A stretch of DNA of 43,091 nt, taken from IMG/VR virus record IMGVR_UViG_3300002835_000377, positions 1 to 43,091 of that record; one strand, 5' to 3'. This DNA comes from a virus. The translations under genes and the position numbers were made by a program. The notes under the pieces were generated by a model that was not told the DNA's origin, made no database searches, and saw only the letters and a list, made by a program, of their open reading frames with translations. Within the stretch, counting starts at the first letter, position 1. Each line of letters starts with the position of its first letter. Of the stretch, positions 1-43,091 are shown piece after piece.

Positions 1-600
1 TTAACAGCAACTATTATTGATGGGTTTATCAGAAATACCGAATTAGATGTAGCTGGAAAAGTTGATTATGATGATTTAAGAAAATATGCCGATTCAACAT
101 TTACTGCTAATAATAAATATTTAGATATACCTGCAGATTTATTAGTTCCTAGAGCTTTGTTCGTAGCTACGACTGGAACATTAGCATCTGGTACAGTTGA
201 ATATATGGAAAAAAGAGATCAAACTTTTATGAGAGAGTTTAATTCATCAAATGCTAAAGGAGTACCTAAATTTTACGGTAATTGGGATGATTTTACTTTA
301 ATTGTAGCTCCAACGCCCGATCAAGCTTATCCTGTGCAATTAGAATATATAAAAGAACCACCACATTTTAACGCGGTAACGAATACGTATTTGTCAACCT
401 ATGCAGAAAATCTATTATTATACGGTGTATTATCAGAGGCGTTTTCTTTTTTAAAAGGACCTATGGATATGTACAATTTATACAAAGGGAAGTATGATAT
501 AGAAGTTCAAAACTTTGCTCTTCAACAAATGGGTAGAAGACGAAGAGGTGAATACGACGATGGAGTGCCGAGAATAAAAATTGATTCTCCATCACCATAA
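1..600 (+). CDS. Head-tail adaptor-like protein, 5' partial
   Basis: The reading frame is open from the first base of the window, so the true start lies upstream; a TTG at 157 is in frame but has no ribosome binding site and sits inside conserved-looking sequence. About 199 codons are visible. The sequence resembles adaptor proteins of short-tailed marine phages (SU10-adaptor type), which sit under the portal and join head to tail. Features seen: a DDLRKYAD helix near the start, a central strand-rich part (YPVQLEYIKEPPHF), then a helical end with a basic GRRRRGEYDDG segment. It is followed after 15 bp by the next virion gene with an AAGGAG site. Family assignment is by recognition, not by search. 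Confidence 0.65.
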   Translation, partial: LTATIIDGFIRNTELDVAGKVDYDDLRKYADSTFTANNKYLDIPADLLVPRALFVATTGTLASGTVEYMEKRDQTFMREFNSSNAKGVPKFYGNWDDFTLIVAPTPDQAYPVQLEYIKEPPHFNAVTNTYLSTYAENLLLYGVLSEAFSFLKGPMDMYNLYKGKYDIEVQNFALQQMGRRRRGEYDDGVPRIKIDSPSP

Positions 601-615
601 TTTAAGGAGATAAAA

Positions 616-1053
616 ATGGCTATAACAACAAACGCAATTTGTAATTCGTTTAAAGGACAAATTATACAAGGTCAGCATAATTTCACATTGACGACAGGAA
701 ACAAATTTAAGTTAGCAATGTATACGACAGCTGCAACTTTAGGTGCATCAACAACATCTTTTACAACTGTAGGTCAGGTATCATCTTCAGGATATACATC
801 AGGTGGTAAAGCACTTGTTAATTCTGGTGTTAAAGTATCTGGTGCTGTTGCAATCACAAACTTCAGTAACGTTTCTTTTACTGGTGTAACATTGTCTGCA
901 CGAGGTGCATTAATTTATAACACATCAGCTACAAATAAAGCTGTATGTGTATTAGACTTTGGTGGAACTAAAACAGCAACTGCTGGAACTTTTACAGTTC
1001 AGTTCCCAGCATTTACAACAAGCGCAGCAATTATTAGAATTGGTAACGCGTAA
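616..1053 (+). CDS. Small virion-type protein of unknown function
   Basis: A 145-aa protein rich in Thr, Ser, Ala, Gly and Val, with alternating beta-strand-like stretches and no charged clusters, as is common for phage decoration or tail beta-sandwich proteins. No catalytic motif is visible. The start is fixed by TTTAAGGAG seven bases upstream. It lies between the adaptor and the repeat/fibre genes, which argues for a virion role. Similar proteins occur in uncultured marine phages as hypothetical proteins; the specific role (decoration, fibre or head-tail part) cannot be told from sequence. Confidence 0.6.
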   Translation: MAITTNAICNSFKGQIIQGQHNFTLTTGNKFKLAMYTTAATLGASTTSFTTVGQVSSSGYTSGGKALVNSGVKVSGAVAITNFSNVSFTGVTLSARGALIYNTSATNKAVCVLDFGGTKTATAGTFTVQFPAFTTSAAIIRIGNA

Positions 1054-1066
1054 ATTTTAAGGAGGG

Positions 1067-1105
1067 CCAAGTGGCAGATATTATATTTTACATATCACCA
1101 CTTGG
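1067..1105 (+). promoter_or_regulatory. Inverted repeat spanning a GTG start codon
   Basis: CCAAGTGG (1067-1074) and CCACTTGG (1098-1105) are perfect 8-bp complements separated by 23 bases. The left arm contains the GTG (1071) of a 19-codon frame and directly follows the strong AAGGAGGG site, so in RNA the hairpin would hide that start codon while leaving the Shine-Dalgarno exposed. Pairing is seen directly; a regulatory role is inference. Confidence 0.4.
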
Positions 1106-1130
1106 TGCTCATACCATGTTAGGAAAATAA
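1071..1130 (+). CDS. Possible 19-aa leader peptide
   Basis: GTG-initiated frame of 19 codons (MADIIFYISPLGAHTMLGK) preceded by one of the strongest Shine-Dalgarno sequences in the window (AAGGAGGG, 1058-1065). Its stop (TAA 1128-1130) lies one base before the ATG of the repeat protein, so translating it could deliver ribosomes to the next gene, which has only a weak AGGA of its own. It could equally be a remnant of a former gene start. Too short to judge by composition. Confidence 0.35.
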   Translation: MADIIFYISPLGAHTMLGK

Positions 1131-1131
1131 C

Positions 1132-2322
1132 ATGGCTGACGAAACAGTAATCATATCATCACCTGGTTTAGTCACTTGGGGCAGTGGTACCTTTGGTGAT
1201 GGTTCTTATGGTGGTCAAGAATTATCCTTAGGTTTGTTACAAGGTACAACTACAACTTCAATTGATGTTGAAGTAAGTGTTACAGGAACTCAATTAGCAT
1301 TTGCAATTAATTCTGTAACTATAGATATTGGGGTTGAACCTTTAGTCACAGGTTCACAAATTAATTTAACTATTGATTCTGTTATTGCTTCAATTCCAGA
1401 AACAGTAACTGTTTCTGGTTCTCAAATTAATTTAACAGTTGGAAATGAAACGGTTGATATTCAACCTGATGCAGGTTGGGGTGTTGCGGGTTGGGGTGTA
1501 GTTCCTTGGGGTGAAGAACCAGATGTTATTGCAACAGTTACAGGAACAGCTTTAGCTGCTTTTGTTCATCCTGTTGACACAAATGCAGATGGTAATGAAT
1601 CTGTAAACGTAGATGAAGATGATGATATTGTTATATATTTAAATAGCGTCACTTCAACTGCTGATGCTAATGTAGATGTCACTGGATCTCAAGTAAATTT
1701 AGTAACGGGATCTTTAACCATAAGTGCAAATGCAAGTGTTGACGTAACAGGTTCACAAATTAATTTAACAGCAGGTTCTGCTACAGCAGCAGCTGGAGCT
1801 TCTGTTGATGTAACAGGTACACAAATAAATATAATAACTGGTGAGGTAATTGAAGTTATTACAGTAGATGTATTTCCTATAGGATCTCGAATCAATATAA
1901 CAGAAGGATTAGCCGGGGCTGTTATAACTGGAGATGCAAATGTATCTGTTACAGGATCTCAGATAAATTTAACCGTAAACCAAGTAGGAGTTTCCGCTGA
2001 TGGTAATATAAGTGTTGTTGTTGATGAAAATCAAATAAATATTGCAATTGGAAATGAAACTACATCATCCGATGCTAATGTAACACTTACCGGTTCTCGA
2101 ATTAACTTAAGTACAGGCCAAGTAGATATTGCATTTGGTTACGACGTTACCGGATCTAGAATAAATACCCTTATAAATTCAGTAACTGTTACTGGTAATG
2201 CTAATGTAGATGTTACTGGTATTCGCTTGAATACTTCAATAGGATCTGCTAATGTAACGGCTTGGGCAGAAGTACAAACAGGGGCTAATAATATTTGGAC
2301 TCCGGTTGACTTAGCTGCTTAA
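1132..2322 (+). CDS. Repeat-containing virion protein with TG[ST][QR][IL]N motifs
   Basis: A 396-aa protein whose N-terminus has Trp/Gly-rich turns (VTWGSGTFGDGSYGG; a second WGV block near residues 115-127), followed by about 13 imperfect repeats of roughly 20-25 residues. The core is V-T-G-S-Q-I-N-L-T, with variants TGTQLA, SGSQIN, IGSRIN, ENQIN, TGSRIN and TGIRLN. The rest of each unit alternates Val/Ala/Asp strands, suggesting a regular beta structure such as a solenoid or fibre. Almost no Cys, Lys or aromatic residues occur in the repeats. It sits between the adaptor and tail-fibre genes, so a tail-associated structural role is likely. One more copy of the motif occurs in the small gene at 10774. 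No function is known to me. Confidence 0.6.
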   Translation: MADETVIISSPGLVTWGSGTFGDGSYGGQELSLGLLQGTTTTSIDVEVSVTGTQLAFAINSVTIDIGVEPLVTGSQINLTIDSVIASIPETVTVSGSQINLTVGNETVDIQPDAGWGVAGWGVVPWGEEPDVIATVTGTALAAFVHPVDTNADGNESVNVDEDDDIVIYLNSVTSTADANVDVTGSQVNLVTGSLTISANASVDVTGSQINLTAGSATAAAGASVDVTGTQINIITGEVIEVITVDVFPIGSRINITEGLAGAVITGDANVSVTGSQINLTVNQVGVSADGNISVVVDENQINIAIGNETTSSDANVTLTGSRINLSTGQVDIAFGYDVTGSRINTLINSVTVTGNANVDVTGIRLNTSIGSANVTAWAEVQTGANNIWTPVDLAA

Positions 2323-2352
2323 ATATATTATTTTAATTAAATAGGAGCATAA

Positions 2353-3585
2353 ATGGCATCAAGTTACTCTACAGACCTCAAGATAGAATTAATGGTCACT
2401 GGCGAAAATGCTGGTACCTGGGGTGAAAAAACTAATGACAATTTAAACGTAATTCAACAAGCTATTGCTGGATACGGAGAACAAAGTATAGCGGGTAGTG
2501 CTCAAACTACAGCTTTAACAATTGCAAATTCACCAACATTATCTGTTGCAAGAAATATCGTAATAAAATTAACAGGAACAATTACAGGAAATCAAATCGT
2601 AACAGTTCCATCAGGAATTGAAAAAACTTGGATTGTATCAAATGGTACAACAGGTGCATTTACAGTAGAATTTAAAACAGTTAGCGGAACAGGTGCTACT
2701 TGGTCTACAACTGATAAAGGAATTAAAATATTATATTCTGATGGAACAAACATTAACTCAACAGACTTAAGCACATTATCTGGAACAGTTGCTTCTGCAC
2801 AAATTGCAAACCTAGCAGTAACATCTGCTAAACTTGCGTCATTTGCAGTAACTGAAGCAAGACTTGCATCATTTGCAGTTACAACTTCAAGACTTGCAAC
2901 AAATGCTGTTACAGCTATTAAAATTGCACAATCTACAATTACACAATCAAAACTAGCAACAGGTTCTGTTGGAGCAGATCAATTAATTGCAACAGCAGTT
3001 ACTCCAGGAACCTATACAGCAGCTACAGTTACAGTTGATGCTGATGGTCGTATTACTGGCGCATCATCTGGATCAGCAGGTGCTGGTGGATTTGTACCAA
3101 CTCTTTTACAAGCAGGTCCTGCATCTGGAACATATACAGCCGCACCAACCGCAAATAGATTAGCGATATATATGTATGCCGGAGGAGGAGGAGGAGCTGG
3201 AAGTGGTAATGCCGATAATGCTACAGGTGGTTCTGGTGGTCCTGGTGGATATGGATTTTATAATAAACCAATTACACAACCATTTGCTCAACCTTATTCA
3301 GTAGCTGGTCCTGGACCAAGAAGAGGAAGTGGTGGAAATACTACAATTGCAAACGTTGGAACAGTAAATGGTGGTGGTGGTGGAAATTATGCACCTGGTA
3401 CTGCTAATGGAAATGTAGGAACAACAGGAACTGCCCCTGGAGCAACTTTAGGTATGTATAGTCCAAGTTCTTTTTTCTTGGCATCTTTTCCAGGTACCGG
3501 TGGGGCAGGAGTTGCTGCGCCTAACCCGTCAGCGGGAGTAGGTGGAGTAGGTTATTTATTAGTTTTAGAAAATACAGGAACATAA
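2353..3585 (+). CDS. Tail fibre protein with glycine-rich C-terminus
   Basis: A 410-aa protein. The N-terminus (ELMVTGENAGTWGEKTNDNL, then IQQAIAGYG) is a conserved virion-attachment type seen in many marine phage fibres. Residues about 150-215 form near-heptad repeats of the type SAKLASFAVT / TSRLATNAVT / ITQSKLATGSV, as expected for a trimeric fibre shaft. The C-terminal third is glycine-rich (GGGGGAGSG, GGSGGPGGYG, NGGGGGNY), resembling glycine-rich receptor-binding tips. AGGAG lies 8 bases before the ATG. The next gene follows after one base, a position often held by fibre-associated proteins. Role: receptor recognition at the tail; the N-terminal family is confident, the receptor unknown. 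Confidence 0.8.
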   Translation: MASSYSTDLKIELMVTGENAGTWGEKTNDNLNVIQQAIAGYGEQSIAGSAQTTALTIANSPTLSVARNIVIKLTGTITGNQIVTVPSGIEKTWIVSNGTTGAFTVEFKTVSGTGATWSTTDKGIKILYSDGTNINSTDLSTLSGTVASAQIANLAVTSAKLASFAVTEARLASFAVTTSRLATNAVTAIKIAQSTITQSKLATGSVGADQLIATAVTPGTYTAATVTVDADGRITGASSGSAGAGGFVPTLLQAGPASGTYTAAPTANRLAIYMYAGGGGGAGSGNADNATGGSGGPGGYGFYNKPITQPFAQPYSVAGPGPRRGSGGNTTIANVGTVNGGGGGNYAPGTANGNVGTTGTAPGATLGMYSPSSFFLASFPGTGGAGVAAPNPSAGVGGVGYLLVLENTGT

Positions 3586-3586
3586 A

Positions 3587-4030
3587 ATGCCATATTTTAT
3601 TTTTAATAAAAATCAAGAAAATATTATTGGATCAATTTACAAAATTTGTGAAAATGAAAATGATTTAAATAATTTAAATATTATTAAATCGGACTATAAA
3701 ATAATAGAGGATTCACAAGAAAATTTTAATGCTGTTAAATATGGTACAAAATTCCCTGAAAAATTTAATTCTAATAATATTACTTATTCAAATCATTCAC
3801 CTTCTTTTACTAAAGAAAATTTAACTATTTATGTAAATTCTTTAAAAGAACAAATATTACAATTTATTAATAACAATCCTAATCATTCATTATATAATCT
3901 TTGGAATAATTATTTTAATCAATTAAATTCATTAAATTTAAATAGTATTGAATATCCTTTAAATAAATCATTAGAACAGTATTTTTATGATTTAGGACAA
4001 CCCTCATATAATATTTTACAACTACCTTAA
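3587..4030 (+). CDS. Unknown protein following the tail fibre
   Basis: A 147-aa protein extremely rich in Asn, Ile, Leu and Tyr, reflecting very AT-rich DNA. No catalytic motif. The middle (KENLTIYVNSLKEQILQFI) is helical and the C-terminus contains a NNYFNQLNSL stretch. It starts one base after the fibre stop, so it is probably cotranslated with it; genes in this place often encode fibre chaperones or fibre-associated proteins. That role is inference from position only. Confidence 0.55.
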   Translation: MPYFIFNKNQENIIGSIYKICENENDLNNLNIIKSDYKIIEDSQENFNAVKYGTKFPEKFNSNNITYSNHSPSFTKENLTIYVNSLKEQILQFINNNPNHSLYNLWNNYFNQLNSLNLNSIEYPLNKSLEQYFYDLGQPSYNILQLP

Positions 4031-4033
4031 AAA

Positions 4034-4051
4034 ATGATACGAAAGTATCAT
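4034..4051 (+). promoter_or_regulatory. GAAA-tetraloop hairpin covering a start codon
   Basis: ATGATAC (4034-4040) pairs perfectly with GTATCAT (4045-4051) around a GAAA loop, a stable GNRA-type tetraloop. The right arm contains the A and T of the ATG (4050-4052) of the next gene, and no Shine-Dalgarno is evident, so initiation may depend on melting of this hairpin by ribosomes from upstream. The fold is seen in sequence; the control role is inference. Confidence 0.45.
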
Positions 4052-4805
4052 GTTTGATAAAGAAATAGAATTTAGTGCTCACGAAGATTATTTTGCATTA
4101 AAAGAAGATTATCCAATACCTGCAAAATTAAACATACCAGAATGGTATAAAAATTTAGAACATACTATAATAAATAGAACAGTTAAAGGATGCATGCCTT
4201 TTTTAGATTCTTTAACAGCTGGGTACATATTAAAAATGCCTCAAGATTTTTATATTAGACACAACGTAGATAGTAAAAATGAAAAAGGAGAAAACTTTAA
4301 AGACTGTTTCCAAAATTTTGGATTACAAACTTGGAGAGAAAGAATTAGCGCAAAATTATTAAATTTAAATGCAGGAGTTGATGTACATCCAACCGTACAA
4401 GTAATGAATTCACCTTTTGTTGAAAAAAATAAAAATTTACCATTACATAAAATCTTAAACCCATGGAAAATAAAAACACCAAAAGGATATTCTTGTTTAT
4501 TTGTTCCACCAATGAATACTTCTGATGATAGATTTTCTATTATCCCTGGAATAGTTGATACAGACACCTTCCCTAATGAAATTAATTTTCCATTTGTGGT
4601 TAACGGTGATAAATATCCTATTTTAGAAACATTAATTAAAAAAGGAACCCCTTATGCTCAAATAATTCCTTTTAAGAGAGATTCTTGGAAAATGAACCTT
4701 AAACCTAGAAAAAAAGAAGAAATAGTAAATTCAATGGTTTTTTTTGCATTAACTATTATAAATTCTTACAAAGAAAAATATTGGAGTAAAAAATCATGGA
4801 AATAA
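4050..4805 (+). CDS. Uncharacterised phage cargo protein, 251 aa
   Basis: First gene of the cargo block. N-terminus FSAHEDYFALKEDYPIPAKL followed by IPEWYKNL, and a central KGCMPFLDSLTAGYILKMP segment: a family often seen in marine viruses and some bacteria without assigned function, possibly DUF6065, which I cannot confirm. The second half has short aromatic/proline strands (YSCLFVPPMN, FSIIPGIVDTDTF, YAQIIPFKRDSW) suggesting a cupin-like or other beta fold. Clusters of this type often accompany 2OG-Fe(II) oxygenases, as here. The gene overlaps the next by 10 bases. Confidence 0.6.
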   Translation: MFDKEIEFSAHEDYFALKEDYPIPAKLNIPEWYKNLEHTIINRTVKGCMPFLDSLTAGYILKMPQDFYIRHNVDSKNEKGENFKDCFQNFGLQTWRERISAKLLNLNAGVDVHPTVQVMNSPFVEKNKNLPLHKILNPWKIKTPKGYSCLFVPPMNTSDDRFSIIPGIVDTDTFPNEINFPFVVNGDKYPILETLIKKGTPYAQIIPFKRDSWKMNLKPRKKEEIVNSMVFFALTIINSYKEKYWSKKSWK

Positions 4806-5365
4806 AAAATTTTATAAAAATATACGATGAGGTTTTACCTTGGAATGTTTTATCAAATTTAATTAAATTTGCTAATGTTGCGAAATTTAAAGATGCTGAA
4901 ATTGGTGGCGAAAAAGAATATGTAAAAAATTTTAATGTTAGAAGAACTTATACTTGCCCACTATCTAATATGAGCAACTATATTTCTGATGTTCATTGGT
5001 TTAATTTATTACATTTTTATTTTAATAAAAATTTAAATAAATATAAATTTGATTTAAATATATTAGATTATAGTTATAAAAATATTTTTGATATTGAAAT
5101 TTTAAAATATGAAAACACTGGATTTTATACATGGCACGTAGATCATTTTGCAGAAATTCCAAGAACAATGAGTTGTATATTGCTTTTAAATAATGATTAT
5201 GAAGGTGGAAATTTATGGTTTAGGAATCCAGATGGATCAGGAGAATGGGAAGTAGATGTTAAACCAAACAGAATGATTATTTGGCCTAGTAATTTTTTGT
5301 ATCCGCATACAGTTAAACCAGTGACGAAAGGAAAAAGGTATTCAGTTGTAGCATGGGCACTATAA
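4796..5365 (+). CDS. 2OG-Fe(II) oxygenase (prolyl-4-hydroxylase-like)
   Basis: A 189-aa protein with the double-stranded beta-helix metal motif: H114-V-D116 in FYTWHVDHF, distal H171 in LYPHTVKPV, and R181 in GKRYSVVAWAL to bind 2-oxoglutarate. The GGNLWFRNPDG turn between them is typical of the P4Hc family. Such enzymes couple 2-oxoglutarate decarboxylation to hydroxylation of a substrate (protein side chain, nucleotide or small molecule); the substrate cannot be read from sequence. Overlaps its neighbours on both sides, so it is translationally coupled. Confidence 0.85.
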   Translation: MEIKNFIKIYDEVLPWNVLSNLIKFANVAKFKDAEIGGEKEYVKNFNVRRTYTCPLSNMSNYISDVHWFNLLHFYFNKNLNKYKFDLNILDYSYKNIFDIEILKYENTGFYTWHVDHFAEIPRTMSCILLLNNDYEGGNLWFRNPDGSGEWEVDVKPNRMIIWPSNFLYPHTVKPVTKGKRYSVVAWAL

Positions 5366-5898
5366 AAGATTTTAAATATAAATTAATTAAAAATTTTTTA
5401 ACAAAAGAAGAGGTTAAATTATTAACTGATTATTGTAGGATTAAACACAGAATAAATTTTGATTCTTTTGATTCTCAACAAAATGATAATGGAGATACTT
5501 TTTTTTATGGAGACTCATTAATGGAATCTTTAATGGTTAATAAATTAGAATTAATGCAAAAAGAAACAGGACTTGAATTACTACCAACCTATGCATTTTG
5601 GAGAATGTACACAGTAAATGCCGATTTAAAAAAACACACCGATAGGGAATCTTGCGAAATTAGTGTAACGGTTATGATAGGGTCTGATAAAACACCTTGG
5701 CCAATATATATGAATGGAGCAGAAATTAATATGGAACCAGGCGATGCCGCAATATATTTAGGTTGTGAAATAGAACATTGGAGAGAAGAATTTAAAGGAG
5801 ATTGGCATGCTCAAACTTTTTTACATTATGTTGATAAGAATGGACCTAATAAAGAATGGTTTAAAGATAAAAGATTATTATATGGAGTACAAAAATGA
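5353..5898 (+). CDS. 2OG-Fe(II) oxygenase-like protein
   Basis: A 181-aa protein. Metal-site candidates are H95-T-D97 in LKKHTDRESCEISV and H142 in EIEHWREEF, followed by WHAQTFLHYVD. The strand pattern between (ISVTVMIGSD, PIYMNGAEINMEPGDAAIY) fits the jelly-roll core, and MEPGDAAIYLG is the usual strand before the distal His. The 2OG-binding basic residue is less clear than in its neighbours. The family is common in marine phages. Overlaps the preceding oxygenase by 13 bases and the next gene by 4 (ATGA). Confidence 0.75.
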   Translation: MGTIKDFKYKLIKNFLTKEEVKLLTDYCRIKHRINFDSFDSQQNDNGDTFFYGDSLMESLMVNKLELMQKETGLELLPTYAFWRMYTVNADLKKHTDRESCEISVTVMIGSDKTPWPIYMNGAEINMEPGDAAIYLGCEIEHWREEFKGDWHAQTFLHYVDKNGPNKEWFKDKRLLYGVQK

Positions 5899-6113
5899 TT
5901 TTTAAACAATACGAAGACGGTTCATGCGATATTGTTTTTTCAAAAAAAGAAAGATTAAGACTTTTTTTAAAAGGAAAACTGCACTTATCAGATGAAAATT
6001 TAAGACATTTTGGAAATAACTTAGTTAAAATTGTAGCAGATTGGCAATTAAAATTTAAGGAAGAGATAGCCAATAAACCAACTTTTACAGATACAAAAAT
6101 AAAATCTGATTAG
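5895..6113 (+). CDS. Small conserved-type phage protein, 72 aa
   Basis: Starts with ATGA overlap to the oxygenase before it and ends directly at the ATG of the next oxygenase. Sequence YEDGSCDIVFSKKE, then LRLFLKGKLHLSDENLRHFG, then a helical NNLVKIVADWQLKFKEEI. No enzymatic motif. Its strict packing inside the block supports a real gene; function unknown. It may partner with one of the adjacent enzymes, but nothing shows this directly. Confidence 0.6.
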   Translation: MIFKQYEDGSCDIVFSKKERLRLFLKGKLHLSDENLRHFGNNLVKIVADWQLKFKEEIANKPTFTDTKIKSD

Positions 6114-6650
6114 ATGATTGAAGTTATAAAAAATATTTTACCAAAAGAAATTAATAAAAAAATTATTTTGTTTTTATTGAAATCAAGAAATTGGGGAATA
6201 GCAAAAGATAAAGGAGGAGAAGTAGAATTATTAAATGAATTAATTGGCACATCTGGAAAAGATTACGGTTTTTCTTTACAAACTCTTGATGTTAAAGATG
6301 GAATATATATTGAGGGACCATTAAATTTATATGCAGAAATAATTTATGAAATAATTAAAAAACATACAAAATACAAATTTTTAAAACCAATGAGGTTTTA
6401 TTGGAATTACTATAATAATTTTTCTCAAACATTACCACATAAAGATAGAGATGAGAATTTTTATTTAAGTTTTGTATATAATTTACATGACAATGATGGA
6501 GGAACAAAAATAAATGATGAGTTTTTTAAATCAAATTCAGGTGAAGCTATTTTATTTCCAAGTAACTGTATGCATGTAGGTATTTCTTCATCTAATACAA
6601 AAGGAAGATTTAATTTAAACTGCATTGTAGAATTAGAGAGATCTATATAA
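6114..6650 (+). CDS. 2OG-Fe(II) oxygenase
   Basis: A 178-aa protein with H109-K-D111 in LPHKDRDENFYLSFVYNL, distal H154 in SNCMHVG and R165 in KGRFNLNCIVEL, the complete His-Asp-His-Arg set of 2-oxoglutarate oxygenases. The SGEAILFPSN strand before the distal His is typical. Unlike the P4H-like neighbour it resembles the family acting on sugars or small metabolites, though the substrate is unknown. Starts immediately after the preceding stop; six bases separate it from the sulfotransferase. Confidence 0.82.
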   Translation: MIEVIKNILPKEINKKIILFLLKSRNWGIAKDKGGEVELLNELIGTSGKDYGFSLQTLDVKDGIYIEGPLNLYAEIIYEIIKKHTKYKFLKPMRFYWNYYNNFSQTLPHKDRDENFYLSFVYNLHDNDGGTKINDEFFKSNSGEAILFPSNCMHVGISSSNTKGRFNLNCIVELERSI

Positions 6651-6656
6651 TTTTAC

Positions 6657-7403
6657 ATGAAAAATATTTATTTTTTAATTGGTTTACCGAGAGCTGGAAA
6701 CACTCTTTTAGGGTCTTTATTAAATCAAAATAAAAAAATTTCTCTCACTGCAAATACACTACTTTGTGATGTAATTGAAAATATAGAGTCTCTTAAAAAT
6801 TCTTTAATTTTTAAAAATTTTCCAGACCATAATTCGTTGGATAATGTAGTTAAAAATATATTTAATAACTATTATAATGATTGGAATGCTGAACATATTA
6901 TAGATAGGGGACCTTGGGGCACACCTTCAAATTTACAAAATTTAAAAAAAATAATCAATAAGCCTAAGTTTATAATATTATATAGACCTGTTTTAGAAAT
7001 ATTGGCTTCTTTTGTAAAAATAGAAAATCCTAAAAACGTTGAAGATGCATGTGATGATTTTATGAATATGAATAAAAATTCTATTTTACTTAAAAATCTT
7101 TGGTCGATATATAATATTATAGAAAATAAAGAAAAGTTTTTAATTTTACACTATAAAAATTTAGTGGAGGATACTCTAACGGAAATAAAAAAAATTTATG
7201 AATTTATCAATGTTCCTTATTCAGAAACTAAATTAATAAATTTTGATAAATTTAATGCAAATAATGTAAGCTATGATGATTCTGTTTTGAATGCAAATAT
7301 ACATGAAATTAGAACAGATAACATTTCATTTTCAAAATATGATATAAAAGAAGTTCTTTCAAAAAATATCATAGAAAAATATTCTGGATTGGATATTTTA
7401 TGA
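6657..7403 (+). CDS. Sulfotransferase
   Basis: A 248-aa protein whose N-terminus carries the PAPS 5'-phosphosulfate loop, I-G-L-P-R-A-G-N-T (residues 8-16) followed by LLGSLLNQN. A second signature, FIILYRPVLEILASFVK, matches the 3'-phosphate-binding strand/helix of the family. Sulfotransferases move sulfate from PAPS to a hydroxyl or amine on a sugar, lipid or peptide. The next gene, overlapping by 4 bases, encodes an APS-kinase-like protein that could supply PAPS. The acceptor is unknown; phage-modified host surface glycan or a virion glycan are plausible. Confidence 0.8.
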   Translation: MKNIYFLIGLPRAGNTLLGSLLNQNKKISLTANTLLCDVIENIESLKNSLIFKNFPDHNSLDNVVKNIFNNYYNDWNAEHIIDRGPWGTPSNLQNLKKIINKPKFIILYRPVLEILASFVKIENPKNVEDACDDFMNMNKNSILLKNLWSIYNIIENKEKFLILHYKNLVEDTLTEIKKIYEFINVPYSETKLINFDKFNANNVSYDDSVLNANIHEIRTDNISFSKYDIKEVLSKNIIEKYSGLDIL

Positions 7404-7789
7404 AAATATTAATATTTGGATTACCTGGATCTGGCAAAACTACTTTTGCTAAAAAATTAGTTGAGAATAAAAAAATACCACACTTCAATGCTGATGATAT
7501 TAGAAAGCTATTTGAAGATTGGGATTTCACAGAAAATGGCAGAAGACGACAAGCGAATCGTATGATGACTATGTGTGATCTTGCAATTAATCATGTAGTT
7601 GTAGATTTTGTATGTCCATTTGAATCATATAGATCTTTTTATGATATGAAGATTTGGATGAATACAATTGATAAAGGAAGATTTGAAGATACAAATAAAG
7701 TATTTGAAAAACCTAAAAAAGTAGATTTCGAAATAACTGATTTTAATTACGATAGCATAATAAAAGATATACAAAATAAATTATTATGA
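7400..7789 (+). CDS. cysC: Adenylylsulfate (APS) kinase-like protein, short
   Basis: A 129-aa P-loop protein: G7-L-P-G-S-G-K-T-T15 (Walker A), NADDIRKLFEDWDF, then ENGRRRQANRM and VVDFVCPFESYR. These correspond in order to the APS kinase signatures (GDNIR, the RR-containing helix, and the iaPfR motif). The C-terminal IWMNTIDKGRFEDTNKVFE is also family-like. It is much shorter than the roughly 200 aa of bacterial CysC and lacks the usual lid/C-terminal part, so activity is not certain. Reaction: APS plus ATP gives PAPS plus ADP. Lies between the sulfotransferase and an HxGH nucleotidyltransferase with ATGA overlaps on both sides. Confidence 0.72.
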   Translation: MKILIFGLPGSGKTTFAKKLVENKKIPHFNADDIRKLFEDWDFTENGRRRQANRMMTMCDLAINHVVVDFVCPFESYRSFYDMKIWMNTIDKGRFEDTNKVFEKPKKVDFEITDFNYDSIIKDIQNKLL

Positions 7790-8259
7790 AACTTAAAATT
7801 AATAGAGTAGTCAAAAATTGGAAACTTGCAAATAATGTTGCAATTGAAAATAATACATTTAATGATAATGGTTTTGGCAGAAGATTTAAAAGCCAAGATT
7901 CTGCTAATCATTGGGAAGAAGCTTTCGCTGAATTTGGATTAAAACCACATTGTATTGAGCCTAAATTTAAAAATTTTATAGGAAACCATTTTAAAGATGG
8001 TGCCGCCGTTCATGAACATACTGATGAAGCACCGGAAGGATTTGTACATACAAGATGTAATTTAATGTTAAAGAAACCGATTAAAGGAGGGAACCCAGTA
8101 TTAGATGGAGAAGAAATTCAAGTTGATAAAAATGATTTATGGTTATGTTTAGCAAGTTTAGAAAAACATTATACTACACCAGTTGAAGGCGGAGAAAGAT
8201 TAATTTTTTCTTTCGGTGGTTTAGTTCCTGTAGAACAAATTAAAAAGATAATAGCATGA
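7786..8259 (+). CDS. 2OG-Fe(II) oxygenase-like protein
   Basis: A 157-aa protein with H78-T-D80 (VHEHTDEAPEGF), distal H128 (LEKHYTTPV) and R138 (GERLIFSFGG), a full His-Asp-His-Arg set in a compact jelly roll. The intervening strands CNLMLKKPIKGGNPVLDGEE and VDKNDLWLCLAS have expected spacing. Fourth oxygenase of the block; it sits inside the sulfate-activation trio, so its substrate could be the same molecule that is sulfated, which is inference. Overlaps neighbours by ATGA at both ends. Confidence 0.75.
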   Translation: MKLKINRVVKNWKLANNVAIENNTFNDNGFGRRFKSQDSANHWEEAFAEFGLKPHCIEPKFKNFIGNHFKDGAAVHEHTDEAPEGFVHTRCNLMLKKPIKGGNPVLDGEEIQVDKNDLWLCLASLEKHYTTPVEGGERLIFSFGGLVPVEQIKKIIA

Positions 8260-8603
8260 TAGATTATTCAAAACCTACAGCACAAATGTTAGGGAGATGG
8301 CAACCATTTCACGATGGTCATTTAGCTTTATTTAAAGAAATATTAAAGAAGACTGGACAAGTTGTTATTATGGTAAGATCAATGCCACAAACAGAAAATA
8401 ACCCATTTGTATTTGAAGATATAAAGAAAAGGATAGAAGAAAAATTACAAGACTATGTAGGTAAATTTGATGTTGTGAAAGTACCAAACATTACCAATAT
8501 ATGTTATGGTAGAGATGTTGGTTATAAGATTGAAGAGATCGTGCTTCCAAAAGAAATACAGGAAATATCAGCTACAAAAATTAGACAAGAAATGAAGAAA
8601 TAA
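8256..8603 (+). CDS. HxGH nucleotidyltransferase (cytidylyltransferase-like)
   Basis: A 115-aa Rossmann-type nucleotidyltransferase: GRWQPFHDGH (residues 13-22) holds the H19-D-G-H22 nucleotide-binding motif and ISATKIR (104-110) the family's C-terminal signature. This fold includes NMN, pantetheine-phosphate and glycerol-phosphate transferases and ATP sulfurylase. Closest by eye are small NMN/cytidylyltransferase-like domains (GRFQPFHxGH). Because it adjoins an APS kinase and a sulfotransferase, a sulfate-adenylylating role is conceivable but unproven. Last gene of the cargo block. Confidence 0.75.
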   Translation: MIDYSKPTAQMLGRWQPFHDGHLALFKEILKKTGQVVIMVRSMPQTENNPFVFEDIKKRIEEKLQDYVGKFDVVKVPNITNICYGRDVGYKIEEIVLPKEIQEISATKIRQEMKK

Positions 8604-8633
8604 CTCCATATTTCATCTTAGTTGAATATAAGG

Positions 8634-8639
8634 TATAAT
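8634..8639 (+). promoter_or_regulatory. TATAAT -10-like box before the nozzle-like gene
   Basis: A perfect TATAAT lies six bases before the ATG at 8645. A convincing -35 is missing (17 bp upstream is TTTCAT). If used, the transcript would start at or next to the start codon. In AT-rich DNA this may be chance. Confidence 0.25.
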
Positions 8640-8644
8640 GATTT

Positions 8645-10774
8645 ATGCCTTTAAAAAAAATACCAGTAGCTCCAGGCTTTGATAAGCAAGATACAGCATC
8701 CCAAGCAGAAGGACGCTGGATTGATGGAGATAACGTACGTTTTCGTTATGGTAACCCTCAAAAGATAGGGGGTTGGGAGCAGTTATTATCAAGTACACTA
8801 GTAGGTGCTGCACGAAATCAATGGATATGGGCAGATCTTAAAGGTAATCGTTATTCAGCTATTGGCACTAATAAAGTATTAGTTATTTATTTTGAAGGTG
8901 CATTTTATGATATTACACCTGTTGACGCTACTCTTACAAGTTGTACATTTAATACTTTAAATGGTTCTACATCGTTAACTGTTAACAAAGCAGGACATGG
9001 TTTAACTGTTGGAAGAATTGTTAAATTTACTTCAGTAACACCACCTACAGGAACAACCGCAGCAGACTTTACAAATTTATTTGAGGTCATAACAACACCT
9101 TCATCAAGCACTTTTACAGTCACTTTACCAACTGCATCAAGTGGAACTGCTAGTACTTCTGGCGCTGCCTCTTGTACACCTTACTATGATTTTGGTCCTT
9201 TTGGACAAACATATGGATATGGTTATGGTACATTTAACTGGGGTGGATTTAGTTCAACAGTTACTCAAAATCAATTAAATGGAGCAATCAATAATTCAAC
9301 TGGAACTATTACAGTAGATTCAACTACAGGATTTCCTGCGTCAGGAACTATCCTAATAGATTCAGAATTAATTACTTATGCTAGTTTAAGTGGAACACAA
9401 TTCTTAACTTGCGGTAGAGGAGCCGAAGGCACAGCTGCAGCATCTCACGCTGATAATGCAATAGTTTATGATGCAGCTACTTATGTTGGTTGGGGCGAAG
9501 CATCTTCAGTTCAAACATCGATTAGGTTAGATCCAGCAAATTGGTCATTAGATAACTTTGGACAAATATTAGTAGCAACAATGCACAACGGCCCTACATT
9601 TACTTGGGATCCAGATTCAGGATTAACTACAAGAGCAGTAATCAATGCTTCAATGCCTCAAAAATCTGTTATGACTATAGTATCAGACAGAGATCGTCAT
9701 CTTGTTCATCTAGGTACTACAACGACTGTTGGTGGAGCAGTTCAAGATAAAATGTTAATTAGATTTTCAGATCAAGAAGATTTTAACACTTATGCTCCAA
9801 CATCAACAAACACAGCAGGTACATTCAGATTAGACGCTGGTACTAAAATAGTAGGAGCTGTTAGAGCAAAAGATTATATTCTTATTCTTACAGATGATGC
9901 TGCTTATTCAATGCAATTTGTAGGTCCTCCTTTTACTTTTAGTATTAGAAAGGTTGGGTCTAATTGTGGTTGTCTAGGTCAGCACGCAATGATCTATGCA
10001 AATGGATTAGTGTTTTGGATGGGTGATTCTGGAGGATTCTTCGCATTTGACGGTACGGTTTTAACAGTTCCTAGTTTAGTCGAAGATTTTGTATTTACAA
10101 CAAACGGCGATAACTTAGGTATAAACTATGATCAAGATGAAACAGTTTTTGCAGGTCATAATAGTTTATTCCAAGAAATAAATTGGTTTTACACAAAGGC
10201 TAACTCAACATTAATAGATAGAATAGTCACTTACAATTATGGCGATAAAGTTTGGACAACAGGATCACTTGCTAGAACAACTTGGGCAGATGCATCTGTT
10301 TATGACAAGCCTTACGCTACAGAATATGACGCGGCAGCCACGCCAACATTTCCTATTGTTAATGGAGTAAGTTTAGGGGCTTCTATATTTTACGAACATG
10401 AAACTGGTGTTAATGAAGTAAATTCAGCAGGTGCTGAAACAGCAATACCCGCATTTATTAGATCAGGTGATTTTGATTTAGATTTAGATGGAGATGGTGA
10501 ATATTTCTTAAAGATAAATAGATTTATACCTGATTTTAAAAACCTTGAAGGTAATTGTAAAGTAACTTTGTTTTTAAGAAATTATCCTGCAGACACAACA
10601 ACATTAAAGGGGCAAACAACAATTGGCCCATTCACTGTTAATTCAGATACGGATAAAGTCGATACGCGCGGGCGCGCGAGACTAGCAAGTATTAAAATAG
10701 AAAATGATGGTGTAGATGAAAACTGGAGATATGGAATATTTAGAGTAGACATACAACCAGACGGAAGAAGATAA
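8645..10774 (+). CDS. Tail nozzle/stabilisation-like virion protein
   Basis: A 709-aa structural protein. Start motif LKKIPVAPGFDKQDT, then EGRWIDGDNVRFRYGNPQKIGGWE, a signature shared by large tail proteins of marine podovirus-like phages (nozzle or packaged-DNA-stabilising type). The middle is beta-rich with WGEASSV and VVSDRDRHLVHLG stretches as in propeller-like repeats. The C-terminus has TRGRARLASIK (near residue 674) and ends RVDIQPDGRR, typical of the family. In such phages it would form the distal tube below the adaptor. The next gene overlaps its stop by one base (TAATG). Virion location is confident, exact position inferred. Confidence 0.7.
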   Translation: MPLKKIPVAPGFDKQDTASQAEGRWIDGDNVRFRYGNPQKIGGWEQLLSSTLVGAARNQWIWADLKGNRYSAIGTNKVLVIYFEGAFYDITPVDATLTSCTFNTLNGSTSLTVNKAGHGLTVGRIVKFTSVTPPTGTTAADFTNLFEVITTPSSSTFTVTLPTASSGTASTSGAASCTPYYDFGPFGQTYGYGYGTFNWGGFSSTVTQNQLNGAINNSTGTITVDSTTGFPASGTILIDSELITYASLSGTQFLTCGRGAEGTAAASHADNAIVYDAATYVGWGEASSVQTSIRLDPANWSLDNFGQILVATMHNGPTFTWDPDSGLTTRAVINASMPQKSVMTIVSDRDRHLVHLGTTTTVGGAVQDKMLIRFSDQEDFNTYAPTSTNTAGTFRLDAGTKIVGAVRAKDYILILTDDAAYSMQFVGPPFTFSIRKVGSNCGCLGQHAMIYANGLVFWMGDSGGFFAFDGTVLTVPSLVEDFVFTTNGDNLGINYDQDETVFAGHNSLFQEINWFYTKANSTLIDRIVTYNYGDKVWTTGSLARTTWADASVYDKPYATEYDAAATPTFPIVNGVSLGASIFYEHETGVNEVNSAGAETAIPAFIRSGDFDLDLDGDGEYFLKINRFIPDFKNLEGNCKVTLFLRNYPADTTTLKGQTTIGPFTVNSDTDKVDTRGRARLASIKIENDGVDENWRYGIFRVDIQPDGRR

Positions 10775-11037
10775 TGGCTAAAATAGATTTTTACATACCT
10801 GAACCATCGCCACAATACTCAACTGATAATCAAAGACAAATTATACAAGCATTAGATACTTTAAAATCTCAGTTAAATACTTCTTATAGTGAAGAGGTAT
10901 TAGAAGATTTTCAAACCTTTGCTTGGTTTTTAATAGGTACAGGTAAGGTTCGTCAAACAAATACATCAAATACTGCGTTGCTAACTGGGTCTAGATTAAA
11001 TATAACGGTAGCTTCAGTAACAACAGTAATTACATAA
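10774..11037 (+). CDS. Small virion-associated protein with one TGSRLN repeat
   Basis: An 87-aa protein overlapping the nozzle-like gene by one base. N-terminus IPEPSPQYS, a helix NQRQIIQALDTLKSQLN, then a C-terminal TGSRLNITVASVT that matches the repeat unit of the 396-aa protein at 1132. It could be a capping or attachment partner for that protein. Ends one base into the next ATG (TAATG). Confidence 0.6.
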   Translation: MAKIDFYIPEPSPQYSTDNQRQIIQALDTLKSQLNTSYSEEVLEDFQTFAWFLIGTGKVRQTNTSNTALLTGSRLNITVASVTTVIT

Positions 11038-11378
11038 TGACAATAGTATATAAAGTTCAGGGATATAGTTTAACAACATCAAATCTTACAACAGTTTTAA
11101 CTATTGACTCATCTTCTAGAGCAATAATCAAAGAGATTACTGTTGTAAACGATACCCCATCTTCAAGTGTGGTGGATTTCTTTTTTAGAGATAGTTCAGA
11201 GGCTACAAGTTATAAGTTTTTTCATAGTGATGTTGGTGGAGATATAACTGATAATGCAGTAAATAATACATTGGTATTAGAAGAAAGTGATAGCCTTAAA
11301 TTTCAAGCAGATACTGCTAATTCTATTTCTGGACAAATATCATATGCTTTGATAAATAGATCTCAACAAAATGGCTAG
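11037..11378 (+). CDS. Small beta-rich virion-type protein, 113 aa
   Basis: Alternating strands (YKVQGYSLTTSNL, AIIKEITVVND, VVDFFFRD, LKFQADTANSISGQISYALI) give the look of a beta-sandwich, as in small phage head or tail proteins. No catalytic residues are apparent. Packed between virion genes and overlapping the next gene by 8 bases. Function unknown. Confidence 0.55.
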   Translation: MTIVYKVQGYSLTTSNLTTVLTIDSSSRAIIKEITVVNDTPSSSVVDFFFRDSSEATSYKFFHSDVGGDITDNAVNNTLVLEESDSLKFQADTANSISGQISYALINRSQQNG

Positions 11379-11502
11379 AAAAGTACAATCAGGACACGGA
11401 ACTTTTATTAAACGTACCAATAAGAAAAGACCTGGTAGGCATAGTAAAAGACCTAATAAAAGAAAAGATAAAAAAGAATATAAAGGACAAGGAAGAAAAT
11501 GA
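11371..11502 (+). CDS. Very basic 43-aa protein
   Basis: ATG at 11371 overlapping the preceding gene; product is about half Lys/Arg (MARKVQSGHGTFIKR followed by KKRPGRHSKRPNKRK). Such tiny basic proteins recur in marine phage structural clusters and may bind DNA or RNA. Its stop overlaps the next ATG (ATGA), supporting translation. No known domain. Confidence 0.6.
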   Translation: MARKVQSGHGTFIKRTNKKRPGRHSKRPNKRKDKKEYKGQGRK

Positions 11503-11651
11503 TGTTTTATATTTGGCATACATTAATAGTATTATTATTTATAGCTTTTTCATTTTATTTAGGTTATAGATATGGTAAGAAAACTAAAGAATACAAAATT
11601 ACATACACTGAAGAAAAAGTAAAAAGTAAATGTCCAATGGGATTTAATTGA
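11499..11651 (+). CDS. Single-membrane-segment protein, 50 aa
   Basis: MMFYIWHTLIVLLFIAFSF is an N-terminal hydrophobic segment of about 20 residues, followed by YLGYRYGKKTKEYK and a polar tail. One-TM topology with a cytoplasmic basic tail is likely. ATGA overlap with the basic protein before it; the next ATG is one base after the stop. Could be lysis-related or an inner-membrane accessory; nothing decides this. Confidence 0.55.
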   Translation: MMFYIWHTLIVLLFIAFSFYLGYRYGKKTKEYKITYTEEKVKSKCPMGFN

Positions 11652-11652
11652 T

Positions 11653-11904
11653 ATGGATGAAGAAATAATAATATCGGATCAATATATTAAAGAGTATGTT
11701 ACTATAGATGGTAAACAAGTACCTGTTATAAAGTGCCCTACAAAAATTACTTATAGAAACAAAGTAACTGGTGAAGTATATGCATCGGCAGCTGAAGCAA
11801 ATGCTGATGTAGCAAATCCAAGTACACCAACAAAACAAGAAGATATTGCACAAGATGTTGCAGTAACTGTTGCACATTTATCATTATTTGGTAAGACTAA
11901 GTAA
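11653..11904 (+). CDS. Small unknown protein, 83 aa
   Basis: Contains VPVIKCPTKITYRNKVTGEVYASAAEAN-type sequence (a short beta hairpin with K-V-T-G-E turn) and a polar Ala/Asp-rich helix near ANADVANPST. Ends HLSLFGKTK. Its TAA shares a base with the ATG of the glycosyltransferase that follows. No function recognised. Confidence 0.55.
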   Translation: MDEEIIISDQYIKEYVTIDGKQVPVIKCPTKITYRNKVTGEVYASAAEANADVANPSTPTKQEDIAQDVAVTVAHLSLFGKTK

Positions 11905-12839
11905 TGGAACCCAGAGGTGGCACAGAACTTCAATTTGAGTTTTTAAGAAAATACGTTGATAAAAAACTATTAGATCAAGTACAAATCTGTACTTCTGTCC
12001 CAGGCAAAGTCCCATTAGATCCAAACAAAGTAAATATACTTTGGCAAAAAAATTCATACGATCAACCAAATTTAGCACCCTGGTTTAAAGACAAATCAAA
12101 TCACAATAAATATGATTGGTATGTATTTAATTCACATTGGAATTATGAAAAGTTTAGAATGGCTTTTGATGTACCAACAGAGAAATGCACTGTCATTAAA
12201 AACGGTGTTGTAAACATTAAACCTTCAGATTTAAATTATAAAAAAGGTGATCCTATTAAATTAATATTTCATCCAACTCCTTGGCGAGGATTAAATGTAA
12301 TTCTAGCTGCAATGCAATTTATTAAAAATCCATTAATAACATTGGATGTGTATTCTTCAACACAAGTTTATGGAGATAATTTTAAACAAGCAAACGATGC
12401 TGCTTATCAAGAACTTTATGATCAAGCACGACATTTGTCTAATGTAAATTATATTGGTTATAAACCACATGAATACATATTAGAAAATTTACACAAATAT
12501 CACATCTTTGCTTATCCTAGTATTTGGGAAGAAACATTTTGTATATCAGCATTAGAAGCTATGTCTGCTGGGCTTTATTTAATAACTACTGATCTTGGTG
12601 CTTTATTCGAAACTTGTGCTGAGTTTCCAATTTACATACATTATGAAAAAGATTATTTGAGACTTGCAAAAAAATTTGCTATGGCTATTGAAGTTGCTGC
12701 AGAACATTTACATGAAAATTACATTACTGATCATTTAAAATTTCAAATGAAATACACTAACAACTTTTACAATTGGGAGAAACAAGGAAATCAATGGACT
12801 CAATTTTTAACAGGAGCATTGAATGCAAGACGCAAGTAA
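11904..12839 (+). CDS. GT-B glycosyltransferase (GT4-like)
   Basis: A 311-aa protein starting MEPRGGTELQFEFLRKY, where GGTE is the N-terminal loop of GT-B enzymes. The second domain begins near residue 115 (PIKLIFHPTPWRGLNVILAA, a phosphate-loop R-G-L strand/helix) and carries E210-TFCISAL-E218 then AMSAGL, the E-x7-E donor-binding motif of GT4. Transfers a sugar from a nucleotide donor. It heads a three-gene group of glycosyltransferases and overlaps the next by 17 bases. The acceptor is unknown: phage particle, DNA or host glycan. Confidence 0.8.
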   Translation: MEPRGGTELQFEFLRKYVDKKLLDQVQICTSVPGKVPLDPNKVNILWQKNSYDQPNLAPWFKDKSNHNKYDWYVFNSHWNYEKFRMAFDVPTEKCTVIKNGVVNIKPSDLNYKKGDPIKLIFHPTPWRGLNVILAAMQFIKNPLITLDVYSSTQVYGDNFKQANDAAYQELYDQARHLSNVNYIGYKPHEYILENLHKYHIFAYPSIWEETFCISALEAMSAGLYLITTDLGALFETCAEFPIYIHYEKDYLRLAKKFAMAIEVAAEHLHENYITDHLKFQMKYTNNFYNWEKQGNQWTQFLTGALNARRK

Positions 12840-13635
12840 ACCTATTTGGATAAAACCAAGACCTGCCGATAAACTTGAAGATGGAGCTGATTTTTCTATA
12901 TTCATAGCAACACCAGTTCATTCTGACGTTTCTATTCATTATACACAAGCCTTATTAGAATTTCAAAAAGAATGTTATGCAAAAAAAGTTAAAGTAACAT
13001 TTCAATTATTTAAATCATCTTTAGTTACACAAGGAAGAAATTTATCTGTAGGTGGATTTATGGAGACAGGCCATTCACATTTGTTGTTTATTGATTCAGA
13101 TATAGATTTTCAAGCAAAGTCTATATTTACTATGGTTGAAAAAGACAAAGATGTTATTTCTATTCCTTATCCTATGAAAACAATTAATTGGGAAAAGATA
13201 CTCGAAAACTTTCAAAATGGTAAAATTAAAAATGTAATTGATTTATCAACTGGAGGTAACACTTATCCTATGCGATTAGAGGATTCAGAAAATGTACAAA
13301 TAGATAAGGGAGTCATAGAAGTATCACACTCACCAACAGGCTGCATGTTAATCAAACGATCTGTTATTGAAAAAATGATTGATAAGTATCCTCATTTAAA
13401 AATAATCCAACCTACAATTATTAACGGTAAACCAATTGAGAAACCTTATCTTTATAATTTTTTTGATACTATGTTCGATCAAGAAACTCACACTTACATG
13501 GGTGAAGATTTTGCTTTTTGCAAACGTTGGAAAGATATTGGCGGTAAGTGTCATGCCTATGTTAACGATATTATAACACATGTTGGAGAACATCAGTATT
13601 GTGGAAAATTTATAGATGAATTAATTGTAAAATGA
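12823..13635 (+). CDS. GT-A glycosyltransferase-like protein
   Basis: A 270-aa protein. GT-A core visible: FSIFIATPVHSDVSIHY, then SLVTQGRNLSVGGFM and HLLFIDSDIDF with the D91-S-D93 metal/nucleotide-sugar motif. A later TGCMLIKRSVIEKM and GEDFAFCKRWKDIGG fit the acceptor-side signatures of this phage family. It is paralogous to the next gene. Overlaps it by 4 bases. Confidence 0.75.
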   Translation: MQDASKPIWIKPRPADKLEDGADFSIFIATPVHSDVSIHYTQALLEFQKECYAKKVKVTFQLFKSSLVTQGRNLSVGGFMETGHSHLLFIDSDIDFQAKSIFTMVEKDKDVISIPYPMKTINWEKILENFQNGKIKNVIDLSTGGNTYPMRLEDSENVQIDKGVIEVSHSPTGCMLIKRSVIEKMIDKYPHLKIIQPTIINGKPIEKPYLYNFFDTMFDQETHTYMGEDFAFCKRWKDIGGKCHAYVNDIITHVGEHQYCGKFIDELIVK

Positions 13636-14366
13636 AACTGTTCGTTACATCACCAACAACAGGTTTAGTTGACATTCATTATTTACGTTCAATATTTTTA
13701 CTTCAGGCAGAGTGTCATAAAAGAAAATGTCACATTCAATTACATTTACACAAAGCATCTTTAGTAACTTTCGGTCGTAATCACTGCACAAGTTCTTTTC
13801 TCAGCACTGATTATACACATATGATTTTTATTGACACGGACATTGAATTTAATCCTGAAGATATTTTTAGAATGATAGAAGCGGATAAAGAAGTAATCTT
13901 AATACCTTATCCATTAAAATCATATGACTGGAGAAAAGCGGATGAGATGTGGAAAAATTATAAAATGCCTTTAAACAAAGGGGGTTTCACATGGCCAATA
14001 AAAGTATTAAATCCTGAAGATATGGAAGTAAATAATGGAATTGTAGAAATAGAAAAAGGACCAGCAGGTTGTATGGTTATTAAAAGATCAGCTTATGAAA
14101 GATTAATTAAATATTATCCAAATTTGAAATTAAATCAAAAAAACTTAATAGATGAAAAAGTTAAAAGCAGTGAATTTTCTTATAATTTTTGGGACACTGG
14201 ATATGATGAATCTGAGGGAAAAGTGGTTGGTGAGGACTTTGCTTTTTGTAATAGGTTTAGGACTGCTGGTGGCAATGTTTTTGCGTTGATTGACGCAGAG
14301 ATCACGCATCACGGATCAGCACCATTTAAAGCTAGGTTCATTGACGAATTTGCTAAAATTGAATAA
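13632..14366 (+). CDS. GT-A glycosyltransferase-like protein, paralogue of the previous gene
   Basis: A 244-aa protein with the same landmarks as the gene before it: SLVTFGRNHCTSSFL, HMIFIDTDIEF (D68-T-D70), VILIPYPLKSYDW, AGCMVIKRSAYERL and GEDFAFCNRFRTAGG. It lacks the roughly 25-residue N-terminal extension of its paralogue. A tandem duplication followed by divergence is the simplest explanation; the two could act in sequence or as a pair. An AGGAG and a 40-bp gap follow before the ejection genes. Confidence 0.75.
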   Translation: MKLFVTSPTTGLVDIHYLRSIFLLQAECHKRKCHIQLHLHKASLVTFGRNHCTSSFLSTDYTHMIFIDTDIEFNPEDIFRMIEADKEVILIPYPLKSYDWRKADEMWKNYKMPLNKGGFTWPIKVLNPEDMEVNNGIVEIEKGPAGCMVIKRSAYERLIKYYPNLKLNQKNLIDEKVKSSEFSYNFWDTGYDESEGKVVGEDFAFCNRFRTAGGNVFALIDAEITHHGSAPFKARFIDEFAKIE

Positions 14367-14406
14367 AGTGTCCTAAATACGTATTTAAAACAGGAGCAAT
14401 TCATAT

Positions 14407-15852
14407 ATGGATCCAATTACAGCGTCGATTTTGATATCTGGGGGTATCAACGCACTACAAGGTAAAAGAGGTTCAGATTTACTTAAAAGCACCATTAGTG
14501 ATGCGGCCTTAGCTTATGCAACTCAAGGGGCATCTGCTGGAGCTAGTGAAGGTATTTCTACAATTCCTGGTATAGATGATCTTGGTCAAGTTGGTATTAA
14601 TCAATACGCTAATACTGGAATAGCACAGCAAATGGCAAACACTGCTTTACAAGGAGAAACATTTGCAGCAAGAGATGCAATGAATGCTGGTGATTTTATG
14701 CAATACACTGACAGTGTGCAAAACGTCGTTTCGCCAACATTACCAGAAAGATTTAGTGGAGCATTACAAACAGGAAGTGAAACATTAAATAAAGGTTTAG
14801 ATTTTTTTAGAAAAACAGATCCCGCAACTGGTAAAATTTTATCAAGTGGGGAGTATGATAAAGGAAAAGTATTATTAGGAGCTGGAGCATTAGGAGCAGG
14901 TTTATACGCAGCTGGTGCTTTTAAACCGACACCAGCACCAGAGCCTAAGTATCCTGGATATAATAGATTCTATGCAGCAGACCCTGGAATGTTTCAACCA
15001 TTTTCAGGAAGATACGGACCAGATACTGGAAAGTATCCAGAAGGATCTCCGTACAGCGGAATGCAAGAAGGTGGTATAGCATCGCCAGATGATATGATGA
15101 ATCAATCCGCAATGGCTATGACTGCACCTTCAACACCAATAAGTAGTTTATACGCAATGGCTAAAAATAGATTTTTACCACAAGCACAACAAGTTGAACC
15201 TTTACAAGTTGATACGCAACCAATGTCATTAGGTATTTCTGAAATTTCTGGAAATTTGCCAGAGGCATTAAAAAGAAAATATATTATGGAATATAAATCA
15301 GATCCAGATAATACAGCTGTTAAATTTGCTCAGGAAATGAAAGATACAGATAGATTGTCAATTGCTGATATTAATCAAGCTAGAAAAATATTAGATGATT
15401 TATCTAATGATGTAAAAATGCCAGTAAATGATTTAAAAGGAATACTAGGTTTAGTCGGAGAAGGTGATATTAATGTACCAAAAGCTCAAGACGCACCTGC
15501 TTATGTGCAAAAATTAATAGATCTTATACAGGCACGATCAGTAAATGAACCGCCAAAAGCATTTATGGGTGGAGATATGGTTGATGTATTACCTTCAAAA
15601 TTAATCAGAAACGAAAACGATGAAATGAATTATAAAAGAACTTCTGGTAAGCTAGTTGTAGATGAAACTGGCAAAGGAAGTGGAAATAAAGACACTATGC
15701 TAGCTCAATTAGCAGATGGTGAATTTGTAACAAAATCTAAATCAGTGCTTGGTGCTGGTAAAATAATGGGCGGTAAATCTAAAGAAGAACAAAGAAAATT
15801 AGGAGCTCAATTCTTTTACAAACAAATGGCTGAATTAGAAAAATTTGCATAA
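14407..15852 (+). CDS. Internal virion/ejection-type protein, 481 aa
   Basis: Small-residue-rich N-terminus (ILISGGINALQG, ALAYATQGASAGASEG) and a hydrophobic LGAGALGAGLYAAGAF segment near residues 155-170. The C-terminal part has DTMLAQLADGEFVTKSKSV, a motif repeatedly seen in marine podovirus internal virion proteins. Likely packaged inside the head and ejected with DNA. Preceded by CAGGAG; overlaps the next gene by one base. Confidence 0.65.
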   Translation: MDPITASILISGGINALQGKRGSDLLKSTISDAALAYATQGASAGASEGISTIPGIDDLGQVGINQYANTGIAQQMANTALQGETFAARDAMNAGDFMQYTDSVQNVVSPTLPERFSGALQTGSETLNKGLDFFRKTDPATGKILSSGEYDKGKVLLGAGALGAGLYAAGAFKPTPAPEPKYPGYNRFYAADPGMFQPFSGRYGPDTGKYPEGSPYSGMQEGGIASPDDMMNQSAMAMTAPSTPISSLYAMAKNRFLPQAQQVEPLQVDTQPMSLGISEISGNLPEALKRKYIMEYKSDPDNTAVKFAQEMKDTDRLSIADINQARKILDDLSNDVKMPVNDLKGILGLVGEGDINVPKAQDAPAYVQKLIDLIQARSVNEPPKAFMGGDMVDVLPSKLIRNENDEMNYKRTSGKLVVDETGKGSGNKDTMLAQLADGEFVTKSKSVLGAGKIMGGKSKEEQRKLGAQFFYKQMAELEKFA

Positions 15853-16265
15853 TGTATTGTGTAAAATTTAAGTCTGAAAACGTTAAAGATGTTTGGATAT
15901 TAGTTAAAGATAAAATTCAAGCAGCTTGTGAATATAATGGAGGGTTCGCAGACGCCGAAGACTTTAAAAGATGGTTAGAACAAGGAACCATGCAGTTATG
16001 GGTGGCTTGGGATAACGAAGAAAAAAAAGTGTTATGTGTTTGTATTACTGAAATAAGACAGTATCCCAAATACAAAGTTTGTAGTTGTAAAATAACTACA
16101 GGCTCAAACATGAAAAGATGGGTTAATTTTATGAATTATATACTTGAATTTGCAAAAGACGAAGGTTGTAAAAAAATGGAAATGATTACAAGACCAGGTT
16201 GGGAAAAAGTTCTTAAATCAAAAGGTTTTTTTAAAACTCAAGTACAATTAGAAAAAGTATTATGA
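15852..16265 (+). CDS. GNAT-like protein within the ejection module
   Basis: A 137-aa protein with an acetyltransferase-like order: N-terminal helices (VKDVWILVKDKIQAAC), strand LWVAWDNEEKKVLCVCITEI, a KVCSCKITTG strand, helix WVNFMNYILEFAKDEGC, strand KMEMITRPGWEKVLKSKGF. The final G-W-E-x5-K-GF resembles the GNAT end. The acetyl-CoA loop (R/QxxGxG/A) is not clear, so it may be a catalytically dead structural relative, as reported for GNAT-like internal proteins in T7-type phages. ATGA overlap with the next gene. Confidence 0.6.
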   Translation: MYCVKFKSENVKDVWILVKDKIQAACEYNGGFADAEDFKRWLEQGTMQLWVAWDNEEKKVLCVCITEIRQYPKYKVCSCKITTGSNMKRWVNFMNYILEFAKDEGCKKMEMITRPGWEKVLKSKGFFKTQVQLEKVL

Positions 16266-17173
16266 AAATATATACAAAATTAGTCATAGACATGGCAACA
16301 GACGAGATTCTTGAACAAGAATCTTTTGAGTATAATGGCCCAATTGCACAGTGCGGATCATCAGGTGGTGGTGGTGGAGGTAGTCAACCAGCAAACACTA
16401 CAAATGTTCAAACAATAAGAGAAGCACCAGAAATAGAAGCTAGAAGATTAGGTTTAATGGATCAAGCTGCAATGACTGCAAGTCAACCTATAGGATTACC
16501 TGCATTTCAAGTAGCTCAATTATCTCAAGCCGAAAGAGGAGCTGGAGCATTAGCCCAACAAACTGGAGCGGGAATTTCATCTATTCAAGGGGCACAACAA
16601 GCAGCGTCGTTAGATCCATCTTCTGCTCAGTTTCAAAGATTTTTAAATCCATATAATCAATTTGTACTTGATGAAATTAATAGACAATCACAACAAGCAC
16701 AAAATCAATTACAAGCTAAATCAGTTGCAGAAGGAGCTTTTGGTGGTGGTCGACAAGCAATTGCTGCTGGTGAATTTGAGAGAGCACGACTTGGTAAAAT
16801 TGGTGAGGCACAATTTGCTGGATTTGGACAAGCGTTACAAGGATTTCAAGCTAATCAGGCATTACAAGCACAAACAGGATTACAAGCTGGACAATTACTC
16901 GGTCAAGCACAAACTCAAGACATACAAAATTTAATGGCAACAGGTGGAACACAAAGAGCAGTAGAACAAGCCACTCTAGAAGCACAGAGACAAACAGACG
17001 TTCAAGCAGCAACAGATCCATATCAAAGATTATCTTTTCTATCAGACATTCAAAGGGGCGTACCTTCTTCTCAACAAACTGTATCACAAGGTTTTGCACC
17101 ACAAACATCTCCTCTTGGTCAAGCGGTTGGAACAGGTATTGCAGCTTATTCAGTCTTTAACCCTAAATCATAG
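16262..17173 (+). CDS. Internal virion/ejection-type protein, Gln/Ala-rich
   Basis: A 303-aa protein with a GSSGGGGGGSQPANTTN linker after a short N-terminal strand region, then a long helical domain full of Gln and Ala (AGALAQQTGAGISSIQGAQQ; FQALQ- and QAQ-type repeats from residue 150). Ends QAVGTGIAAYSVFN, a hydrophobic tail. Such helix-rich Q/A proteins are typical core/ejection proteins of podoviruses. Function inferred from composition and position. Confidence 0.6.
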   Translation: MKIYTKLVIDMATDEILEQESFEYNGPIAQCGSSGGGGGGSQPANTTNVQTIREAPEIEARRLGLMDQAAMTASQPIGLPAFQVAQLSQAERGAGALAQQTGAGISSIQGAQQAASLDPSSAQFQRFLNPYNQFVLDEINRQSQQAQNQLQAKSVAEGAFGGGRQAIAAGEFERARLGKIGEAQFAGFGQALQGFQANQALQAQTGLQAGQLLGQAQTQDIQNLMATGGTQRAVEQATLEAQRQTDVQAATDPYQRLSFLSDIQRGVPSSQQTVSQGFAPQTSPLGQAVGTGIAAYSVFNPKS

Positions 17174-17184
17174 GAGCACGGACC

Positions 17185-18945
17185 ATGGTTCCTATTCACA
17201 GAAGAAAACTAGTAGTTCAAAAAGCACAACAAGGAAAACTATTTGAAATACCTAAATCACCTTTGACAAAAGAAGGATTTACACAATCTCTTAAGGCTGT
17301 CGGACCACGGACACTTGCTAGTTTGCGAAGTCCTTTTGGAATAGCAAGTTTAATTGCTGGGGCTGGTGGATTAGATTATCTAACAAGTGAAAGAGGTGAG
17401 TTAAAGCAAAAAAGAGATGATTTAATTTATCAATTAGGAAGAGGTGCAAGAGAGAAAAAAGCAGAAGCATTTATTGCATCAGAAACAGGACCTGCAATAC
17501 CAGGTTCTGATTTAGAGTTACGTCGAAAAGCAGATTTAGAAAGAGAAGCTATGGGTGATGTAGGTCAATACGATAGAAACGTTCAAAACGTACAACCACC
17601 AACGGTTACTGGAAGACCTTTTGGTGAAAATCCAGTTCAAGCCGGAGTTGATGCACAAAAAAACACTTTAAAAAATGCTGATGCGGCTGTTCGTAATTTA
17701 GAACAACAAGCAGCAAGAGAAGGTCGATTAGGTCAATTAAAAGAAGTTAAAGATTTAGTTAAAGATATAATGGGTGAAGAGGGTTATGATAAAGCAGGTA
17801 ACTTATTATTACTTCAGCTTGCAGCTAATTTAGTGTCTGGAAGAACCGATAAACCAGGCTTTGGTGGTTTTTTAGATGTATTAGGACAAGCTGGTCAGAA
17901 AGTAATTCCAATGGCTATAGCATTAGACAGAGAAAGACAAAAAGATGAATTAGATTTAACTAAGGCTTTAATCACTACAATGGGCAAAAGAGAAAAAATT
18001 AAAATTGAAGAACCTAAATATAGAGGAATTATTACGGATGCAGTAACTGGCGAAGATAAAATAGTTTTTTTAAGTCCGACAGAGGAGGGTAGATATATTG
18101 CATACGATAATATTAAAGGACAACCAATACAGTATTCAATAGATCCTTCAAAAATAAAATCACTTTTAGCAAAAGAAGAAGATTTAAAATTAAAAGATAA
18201 GTTTCTTTCACAATATAAATCACAGGCTTTAGGAGCAAAAGTAACAAAATCTGTTTTAGAAATAGGTGCACAAAATCCAAATCTATTAGGTTTTACCGGA
18301 GGTTGGAATCTATTATTAGGAAGAGCAATGGATCAAACGAAACAAATTTATGGGGGCAAAGATTATGTTGAAGCAATACAAAATATGGTAGGCGAATTAA
18401 AAAATGATTTACCAACTGCTATAGATTCAACAAAATCTGCTTTAAATTCTGAAGAAGCAGCAGCAGGATTAAAGTATGTGAATGAAAATATTTTTGGAGA
18501 AATTCAAAAAAACATTCCTTTATTACAATCAGACAATGAAACTCTTAGAAATCAAGCTTTATTAAAAACTTATGGGTTGATTGCAACATATTCATTAGCA
18601 CAATCCTTAAAAGACAAAGATCGATTAGCCGTTTCAGACGTTAAAGCAGCTGAGAAACAATTAGGTGATTTAATAACTTATGTTCCCTTTGTTAACAGGT
18701 CTCCTAAAGAAATACTTTCATCTTATCAGGTTTTAAATCAACAATTTGAATCTGGATTAAAAAATACAAAACAACAAGCAACACGTTTAGGATTAGATTT
18801 AAGCGGAGTTGACGCAGATTACGATCGAAAGTTTGGTATTCAAAACATTACACAAAAAATTATTGAAGATACTACTAAGAGCAATCAAAATAACTTTAGT
18901 AAAATATTTTCAAGAGATGCAATAGATGGAGCTTTATTAAAATGA
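17185..18945 (+). CDS. Internal virion/ejection-type protein, 586 aa
   Basis: TAGGAG lies 8 bases before the ATG. N-terminus basic (IHRRKLVVQKAQQGKLF) with a short apolar stretch FGIASLIAGAGGLDYL. Residues about 65-200 are charged helices; the rest is mixed with GFTGGWNLLLGRAMDQ and long helices. No enzyme motif. Long helical, moderately basic proteins in this slot usually form the core that is ejected to build the trans-envelope channel. ATGA overlap with the next gene. Confidence 0.6.
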   Translation: MVPIHRRKLVVQKAQQGKLFEIPKSPLTKEGFTQSLKAVGPRTLASLRSPFGIASLIAGAGGLDYLTSERGELKQKRDDLIYQLGRGAREKKAEAFIASETGPAIPGSDLELRRKADLEREAMGDVGQYDRNVQNVQPPTVTGRPFGENPVQAGVDAQKNTLKNADAAVRNLEQQAAREGRLGQLKEVKDLVKDIMGEEGYDKAGNLLLLQLAANLVSGRTDKPGFGGFLDVLGQAGQKVIPMAIALDRERQKDELDLTKALITTMGKREKIKIEEPKYRGIITDAVTGEDKIVFLSPTEEGRYIAYDNIKGQPIQYSIDPSKIKSLLAKEEDLKLKDKFLSQYKSQALGAKVTKSVLEIGAQNPNLLGFTGGWNLLLGRAMDQTKQIYGGKDYVEAIQNMVGELKNDLPTAIDSTKSALNSEEAAAGLKYVNENIFGEIQKNIPLLQSDNETLRNQALLKTYGLIATYSLAQSLKDKDRLAVSDVKAAEKQLGDLITYVPFVNRSPKEILSSYQVLNQQFESGLKNTKQQATRLGLDLSGVDADYDRKFGIQNITQKIIEDTTKSNQNNFSKIFSRDAIDGALLK

Positions 18946-21839
18946 CATTAGAAGAAATACAAGAACTTTTAAATACAAATCAAATTGATTTGCGTAAATT
19001 AGATGGTGAAAGATTATCTATATTGGATGGTTTACAAAAAAAAGGTGAACTTCAGACAAGACCTATAAAAGATATATTGGGAGATCAAACAAGAGTAGCA
19101 AATGAATTAGCTCAACAAAAAACCGCAGAGTATGATCCTATACGTGCTAAAACTGGAGATATTTTAAACAGAGACACAGTACAAGCTGTTTTTGATATCG
19201 GAGCTTTTGGAGCTCAGCTTTTAATGGATAGAACAAGACTTGCAAAGATTGTTGCAAATCCAACTAAATATGCTTCACTAATATCTAAATTAAAACCAGA
19301 AGCATTTACTAAAACTTCTAATAATCAATTTTCAAATGCTTTAATGAACATTGATAGAATTGGAGGATTGGATCCTAGTAAACCAATAGGAGCTATTCTT
19401 AGACCAGTAGTTGCAGGGACCTTAGGATATACTGCTGGAGGACAAGCTTACGATATAGCAGATGAGATAATTAGAGCAAAAGAAGGAATAGAGACAACAG
19501 GTTACAAAGGTAAAGACACTAGTGCTAATCCATTTCTTCAAGCAGCAGATGATTTAGCAACTGGTTTAGCTTGGAGTGCTGGAGCAGAATTATTAGCCCC
19601 TATTGCTTTTGGTGCAGGAAAATTAACAAGACAGTTTTTAGGACTTGAGGGTGATTATGCAAAAAAAATAAAACAATTAGCAGAAACTAATGGATTAGAG
19701 GCATCTGCTTTTGAAGCAGCAGATCCTAATACAATTGGTGGTAGAATTTTAACTGGTTTTAATAAAGTATTTGGACAAATTCCTTTTGTAGGTTTAGCAG
19801 TAGAACAGGCTAAACAAAAAAGAGTTGCAGCTTTTGCACAAAAATTTGAAGATATATTTAACTTTCAACCTAACATGCACTTAGCTCAACTTGCGTCTGT
19901 ATCGGACAATGTAGCTGGACAAATGCAAAAAAATTATCAAAATTTTAGAAACATGGCAGATGTTCGTTACACATTGTTTAGACAAATGTCTAATCAATTT
20001 GGAGATCCAATGATTATACCAATGAATCATCAAAGACAATTTTATAATTATATTAAGGCAAGTGACAATTCTCCTGTCGAATTTAAATTAACAATGGACA
20101 ATGAATTATTGCAGACTCCAATTGGTAGATTTATGAATTCCTATGAAAATTTATTAAAAGCTAATAGATTAATTTCTCCAAATGAATATTTAGACATGAG
20201 AAGACTATTAAATAATGCTGTAGCCAGATCTCCGAATAACTTAGAATTAATTAATGTATATAGAGAATTGACAACAAGAATGGAAAAAGACTTTGCAAGT
20301 ATAAGCTTAGATCCTACATCTGAAGTTTTTTTAAAATACACGCCACCTAATAAAGCCATTGCAGATCAAGTAATAGATGCTACGCAACCAGTAAAAACTA
20401 CAGTAGGAGCCATTTCTGGTGCTGGTGGTCAAAAATTAAATCAAGAAGCTGTATTGAGGTTAAAAAGCCAATTAGATGAAGCTAATAAATTTTATTCAGA
20501 AAACATTATTTCTTTTGAATCACCTTTAGCAGATAAAATAAGAACTAATTTTGGTAAGAATTTATTTACAGATAAACAAATAGCTGGTTTTTTTGAATCA
20601 GGAAATAAAAATGCAGATCAACTTGCAAAAACAGTTGCTGACAATATTTTTATGTCTTCTGCAAATAAACAAAGCTTTGATGCTGTGACTGATTTACAAA
20701 AATTAGTACAAGCTGATGTTTATAAAATAAATCCAAAAACAGGTGACTACACGTTTGTTGCTAAAGGTACACCCGATGGTAATGCTACTTTAAAAAGATT
20801 ACACGCTGCTTACTTGTCTGACGCATATCAAAAATCTTTTGTAAAAGCATCAAGTGAAGAAAATTTTATTCAAGATTTGATTGGCAGAGAAAGAACTTAT
20901 CAAGAAGCAAGATTACCAGCACAAATGATTTCTGATATGAAGTTACCAAAAGGAGAAAGTATTTCTCAATATATTAGAGGCAATGTTCAATTTGATCCAG
21001 ACACATTTAGAAAATTAGTTTTACCTTCTGGTGAATACGCTAAAAAATTTGAAATGATTTTAGGACCTGAACAAGGTAAGAAAATGGTTAAAGAAGTAGA
21101 AGATTTAATAGGTTATATTTCTGCTTTAAATAAAATTGAAGTGCCATCAAGTTCTACCTTCTTAGCAAGAAGATTAATACTTACAGGCGGATCTGTAGGT
21201 TTATTGGGAGGTATGTATGGTATGGACGCCCTAGGAGTAATTCCATTATTAGCTTTAGGTTTTTATACGAATAAATTCTTTGTAAGTCCTGAAAGATTAA
21301 AAGCAATAAATAGTTCGTTTAAAACTTATTTAGAAGCCGCTGAAACAGGAGATAAAGTACTAGGAGAAGCAGCAATGCGCAGATCAATTGTAAAAATATT
21401 AAACGTTTTATCAAATGATTATCCAAATGATCCTAGAAAATTTGGTAGTAAAAATATATCAACAAAAGAATTATTAGAAAAATTAACTAACGATAGATAT
21501 ATTCCGGACGATTTAAAAGGACTGCATATAGATCCAAAACAAAAAGAAAGATTATTCGCTTCCGTTCCTGACAATATGTTAGGTAAAGTTCTACCTCCTC
21601 CAGAAATAGATGATTTGTTTAGACCAATTGGTGGAGCACCAAGAAATGATGAGGAAGAACAAATGATGAGAGAAGCAACAAGACAAGCTCCTCCAGGACC
21701 ACTACAAGCTGCATTACCAAGATTACCAGGTATTGTGCCTTTAGCTCAACAACAACCAGTAAACGCACAAAGATTTGCCGCAGCTTTTCCAACTGATACT
21801 TTAGGAATATTAGCAGCTCAAGGGAGAGAAAATGTATAA
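18942..21839 (+). CDS. Large internal virion/ejection-type protein, 965 aa
   Basis: The largest gene in the window. Mostly alpha-helical with many Gln, Asn and Lys; hydrophobic stretches include GAILRPVVAGTLGYTAGG and, near residues 745-785, LTGGSVGLLGGMYGMDAL and GVIPLLALGFYTN, which could span a membrane. C-terminus Pro/Ala-rich (QAPPGPLQAALPRLPGIVPL). No lytic transglycosylase ExxS-type motif was recognised by eye. Its size and place match the channel-forming ejection protein of podoviruses. Overlaps the next gene by 8 bases. Confidence 0.6.
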   Translation: MTLEEIQELLNTNQIDLRKLDGERLSILDGLQKKGELQTRPIKDILGDQTRVANELAQQKTAEYDPIRAKTGDILNRDTVQAVFDIGAFGAQLLMDRTRLAKIVANPTKYASLISKLKPEAFTKTSNNQFSNALMNIDRIGGLDPSKPIGAILRPVVAGTLGYTAGGQAYDIADEIIRAKEGIETTGYKGKDTSANPFLQAADDLATGLAWSAGAELLAPIAFGAGKLTRQFLGLEGDYAKKIKQLAETNGLEASAFEAADPNTIGGRILTGFNKVFGQIPFVGLAVEQAKQKRVAAFAQKFEDIFNFQPNMHLAQLASVSDNVAGQMQKNYQNFRNMADVRYTLFRQMSNQFGDPMIIPMNHQRQFYNYIKASDNSPVEFKLTMDNELLQTPIGRFMNSYENLLKANRLISPNEYLDMRRLLNNAVARSPNNLELINVYRELTTRMEKDFASISLDPTSEVFLKYTPPNKAIADQVIDATQPVKTTVGAISGAGGQKLNQEAVLRLKSQLDEANKFYSENIISFESPLADKIRTNFGKNLFTDKQIAGFFESGNKNADQLAKTVADNIFMSSANKQSFDAVTDLQKLVQADVYKINPKTGDYTFVAKGTPDGNATLKRLHAAYLSDAYQKSFVKASSEENFIQDLIGRERTYQEARLPAQMISDMKLPKGESISQYIRGNVQFDPDTFRKLVLPSGEYAKKFEMILGPEQGKKMVKEVEDLIGYISALNKIEVPSSSTFLARRLILTGGSVGLLGGMYGMDALGVIPLLALGFYTNKFFVSPERLKAINSSFKTYLEAAETGDKVLGEAAMRRSIVKILNVLSNDYPNDPRKFGSKNISTKELLEKLTNDRYIPDDLKGLHIDPKQKERLFASVPDNMLGKVLPPPEIDDLFRPIGGAPRNDEEEQMMREATRQAPPGPLQAALPRLPGIVPLAQQQPVNAQRFAAAFPTDTLGILAAQGRENV

Positions 21840-22038
21840 AAACGGCAAGACAGCTTTAACTAGAATTGAGGAACATGAAAAGCTTTGCAGAATAATGCAA
21901 AGAGAAACGTTTAAAAAAATTGATCAATTGCACGAAAGAATCGTTAGATTAGAAAGAGTAATCATGGTATCTGCAGGCATAGTCATTGCAGCTATGGGTA
22001 GTATAATTGTTACTTTACTTACGGCTGTAATAAAGTAA
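21832..22038 (+). CDS. Coiled-coil plus C-terminal membrane segment, holin candidate
   Basis: A 68-aa protein: residues 8-42 are charged helix with heptad spacing (RIEEHEKLCRIM, IDQLHERIVRLERV), followed by an apolar MVSAGIVIAAMGSIIVTLLT segment (about 45-64). This coiled-coil-then-TM design resembles XhlA-type holin-associated proteins. It ends the virion module and precedes replication genes. No endolysin is seen nearby, so a lysis role is a guess. Confidence 0.55.
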   Translation: MYKNGKTALTRIEEHEKLCRIMQRETFKKIDQLHERIVRLERVIMVSAGIVIAAMGSIIVTLLTAVIK

Positions 22039-22047
22039 TAAGTAAGT

Positions 22048-22746
22048 GTGTTAATTAAAAAATACGATTATTTAAAATACGACAGAGACACTCAAGAGAG
22101 TGGTAGAACATACGTCGTTAATGGAACAAAGATACCTTCAGTCACAACTATATTGTCTAAAACAAAAGACAGAACTAATCTTGATAAATGGATAAAAAGA
22201 GTTGGAAACGAAGAGGCAGAAAGAATCAAACAAGAAGCATCTAAAGTTGGAACTGAGATGCATAAATATTTAGAAAAATATATTGAAGGCACTAATTACA
22301 TATCCATGACTCCTGAGGGACAAAAAGCAAAAGACATGGCCAATATGATCATTAAAGAAGGATTAAAAAATGTTAAAGAGGCATGGGGATCTGAAACTAA
22401 TTTAAGATACGAAGATCTGTATGCAGGAACAACAGATTTAATAGGTATCTATAAAGACAAACCAGCTATCATTGATTTTAAACAAACTAATAAACCAAAA
22501 AGAATTGAATGGATTGAAGATTATTTTTTACAATTAGCTGCTTATGCTGAGGCACACGGTAAACATTACGGTGAAATAGAGGGTGGAGTAGTTTTAATGT
22601 GTTCAAGAGACTTACAATTTCAATCGTTTGAAATATTTGGAGATCAAATGAAAATGTGGAAAGACAGATGGTGGAAGAAATTTGAAGACTATAAAGCTAT
22701 AGCCAAGTCCGAACAACCTCTCCCAGAGTCGCAGCCGACAATTTAA
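22048..22746 (+). CDS. PD-(D/E)XK nuclease, RecB/Cas4-like exonuclease
   Basis: A 232-aa protein starting with GTG (22048). Nuclease motifs in order: G-T-E-M-H72 helix, GTTD130LIG, IID143-F-K145Q, and Q162LAAYAEAHG, the RecB-family set for Mg-dependent DNA cleavage. An N-terminal VNGTKIPSVTTIL matches phage exonucleases of this group. It probably degrades or resects DNA for recombination or nucleotide recycling. Its last 50 bases overlap the end of the opposite-strand helicase gene. Confidence 0.8.
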   Translation: MLIKKYDYLKYDRDTQESGRTYVVNGTKIPSVTTILSKTKDRTNLDKWIKRVGNEEAERIKQEASKVGTEMHKYLEKYIEGTNYISMTPEGQKAKDMANMIIKEGLKNVKEAWGSETNLRYEDLYAGTTDLIGIYKDKPAIIDFKQTNKPKRIEWIEDYFLQLAAYAEAHGKHYGEIEGGVVLMCSRDLQFQSFEIFGDQMKMWKDRWWKKFEDYKAIAKSEQPLPESQPTI

Positions 22747-24121
22747 ATTTATTTTTTAAAGACGTTACAATTTTTTCATCAACACTATCTTCGGTTATTA
22801 AATCAATATAAGTTACTTTTTTAGTCTGACCAATTCGATGAGCTCTTTCTTCAGATTGCATTCTGTGTTCGGCATTAAAACTATTTGAATAGTAAATAAC
22901 TAATGTAGCCGATGTTAATGTTAGACCAAATCCTCCAGTAGATGGATTGGCGACAAAAAACCTACAGTTAGGATCATTCATGAATAAATCAATAGCCTTG
23001 CTTCTTTTTTCAGAGTTAACTGCACCGTAAAAATTAACAACGGACGACGGACCATAAATGTCGACAAGTTTGTTAGTTATCTCTTCAATATTGTAAACCC
23101 AGTTTGCCCAGATGATAATTTTTTCATCAGTGTCCTCTATAATTTCTAACAATGCATCTAATTTATTATTACTTAACTTTTGTATTTGACCAGATTCTCC
23201 AGAAAAGAAACCCGCTGTAATTTGATGAAGTCTAATAATTTCAGTTAATACATTATTAACAGTCATTCTATCTCCGTCTAAGTTTGCTATGGCTTCATCT
23301 CTTATTTCATTATAAACTTTTCTTTGTTCATCGGATAATTGTACAACACGTTTAGTATAGACTTTAGCAGGTAAGTCTAAACAATCTTCTTTCTTAACTC
23401 TATAAGAAAATGTTTTTAATTTTTGTTCTAGTTCTTCAAGATTTTTAAATCCTACTGGCACAGCAATTTGTCTATCTCCTGTAATGTGAACAATATCAAA
23501 TACACAATATCTATTTTTAAAAGCTACAAATGAATTGAATCCTAAGTGTTTAGGATCTAAAAAATCGCATTGAGTATATAAGTCTACAGGACTTTTGGTT
23601 ACCGGTGAACCTGTTAGAATTCTTCGATACTTAGAAATTTTTCTTAATTTTAAAAGATTTTTAGTTCGTTTAGCTCTATAGTTTTTAACAGTAGATGATT
23701 CGTCTACTGCTATTAAAGCATTGTGCTTCATTAAAAATTGTACTGCATATTGATAGCCTTTAATTGTAGATAAGGCTTCAATGTTCATAACAAATAATTT
23801 AAGTTTGTCACTTTGTTTTAGAATAAATTCTTTGCAAGTTTTTTCTTTTGTTGGTTTCCATAAATATGTTTCATAAGGAACATTTAAATGTTTAGGTATT
23901 TCATCATTAAACCATACCGTGTATACAGATTTAGTTGCTATAATTAGCGCAGCGTTAATATTATTTAATGTATACAAAACGCCAACATTATCTAACAGAA
24001 CTTTAGTTTTACCTGTACCCATTTCCATAAAGAAAGCATAGCTCTCCTTATCCCAAGAAAGCTCTAAAGCTTTACGTTGGTGTGCAAAGGGTTCAGTTTT
24101 AAAAATATATTTCGCTACCAC
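22697..24121 (-). CDS. SNF2-type DEAD/DEAH helicase (SF2 ATPase)
   Basis: A 474-aa minus-strand protein starting at GTG (24121). Motifs: Q-like FAHQRKAL, Walker A G-T-G-K-T (35-39), II D140-E-S-S, III LTGSP (169-173), V TGGFGLTLTSA and VI QSEERAHRIGQTKKV near the end. The R-x-x-R-I-G-Q motif is SNF2/Rad54-like. Such phage enzymes translocate on double-stranded DNA to remodel recombination or replication structures. It is the only large gene on the minus strand, convergent with the nuclease and divergent from the SSB-side genes. No Shine-Dalgarno is visible. Confidence 0.88.
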   Translation of the reverse strand: MVAKYIFKTEPFAHQRKALELSWDKESYAFFMEMGTGKTKVLLDNVGVLYTLNNINAALIIATKSVYTVWFNDEIPKHLNVPYETYLWKPTKEKTCKEFILKQSDKLKLFVMNIEALSTIKGYQYAVQFLMKHNALIAVDESSTVKNYRAKRTKNLLKLRKISKYRRILTGSPVTKSPVDLYTQCDFLDPKHLGFNSFVAFKNRYCVFDIVHITGDRQIAVPVGFKNLEELEQKLKTFSYRVKKEDCLDLPAKVYTKRVVQLSDEQRKVYNEIRDEAIANLDGDRMTVNNVLTEIIRLHQITAGFFSGESGQIQKLSNNKLDALLEIIEDTDEKIIIWANWVYNIEEITNKLVDIYGPSSVVNFYGAVNSEKRSKAIDLFMNDPNCRFFVANPSTGGFGLTLTSATLVIYYSNSFNAEHRMQSEERAHRIGQTKKVTYIDLITEDSVDEKIVTSLKNKFKLSAATLGEVVRTWL

Positions 24122-24131
24122 AAAATTTTGT

Positions 24132-24167
24132 TTGACATGTATTTATATTAGTTTAATAAGACGTCAA
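24132..24167. promoter_or_regulatory. Face-to-face promoter region between the helicase and the replication operon
   Basis: TTGACA (24132-24137) reads right; CGTCAA (24162-24167) is TTGACG reading left, so two -35-like boxes face each other across AT-rich DNA. Candidate -10 boxes: TAATAA (24154-24159, 16-bp spacer) rightward; TATAAA (complement of 24142-24147, short spacer) leftward. The helicase start lies only 11 bases from TTGACA, so its promoter must overlap the rightward one. -35 boxes are clear; the -10 assignment is weak. Confidence 0.45.
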
Positions 24168-24176
24168 GGAGAAAAA

Positions 24177-24725
24177 ATGGTAGCAACAAATACTCTTGAT
24201 GCACTACAAAGTGTGGATCAAGATAAAATGCAGACAATATCAAAATTGTGCCAAGATTTAAGAAAAACACAAAATGATATTGAAGAAAAAGAAGCTGAAG
24301 TAAAGAGGCTTATCGAAAAACAGACCCTTATATCATCTGAGCTAATTCCTAATTTAATGGCTGAGATGGATATATCAATGATTAAACTATCTGATGGGAC
24401 TATGGTTGAAGCAGTTCCAACATATAAAGCTTATATTACCAAAGCGAATCAACTTAAGGCATTTGATTGGCTGAGGAAAAATGGCTACGGAGATATCATT
24501 AAACACGATATTTCTGTTGAGTTTAGTATGGGTCAAGACGATAAGGCAAGAGAAGTGCTAGAACTTCTTAAATCTAAAGGCACAACTCCAATACAAAAGG
24601 AACATGTTCATCATATGACCTTATCCACGTTTGTAAAAGAACAAACTGAAAAAGGTATGGACGTTCCTGATGATTTATTCGGAGTGCATATTTCTAGCAA
24701 AACTAAACTAACCACTAAGGACTAA
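24177..24725 (+). CDS. Coiled-coil protein of the replication operon, 182 aa
   Basis: Start chosen at ATG 24177 because AAGGAG lies 5-6 bases upstream; an in-frame TTG at 24132 coincides with the -35 box. Residues about 12-58 form a charged coiled coil (LCQDLRKTQNDIEEKEAEVK), followed by MIKLSDGTMVEAVPTYKAYI and WLRKNGYGDIIKH, then EFSMGQDDKAREVLELLKSK. Proteins of this type precede SSB-like and primase genes in marine phages; role unknown. One base separates it from the next gene. Confidence 0.6.
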   Translation: MVATNTLDALQSVDQDKMQTISKLCQDLRKTQNDIEEKEAEVKRLIEKQTLISSELIPNLMAEMDISMIKLSDGTMVEAVPTYKAYITKANQLKAFDWLRKNGYGDIIKHDISVEFSMGQDDKAREVLELLKSKGTTPIQKEHVHHMTLSTFVKEQTEKGMDVPDDLFGVHISSKTKLTTKD

Positions 24726-24726
24726 A

Positions 24727-25551
24727 ATGCAAACACAAGTAAAAAAAGAAAAAACTGCAGTTATAGAAAAACCTACATTTAGTGTAGCTTCTATAATTGA
24801 TCAGTACGGTGATGCAGGACTTGAGAACGTCACAGCTAATCAAATGGCTATGCCGTTTATCAAATTAATTAGCGATGCATCTTATGAAAGAAGACCAGGG
24901 CACGAAAAACATATCGAAGGTGCGCAAACAGGAATGATTTGTAATTCTGTTACAAAAAAACTGTATGATGGTACAGCAGGTATATTAGTCGTTCCTTGTT
25001 ATTATAAGTTTGAATATATTGAATGGAAAGAGAGAGGAACCGGAGGTATAAATGCTCCTGTTAAAATCTACTCTGCTGATTCAGATATTGTATCTCAAAC
25101 AAAAAGAGATGCTCAAAATAGAGATAGACTACCAAATGGTAATTATCTTGAAGGAACAGCTTCTCACTTCGTTTTATTATTAAACGAAGATCAAAGTCCA
25201 AACACTACAGGATTAATAACTATGAGTAGAACTCAAGCTAAAAAATCTCGAAAGTGGAACTCTATGATGAGAGCTTTACCAAAAGTTAAAAACACAAAAG
25301 GTGATTTGGTATCTCAACCATCATTTAGTCAAGTCTATAAACTTACAACTGTTCAAGAATCAAACGGTAAAGGTCAATGGACGGGATGGGCTATTAATCA
25401 TGTTGGACAGGTATCAAATCAAAGTGCATTTAAATCTGCTGTTGATTTGTATGAAGCTTGTCGCAAAGGTGTGTCCGTAAGTTACGAAGACGATATGCCA
25501 GTAGCAACTGAAAATCAACCAAGTACAAAATCTGAATCAACTCCTTTCTAA
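24727..25551 (+). CDS. ssDNA-binding-like replication protein
   Basis: A 274-aa protein. Core strands include MPFIKLISDASYERRPGHE, GTAGILVVPCYYKFEYIEW and GTASHFVLLLNEDQ, with a mid basic segment QAKKSRKWNSMMRALPKVK. The C-terminus is polar and acidic and ends STPF, echoing the acidic PF tip of bacterial SSB and the aromatic tail of phage ssDNA-binding proteins. Position between a coiled-coil protein and the primase supports a role coating ssDNA or loading partners. Family membership is not proven. Stop overlaps the primase ATG (TAATG). Confidence 0.55.
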   Translation: MQTQVKKEKTAVIEKPTFSVASIIDQYGDAGLENVTANQMAMPFIKLISDASYERRPGHEKHIEGAQTGMICNSVTKKLYDGTAGILVVPCYYKFEYIEWKERGTGGINAPVKIYSADSDIVSQTKRDAQNRDRLPNGNYLEGTASHFVLLLNEDQSPNTTGLITMSRTQAKKSRKWNSMMRALPKVKNTKGDLVSQPSFSQVYKLTTVQESNGKGQWTGWAINHVGQVSNQSAFKSAVDLYEACRKGVSVSYEDDMPVATENQPSTKSESTPF

Positions 25552-27080
25552 TGGTGGAAAAATTTATCGAAATCTTTCAAGGCTTAGATATTGCCTACGG
25601 GGAATATTATCTTGAAGGCGATAAAGATCAAAAGACAGGTAAAGAGAAGGGGCGCGCTGTAACTAAGCGTGCTCCTCTCACTCAAGAACTATTTCAAAGA
25701 CATCTAAACGGTGAAATTAATTTAGGTGTTATACCTATTCGACAAGATAATACGTGCATTTGGGGATGTATAGACGTAGATAAGTACGATTTAAACGTAA
25801 AGAATTTAATAGAAAACATCAGAAAGAAAAAGTATCCACTTGTTCCTTACAGATCAAAGTCAGGTGGGGTACATTTATTTTTACACACAAAAGAACCAGT
25901 GCAAGCTTCTGATATGATCGACAAACTTAGTTTGTTGTCCACGGATCTCGGATTATCAAGCTGCGAAATATTTCCTAAGCAAAGACAGATTATGGTTCAT
26001 AAGAATGATTTAGGTAACTGGTTAAATATTCCTTATCAAAAGGCTGCAAGAACAACTCGTTATGCATTATATGATAACGGAATTGGTATACCATTAATTG
26101 ATTGGTACAGTTTTATTGATAAGTTTAGATTAACCAAAGAACAATTTTTTGCAATAAAAGTAGACGATAGTTTAATTGAAGAAAAAGATTTTGAACAGTA
26201 CCCTCCGTGCTTACAAGCTGTAATAAGAAATGGATGCGAAGGTGGATTTAGAAATAATGCACTAACTGCTTTTGCAACTCTTGCAAAAAAGAAAAATCCA
26301 GATGGATGGCAAAAAGAAGTTTGGGATCGTAACGATCAATTTTATGAGCAATTACCTGCACACGAAGTACAAGCTGTAATTAAAAGCTATGAGAAAAAAG
26401 ATTATGGATACAAATGTACTGATAAACCTATGAAAGATCATTGTAATGCTGGTCTATGCAGAACATTATTATACGGTATTGATAGCTCAGCATATATGCC
26501 AAAGGTAGATTCCTTTCAAAGATTAAGAACAAATCCACCAATTTACTTTTTAACAATAGATAAAAAAACTATAGAATTAAATGGTAAGCAGTGTAATCAA
26601 CAGCAACTCTTTGCTGAGGCATTATTTGATCAAGCTGATATGGTTTGGCAAAAACTAAAAGATAAAGAGTTTAGAGTATTTTTAAATCAATTAAAAACAA
26701 TGCAGCAAGACATTGAGGGTTATGATGAAGATAAGGAAGCACAAGAAGAATTTGCAGATTTAATGATACAATTTACACAAGAGACACAACAAGCAGACAA
26801 TGCATCACAAGTAGAAGCGGATATGTGGTTCTTACACGATAGTAATGTTGTGTTTAAGTATAAAACCTTTGAAAGATTCATACGAAAAAATAATAAAGCC
26901 ATTAAAAAATTTGAAATCATCAATACACTCAAAAAGAATGGTTCAATTAAAAAAGAATATTATGATAAATTAAAAATTAAAAATATTTGGTATTGTAAAA
27001 AACCAGAAGAACCAATAATTGAAAGGTCAAATGTCTTATTCAAAAGAGAAAAAGCACCGTTTGAAGAACCGCACCATTAA
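25551..27080 (+). CDS. AEP/TOTE-type DNA primase
   Basis: A 509-aa protein. The archaeo-eukaryotic primase core is visible: CID75-V-D77KYD (metal-binding Asp pair), then YRSKSGGVH108LFL (the S-G-G-x-H nucleotide motif), then CEIFPKQR. The downstream part EGGFRNNALTAFATLAKKK and AHEVQAVIKSYEKKDYGYKC looks like a PriCT-type domain, with a cysteine set KCT...HCN...LCR that may bind metal. The last third is charged helices. It would make primers for the family A polymerase. The next gene starts 50 bases before its end. Confidence 0.75.
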   Translation: MVEKFIEIFQGLDIAYGEYYLEGDKDQKTGKEKGRAVTKRAPLTQELFQRHLNGEINLGVIPIRQDNTCIWGCIDVDKYDLNVKNLIENIRKKKYPLVPYRSKSGGVHLFLHTKEPVQASDMIDKLSLLSTDLGLSSCEIFPKQRQIMVHKNDLGNWLNIPYQKAARTTRYALYDNGIGIPLIDWYSFIDKFRLTKEQFFAIKVDDSLIEEKDFEQYPPCLQAVIRNGCEGGFRNNALTAFATLAKKKNPDGWQKEVWDRNDQFYEQLPAHEVQAVIKSYEKKDYGYKCTDKPMKDHCNAGLCRTLLYGIDSSAYMPKVDSFQRLRTNPPIYFLTIDKKTIELNGKQCNQQQLFAEALFDQADMVWQKLKDKEFRVFLNQLKTMQQDIEGYDEDKEAQEEFADLMIQFTQETQQADNASQVEADMWFLHDSNVVFKYKTFERFIRKNNKAIKKFEIINTLKKNGSIKKEYYDKLKIKNIWYCKKPEEPIIERSNVLFKREKAPFEEPHH

Positions 27081-28614
27081 AATATACGGTCCTCCGGGTA
27101 CAGGAAAGACAACAACTCTTTTAGAAAGAGTGGAGAAATTAATAACAAGAGGTATTAAACCTAGAGACATGGCCTACTTATCCTTTACAAACAAGGCAGT
27201 TAATGAAGCAAGATACAGAGCATTTAAAAAGTTTGTAGGCTGCACCGATGATGATTTAAGAAACTTTAGAACAATACATAGTTTTTGTAGACAGAATTAT
27301 AAACAAATTCCAGTTATTGATCCAGATATAGACATGGTAGAGTTTGCCCAAACTCTAGGTTTGCCTAAAGTTAGATTCGAAAATTACAATGGTCATCTTG
27401 TTTGGAATGATTGGTCTTTACGAGTATATGATAAAGCAAGGAATAGATTAATTCATCCAGATGATCAGTATAAAGAAGAAAAAATTAAAAGAGTTGTTTA
27501 CGAAAAATTTAAATTAATTATCGAAGCTTACGATGAATATAAACAAGATCATAGAGTAGATTTTACTGATATGATTGAACATTACATTGAGAATGCTGCC
27601 GCGCCAAAATTAAAAGTTTTAATAGTAGACGAGGCTCAGGACCTAACTCCTTTGCAATGGAAACTAGTATATAAGTTAGCCAATAACTCAAGTAGAGTCT
27701 ATATTGCTGGAGATGATGATCAGGCGATCTATGAATGGAATGGGGCTGAAGTAGAATATTTTAATGAATTTCCTGGTAAAGATTTTATTTTAAAAACATC
27801 TTTCAGAATACCAAAAACAATACATGATTTTTCTCAATATATTGCAACATATATTAAAGGCAGAAAAAGAAAAGACTTCGTGCCTAGAACAAATTTAGGT
27901 AACATCATTACATATCAAAGACTTAAGGATATTAATTTTAGTGCATCCGATAGTTGGATGATATTAGGTCGGACAAATGAAATTGTAGACGAACTTAAAT
28001 TAGAGGCAAAAACCATAGGTTTATTTTTTCAAAGTGCAAAAGGATCAAAGTCTTTTGATATACACAAGTGGAGAGCAATTAAGCTTTGGAATCAGTTAAT
28101 GCGTGGTAATAAAATTAATAAAGAACAGTGTCAGATTCTTTATACTTACATTAATGAAATAGCTTATGGCTGGAGAAGTTTAGACAGTAAAAAGTGGATG
28201 GCCATAAACAACAATTTATTATTTGACTATAATTTTTTAGTAACAGAAGCTGGTCTTAGAGTTCCTAAAGATGATTGGACTAATGTTTTTAATAGAAATT
28301 TTTCTGAACAAGATAAATATTATTTTAACAAACTAATTGAGACAGATGTTAATCCTGACCTAGATTCTGAAATTGTAATAGACACCATTCATTCAATTAA
28401 AGGCGGAGAGGCCAATGACGTGGTAATTTACGAAAAATCCAATTGGCCTGCTCATTTGGAAAATAAAATAGGAAAAGATCGTTGCTCTGAATATAGAGTA
28501 TGGTATGTAGGAGTTACTAGGGCTAAACAAAACTTACATATATTGAGAAGCAACCATCAATATACATTTCCACTTTGTAGAATGTTAAATGAAATTACAA
28601 GAAATATTAGATAA
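27031..28614 (+). CDS. UvrD/Rep-like SF1 helicase
   Basis: Start placed at ATG 27031 with AAAGG five bases upstream; an upstream TTG (27019) is less likely. About 527 aa. Motifs: IYGPPGTGKTT (Walker A, 19-28), AYLSFTNKAV (Ia), TIHSFC, LIVDEAQDLTPLQW (II), AGDDDQAIYEWNGA (III), LKTSFRIP (IV), DTIHSIKGGEANDVV (V) and YVGVTRAKQNLHIL (VI). A complete, probably 3'-5' SF1A helicase for fork progression or recombination. The 50-base overlap with the primase suggests coupled expression. Confidence 0.9.
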   Translation: MSYSKEKKHRLKNRTIKIYGPPGTGKTTTLLERVEKLITRGIKPRDMAYLSFTNKAVNEARYRAFKKFVGCTDDDLRNFRTIHSFCRQNYKQIPVIDPDIDMVEFAQTLGLPKVRFENYNGHLVWNDWSLRVYDKARNRLIHPDDQYKEEKIKRVVYEKFKLIIEAYDEYKQDHRVDFTDMIEHYIENAAAPKLKVLIVDEAQDLTPLQWKLVYKLANNSSRVYIAGDDDQAIYEWNGAEVEYFNEFPGKDFILKTSFRIPKTIHDFSQYIATYIKGRKRKDFVPRTNLGNIITYQRLKDINFSASDSWMILGRTNEIVDELKLEAKTIGLFFQSAKGSKSFDIHKWRAIKLWNQLMRGNKINKEQCQILYTYINEIAYGWRSLDSKKWMAINNNLLFDYNFLVTEAGLRVPKDDWTNVFNRNFSEQDKYYFNKLIETDVNPDLDSEIVIDTIHSIKGGEANDVVIYEKSNWPAHLENKIGKDRCSEYRVWYVGVTRAKQNLHILRSNHQYTFPLCRMLNEITRNIR

Positions 28615-28622
28615 TTAAAGTT

Positions 28623-28754
28623 ATGAAAAAAGAATTATTAAGATTAAAAAAACGTTTGAAAATATTACAATTAATGTGTAAAAGATTGCGAATCATTAGA
28701 GACAAATATAATAAAAAATTTAAACCAAAAATAACTTACATTTATGACAAATAA
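28623..28754 (+). CDS. Basic 43-aa protein
   Basis: ATG 28623, product rich in Lys/Arg/Leu (MKKELLRLKKRLKILQ then CKRLRIIRDKYNKKF), probably one amphipathic helix. It overlaps the DUF3310 gene by 11 bases. Preceded only by an AAAG site. Plausible as a small nucleic-acid-binding or regulatory protein; could also be a chance frame in A-rich DNA. Confidence 0.4.
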   Translation: MKKELLRLKKRLKILQLMCKRLRIIRDKYNKKFKPKITYIYDK

Positions 28755-28956
28755 AGCATTTTTTAAGCAGATAGGGGGCCAACATTATCGATCAATGAAA
28801 ATACAGCCTTCTCAATTTATTAACAAAAACAATTTACCCTTCGCTGAAGGTAATGCAATTAAATATATTTGTAGACATAAATTAAAAGGTAAGAAAGAAG
28901 ATATACTTAAAGCAATACACTATTTAGAAATGGTTTTAGAAAGAGATTATAAATGA
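28744..28956 (+). CDS. DUF3310 protein
   Basis: A 70-aa protein with the family pattern GGQHYRSMKIQPSQFI, LPFAEGNAIKYICRHKLKGK and DILKAIHYLEMVLE. DUF3310 proteins are widespread in phage replication modules and are sometimes labelled nucleotide-kinase-like, though no activity is settled. Overlaps the next oxygenase gene by 4 bases. Confidence 0.85.
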   Translation: MTNKAFFKQIGGQHYRSMKIQPSQFINKNNLPFAEGNAIKYICRHKLKGKKEDILKAIHYLEMVLERDYK

Positions 28957-29579
28957 ATAATATACATTTAATTTTTCCAACTCCTATTTTTATAAAAGAT
29001 AATATTTTATTAGGTGAATTAGAATTATACAAAACAAATATATTAAACTTTTTTGAAAAAAATAAAGCTACGAGATCTTTTTCTGAATCTAAATTAACTA
29101 ATAATACTTTTTTTAATTCAAATAATATCTTTAATGATATTGCATTTAAAAATTTAATTGTAGAAATAAATAATAACTGTGTTAATTATTGTAAAGGATT
29201 AGGATTTTCTGATAAAGAAATAGTTAATTTTGGTATACAACATATTTGGGTAAATTTAATTAAAAAATATGATTACCATTTTTTTCACACTCATGCTACT
29301 TCTGGAAATGCATTAATCAGTGGAGTTTTTTACGTGGATGCACCTGAAACTGCAGTTTTAAAATTTAAAAACTTATACCAAGATTATTATACTCCTCAAC
29401 ATCCAGAAAATTGCAATGAATTAAGTTTTAGTGCATTTAATTATAATTGCTTACCTGGAAGAATGATACTATTTAGATCACATACAGTACATGGATATGA
29501 AGCACATTTAAATGACAAAGACAAAATAAGTATTGCATTTAATTTTGGATTTGTAAATTTAGGCGATAATAAAAAATGA
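28953..29579 (+). CDS. 2OG-Fe(II) oxygenase (2OG-FeII_Oxy_5-like)
   Basis: A 208-aa protein: FPTPIFIKDN at the start and IQHIWVNLIKKYDYHFFH112-T-H114ATSGNALISGVFYVDAP in the core are signatures of this phage/bacterial oxygenase family. Distal histidines H177/H180 (FRSHTVHGYE) and K191 near KISIAFNFGF fit metal and 2-oxoglutarate binding. The substrate is unknown. Very AT-rich, like the 3.6-8.6 kb cargo block but embedded in replication genes. ATGA overlap at both ends. Confidence 0.82.
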   Translation: MNNIHLIFPTPIFIKDNILLGELELYKTNILNFFEKNKATRSFSESKLTNNTFFNSNNIFNDIAFKNLIVEINNNCVNYCKGLGFSDKEIVNFGIQHIWVNLIKKYDYHFFHTHATSGNALISGVFYVDAPETAVLKFKNLYQDYYTPQHPENCNELSFSAFNYNCLPGRMILFRSHTVHGYEAHLNDKDKISIAFNFGFVNLGDNKK

Positions 29580-30169
29580 GTAAATTTTATTATTGGGGTC
29601 CCTTATTATTTCAAACTAAAATAAATGATAATGATATTAATAAAATTTTATTATTATGTGTTAAAGAAAAAGACAAAGATTACCGAAAAAATTTAGCGGG
29701 TCATATCAAAGAAGAATATACTATAAATACAAATGAATTAAACAACATACTAACACCATACTTTAACGACTATATACAATATTTTACACAGTGGTATGGG
29801 ACTAAAATTAAATTAATCGAAACAAATTCTTCTTGGGTCAATTTTATGAAGCCAGGTGAATTTAATCCACCACATACACATACAGAGTGTGATTTTTCAT
29901 GTGTTATATATTTAAATATCCCAAAAAAATTAATCGAAGAAAACAAAGAATTTATGGGAAGGGGTTCAAAAAACGGAGGCCCTGGAGCAGTTTCATTTAG
30001 ATCTAAAATTTCAGATGCAAAATATAATATTAGTAACGTAAATTGTTTTCCAGAAAAAGGAGATTTTTTTATATTTCCTGCTACCTTAGAACACTTTGTT
30101 TTTCCATTTAAATCGGACTGTGAAAGAATCTCTGTATCCGCTAACTTTAATTTTACAACAGAAGAATAA
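29576..30169 (+). CDS. 2OG-Fe(II) oxygenase-like protein
   Basis: A 197-aa protein with FNPPH100-T-H102TECDFSCVIYLNIP, distal H173 (ATLEHFVFPF) and R184 (CERISVSANFNF). An HTH motif followed by Asp106 replaces the simple HxD, as in related phage oxygenases. An insert GRGSKNGGPGAVSFRS lies between the strands. The pair with the gene before it looks like diverged relatives. One base separates its stop from the polymerase ATG. Confidence 0.72.
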   Translation: MSKFYYWGPLLFQTKINDNDINKILLLCVKEKDKDYRKNLAGHIKEEYTINTNELNNILTPYFNDYIQYFTQWYGTKIKLIETNSSWVNFMKPGEFNPPHTHTECDFSCVIYLNIPKKLIEENKEFMGRGSKNGGPGAVSFRSKISDAKYNISNVNCFPEKGDFFIFPATLEHFVFPFKSDCERISVSANFNFTTEE

Positions 30170-30170
30170 T

Positions 30171-32033
30171 ATGAGTCATCAAATAAATTTTATATTCAAA
30201 GAATCAGACTGGACTCCTCCAACACACTTCCCTGATTTAAAAAATGCAAAAGAAATAGCAATAGATTTAGAAACTAAAGATCCAAACATAAAAGAAAAAG
30301 GACCGGGTTGGCCTACTATGGACGGTAATATTGTAGGTGTTGGTGTAGCTACTGAAGGGTTTGTTGGTTATTACCCTATTGGTCATGAGGTTGGTTCTAA
30401 CATGGATTATAAAATGGTGATGGACTGGGTACAAGACATTGTAAGTGGTCCTGGAGATAAAATATTTCACAATTCATCGTACGATGTGGGTTGGTTAAGG
30501 GCTCACGGAGTAAATATTAAAAATGGAAGAATAATTGATACTATGATTGCTGCAGCTATTGTAGATGAAAATAGATTTTCCTATTCACTAAATTCTCTCG
30601 GCTTCGATTGGTTAGGCGAAACAAAGTCTGAACAAGAGCTAAAAGAAGCAGCAGCCGACTGGGGACTGGACGCTAAACAGGAGCTTTATAAGTTACCTGC
30701 TCAGTATGTAGGGTTTTATGCAGAGCAAGATGCATCATTAACTTTAAAACTTTGGCAGTATTTAAAATTTAAAATCTATGACAATTCATTACAAACAATT
30801 TTTGACTTAGAAACAAAACTTACTCCAATATTAATCGCAATGAGAGCAAAGGGTATCAGAGTAAATGTTACACAAGCTGAAAAATTAAAACTTGAATTTT
30901 TAGAAAAAGAAAAAACCTTATTACATCAATTAAATAAAGAATGTGGTTTAAATGTAGAGATTTGGGAGGCAAGAAGTATAGCTAAAGCTTTTGATAAACT
31001 AAAGATAGACTACCCTAGAACAGAGAAGACAAAAGAACCTAGCTTTACAGCTAATTGGCTTTTAAATTGTTCCGCTCCAATAGCTAAGTATCTTAGAGAA
31101 GCTAGAGAAATAAACAAATTTACATCAACATTTATTGATTCAATTATTAAATATCAACATAAGGGTAGAATTCATGCGGAAATTAACCAATTAAGATCTG
31201 ATTCGGGAGGAACAGTTTCTGGTAGATTATCCATGTCAAATCCTAATTTACAACAAGTTCCTGCAAAAAATAAAGAATTTGGACCTAAAATTAGATCTAT
31301 ATTTAAACCTGATAATGACTTATTATGGGGCTCATTCGATTATTCGCAACAGGAGCCACGACTTGTGGCGCATTATGCTTATACAGTCGGATTTAAAGGA
31401 TCAGAACAATTAATTAAAGCTTATGAGAAAGACGACGCAGATTTCCACCAAACAGTTGCAGATATGGCGGGCATACCTAGAGGACAAGCGAAGACTATTA
31501 ACTTGGGACTTTTTTATGGAATGGGCGCCAAAAAATTATCCGCACAACTTGGAATTGGAGAAGAAGAAGCAAAAAAACTTTTGGACGCATACAATAAGAA
31601 AGTTCCTTTCGTAAAACAATTAGCATCAAAGTGCCAAGAATCAGCAGAGACAAATGGGTCAATAAGAACCATTAGAGGTAGACGTTGTAGATTTGATAAA
31701 TGGGAAGTGGCTAGTTGGGGATTAAATAAATCGACAACTTACGATGATGCAGTTCAAAAATATGGTGTTAATAATATTAGAAGATCAGGTACTTTTAAGG
31801 CTTTGAACAGATTAATCCAAGGTTCAGCTGCTGATCAAGTTAAACAAGCTATGATTGACTGCAATAATGCTGGGTTTTTACCTATGTTGCAAATACATGA
31901 CGAATTATGCTTTAGTGTTAGAGAAAGTAAAGATTCGGAACAAATTAAAAAAATAATGGAAAGTTCTATTTCAGAGCTAGTAGTTCCATCTAAAGTAGAT
32001 GTAGCGATTGGAAAGGACTGGGGGGATGCATAA
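30171..32033 (+). CDS. polA: Family A DNA polymerase with 3'-5' exonuclease domain
   Basis: Start set at ATG 30171, one base after the previous stop; a longer in-frame reading from 30096 would overlap the oxygenase by 74 bases. About 620 aa. Exonuclease: IAID32-L-E34 (ExoI), FHNSSYDVGWL (ExoII), YAEQDASLTLKLW (ExoIII). Polymerase: SFDYSQQEPRLVAHYA (A), RGQAKTINLGLFYGM (B, O-helix), LQIHDELCFSV (C). The residue matching E. coli Phe762 is Leu445. No 5'-3' exonuclease domain, as usual in phages. It is the replicative polymerase of this phage. Confidence 0.95.
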   Translation: MSHQINFIFKESDWTPPTHFPDLKNAKEIAIDLETKDPNIKEKGPGWPTMDGNIVGVGVATEGFVGYYPIGHEVGSNMDYKMVMDWVQDIVSGPGDKIFHNSSYDVGWLRAHGVNIKNGRIIDTMIAAAIVDENRFSYSLNSLGFDWLGETKSEQELKEAAADWGLDAKQELYKLPAQYVGFYAEQDASLTLKLWQYLKFKIYDNSLQTIFDLETKLTPILIAMRAKGIRVNVTQAEKLKLEFLEKEKTLLHQLNKECGLNVEIWEARSIAKAFDKLKIDYPRTEKTKEPSFTANWLLNCSAPIAKYLREAREINKFTSTFIDSIIKYQHKGRIHAEINQLRSDSGGTVSGRLSMSNPNLQQVPAKNKEFGPKIRSIFKPDNDLLWGSFDYSQQEPRLVAHYAYTVGFKGSEQLIKAYEKDDADFHQTVADMAGIPRGQAKTINLGLFYGMGAKKLSAQLGIGEEEAKKLLDAYNKKVPFVKQLASKCQESAETNGSIRTIRGRRCRFDKWEVASWGLNKSTTYDDAVQKYGVNNIRRSGTFKALNRLIQGSAADQVKQAMIDCNNAGFLPMLQIHDELCFSVRESKDSEQIKKIMESSISELVVPSKVDVAIGKDWGDA

Positions 32034-32224
32034 TGGATTTAGACGAAGTACAAGTCAATTTAGGTGTTTGCCCTCACTGTGCAACTCCTGTACATTTTAG
32101 AAAGACAAAAGAAGAAAATATTTTTTTTTGTCCTTTATGTTTAGAAAAATCTAGACAACACATTAATGGTAGAGTTTTATTTACAAAAGTAAATTTTGAT
32201 TTAAAAGACGAGGGTATCCTGTAG
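32033..32224 (+). CDS. Small zinc-ribbon protein
   Basis: A 63-aa protein with CPHC (residues 13-16) and CPLC (33-36) pairs separated by 16 residues, a standard zinc-ribbon spacing. The rest is polar. Its ATG shares a base with the polymerase stop (TAATG), so it is likely cotranslated. Possible DNA-, RNA- or protein-binding role. Confidence 0.65.
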   Translation: MDLDEVQVNLGVCPHCATPVHFRKTKEENIFFCPLCLEKSRQHINGRVLFTKVNFDLKDEGIL

Positions 32225-32248
32225 AATTTTACCTATTCTATTTTTTTT
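32222..32248 (+). terminator. Weak terminator candidate after the replication operon
   Basis: TAGAA (32222-32226) pairs with TTCTA (32236-32240) and is followed at once by eight T (32241-32248). The stem is short and AT-only, but the place is right: plus-strand genes end here and minus-strand genes come in from the other side. Confidence 0.35.
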
Positions 32249-32254
32249 GTTGCC

Positions 32255-32464
32255 TTAACTAGAAATATCTGAATACTCTCTTAATAATTCTTGTCTTGCA
32301 ACGACGTTGGCTAGATCTCTCATTGCTAACCTTGTTTTTTTTAATTCAAGATCTATCCACTTCATGTCTGGTGTCTCACAACCGTTATCTAGATACAACT
32401 GGTTCCACTTGGATTCCAAGCTGATCTTTTTCAGTAACAGAGACTGTGACGTTTCTATCATCAT
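32255..32464 (-). CDS. Small helical protein on the minus strand
   Basis: Frame reading leftward; start taken at ATG ATG near 32464 because GAGGA lies about 6 bases upstream (a longer frame begins at 32476). About 69 aa: TSQSLLLKKISLESKWNQ, CETPDMKWIDLELKKTRLAM, then RDLANVVARQELLREY, all predicted helical. It overlaps the upstream minus-strand gene by about 80 bases, which is unusual, so one boundary may be wrong. Function unknown. Confidence 0.45.
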   Translation of the reverse strand: MMIETSQSLLLKKISLESKWNQLYLDNGCETPDMKWIDLELKKTRLAMRDLANVVARQELLREYSDISS

Positions 32465-32645
32465 TTGTTTCCTCATAAGTTATGAAAACTTTGGAAGGAG
32501 AATATGTTATTTCTTTCCTCCACGTTCCTCCGCCTTCTTTTAACCCATTTATGAAATTAATCTTCGCTTCATCATCGTTTTGTGCTTTAACGTCTATTAT
32601 TATACGTTGCCCTGCATAACGTGCAATAAAACGATATAACTTCAT
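32385..32645 (-). CDS. Minus-strand protein of unknown function, 86 aa
   Basis: Starts at ATG 32645: MKLYRFIARYAGQRIIIDVKA, then QNDDEAKINFINGLKEGG and WRKEITYSPSKVFITYEE, alternating strand/helix with a mature-looking composition. A TTGACA-17-TAATAA promoter ends seven bases before the ATG, with no Shine-Dalgarno, so the mRNA would be leaderless or nearly so. Divergent from the gene at 32747. Possibly an early regulator given the divergent layout; no DNA-binding motif is recognised. Confidence 0.55.
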   Translation of the reverse strand: MKLYRFIARYAGQRIIIDVKAQNDDEAKINFINGLKEGGGTWRKEITYSPSKVFITYEETNDDRNVTVSVTEKDQLGIQVEPVVSR

Positions 32646-32651
32646 AGGGTA

Positions 32652-32680
32652 TTATTAGATTTTATGGGATAATTTGTCAA
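32652..32680 (-). promoter_or_regulatory. Leftward sigma70-type promoter
   Basis: On the minus strand: TTGACA (complement of 32675-32680), 17-bp spacer, TAATAA (complement of 32652-32657). The -35 is perfect consensus. The expected start of RNA coincides with the ATG of the 86-aa gene. Confidence 0.55.
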
Positions 32681-32710
32681 TAACCATTAAAAATAAACAT
32701 TTATTTTAGC

Positions 32711-32752
32711 TTGACTTTGTCTTTTTAATTCATATATTCATGGGATATGAAT
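32711..32752 (+). promoter_or_regulatory. Rightward promoter with overlapping palindrome
   Basis: TTGACT (32711-32716), 16-bp spacer, TATATT (32733-32738). Palindrome arms ATTCATAT (32728-32735) and ATATGAAT (32745-32752) flank the -10 and cover the ATG at 32747. No ribosome site can fit between -10 and ATG, so the transcript is predicted leaderless. The palindrome is a candidate operator. Confidence 0.55.
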
Positions 32753-32968
32753 GTAATTACAGAAATAAAACTAGAATCAGACGAATCATTTAAACTGAAT
32801 CCCCTTAATATTGAGTCTTTTTCTGTGGAGTATTGCAGCAAAGAAAAAACAATTTCAATGTTTGTTAATCATAGAAAGGTTTCAATGACATTAGATGCAA
32901 CTATTGAAAAATTTACTACTTTATTAGATCAAGTAAATAAAACAATTAACTCCTGGAGAATGCAGTAA
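32747..32968 (+). CDS. First gene of the accessory block, 73 aa
   Basis: MNVITEIKLESDESFKL, then LNIESFSVEYCSKEKTISMF, VNHRKVSMTLDATIEKFTTL: beta strands followed by a helix. No motif recognised. Leaderless by promoter position. Its stop shares a base with the next ATG. Function unknown. Confidence 0.55.
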   Translation: MNVITEIKLESDESFKLNPLNIESFSVEYCSKEKTISMFVNHRKVSMTLDATIEKFTTLLDQVNKTINSWRMQ

Positions 32969-33174
32969 TGGCTAAAGATTGGTTTGAATATTTAAAAGAA
33001 GTTCAAGATATAGCAAAAGCGGTGCCTAAAAACGATACAGTTAACGATGTGTTCTATAAGGCATGTAAAGAAAAACTCTGTAACTTAAAATTACAATTAG
33101 ATGATACAGGATATAATCTAATTAACGCTGACATTGCAGACCATATAATTAAACAATATCAAGGAATCAAATGA
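32968..33174 (+). CDS. Small unknown protein, 68 aa
   Basis: MAKDWFEYLKEVQDIAKAVP, KNDTVNDVFYKACKEKLCNL and a C-terminal NADIADHIIKQYQGIK: helical, mixed charge, two Cys. TAATG junction before it and ATGA junction after it support translation. No function recognised. Confidence 0.55.
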   Translation: MAKDWFEYLKEVQDIAKAVPKNDTVNDVFYKACKEKLCNLKLQLDDTGYNLINADIADHIIKQYQGIK

Positions 33175-33269
33175 TACTATTTTTATTAGGAATTTTTATT
33201 TTGTTTTATGCGTTGTTGCCAAGATTTAGTTTATTAGTAACTTGTTTTGCATTATGGAGTCTATTATGA
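33171..33269 (+). CDS. Membrane microprotein, 32 aa
   Basis: ATG 33171 overlapping the previous stop; MILFLLGIFILFYALL and a second apolar stretch FSLLVTCFALWSLL separated by PR, so one or two membrane segments. First of a run of such microproteins up to 34454. ATGA junction at both ends. Confidence 0.5.
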   Translation: MILFLLGIFILFYALLPRFSLLVTCFALWSLL

Positions 33270-33499
33270 AAAAATTATTGATAGATAAAAATCATCCTAT
33301 GTATAAATGGATTGTCATGCTTTCAAAAAAGTATGATCTCAACAGTTTAATTGCAGAACATATTTATTGTAGTGGAGCGAAACCTAAAAATGAAAAAGAG
33401 GCTGAGAAGAGAGTTTTAAATTTTTTTATTGCTATGGGACAAAAATATAATTATACTCCAGAACAAGCAATTTTAGATATCAGAAAGTTTAGACACTAA
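33266..33499 (+). CDS. Small unknown protein, 77 aa
   Basis: Start chosen at ATG 33266 (ATGA overlap); a 4-codon longer ATG (33254) is possible. Sequence MKKLLIDKNHPMYKWIVMLS, AEHIYCSGAKPKNEKEAEKR, VLNFFIAMGQKYNYTPEQAI: helical, ending DIRKFRH. No domain recognised. Confidence 0.5.
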   Translation: MKKLLIDKNHPMYKWIVMLSKKYDLNSLIAEHIYCSGAKPKNEKEAEKRVLNFFIAMGQKYNYTPEQAILDIRKFRH

Positions 33500-33500
33500 T

Positions 33501-33602
33501 ATGAAAAAGAAAAAACAACCTAGTTGGTTACCAAAAGCATTAAAAAGATATCATGAAATTTATAATGCGTTTGGTGATTTAAGAAAAAAAAGGAGAAAAT
33601 AA
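33501..33602 (+). CDS. Basic 33-aa protein
   Basis: MKKKKQPSWLPKALKRYHE then a RKKRRK tail; strongly basic. Its TAA shares a base with the ATG of the next microprotein, and its end encodes the AAGGAG-like site for it. Small and uncertain. Confidence 0.4.
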   Translation: MKKKKQPSWLPKALKRYHEIYNAFGDLRKKRRK

Positions 33603-33679
33603 TGGATGCATTTACTCAAGCAATTATCATAGTTGTAATAGTAGTTATTATAATTCAAATTTTTAAATGGTATAATTAG
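33602..33679 (+). CDS. Membrane microprotein, 25 aa
   Basis: MDAFTQAIIIVVIVVIII then QIFKWYN: a near-perfect single membrane helix of Ile/Val. AAGGAG lies 6-11 bases upstream. Its stop abuts the next ATG, so the two are read in tandem. Confidence 0.5.
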   Translation: MDAFTQAIIIVVIVVIIIQIFKWYN

Positions 33680-33769
33680 ATGAATTTTAAAAAAACATCA
33701 TTAAATTTTTGTTTATTGTTATTAATAGTCTTTTGGTTATTGTTAACAGTATTTATTATAACATATTAA
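33680..33769 (+). CDS. Membrane microprotein, 29 aa
   Basis: MNFKKTSLNFCLLLLIVF followed by WLLLTVFIITY: a basic N-tip and one long hydrophobic helix, as in small inner-membrane proteins. Starts immediately after the preceding stop. Function unknown. Confidence 0.48.
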   Translation: MNFKKTSLNFCLLLLIVFWLLLTVFIITY

Positions 33770-33785
33770 TAACGGAAGGAAAAAA

Positions 33786-33971
33786 ATGAAATACATTAAA
33801 AGAATAATATATAACTTTTTCTTATATACTTCTAAAAAATATTATATGGATAATCATCCAGACGGTAAGAGTTATCCATCATTAAAAGAACGATTAAGAA
33901 TATTTTGGAAATTACGAAACGAACTTACAGCAGACGAACGTTGGGCAGAAATAAGAGACTATAAAATTTAA
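33786..33971 (+). CDS. Small unknown protein, 61 aa
   Basis: GGAAGGA lies upstream of the ATG. MKYIKRIIYNFFLYTSKKYY then HPDGKSYPSLKERLRIFWKL and ELTADERWAEIRDYKI: aromatic, amphipathic helices with a Lys-rich N-terminus. No motif recognised. Stand-alone gene with spacing on both sides. Confidence 0.5.
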   Translation: MKYIKRIIYNFFLYTSKKYYMDNHPDGKSYPSLKERLRIFWKLRNELTADERWAEIRDYKI

Positions 33972-33990
33972 CAAACAAAAAGGAAAAAAC

Positions 33991-34206
33991 ATGGACACAA
34001 AAAACTGGAAGTCAGTAGCGGTTAGAAAATCTAGCTATGATAAATTACTGGCTCTTTGCGACAAGGAGTATCGTAACCCTGCTGCGTTTATAGCTTTATT
34101 AGTAGATAAAGAGATAGAAAGACGGGCAGGTTTGAAGAAAATGAGTACAGAGGCCTATCTTGAAAAAATCATTAAGGAGCATAAAAATGGCCAAAAATCA
34201 AAGTAA
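33991..34206 (+). CDS. Ribbon-helix-helix-type candidate regulator
   Basis: A 71-aa protein with NWKSVAVRKSSYDKLLALC followed by YRNPAAFIALLVDKEIE: a short N-terminal strand with alternating residues and two helices, the layout of Arc/CopG/MetJ-type DNA-binding proteins. A Lys-rich tail (EKIIKEHKNGQKSK) follows. AAAGGA lies upstream. If correct it would bind DNA as a dimer and could read one of the palindromes found in this region. Fold assignment is by pattern only. Confidence 0.45.
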   Translation: MDTKNWKSVAVRKSSYDKLLALCDKEYRNPAAFIALLVDKEIERRAGLKKMSTEAYLEKIIKEHKNGQKSK

Positions 34207-34372
34207 TTGCACAGTTTGTAAGGGTAATAACTACGTTAAAAAACAAGGTTCTTACCCTTCAATTATTTTCTTGTATAAAGATTCAAATAACTTTATAAAT
34301 TGCCCCAAGTGTACATCACACCTAGACTCACGAAAAACGACTCAAGAAACACGAATCACGGACAATGCTTGA
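34187..34372 (+). CDS. Zinc-ribbon-type protein, 61 aa
   Basis: Start set at ATG 34187 with AAGGAG 7 bases upstream; a longer reading has no such site. CTVC (residues 8-11) and CPKC near residue 40 form a Cys4 ribbon. The tail DSRKTTQETRITDNA is polar. Overlaps the preceding gene by 20 bases and the next by 8. Confidence 0.55.
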   Translation: MAKNQSNCTVCKGNNYVKKQGSYPSIIFLYKDSNNFINCPKCTSHLDSRKTTQETRITDNA

Positions 34373-34454
34373 ACTGCTGGCTGGTTTACATTGGGTTGAA
34401 GTAATAATTATTTTTACATCTTTAATTCTAATAATCTGCTGGCACAACAAATGA
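34365..34454 (+). CDS. Membrane microprotein, 29 aa
   Basis: ATG 34365 overlapping the zinc-ribbon gene; MLELLAGLHWVEVIIIF then TSLILIICWHNK, one apolar helix with a short polar end. Fourth small membrane protein in about 1.3 kb. Function unknown. Confidence 0.42.
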   Translation: MLELLAGLHWVEVIIIFTSLILIICWHNK

Positions 34455-34460
34455 AAACTT

Positions 34461-34679
34461 GTGGACAAGACAGAATTTGGAAAAACATTAGCGATTATCG
34501 CATCTCGCACAACGAGAGAAGAGTATAGGAAAGTATCGTCCGTACTATTCGGTCTCTATTGTGGTACCAATTTTGGCTTTAGTGATAGTACATTAGGATT
34601 CAAATCTTATCTTGATGAAGTTTATAAACGAACCAATAAGGATCGTTTGGCTATGCGTGGCCTACGTGTAGTAAAGTGA
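34461..34679 (+). CDS. Small unknown protein, 72 aa
   Basis: GTG start (34461). MDKTEFGKTLAIIASRTTRE then VLFGLYCGTNFGFSDSTLGF and SYLDEVYKRTNKDRLAMRG: mixed helix. Phage proteins with a similar helix/turn pattern occur near nucleases, but I do not recognise a family. Ends just before a long hairpin. Confidence 0.5.
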   Translation: MDKTEFGKTLAIIASRTTREEYRKVSSVLFGLYCGTNFGFSDSTLGFKSYLDEVYKRTNKDRLAMRGLRVVK

Positions 34680-34683
34680 TTTG

Positions 34684-34738
34684 GATGAAGGTCGGTTTGA
34701 TCTCGTTAAAGAGCTACCATACCCTGCCGACCTTCGTC
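34684..34738 (+). other. 12-bp stem-loop between small genes
   Basis: GATGAAGGTCGG (34684-34695) pairs with CCGACCTTCGTC (34727-34738), 12 positions including one G-U, around a 31-base loop. No T-run follows, so it is not a classic terminator; it may be an RNA processing site, attenuator or stabiliser. Confidence 0.45.
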
Positions 34739-34751
34739 TAAATGAAATATA

Positions 34752-35099
34752 ATGCAGGAGCTAAAAACAGAATATCACGAAGAAGAAACCCTACCAGAAA
34801 CAAAGCTTTGGAGAGCAGTTATTCAACGAGCATTCGAGGATGTTATTTATCCAGGAATGGAACGTTCGTTAATTATGTTCAAATACCAATCTCATTTATG
34901 GTTTGTGAATGATAGTGAAAACTTTAAAATTATTTGCGATCTTGCGGATTTAAGTGATGAAACAGTTAGAGAAAAATATCTCCAAATGGTCGACAACGAG
35001 CAAATCTATTTCACTAAAGAACAAATCAATTACATTAACTGGCGAAAAAAATACAATGAACGAAGAAGCATTGACGACGGCACAGGAGATTTTTTATAA
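34752..35099 (+). CDS. Unknown phage protein, 115 aa
   Basis: KLWRAVIQRAFEDVIYPGME, HLWFVNDSENFKIICDLADL, DETVREKYLQMVDNEQ and IYFTKEQINYINWRKKYNER: a mostly helical protein of a type recurrent in marine phage accessory regions (W-R-A-V-I...F-E-D start). Ends near the HNH gene with a 44-base overlap. Function unknown. Confidence 0.6.
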   Translation: MQELKTEYHEEETLPETKLWRAVIQRAFEDVIYPGMERSLIMFKYQSHLWFVNDSENFKIICDLADLSDETVREKYLQMVDNEQIYFTKEQINYINWRKKYNERRSIDDGTGDFL

Positions 35100-35592
35100 A
35101 GTTTGCACGAGTTGCCGACAAAAAAAAGAAACTAATTTATTTTACGCTAAAGCAGTAGCTAAAGATGGGCTTCATCCATGGTGCAAAAAATGTAAAGACG
35201 ATAAACTTAATGAAGCTCATTCTAAGAATTCAATTACATTTGTGAGACGTTTGTATCAAATGGTAGTATGCAAAACTAGACGTGAAAAGAAAAATGAAAT
35301 TACCTTGAGTATGAATGAATTTATCGAAATATGGAAAGAGCAATACGAAAAGTTTGGAATGAATTGTCCTTATTCTGGAATCGAGATGACATTTAAAAAA
35401 GGAGTAGGAAAAATGTTTTATAATATATCCGTGGATAGATTCGATAACACTAAACCTTACGAGGATGGTAATATTGTATTCTGCTGCATGGTCGTTAATC
35501 GTATGAAACAAGAGTTGCCAATTGATGAATTTTGGAGAATTTGCAAAAGTGTCGCAGAAAATAATTCAATAAAAGATTTGAGTGTCTATTGA
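35056..35592 (+). CDS. HNH-type endonuclease with N-terminal zinc finger
   Basis: Start chosen at ATG 35056; the longer frame from 34954 only repeats the overlap with the gene before. 178 aa. C17-x2-C20 and C43-x2-C46 form a zinc knuckle. The C-terminal CPYSGIEM, ISVD127-R-F-D130NTKPYEDGN and VVNRMKQELP match phage HNH/beta-beta-alpha-metal nucleases in which D-R-x-D and GN replace a classical His. It lies upstream of the terminase small subunit, where HNH nucleases often assist genome packaging or act as homing enzymes. Confidence 0.7.
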   Translation: MNEEALTTAQEIFYKVCTSCRQKKETNLFYAKAVAKDGLHPWCKKCKDDKLNEAHSKNSITFVRRLYQMVVCKTRREKKNEITLSMNEFIEIWKEQYEKFGMNCPYSGIEMTFKKGVGKMFYNISVDRFDNTKPYEDGNIVFCCMVVNRMKQELPIDEFWRICKSVAENNSIKDLSVY

Positions 35593-35593
35593 A

Positions 35594-35614
35594 ATATGTT
35601 GCACTGCAACATAT
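35594..35614. repeat. Palindrome, GTTGC family copy 1
   Basis: ATATGTTGCA (35594-35603), one central C, TGCAACATAT (35605-35614): perfect 10-bp arms right after the HNH stop. Shares the GTTGC/GCAAC core with 36042-36057 and 40582-40599. Operator or RNA hairpin. Confidence 0.5.
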
Positions 35615-35638
35615 ATACATTCTAACAAGGAGATAAAC

Positions 35639-35764
35639 ATGGAAAAACTATTTCAAATACCTGCATACAGTGAAGTAAAAACGTTCTGGTCTAATTACTT
35701 TGGTAATGTACAGAAGTTTTATACTGATTTTGCAGAAGATGTTGTAAAATCATTTAAGAAATAA
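35639..35764 (+). CDS. Small unknown protein, 41 aa
   Basis: ATG 35639 with AAGGAG 8 bases upstream. MEKLFQIPAYSEVKTFWSNY then FGNVQKFYTDFAEDVVKSF: aromatic amphipathic helix, phasin-like in flavour (FxIPAYxEVKxFWxN), but too short to assign. Followed by two hairpins. Confidence 0.55.
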   Translation: MEKLFQIPAYSEVKTFWSNYFGNVQKFYTDFAEDVVKSFKK

Positions 35765-35782
35765 ACACTATATTAGTGATTT

Positions 35783-35812
35783 GTATATGCCTGACAGCTT
35801 TCAGGCATATAC
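35783..35812 (+). terminator. Perfect 12-bp hairpin, terminator-like without T-run
   Basis: GTATATGCCTGA (35783-35794), loop CAGCTT, TCAGGCATATAC (35801-35812). A smaller hairpin CACTA/TAGTG (35766-35778) precedes it. Only ACCGCAAAAA follows, so termination would need a factor; mRNA stabilisation is an alternative. Confidence 0.45.
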
Positions 35813-35822
35813 CGCAAAAATT

Positions 35823-35880
35823 AAGGCCTTTACGGGGCTTTATCCCATATAATTTTTTGTATATCTGGCCTTCGGGGAGG
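35823..35880 (+). promoter_or_regulatory. Structured leader of the acidic 51-aa gene
   Basis: AAGGCC (35823-35828) pairs with GGCCTT (35867-35872), enclosing GGGG...TCCC (35834-35846) and ATATA...TATAT (35847-35864), a three-way-junction-like fold. The GGGGAGG ribosome site lies directly after, at 35874-35880. Could be a translational control element. Pairing is by eye. Confidence 0.4.
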
Positions 35881-35886
35881 TAGAAT

Positions 35887-36042
35887 ATGGCAAAGAAAAA
35901 AGAAACAATCCAAGACATCATTGATAGAATTGAAGAGGATTTAATTACTTTACGAGATAAAGCAATTGAACTCGAAGATTCTAAGTGTGATCATGACGAA
36001 GATGATTACGAAGATGACGAGGATGAGGACGAGGAAGAATAG
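35887..36042 (+). CDS. Small protein with very acidic C-terminus, 51 aa
   Basis: ATG 35887 with GGGGAGGT upstream. The first 30 residues are a charged helix (MAKKKETIQDIIDRIEED, then LRDKAIELED); from residue 37 the sequence is almost only Asp and Glu (DEDDYEDDEDEDEEE). Such tails mimic nucleic-acid charge in some phage inhibitors and also act as SSB-like or chaperone contacts. Too short for family assignment. Good start signal and structured leader support it. Confidence 0.55.
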   Translation: MAKKKETIQDIIDRIEEDLITLRDKAIELEDSKCDHDEDDYEDDEDEDEEE

Positions 36043-36057
36043 TTGCATTATTGCAAC
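36042..36057. repeat. Palindrome, GTTGC family copy 2
   Basis: GTTGCA (36042-36047), TTAT, TGCAAC (36052-36057), overlapping the stop codon of the acidic gene. Same core as copies 1 and 3. Confidence 0.45.
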
Positions 36058-36080
36058 AGGTTACCCGATCGGTATGGGTA

Positions 36081-36143
36081 TACCCGTGAGCAACGGGTAA
36101 GGTATGGTTGACCACGGATCACGGACCGTGATATAAATATCAC
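36081..36143. other. Cluster of three palindromes with a possible promoter
   Basis: TACCCGT/ACGGGTA (36081-36099, 5-base loop); ATCACGG-A-CCGTGAT (36118-36132); GTGATAT-AA-ATATCAC (36128-36143), the last two sharing bases so only one can form at a time. TTGACC (36108-36113) with TATAAA (36132-36137, 18-bp spacer) is a weak promoter whose -10 lies in the third palindrome. Operator-like arrangement. Confidence 0.4.
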
Positions 36144-36150
36144 ACCTACC

Positions 36151-36200
36151 TTTTGTTAGTTATGGTGGGCTGATTCGTTCAGCTCACCGACTAACGAAAA
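36151..36200 (+). ncRNA. Long two-part hairpin, candidate small RNA element
   Basis: Inner stem GGTGGGCTGA (36164-36173) with TCAGCTCACC (36179-36188), 10 pairs with one G-U and loop TTCGT; outer stem TTTTGTTAGT (36151-36160) with ACTAACGAAAA (36190-36200), 10 pairs with one bulge. It lies just downstream of the weak promoter at 36108. No coding frame covers it. Could be a small RNA, a packaging or replication signal, or a processing site. Confidence 0.45.
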
Positions 36201-36509
36201 CCAAGTAAATACACAAATTTCAGCTATGTATATAGATACATTAGACCTTTTCATGTCACTACACAAAAATAAACTCAAAAGTACACTGACAAGCTGAAAA
36301 CATTAAATAAGATATATATACCAACAGTTATTCTTTCAGCATACTACCCTGAAAGTACACTGAACACTAAATTCAATATATTCAATTAAAACAATATTAA
36401 TAATCAATATTGTAAACATATATGTACTATTACTCTACTGGACAAGAAAACTTTTTTTACCTTTGTGGTATTATTTACATGGAGATATCTATATAATAAC
36501 TAAAAATCT
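36201..36509. other. AT-rich gene-free stretch before terS, repeat-bearing
   Basis: No coding frame. AAAGTACACTGA occurs twice (36278-36289, 36352-36363). GCTGAAA (36293-36299) is complementary to TTTCAGC (36334-36340). TTATTTACATGG (36471-36482) is shared with the promoter at 38126. Candidate replication origin, late promoter or packaging region; no clear sigma70 promoter beyond a TATTAT (36469-36474) is seen. Confidence 0.4.
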
Positions 36510-37016
36510 ATGGAAAATTTAGTTCAAGAAGTTAAAGCAAATCTAAAAGGAGCTGAATTGTTAACGGGTAAGCAACGTGCGTTTGCAGAATTCTATGTTA
36601 CCAATTACCCTGATTGCACAAAACAAGAAGCTGCCCGTCACGCTGGATATGCTGAGACTACAACTGGTAAGTGGGGCAGTCTCTTAACAAACCCAGATAA
36701 GTTTCCTCATGTTGTTGCATATATCGAAAGATTGCGCGATATGAAAACAAATACCTATAAAGATTATCTTAGACATTTAAAAAGATTAGATTCATTATCT
36801 AAAAAAGCCGAAGACAAGAACCAGTTAGCTGCTGCAATCAATGCAGAGTTTAGACTAGGTCAAGCAGCAGGCTTTTACATTGATCGAAAAGAGATTAAAG
36901 TCCAGGACTTGTCTGCAATGACAAAAGACGAATTAATCAAAACAATCAATGAGCTTAAAGATGAGATACCGTTTGAAAAAGTCCTCGAAATCGAGGATGA
37001 AAAAGAATCAAGTTAA
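36510..37016 (+). CDS. terS: Terminase small subunit
   Basis: A 168-aa protein: LLTGKQRAFAEFYVTNYPDC followed by TKQEAARHAGYAETT is the classic helix-turn-helix start of the Terminase_2 family, then SLLTNPDKFPHVVAYIERLR and a long charged helix (oligomerisation), ending in an acidic DEIPFEKVLEIEDEK tail. It recognises the packaging site and activates the large subunit encoded at 41482. The 4.5 kb gap between the two subunits is filled with small genes, which is unusual. The upstream repeat-rich stretch could hold the packaging site. Confidence 0.88.
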   Translation: MENLVQEVKANLKGAELLTGKQRAFAEFYVTNYPDCTKQEAARHAGYAETTTGKWGSLLTNPDKFPHVVAYIERLRDMKTNTYKDYLRHLKRLDSLSKKAEDKNQLAAAINAEFRLGQAAGFYIDRKEIKVQDLSAMTKDELIKTINELKDEIPFEKVLEIEDEKESS

Positions 37017-37113
37017 AGAAGATTTTTGGGTACAGTTTAACAGAGTACACAATAAGCACTTAAACATGTCTATGGGTGCTGTGGAGATTAGAATTAATGA
37101 AAAAAAAAATTAA
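36997..37113 (+). CDS. Small unknown protein, 38 aa
   Basis: ATG 36997 inside the end of terS in another frame, overlapping it and the next gene by 17-20 bases. KEDFWVQFNRVHNKHLNMS then MGAVEIRINEKKN; composition reads as a real protein (two aromatic residues, balanced charge), and similar short W-V-Q-F-N-R sequences are familiar in marine phages, from memory. Ribosome site GAGG is very close to the ATG. Confidence 0.45.
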   Translation: MKKNQVKEDFWVQFNRVHNKHLNMSMGAVEIRINEKKN

Positions 37114-37525
37114 AATTGGCTACGAAGATATTATAATTAATGTAATAAACTTCGAGACAGCAGACAAAAAAGATGATAATATTTTAGGTGAATATGACAG
37201 TAGTAACGCTAAGATCGATATCCAGAAAGAACAAAATGCAAGATCAGAGGCAAACACCCTCTTGCACGAAGTCATTCACGCTTGTGTCTATCAAACCGGA
37301 CTTAATTCGCAAGGAAATCTACTTTCCAAAGAAGAAAACGAGGAACTAATTGTTAACGCAATCTCTAATTCCCTTTCTCAAGTGTTTAGAGATAACAAAT
37401 GGTTTTTACCCTATCTACAAACGCAATTAGTAAACGGAAAATTCGATGCCAAAAGAAGAATCGAAGCTGTATCAAAAAATAAAAAAAGCGTTGCCAAACG
37501 TACACTTTCAAAGAATCGAAACTAA
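37097..37525 (+). CDS. HEXXH metallopeptidase-like protein
   Basis: Start at ATG 37097; an upstream in-frame TTG-type start (37076) is less likely. 142 aa. LLH57-E-V-I-H61ACVYQTGL is a zinc-peptidase motif, and Glu82/83 in KEENEELIVNAIS can be the third ligand (HEXXH-E type, as in phage ImmA/SprT-like proteins). Preceding strand SNAKIDIQKEQ is typical. The basic tail (KNKKSVAKRTLSKNRN) overlaps the next gene. Targets unknown; such enzymes may process virion or host proteins. Confidence 0.7.
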   Translation: MKKKIKIGYEDIIINVINFETADKKDDNILGEYDSSNAKIDIQKEQNARSEANTLLHEVIHACVYQTGLNSQGNLLSKEENEELIVNAISNSLSQVFRDNKWFLPYLQTQLVNGKFDAKRRIEAVSKNKKSVAKRTLSKNRN

Positions 37526-37877
37526 TATTGGACTAGGTATTCCTGATGTGAATGGGTGCTATCAAGGCACTGAATTTTGGCTTGAGCTAAAGGTAAAAAA
37601 GAGAAAGCAAACTCCATTAACTAAATACCAAAAAGCGTGGATTGTAAAACGTGGTTCTGCTGGTGGTAAAGTATTTATCTTAAATTACGACCTCAGGCAG
37701 AGGGACGCAAAACTTTACGACTACAACTCTTGCTTGCACCGTGATCCGTTCGCCACGTTTCCCGTTTCCCATTTCCCGCACCCCGTTTCGTGGCCCGCGG
37801 TTCTGAATAAGATAATCACCCATCCTGGCCTCCCTTCCAGGCAGCAGGAAGCTGGTTCGAAAATAATAAAAAAATAA
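37446..37877 (+). CDS. VRR-NUC nuclease
   Basis: A 143-aa protein overlapping the peptidase gene by 80 bases. IGLGIPD34VNGCYQGTEFWLE47-L-K49 and LTKYQKAWIVKRGSAGG are the VRR-NUC/Holliday-junction-type PD-(D/E)XK signatures. The core ends around residue 95; the rest (from residue 104 FATFPVSHFPHPVSW) is read from a C-tract array at 37761-37784 and looks unlike the family, so the 3' end may be extended by repeat DNA. Confidence 0.75.
   Translation: MPKEESKLYQKIKKALPNVHFQRIETNIGLGIPDVNGCYQGTEFWLELKVKKRKQTPLTKYQKAWIVKRGSAGGKVFILNYDLRQRDAKLYDYNSCLHRDPFATFPVSHFPHPVSWPAVLNKIITHPGLPSRQQEAGSKIIKK
37761..37784. repeat. C-tract array 1 (minus-strand G4-type), inside vrr-nuc 3' end
   Basis: CCC runs at 37761, 37768, 37775 and CCCC at 37781, so the minus strand has four G-tracts with 3-4 base loops, a canonical G-quadruplex motif, in otherwise AT-rich DNA. 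First of six such arrays up to 40.5 kb. Confidence 0.6.
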
Positions 37878-37880
37878 TGC

Positions 37881-37909
37881 TTGACTTCATATCCCACGAT
37901 GATTATATC
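37881..37909 (+). promoter_or_regulatory. Rightward sigma70-type promoter
   Basis: TTGACT (37881-37886), 17-bp spacer, TATATC (37904-37909). No coding frame follows for more than 300 bases, so it would drive a non-coding transcript. Confidence 0.5.
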
Positions 37910-37982
37910 CGTGGTAGGTAGCTCGACATCCTCTAAATAATTAGCTCCTGTTTAGCGTCCGTTGGGCTACCGTTCTCAAACT

Positions 37983-38004
37983 CCCATTCCCGTTTCCCAT
38001 TCCC
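37983..38004. repeat. C-tract array 2 (minus-strand G4-type)
   Basis: CCC at 37983, 37989, 37996, 38002 with 3-4 base spacers, a TCCCAT/TCCCGT hexamer rhythm. Lies within the candidate ncRNA. Confidence 0.6.
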
Positions 38005-38078
38005 GTTTCTCAACCATGATCCATGAACAATGAATCACGGCTCAGGACGCTGGCAGCTCACCAGAGTCTGATGGTCGT

Positions 38079-38116
38079 TGCGCTACAAGCTGTGGCGCAG
38101 TGGAAAAATTTTTTTT
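38079..38116 (+). terminator. Terminator-like hairpin plus T-run
   Basis: 9-bp stem (38079-38087/38091-38099, AGC loop) and an eight-T run at 38109-38116. The T-run starts 9 bases after the stem, longer than typical, so efficiency is uncertain. Confidence 0.45.
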
Positions 38117-38125
38117 ATTTAACGC

Positions 38126-38163
38126 TTGACATTATGAATTACATATCTTATTTACATGGGAGA
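38126..38163 (+). promoter_or_regulatory. Promoter with half-palindrome operator
   Basis: TTGACA (38126-38131), 17-bp spacer, TATTTA (38149-38154). The operator-like left arm TATCTTAT (38144-38151) is perfect, but the right arm (ATGGGAGA) is degenerate. Drives the gene at 38225 after a 60-base leader. Confidence 0.55.
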
Positions 38164-38224
38164 GTGGGGGCTAACTGGGATTGACCTGTATCCCCATTCG
38201 TAAACAAAAACAAAAGGAGCTAGA

Positions 38225-38404
38225 ATGACTAAAAAATACAAAGTAAAAATTACGTGGGGCGTTACTTCGTGGGGGGATGCTCAGACTAAAACTTATGAGT
38301 TTAAAACTGAGAAGGAAATGGATGCGTTTCTTTACGGAGTAGACGAATCCAATGGGTGGCTTAGTTATGACATAGCCATATATCCAGAAGGGAGGGCTGC
38401 ATGA
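38225..38404 (+). CDS. Small unknown protein, 59 aa
   Basis: AAAGGAG lies 6 bases before ATG 38225. MTKKYKVKITWGVTSWGDA then KTYEFKTEKEMDAFLYGVDE and SYDIAIYPEGRAA: beta-beta-alpha layout with Trp/Gly turns. ATGA overlap with the next gene, promoter upstream. Not recognised. The opposite strand frame is a shadow. Confidence 0.6.
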   Translation: MTKKYKVKITWGVTSWGDAQTKTYEFKTEKEMDAFLYGVDESNGWLSYDIAIYPEGRAA

Positions 38405-38580
38405 TGTCGAAAGAAAAAGATAAAGCAATTCTTGATTACGTGATCAGATGGCTGGATGATAATATTGACGATGCCCCGTTGGAAGGTGTTTCGGAGGACA
38501 GCGCTAACTTAAAAGAAAAAATTGAACAGGCTCAGGATCCACGGATAACGGTTGCTGATATAGAAAGTGGGATATTTTAA
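38401..38580 (+). CDS. Small acidic protein, 59 aa
   Basis: ATG 38401 or 38404 with GGAGGG upstream. MSKEKDKAILDYVIRWLDD then PLEGVSEDSANLKEKIEQAQ and TVADIESGIF: acidic helices. TAATG junction with the next gene. Unknown function; could be a small host-takeover protein. Confidence 0.58.
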   Translation: MMSKEKDKAILDYVIRWLDDNIDDAPLEGVSEDSANLKEKIEQAQDPRITVADIESGIF

Positions 38581-38822
38581 TGAAAAAGAAAAAAGATCTT
38601 GTGTGGGGTTGGGTGGATGATAATCATATCTCTATCCTTTGGAACATTGATGATGTGAAGCGTCAAGCCGAAATTAGTGGCCTTAAGCTTACAAAGGCAG
38701 AATGCCGTGAGGTTCTTGATGCGTGTTTAGATGGCCATGATGCAAACATAGGCATCTCGTGGGATATCTTGGATTACCATATTTGTAATTTGTTCGGTGA
38801 TCGAATAGGAAAAGCGGCATAG
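38580..38822 (+). CDS. Small unknown protein, 80 aa
   Basis: VWGWVDDNHISILWNIDD, VKRQAEISGLKLTKAECREV, LDACLDGHDANIGISWDILD, then HICNLFGDRIGKAA. Cys/His content is high (C43, C50, H53, C69, approximate) but no clear metal site. Cotranslated with the preceding two genes. Function unknown. Confidence 0.58.
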   Translation: MKKKKDLVWGWVDDNHISILWNIDDVKRQAEISGLKLTKAECREVLDACLDGHDANIGISWDILDYHICNLFGDRIGKAA

Positions 38823-38823
38823 T

Positions 38824-38838
38824 CCCGCTCCCGTTCCC
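38824..38838. repeat. C-tract array 3
   Basis: CCC runs at 38824, 38830, 38836 (three tracts), directly before the membrane microprotein at 38839. Confidence 0.5.
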
Positions 38839-38931
38839 GTGCTCTTGTTTTTAATAATATTAGCTGCCTTGTTGGTCTTCACTACCACTGGGCAGCTGGT
38901 GTTGCTGTTTCTGTTGATTTGGTTGATGTAG
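38839..38931 (+). CDS. Membrane microprotein paralogue A, 30 aa
   Basis: GTG at 38839; after the start, LLFLIILAALLVFTTTGQL then VLLFLLIWLM: two short apolar halves around T-T-T-G-Q-L. It aligns with the 30-aa product at 40337 along its length (I-L-A-A, FTT-GQL, LLFL). No Shine-Dalgarno is visible and the start lies in C-tract DNA, so the true start is uncertain; conservation of the protein in a second copy argues it is or was coding. Confidence 0.42.
   Translation: MLLFLIILAALLVFTTTGQLVLLFLLIWLM
38862..38897 (+). other. Stem-loop inside microprotein A
   Basis: AGCTGCC (38862-38868) pairs with GGCAGCT (38891-38897), with inner TGGT/ACCA possible. May be coding coincidence or an RNA element of the repeat unit. 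Confidence 0.3.
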
Positions 38932-38954
38932 CCCCGTTCCCGTATCCCGTTTCC
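38932..38954. repeat. C-tract array 4
   Basis: CCCC at 38932, CCC at 38939 and 38946, CC at 38953; directly follows the stop of microprotein A, the same order as array 6 after microprotein B. The remaining bases 38955-39072 hold no gene. Confidence 0.5.
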
Positions 38955-39072
38955 GTGATCCTGATTTATCAATGATGAGTTCACCATCAGGAAGGTAGCC
39001 ACCAGCGTCGAAGCTCCTGTTGTCAAGCTGAAGATACTGTGAATTATTTTTTTAAATACAACTAAAAAGTTA

Positions 39073-39105
39073 TTGACTATAAAAACATCTCATATATATA
39101 AGATA
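39073..39105 (+). promoter_or_regulatory. Promoter with ATAAGATA operator
   Basis: TTGACT (39073-39078) and ATATAA (39096-39101, 17-bp spacer). Operator CATCTCAT-ATAT-ATAAGATA at 39086-39105 covers the -10. Drives the gene at 39132, whose AAGGAG follows 15 bases later. Confidence 0.6.
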
Positions 39106-39131
39106 ATAAATAAACAACATAAGGAGCATGT

Positions 39132-39722
39132 ATGGGTATGGACGTGTATGGTTTAAATCCGAAACTAAAATCGGAAAAACCAAAACTAATAAACTGGGAT
39201 ACTGCCAGTGAAAAAGAAAGAGACGATTACTTCGAACAGATGAACAAGTTCGAGGAAGAAAATAAAGGTTATTATTTTCGAAACAACGTGTGGCATTGGC
39301 GACCGTTGGCAGATTATATAATCGAGTTCACTGGGTGCGTCGAGGAAGATGATATTGACCGTTGGCACGAGAACGGCGGTTTCAAGGTCAGAGATACCGA
39401 CGCAAAAGAAATTGCCAAGCAATTAAAATATTTAATTGATACTGGACATACAAAAACCTATGCTGAAAAGCACATGGAAAAGCTAAAAAAGGCACGTGAA
39501 CACAATGAGAAGATAGATGCGGAATCTGAAAAGTTCCATGAAGAAATGGTAAAGAAACACGGAGCAGGCATTGTTCCTCGTGATTACCCGAAAGAAGATT
39601 ACGAAAAATGGAACGCAATCTATAATAAAAAAGATTGGTCGGGCGAGTATCCGTTTTATGTTGAGAACGTACAAGAGTTCGCAGAGTTCGCTGAACACTC
39701 AGGCGGATTTAAAATTTGCTAA
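39132..39722 (+). CDS. Conserved-type phage protein, 196 aa
   Basis: Start MGMDVYGLNPKLKSEKPK after AAGGAG. The block YYFRNNVWHWRPLADYI with GCVEEDD and WHENGGFKVRD matches a recognisable but unnamed family found in phages and bacteria (G-M/L-D-V-Y-G and FRNNVW-W-RPL signatures). Middle is a charged helix; C-terminus EYPFYVENVQEFAEFAEHSG. Under control of the 39073 promoter and followed by a strong hairpin, so probably its own transcription unit. Function unknown. Confidence 0.7.
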   Translation: MGMDVYGLNPKLKSEKPKLINWDTASEKERDDYFEQMNKFEEENKGYYFRNNVWHWRPLADYIIEFTGCVEEDDIDRWHENGGFKVRDTDAKEIAKQLKYLIDTGHTKTYAEKHMEKLKKAREHNEKIDAESEKFHEEMVKKHGAGIVPRDYPKEDYEKWNAIYNKKDWSGEYPFYVENVQEFAEFAEHSGGFKIC

Positions 39723-39733
39723 AATAAAAATTC

Positions 39734-39756
39734 ACGGGCGACGGTCGGTCGCCCGT
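39734..39756 (+). terminator. 9-bp GC-rich hairpin after the 196-aa gene
   Basis: ACGGGCGAC (39734-39742), loop GGTCG, GTCGCCCGT (39748-39756). A T-rich run follows only after the C-tract array (39786-39792). Likely termination or RNA-stabilising element. Confidence 0.5.
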
Positions 39757-39772
39757 TCCCATTCCCGCTCCC
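39752..39772. repeat. C-tract array 5 (minus-strand G4-type)
   Basis: CCC at 39752, 39758, 39764, 39770 with 3-base loops: four regular tracts. Its first tract is part of the hairpin arm, so hairpin and quadruplex would compete. The following bases to 39900 are AT-rich with no gene seen. Confidence 0.6.
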
Positions 39773-39901
39773 GTCTTTAGTTAATTTTTTTATTTAATAA
39801 TAATACTACTATCAACCCACATGCAGCCAGCAGCTCTGTCATTTGGTTCCCTGATGCGTGGTTTAATAATACAGCGCAGCGCAATTTAATTTTTTTTTAA
39901 C

Positions 39902-39939
39902 TTGACTTCGCAGCAGAGCTATCTTATCTACATAAGATA
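39902..39939 (+). promoter_or_regulatory. Promoter with perfect ATAAGATA operator
   Basis: TTGACT (39902-39907), 17-bp spacer, TATCTA (39925-39930). Perfect palindrome TATCTTAT-CTAC-ATAAGATA at 39920-39939 over the -10 and start of RNA. Drives the gene at 39958. The best-formed copy of the motif. Confidence 0.65.
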
Positions 39940-39957
39940 ACTAACAATAGGAGCACT

Positions 39958-40191
39958 ATGATAAAAGCAATAGAGTTAAAAAAAGGTGACAAACTTAAAA
40001 CGAATCAGCTGGGTCTAGAAACATCGGCTGTTCTTTTAGAATCACCTAAGCAGGGCCGTGGTCTGAAGAGTACATTGCTCGTCGACGTTAAAGGTTCTGA
40101 GATCGGCCTGTTCGATGAAGCTGGCTCAGTCTACATAAATCAGGTTAAAAAAGTTTTCAGAGATAATACCTGGATGGAGGTGGTGGTATAA
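39958..40191 (+). CDS. Small unknown protein, 77 aa
   Basis: AGGAG 7 bases upstream. MIKAIELKKGDKLKTNQLGL then TSAVLLESPKQGRGLKSTLL, VDVKGSEIGLFDEAGSVYIN, QVKKVFRDNTWMEVVV: a short all-beta protein, SH3-like by pattern. Operator-controlled promoter. TAATG junction with the next gene. Unknown function. Confidence 0.6.
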   Translation: MIKAIELKKGDKLKTNQLGLETSAVLLESPKQGRGLKSTLLVDVKGSEIGLFDEAGSVYINQVKKVFRDNTWMEVVV

Positions 40192-40340
40192 TGGATGCTT
40201 TAAAAAAATGGATGGATGATCATCTGATCGTGATGACTCTTGATGGAGATAAAAAAAAAGAAGACAAATTGAAGAAGGCAGTACATGAGTCGGTTAGAAA
40301 AAAACTAACTACGAATGCAAAGCCTAACGTTAAGGAATGA
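40191..40340 (+). CDS. Small charged protein, 49 aa
   Basis: ATG 40191 overlapping the previous stop; GGAGG lies about 10 bases upstream. MDALKKWMDDHLIVMTLDGD then KKKEDKLKKAVHESVRKKLT: helical, Lys/Asp-rich. ATGA overlap with the membrane microprotein that follows. Confidence 0.5.
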   Translation: MDALKKWMDDHLIVMTLDGDKKKEDKLKKAVHESVRKKLTTNAKPNVKE

Positions 40341-40429
40341 TGTGGATATCAATCCTGGCAGCGATTGGCCTGTTGTTTACCACAGCGGGCCAGTTACTGT
40401 TGCTTTTATTTTTGATTCTAATTTTGTAA
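40337..40429 (+). CDS. Membrane microprotein paralogue B, 30 aa
   Basis: ATGATG at 40337 overlapping the stop of the 49-aa gene (translation coupled). MMWISILAAIGLLFTTAGQL then LLLFLILIL: one strongly hydrophobic segment with T-T-A-G-Q-L in the middle, matching paralogue A at 38839. Followed at once by C-tract array 6, as A is by array 4. A holin-like, toxin-like or membrane-insertion role is possible but not shown. Confidence 0.5.
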   Translation: MMWISILAAIGLLFTTAGQLLLLLFLILIL

Positions 40430-40430
40430 T

Positions 40431-40464
40431 CCCGTCTCGGTCCCGAAGATCCCGTTCCCGTCCC
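40431..40464. repeat. C-tract array 6 (minus-strand G4-type)
   Basis: CCC at 40431, 40442, 40451, 40457, 40462; the last four fit a quadruplex pattern with loops of 6, 3 and 2. Immediately after the stop of paralogue B. The stretch to 40633 holds no convincing gene; copy 3 of the GTTGC palindrome and a DnaA box lie in it. Confidence 0.6.
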
Positions 40465-40581
40465 GTAATAAATAATAAAAGGAAGGGAGACTGGAAGCAG
40501 ATGGCTACACGGGGGGCTCAGGAGCTGGTTGCTGGTCGGTGTTTCGGGTTCGGTGATTGGGTTTCATTGGTTAGAGGTGAG

Positions 40582-40599
40582 TGTTGCAGGGGAGCAACA
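40582..40599. repeat. Palindrome, GTTGC family copy 3
   Basis: TGTTGC (40582-40587), AGGGGA, GCAACA (40594-40599). Same core as 35594 and 36042. Confidence 0.45.
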
Positions 40600-40611
40600 T
40601 TAAAAAATAAT

Positions 40612-40620
40612 TGTGGATAA
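40612..40620 (-). promoter_or_regulatory. Perfect DnaA-box sequence
   Basis: TGTGGATAA on the plus strand is TTATCCACA on the minus strand, the consensus DnaA box, intergenic and next to a promoter. A single box may be chance, or a link to host replication control. Confidence 0.35.
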
Positions 40621-40633
40621 CTAAAAATATTTC

Positions 40634-40663
40634 TTGTTTTAATTATCTCATGAACATAAGATA
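40634..40663 (+). promoter_or_regulatory. Promoter with ATAAGATA operator
   Basis: TTGTTT (40634-40639), 17-bp spacer, TAAGAT (40657-40662). Operator TATCTCAT-GAAC-ATAAGATA at 40644-40663 covers the -10. Drives genes at 40699 and 41025. Confidence 0.6.
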
Positions 40664-40698
40664 GCAATTGTCATTAATAACTAACTGAAAGGAAAACA

Positions 40699-41028
40699 AT
40701 GACAAAAGCAAAAGTAAAAATAGAATTATCAGCTAAGAATAAACAGTTGATAATTCGTGCGTGTGACTTGTTAGAGAAAAAAGCTGAATTAACTTCTGAT
40801 TGGAATAGAATTATCAAGCCAGAATTAGTTCAGATTTTTGATTTGTTAAAAACAAATAATCTAACAATACAAAAAGAAAAGTTTATTTATTCTATTTCTA
40901 AAGACGTTAAAGAAATAAATATCTTTTCTCAAGAGGACTTTAAAAAAGACAATATGGACTTGTTTAAAAAGTTCTCGACAAAGTCTATTCGAACATCATA
41001 TACTCATGACGTAAAGGAGTTAATATGA
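40699..41028 (+). CDS. Unknown protein, 109 aa
   Basis: GAAAGGA upstream. MTKAKVKIELSAKNKQLIIR, then ACDLLEKKAELTSDWNRIIK and QIFDLLKTNNLTIQKEKFIY; second half Phe/Lys-rich with SIRTSYTHDVKEL. No motif recognised. Overlaps the next gene by 4 bases; the two form a small unit ended by the 41320 hairpin. Confidence 0.55.
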   Translation: MTKAKVKIELSAKNKQLIIRACDLLEKKAELTSDWNRIIKPELVQIFDLLKTNNLTIQKEKFIYSISKDVKEINIFSQEDFKKDNMDLFKKFSTKSIRTSYTHDVKELI

Positions 41029-41312
41029 AAAAATTCGAATTAGAAAAACTTAATCAGATTGTTTCTCAAGACAAGACAAGTGATGAAATAATCATTGAGT
41101 TAAAAAAACAAATCGATTTGTTTAAAAACAAAGTACAGTTTATCGATTGGCAATTACTAGCTAGTTATCTTGATTCAAAGATATTTGAATTCATTATAGC
41201 GAATCAGAATGACCAAAAGATAACTAACTTTGGTCAAGAGTTATCACAAGACTTGGCTGATAAGTTCAATGTACAAAGAGACATGGCTAATACACAAAGT
41301 ACACAACACTAA
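41025..41312 (+). CDS. Unknown protein, 95 aa
   Basis: MKKFELEKLNQIVSQDKTSD then EIIIELKKQIDLFKNKVQFI and QLLASYLDSKIFEFIIANQN: helical with a heptad-like start. C-terminus polar (DMANTQSTQH). ATGA junction with the gene before. Function unknown. Confidence 0.55.
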   Translation: MKKFELEKLNQIVSQDKTSDEIIIELKKQIDLFKNKVQFIDWQLLASYLDSKIFEFIIANQNDQKITNFGQELSQDLADKFNVQRDMANTQSTQH

Positions 41313-41319
41313 GTATCTA

Positions 41320-41350
41320 ACAACTAGGGCGTGTCACACGCCCTAGTTGT
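41320..41350. terminator. 15-bp perfect inverted repeat, bidirectional terminator-like
   Basis: ACAACTAGGGCGTGT (41320-41334), one C, ACACGCCCTAGTTGT (41336-41350). The RNA hairpin would be very stable; the sequence after it (ACTAGTATCTCTTTCC) is pyrimidine-rich but has no long T-run. It separates the accessory block from terL. Confidence 0.6.
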
Positions 41351-41436
41351 ACTAGTATCTCTTTCCCTAGCCACCTATTAAAACCCACTTCCGACCCCCT
41401 ACACCCCCTTAAAATCGCCGATGTATCTTACAATCG

Positions 41437-41466
41437 TTGACTTGTGCAAACGTTGACACAAATATA
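41437..41466 (+). promoter_or_regulatory. Putative promoter of terL
   Basis: CGTTGAC occurs twice (41435-41441, 41451-41457). TTGACT (41437-41442) with AATATA (41461-41466, 18-bp spacer) is the best pairing. The RNA would start about 10 bases before ATG 41482. Weak -10, so moderate support. Confidence 0.4.
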
Positions 41467-41481
41467 TAGTCCATTTTACTT

Positions 41482-42960
41482 ATGGATTTGGAGCTAGTTC
41501 CACGTGAAAAATTAGAAAAAACAGCAAAGCTTCTCAAAGCACAAAAGATACTATTGGCCAGGGAAAATTTTATTTATTTTGTTAAACAGGTATGGCCTGA
41601 TTTTATATGCAGAGAAGCCAAGGAACCTTCTATGTGGGGGCACCATCAAATTATTGCGGATAAGTTAACTCAAGTTGCTCAAGGAAAAATTAAAAGATTA
41701 ATAGTTAACATGCCTCCTCGACACACTAAATCAGAGTTTGCATCTTATTTGTTTCCAGCTTGGATCATGGGACTCCTGCCCAAGTCTAAGATTATGCAAG
41801 TTTCTCACAACGCAGAATTATCTTTTCGTTTTGGTAGAAAAGTAAGAAACTTGATACAGGGGGAGGAGTATAAAAAAGTTTTTAATAATTTAGATTTATC
41901 AGAAGATTCAAAAGCTGCTGGTCGTTGGGAAACCAACCATGGTGGTGAATACTTCGCAGCCGGTGTCGGTGGTGCAATAACAGGACGAGGCGCTGACTTT
42001 TTAATAATTGACGATCCTCATACTGAACAAAACGTAATGTCAGAGAATGCTATGGATAAAACTTATGATTGGTATGTCTCTGGTCCTAGACAGCGTTTAC
42101 AACCAGGTGGAGCAATTGTGGTTGTTATGACAAGATGGGCAACGAATGATTTAACAGGACAACTTTTAAAAGCTCAAGTAAATGAAAAAGCAGACAATTG
42201 GGAAGTAATACAGTTTCCAGCGATCTTGGACAGCGGACAACCTGTATGGCCAGAGTATTGGCGTATTGAAGAATTAGAATCTGTTAAAGCCTCCATACCT
42301 CCTCAAAGATGGAATGCACAGTACATGCAAAATCCAACAGCAGAAGAGGGTGCATTAATTAAACGTGAATGGTGGATTCCTTGGAAAGGACCAATACCTT
42401 CTTTGCAGTATATTATTCAAAGTTATGATACCGCATTTACAAAAAAAGAAACTTCCGATTATTCAGCAATTACAACTTGGGGAATATTTAAACCACATGA
42501 CGATTCTCCTCCGTGTTTAATTTTATTAGATGCACTAAGAGGACGATATGAATTTCCAGAATTAAAATCTATGGCATTAGAACAATATAACTATTGGAAA
42601 CCTGAGACCGTGGTTATTGAAGCAAAAGCATCTGGTATGCCATTAATACAAGAGTTACGTAGAATGGGTATTCCAGTTATAGATTTTGTACCCGGAAGAG
42701 GCAGAGATAAACATTCTAGAGTAAATGCTTGTTCACCAATCTTTGCATCAGGCATGGTATACTATCCTGACGGTAAACAGTTTGCTTTAGAAGTTATTGA
42801 AGAATGTGCTTCTTTTCCAAATGGAGATCATGATGACCTAGTCGACAGCACTACTCAAGCTGTGTTAAGATATCGAGAAGGTAATTTTATAAGTGCTCAA
42901 CATGATTACGCAGAAGAGCCTCAACCAAGATTACCAATGGAGTATCAGTATTATGGGTAG
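41482..42960 (+). CDS. terL: Terminase large subunit
   Basis: A 492-aa packaging motor/nuclease. ATPase: MPPRHTK83SE Walker A-like loop (R-x-T-K variant), ADFLIID177DPH Walker B, VVVMTRWATNDL coupling strand. Nuclease: QSYDTAF (first metal Asp), VVIEAKASG, and DHDDLVDSTTQAV near the C-terminus (catalytic Asp). It cuts concatemers and pumps DNA into the prohead. No Shine-Dalgarno is obvious at 41482. The portal gene would be expected next. Confidence 0.95.
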   Translation: MDLELVPREKLEKTAKLLKAQKILLARENFIYFVKQVWPDFICREAKEPSMWGHHQIIADKLTQVAQGKIKRLIVNMPPRHTKSEFASYLFPAWIMGLLPKSKIMQVSHNAELSFRFGRKVRNLIQGEEYKKVFNNLDLSEDSKAAGRWETNHGGEYFAAGVGGAITGRGADFLIIDDPHTEQNVMSENAMDKTYDWYVSGPRQRLQPGGAIVVVMTRWATNDLTGQLLKAQVNEKADNWEVIQFPAILDSGQPVWPEYWRIEELESVKASIPPQRWNAQYMQNPTAEEGALIKREWWIPWKGPIPSLQYIIQSYDTAFTKKETSDYSAITTWGIFKPHDDSPPCLILLDALRGRYEFPELKSMALEQYNYWKPETVVIEAKASGMPLIQELRRMGIPVIDFVPGRGRDKHSRVNACSPIFASGMVYYPDGKQFALEVIEECASFPNGDHDDLVDSTTQAVLRYREGNFISAQHDYAEEPQPRLPMEYQYYG

Positions 42961-43063
42961 AGGAACTTGTTGGAAAGGTTTTGAACAAAAGGGCATGAAG
43001 AAAAAAGGAAATAGACTTGTACCTAATTGTGTAAAAGTCGGAAAGAGATCAAAGAAAAAATGA
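42953..43063 (+). CDS. Basic 36-aa protein after terL
   Basis: ATG 42953 overlapping the terL stop by 8 bases. MGRGTCWKGFEQKGMKKKG then NRLVPNCVKVGKRSKKK; two Cys 20 residues apart and a K-K-K-G-N core. Small proteins of this form recur next to terminase/portal genes in marine phages, as far as I recall. ATGA junction to the next frame. Confidence 0.6.
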   Translation: MGRGTCWKGFEQKGMKKKGNRLVPNCVKVGKRSKKK

Positions 43064-43091
43064 GCGGAAAAAAAATAAAAAAAGAATTAGA
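43060..43091 (+). CDS. Start of a gene cut by the window end
   Basis: ATG 43060 overlapping the preceding stop (ATGA); MSGKKIKKEL is visible before the sequence ends. Position after terL makes the portal gene or a small gene before it likely, but ten residues cannot decide. Confidence 0.45.
   Translation, partial: MSGKKIKKEL

Follow-up and report, generated by a model that had tools for sequence, protein, structure and literature searches.

In a phage record of 43,091 bases from IMG/VR (the whole stretch analyzed, referred to below as the window), which encodes a terminase, a DNA polymerase, a primase, and a virion protein, two small genes, KIN and NT, are predicted to encode the two parts of a miniature PAPS-synthase-like system that feeds PAPS to the product of an adjacent sulfotransferase gene, ST. 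Judging from sequence comparisons and gene neighborhoods, this reading has a probability of about 65%. In the proposed pathway, NT would convert ATP and inorganic sulfate to APS and PPi; KIN would use a second ATP to place a phosphate on the 3'-OH of APS, yielding PAPS and ADP; and ST would transfer sulfate from PAPS to an acceptor, possibly the tail fiber of the phage itself.

ST, KIN, oxyD, and NT are arranged head to tail at positions 6657 to 8603 of the window and, according to the list of open reading frames (ORFs), overlap by 4 bases at every junction. All are on the plus strand: ST (248 aa) at 6657 to 7403; KIN (129 aa), a minimal, lid-less homologue of APS kinases, at 7400 to 7789; oxyD (157 aa), an oxygenase-like ORF between KIN and NT, at 7786 to 8259; and NT (115 aa), an HxGH nucleotidyltransferase and proposed sulfate adenylyltransferase, at 8256 to 8603. 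Three more plus-strand genes belong to the same module. These are oxyA (4796 to 5365), encoding a 2OG-Fe(II) oxygenase (PF13640, E value of 1.6e-17); oxyB (5353 to 5898), which is oxygenase-like, with matches to phrog_2954 and phrog_3531 and no Pfam match; and oxyC (6114 to 6650), also oxygenase-like, which matches phrog_274 (E value of 9e-16) and, weakly, the 2OG-Fe(II) oxygenase family phrog_61. A tail-fiber-like protein with a Gly-rich C terminus, encoded on the same strand at 2353 to 3585 (phrog_892, tail fiber, E value of 2e-10), is a candidate acceptor. The original prediction described a sulfotransferase, an APS-kinase-like protein, and an HxGH nucleotidyltransferase joined by 4-base overlaps, and the ORFs and Pfam searches confirm this description. 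It also placed an oxygenase between the kinase and the nucleotidyltransferase. The ORF is indeed there, and family searches do not show it to be an oxygenase: Pfam and PHROG searches with oxyD found no Pfam match and a PHROG match to phrog_13746 (E value of 5e-9), a family of unknown function. An oxygenase is still a plausible identity for oxyD.

The ST protein scores well above the Pfam cutoff for Sulfotransfer_3 (PF13469; E value of 3.2e-13, 50.9 bits, cutoff of 27) and also matches Sulfotransfer_1 (PF00685; E value of 2.7e-10). Residues R12, G14, N15, T16, R110, and S118 are invariant in eight diverse homologues. The first four are part of a 5'-PSB-like motif, LPR12AG14N15T16, and R110 and S118 are separated by 8 residues, the Arg/Ser spacing of the 3'-phosphate-binding (3'-PB) motif of PAPS sulfotransferases. 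ST thus combines the family score with the 5'-PSB and 3'-PB residues of a PAPS-dependent sulfotransferase. A PDB search with ST produced no significant match.

In Pfam searches, KIN exceeds the APS_kinase (PF01583) cutoff only marginally (22.2 bits, cutoff of 21.1), and AAA_33 scores higher. A family profile built from 30 fused relatives (see below) has APS kinases as its best PDB matches (E value of 4e-13), and the structural model of one fused relative (mean pLDDT of 90.5) retrieves APS kinases as the top Foldseek matches (E value of 2e-6). KIN and CysC share the P-loop, the D..R, (D/W)xF, RxxQ, and F(V/I)xP motifs, and the adenine-sandwich aromatic residue. In the Mycobacterium tuberculosis CysC, contacts to APS are made by Asp480, Arg483, Arg497, the adenine sandwich of Phe492 and Phe576, and the backbone of Ile523; the lid contributes Arg559, which stacks on the adenine of ATP, and Lys562, and these two residues serve ATP and the transferred phosphate (PMC4373884). 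Residues K13 (the P-loop Lys), D32, R35, F43, R48, V71, and F95 of KIN map to the APS and ATP contacts of CysC. D32, R35, F43, and R48 were placed by an HMM alignment, and F95, where every family member has Phe or Tyr, was placed by hand. The equivalents of D480, R483, F492, R497, and F576 (M. tuberculosis numbering) are therefore all retained. CysC has ~200 residues, including the lid with Arg559 and Lys562, whereas KIN has only 129: the profile match of the family stops short of the CysC lid, and in the hand alignment to CysC the ~13 residues that include the equivalents of Arg559 and Lys562 are missing in every KIN-family member. The original prediction considered that the short kinase might be a minimal or altered version and would have been refuted by a loss of the APS-binding residues; the core residues are kept, and only those of the lid are missing. 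KIN thus appears to be an APS kinase minus the lid, and its predicted 3'-phosphorylation of APS is well supported by these residues.

NT belongs to the CTP_transf_like family (PF01467; 32.2 bits, cutoff of 21). Its best matches among curated HMMs and in PDB are NadM-type NMN adenylyltransferases, all of them far below the curated cutoffs (38 bits with PRK01153, cutoff of 127; 32.8 bits with TIGR01527, cutoff of 181.2). The NT model (mean pLDDT of 91.3, with three strands) is matched by Foldseek to phosphopantetheine adenylyltransferase (PPAT), NMNAT, and related folds, with a best E value of 1.5e-3. No ATP sulfurylase is among the matches listed by the Pfam, curated HMM, or PDB profile searches or among the top 50 Foldseek matches. 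Membership of NT in the ATP sulfurylase family was therefore rejected, its sequence and fold being nearest to those of the NMN and phosphopantetheine adenylyltransferases, and the tie to ATP sulfurylase named in the original prediction is one at the level of the superfamily. With the NadM-type NMNAT and PPAT enzymes, NT shares the GR[FWY]QP[FW]HxGH, NP, and ISxTxIR motifs. It differs from NadM (~170 aa) in being ~50 residues shorter, with the C-terminal part absent and the NMNAT profile match ending near residue 78, in its genomic company, and in a distinctive invariant motif, YGR[DG]VGY; an Arg is also found next to HxGH. In an alignment of 60 sequences, the invariant residues are R14, H19, H22, R41, N49-P50, Y84-G85-R86, V88-G89, S105-A106-T107, and R110.

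Sulfurylases carry the motifs QTRNPxHxxH, GRDHAG, and ISGTxxR in the alignments. Features common to NT and Sat (PF01747) are the HxxH-type active site, the GRD-like motif, and the proposed reaction, whereas homology between them is undetectable beyond the HxGH superfamily; CysD has a different fold. Docking to human PAPSS1 places the sulfate between R421, in the motif that precedes HNGH, and R522 (PMC11697783). The resemblance of YGR[DG]VGY in NT to GRD(H/P)AG in sulfurylases is suggestive only. R522 of PAPSS1 is probably the Arg of GRDPAG. We infer that NT may work like an ATP sulfurylase, with sulfate as its specific substrate.

KIN and NT belong together as one system, since they are fused elsewhere and adjacent in most close viral relatives. 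In phrog_10255 (230 aa), residues 2 to 118 align to KIN and residues 124 to 229, in the C-terminal half, align to NT. This family, a single ORF in phages of Stenotrophomonas and Xanthomonas, carries no annotation beyond kinase or hypothetical protein. Fusions, giving proteins of about 245 to 270 aa, also occur in additional phages and in Alphaproteobacteria, among them one SAR11 genome. Among 149 KIN/NT loci, a count that includes duplicated contigs, KIN and NT overlap by 14 bases in 91 and by 17 bases in 36, and most of the rest have a gap of about one gene. As the two genes overlap directly in most of these loci, oxyD, which is absent from most relatives, is an occasional insert into a native KIN-NT pair. 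The 14- and 17-base overlaps suggested a programmed frameshift, which was rejected: most of the junctions in relatives have a Shine-Dalgarno-like GGAG ahead of the NT ATG, and this fits ordinary initiation. A literature search for the KIN-NT gene pair found nothing. The original prediction missed the fusion, the inserted nature of the oxygenase-like gene, and the presence of the pair in bacteria as well as viruses; its observation is confirmed, and its interpretation is partly supported and extended.

A scan of GTDB genomes revealed NT relatives at 67 to 71% identity, of which 80 were kept, nearly all from Pelagibacteraceae and most with KIN nearby. Genes for CbiX, a CobA-type methyltransferase, sulfite reductase, CysH, and a DUF2061 protein lie upstream at three of the loci. 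In total, KIN-NT is located directly downstream of a CbiX-CobA-CysI-CysH-DUF2061 array in five marine alphaproteobacterial genomes, with CysI (709 bits, cutoff of 457) and CysH (254 bits, cutoff of 154) identified by Pfam and NCBIfam searches at equivalog cutoffs. Whole-genome searches of the six genomes of this cys-operon family found CysH in every one and NT in five; in the remaining genome, the contig breaks off shortly after CysH. A PF01747 sulfurylase was found in only one of the six. No CysD was seen in the six genomes, each of which has one strong PF01507 match. Accordingly, four of the five genomes with KIN-NT in the cys operon have no canonical ATP sulfurylase, an absence that is strong only jointly, as these genomes are small or incomplete (0.6 to 1.1 Mb). 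The sole PF01747 sulfurylase, in genome G010, lies on a contig with genes that, as read from their sequences, are NeuB-like and otherwise surface-sugar-like. An order-level search for a wider cys-operon clade returned the same six genomes. Of the ten KIN-NT-containing marine genomes checked, nine have a single APS_kinase match and no second CysC-type kinase. KIN-NT fills the ATP sulfurylase/APS kinase slot of these assimilatory sulfate-reduction operons. It is mainly because the cys operon encodes the reductases, and no activating enzyme except KIN-NT, that we regard KIN-NT as quite probably a sulfate-activating system.

Other contexts fit less well. In SAR11 (Pelagibacteraceae loci L151 to L230; e.g., L174, 8 to 9208; L202, 3567 to 5746; L193, 3588 to 4940), the KIN-NT region is conserved and encodes a methyltransferase, a Rieske oxygenase, an M24 peptidase, a HalD-like 2OG oxygenase, and an enoyl-CoA hydratase, in some cases also EgtB/EgtD-like and SBP56 proteins. 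There is no cys operon next to it, and SAR11 lacks CysH. Many SAR11 genomes have KIN and NT separated by an insertion of one or two autotransporter genes (L174, 3423 to 7942, and others). One SAR11 locus, L327, is unlike the others: a fused KIN-NT gene (7829 to 8605) adjoins a gene for a SIS-domain protein (7257 to 7823) and glycosyltransferase-like genes. This SIS-domain neighbor prompted consideration of a heptose/LPS pathway for KIN-NT, which was rejected as resting on a single case. ST was found in 3 of 10 KIN-NT-containing genomes, and a canonical sulfurylase coexists with KIN-NT in two genomes, G010 and, among the SAR11 genomes searched, G009. In fused-type phages, the neighbors of KIN-NT are recombination and glycosyltransferase-like genes, and ST is usually absent: it scores above the cutoff in just 3 of the 18 large fused-type viral records, and none was found within ~5 kb of phrog_10255-type fusions at the three loci read. 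CysH was not detected in any of 19 KIN-NT viral records. In T4-like phages, HAD-like and glycosyltransferase-like proteins, neither with a Pfam match, flank the fused KIN-NT within the region of recombination genes (L282, 4995 to 5588 and 6351 to 7025, with equivalents in other contigs). In the fused-type phages, either PAPS has other users or the NT substrate varies across the family.

These contexts leave some room for a different donor, in which NT would attach a nucleotide to a compound X (a different small anion or a phospho-compound), KIN would phosphorylate the 3'-OH, and an ST-like transferase would move X from the resulting 3'-phospho-adenylyl or -cytidylyl carrier. In a parallel case, that of Cj1415/Cj1416 from Campylobacter, an APS kinase homologue reportedly acts on cytidine diphosphoramidate. 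Such a donor would agree with the placement of NT outside the ATP sulfurylase family, with the occurrence of KIN-NT in SAR11 and T4-like phages that have neither CysH nor ST nearby, and with its neighbors there, the Rieske oxygenase, M24 peptidase, EgtB/EgtD-like, SBP56, or glycosyltransferase-like genes. However, KIN-NT is the sole candidate there for the sulfurylase that the five cys operons require, and ST, its partner, is a conventional member of PF13469. In addition, the cys-operon, SAR11, and phage groups do not differ in their active-site residues. When 52 KIN+NT proteins were placed in a tree, the sequences from each of three sources (ST-type phages, the cys-operon clade, and SAR11) formed a group of their own, so only these shared residues carry the function across clades. 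On balance, a different donor seems unlikely, and sulfate activation followed by sulfotransfer is the preferred reading.

In viruses, the link of KIN-NT to ST is seen at loci with split genes. Among close relatives of the window phage, ST is upstream of KIN at 69 of 79 distinct loci, and at 59 it either overlaps KIN or stops no more than 25 bases short of it; in a broader set, ST is upstream at 96 of 114 loci with split genes versus none of 25 with fused genes. The loci were sampled by similarity, so these fractions are not population estimates. Across contigs, KIN and NT are mostly 85 to 96% identical (a few KIN sequences are near 60%), versus only 26 to 60% for their STs, as might be expected if KIN-NT is a constant donor maker paired with a diversifying transferase. 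The original prediction would have been refuted had the three genes rarely occurred together elsewhere; they are commonly found together in viral contigs, and the ST-KIN-NT arrangement is not due to chance, since it recurs across many of them. The further suggestion that the trio might span the route from sulfate activation to transfer gains strong, though indirect, support from this linkage and from the position of KIN-NT in the cys operons, and loses from the clustering of NT away from ATP sulfurylases.

The converse linkage fails: the interval between the tail fiber and virion protein genes is highly variable and often contains ST without KIN-NT, which is missing from the flanks read at 58 of 77 ST loci. 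No canonical kinase or sulfurylase was seen to recur as a replacement behind these STs, where mostly oxygenase-like genes are found. Accordingly, ST and KIN-NT could be unrelated cargo in a hotspot of tail-fiber-associated enzymes, their adjacency having no pathway meaning. We consider this improbable, as KIN-NT is nearly always directly behind ST in these phages despite the differences among the other neighbors. In some relatives (L373, 893 to 2359; also L352, L353, L371, and L382), a protein of the tryptophan halogenase family (PF04820, E value of 5e-110) is encoded next to ST and the oxygenases, between the tail fiber and virion genes.

Among known systems, one of the closest parallels to a sulfate-activating KIN-NT is PAPS synthase (human PAPSS1/2; Sat-CysC of Aquifex), which likewise combines an APS-kinase-like domain with an HxGH adenylyltransferase, as is the case in the many fused relatives of KIN-NT. 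In PAPSS, the kinase comes first, as in fused KIN-NT, and the sequence of reactions is the one proposed here, sulfate to APS to PAPS. The differences are substantial: PAPS synthase has ~624 residues, whereas KIN-NT, encoded by two genes in the window phage, is far smaller even when fused; NT lies outside the ATP sulfurylase family and is devoid of a PUA-like domain; and KIN has no lid. The pairing of a kinase with an HxGH nucleotidyltransferase is also that of the domains of NadR, and together with the NadM-type best matches of NT it might indicate an NAD salvage pair of a riboside kinase and an NMN adenylyltransferase, the least probable reading, given that KIN is by profile and fold an APS kinase and not a ribosylnicotinamide kinase, that NT is too short and scores too low for NadM, that NadR has the reverse domain order, and that the pair is surrounded by cys genes and ST instead of genes of NAD metabolism.

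As for the acceptor, the location of ST and the oxygenases between the tail fiber gene and another virion gene makes the tail fiber a possible acceptor; more generally, the position of the module between the Gly-rich tail fiber and a virion protein, along with the halogenase in relatives, makes a virion protein our first guess, held with low confidence. Sulfate activation is generally regarded as beginning with either Sat or CysDN. There is perhaps an even chance that NT, a 115-aa protein related to the NMN adenylyltransferases, represents a third, so far unrecognized class of ATP sulfurylase that replaces Sat and CysDN in streamlined marine Alphaproteobacteria, that together with the lid-less KIN it constitutes the smallest known PAPS-making system, and that phages couple this system to virion-modifying sulfotransferases. 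The function of phage sulfotransferases has been called unclear (PMC10580990). If the proposed pathway is correct, it would explain the source of PAPS for these enzymes in hosts that may not make PAPS.
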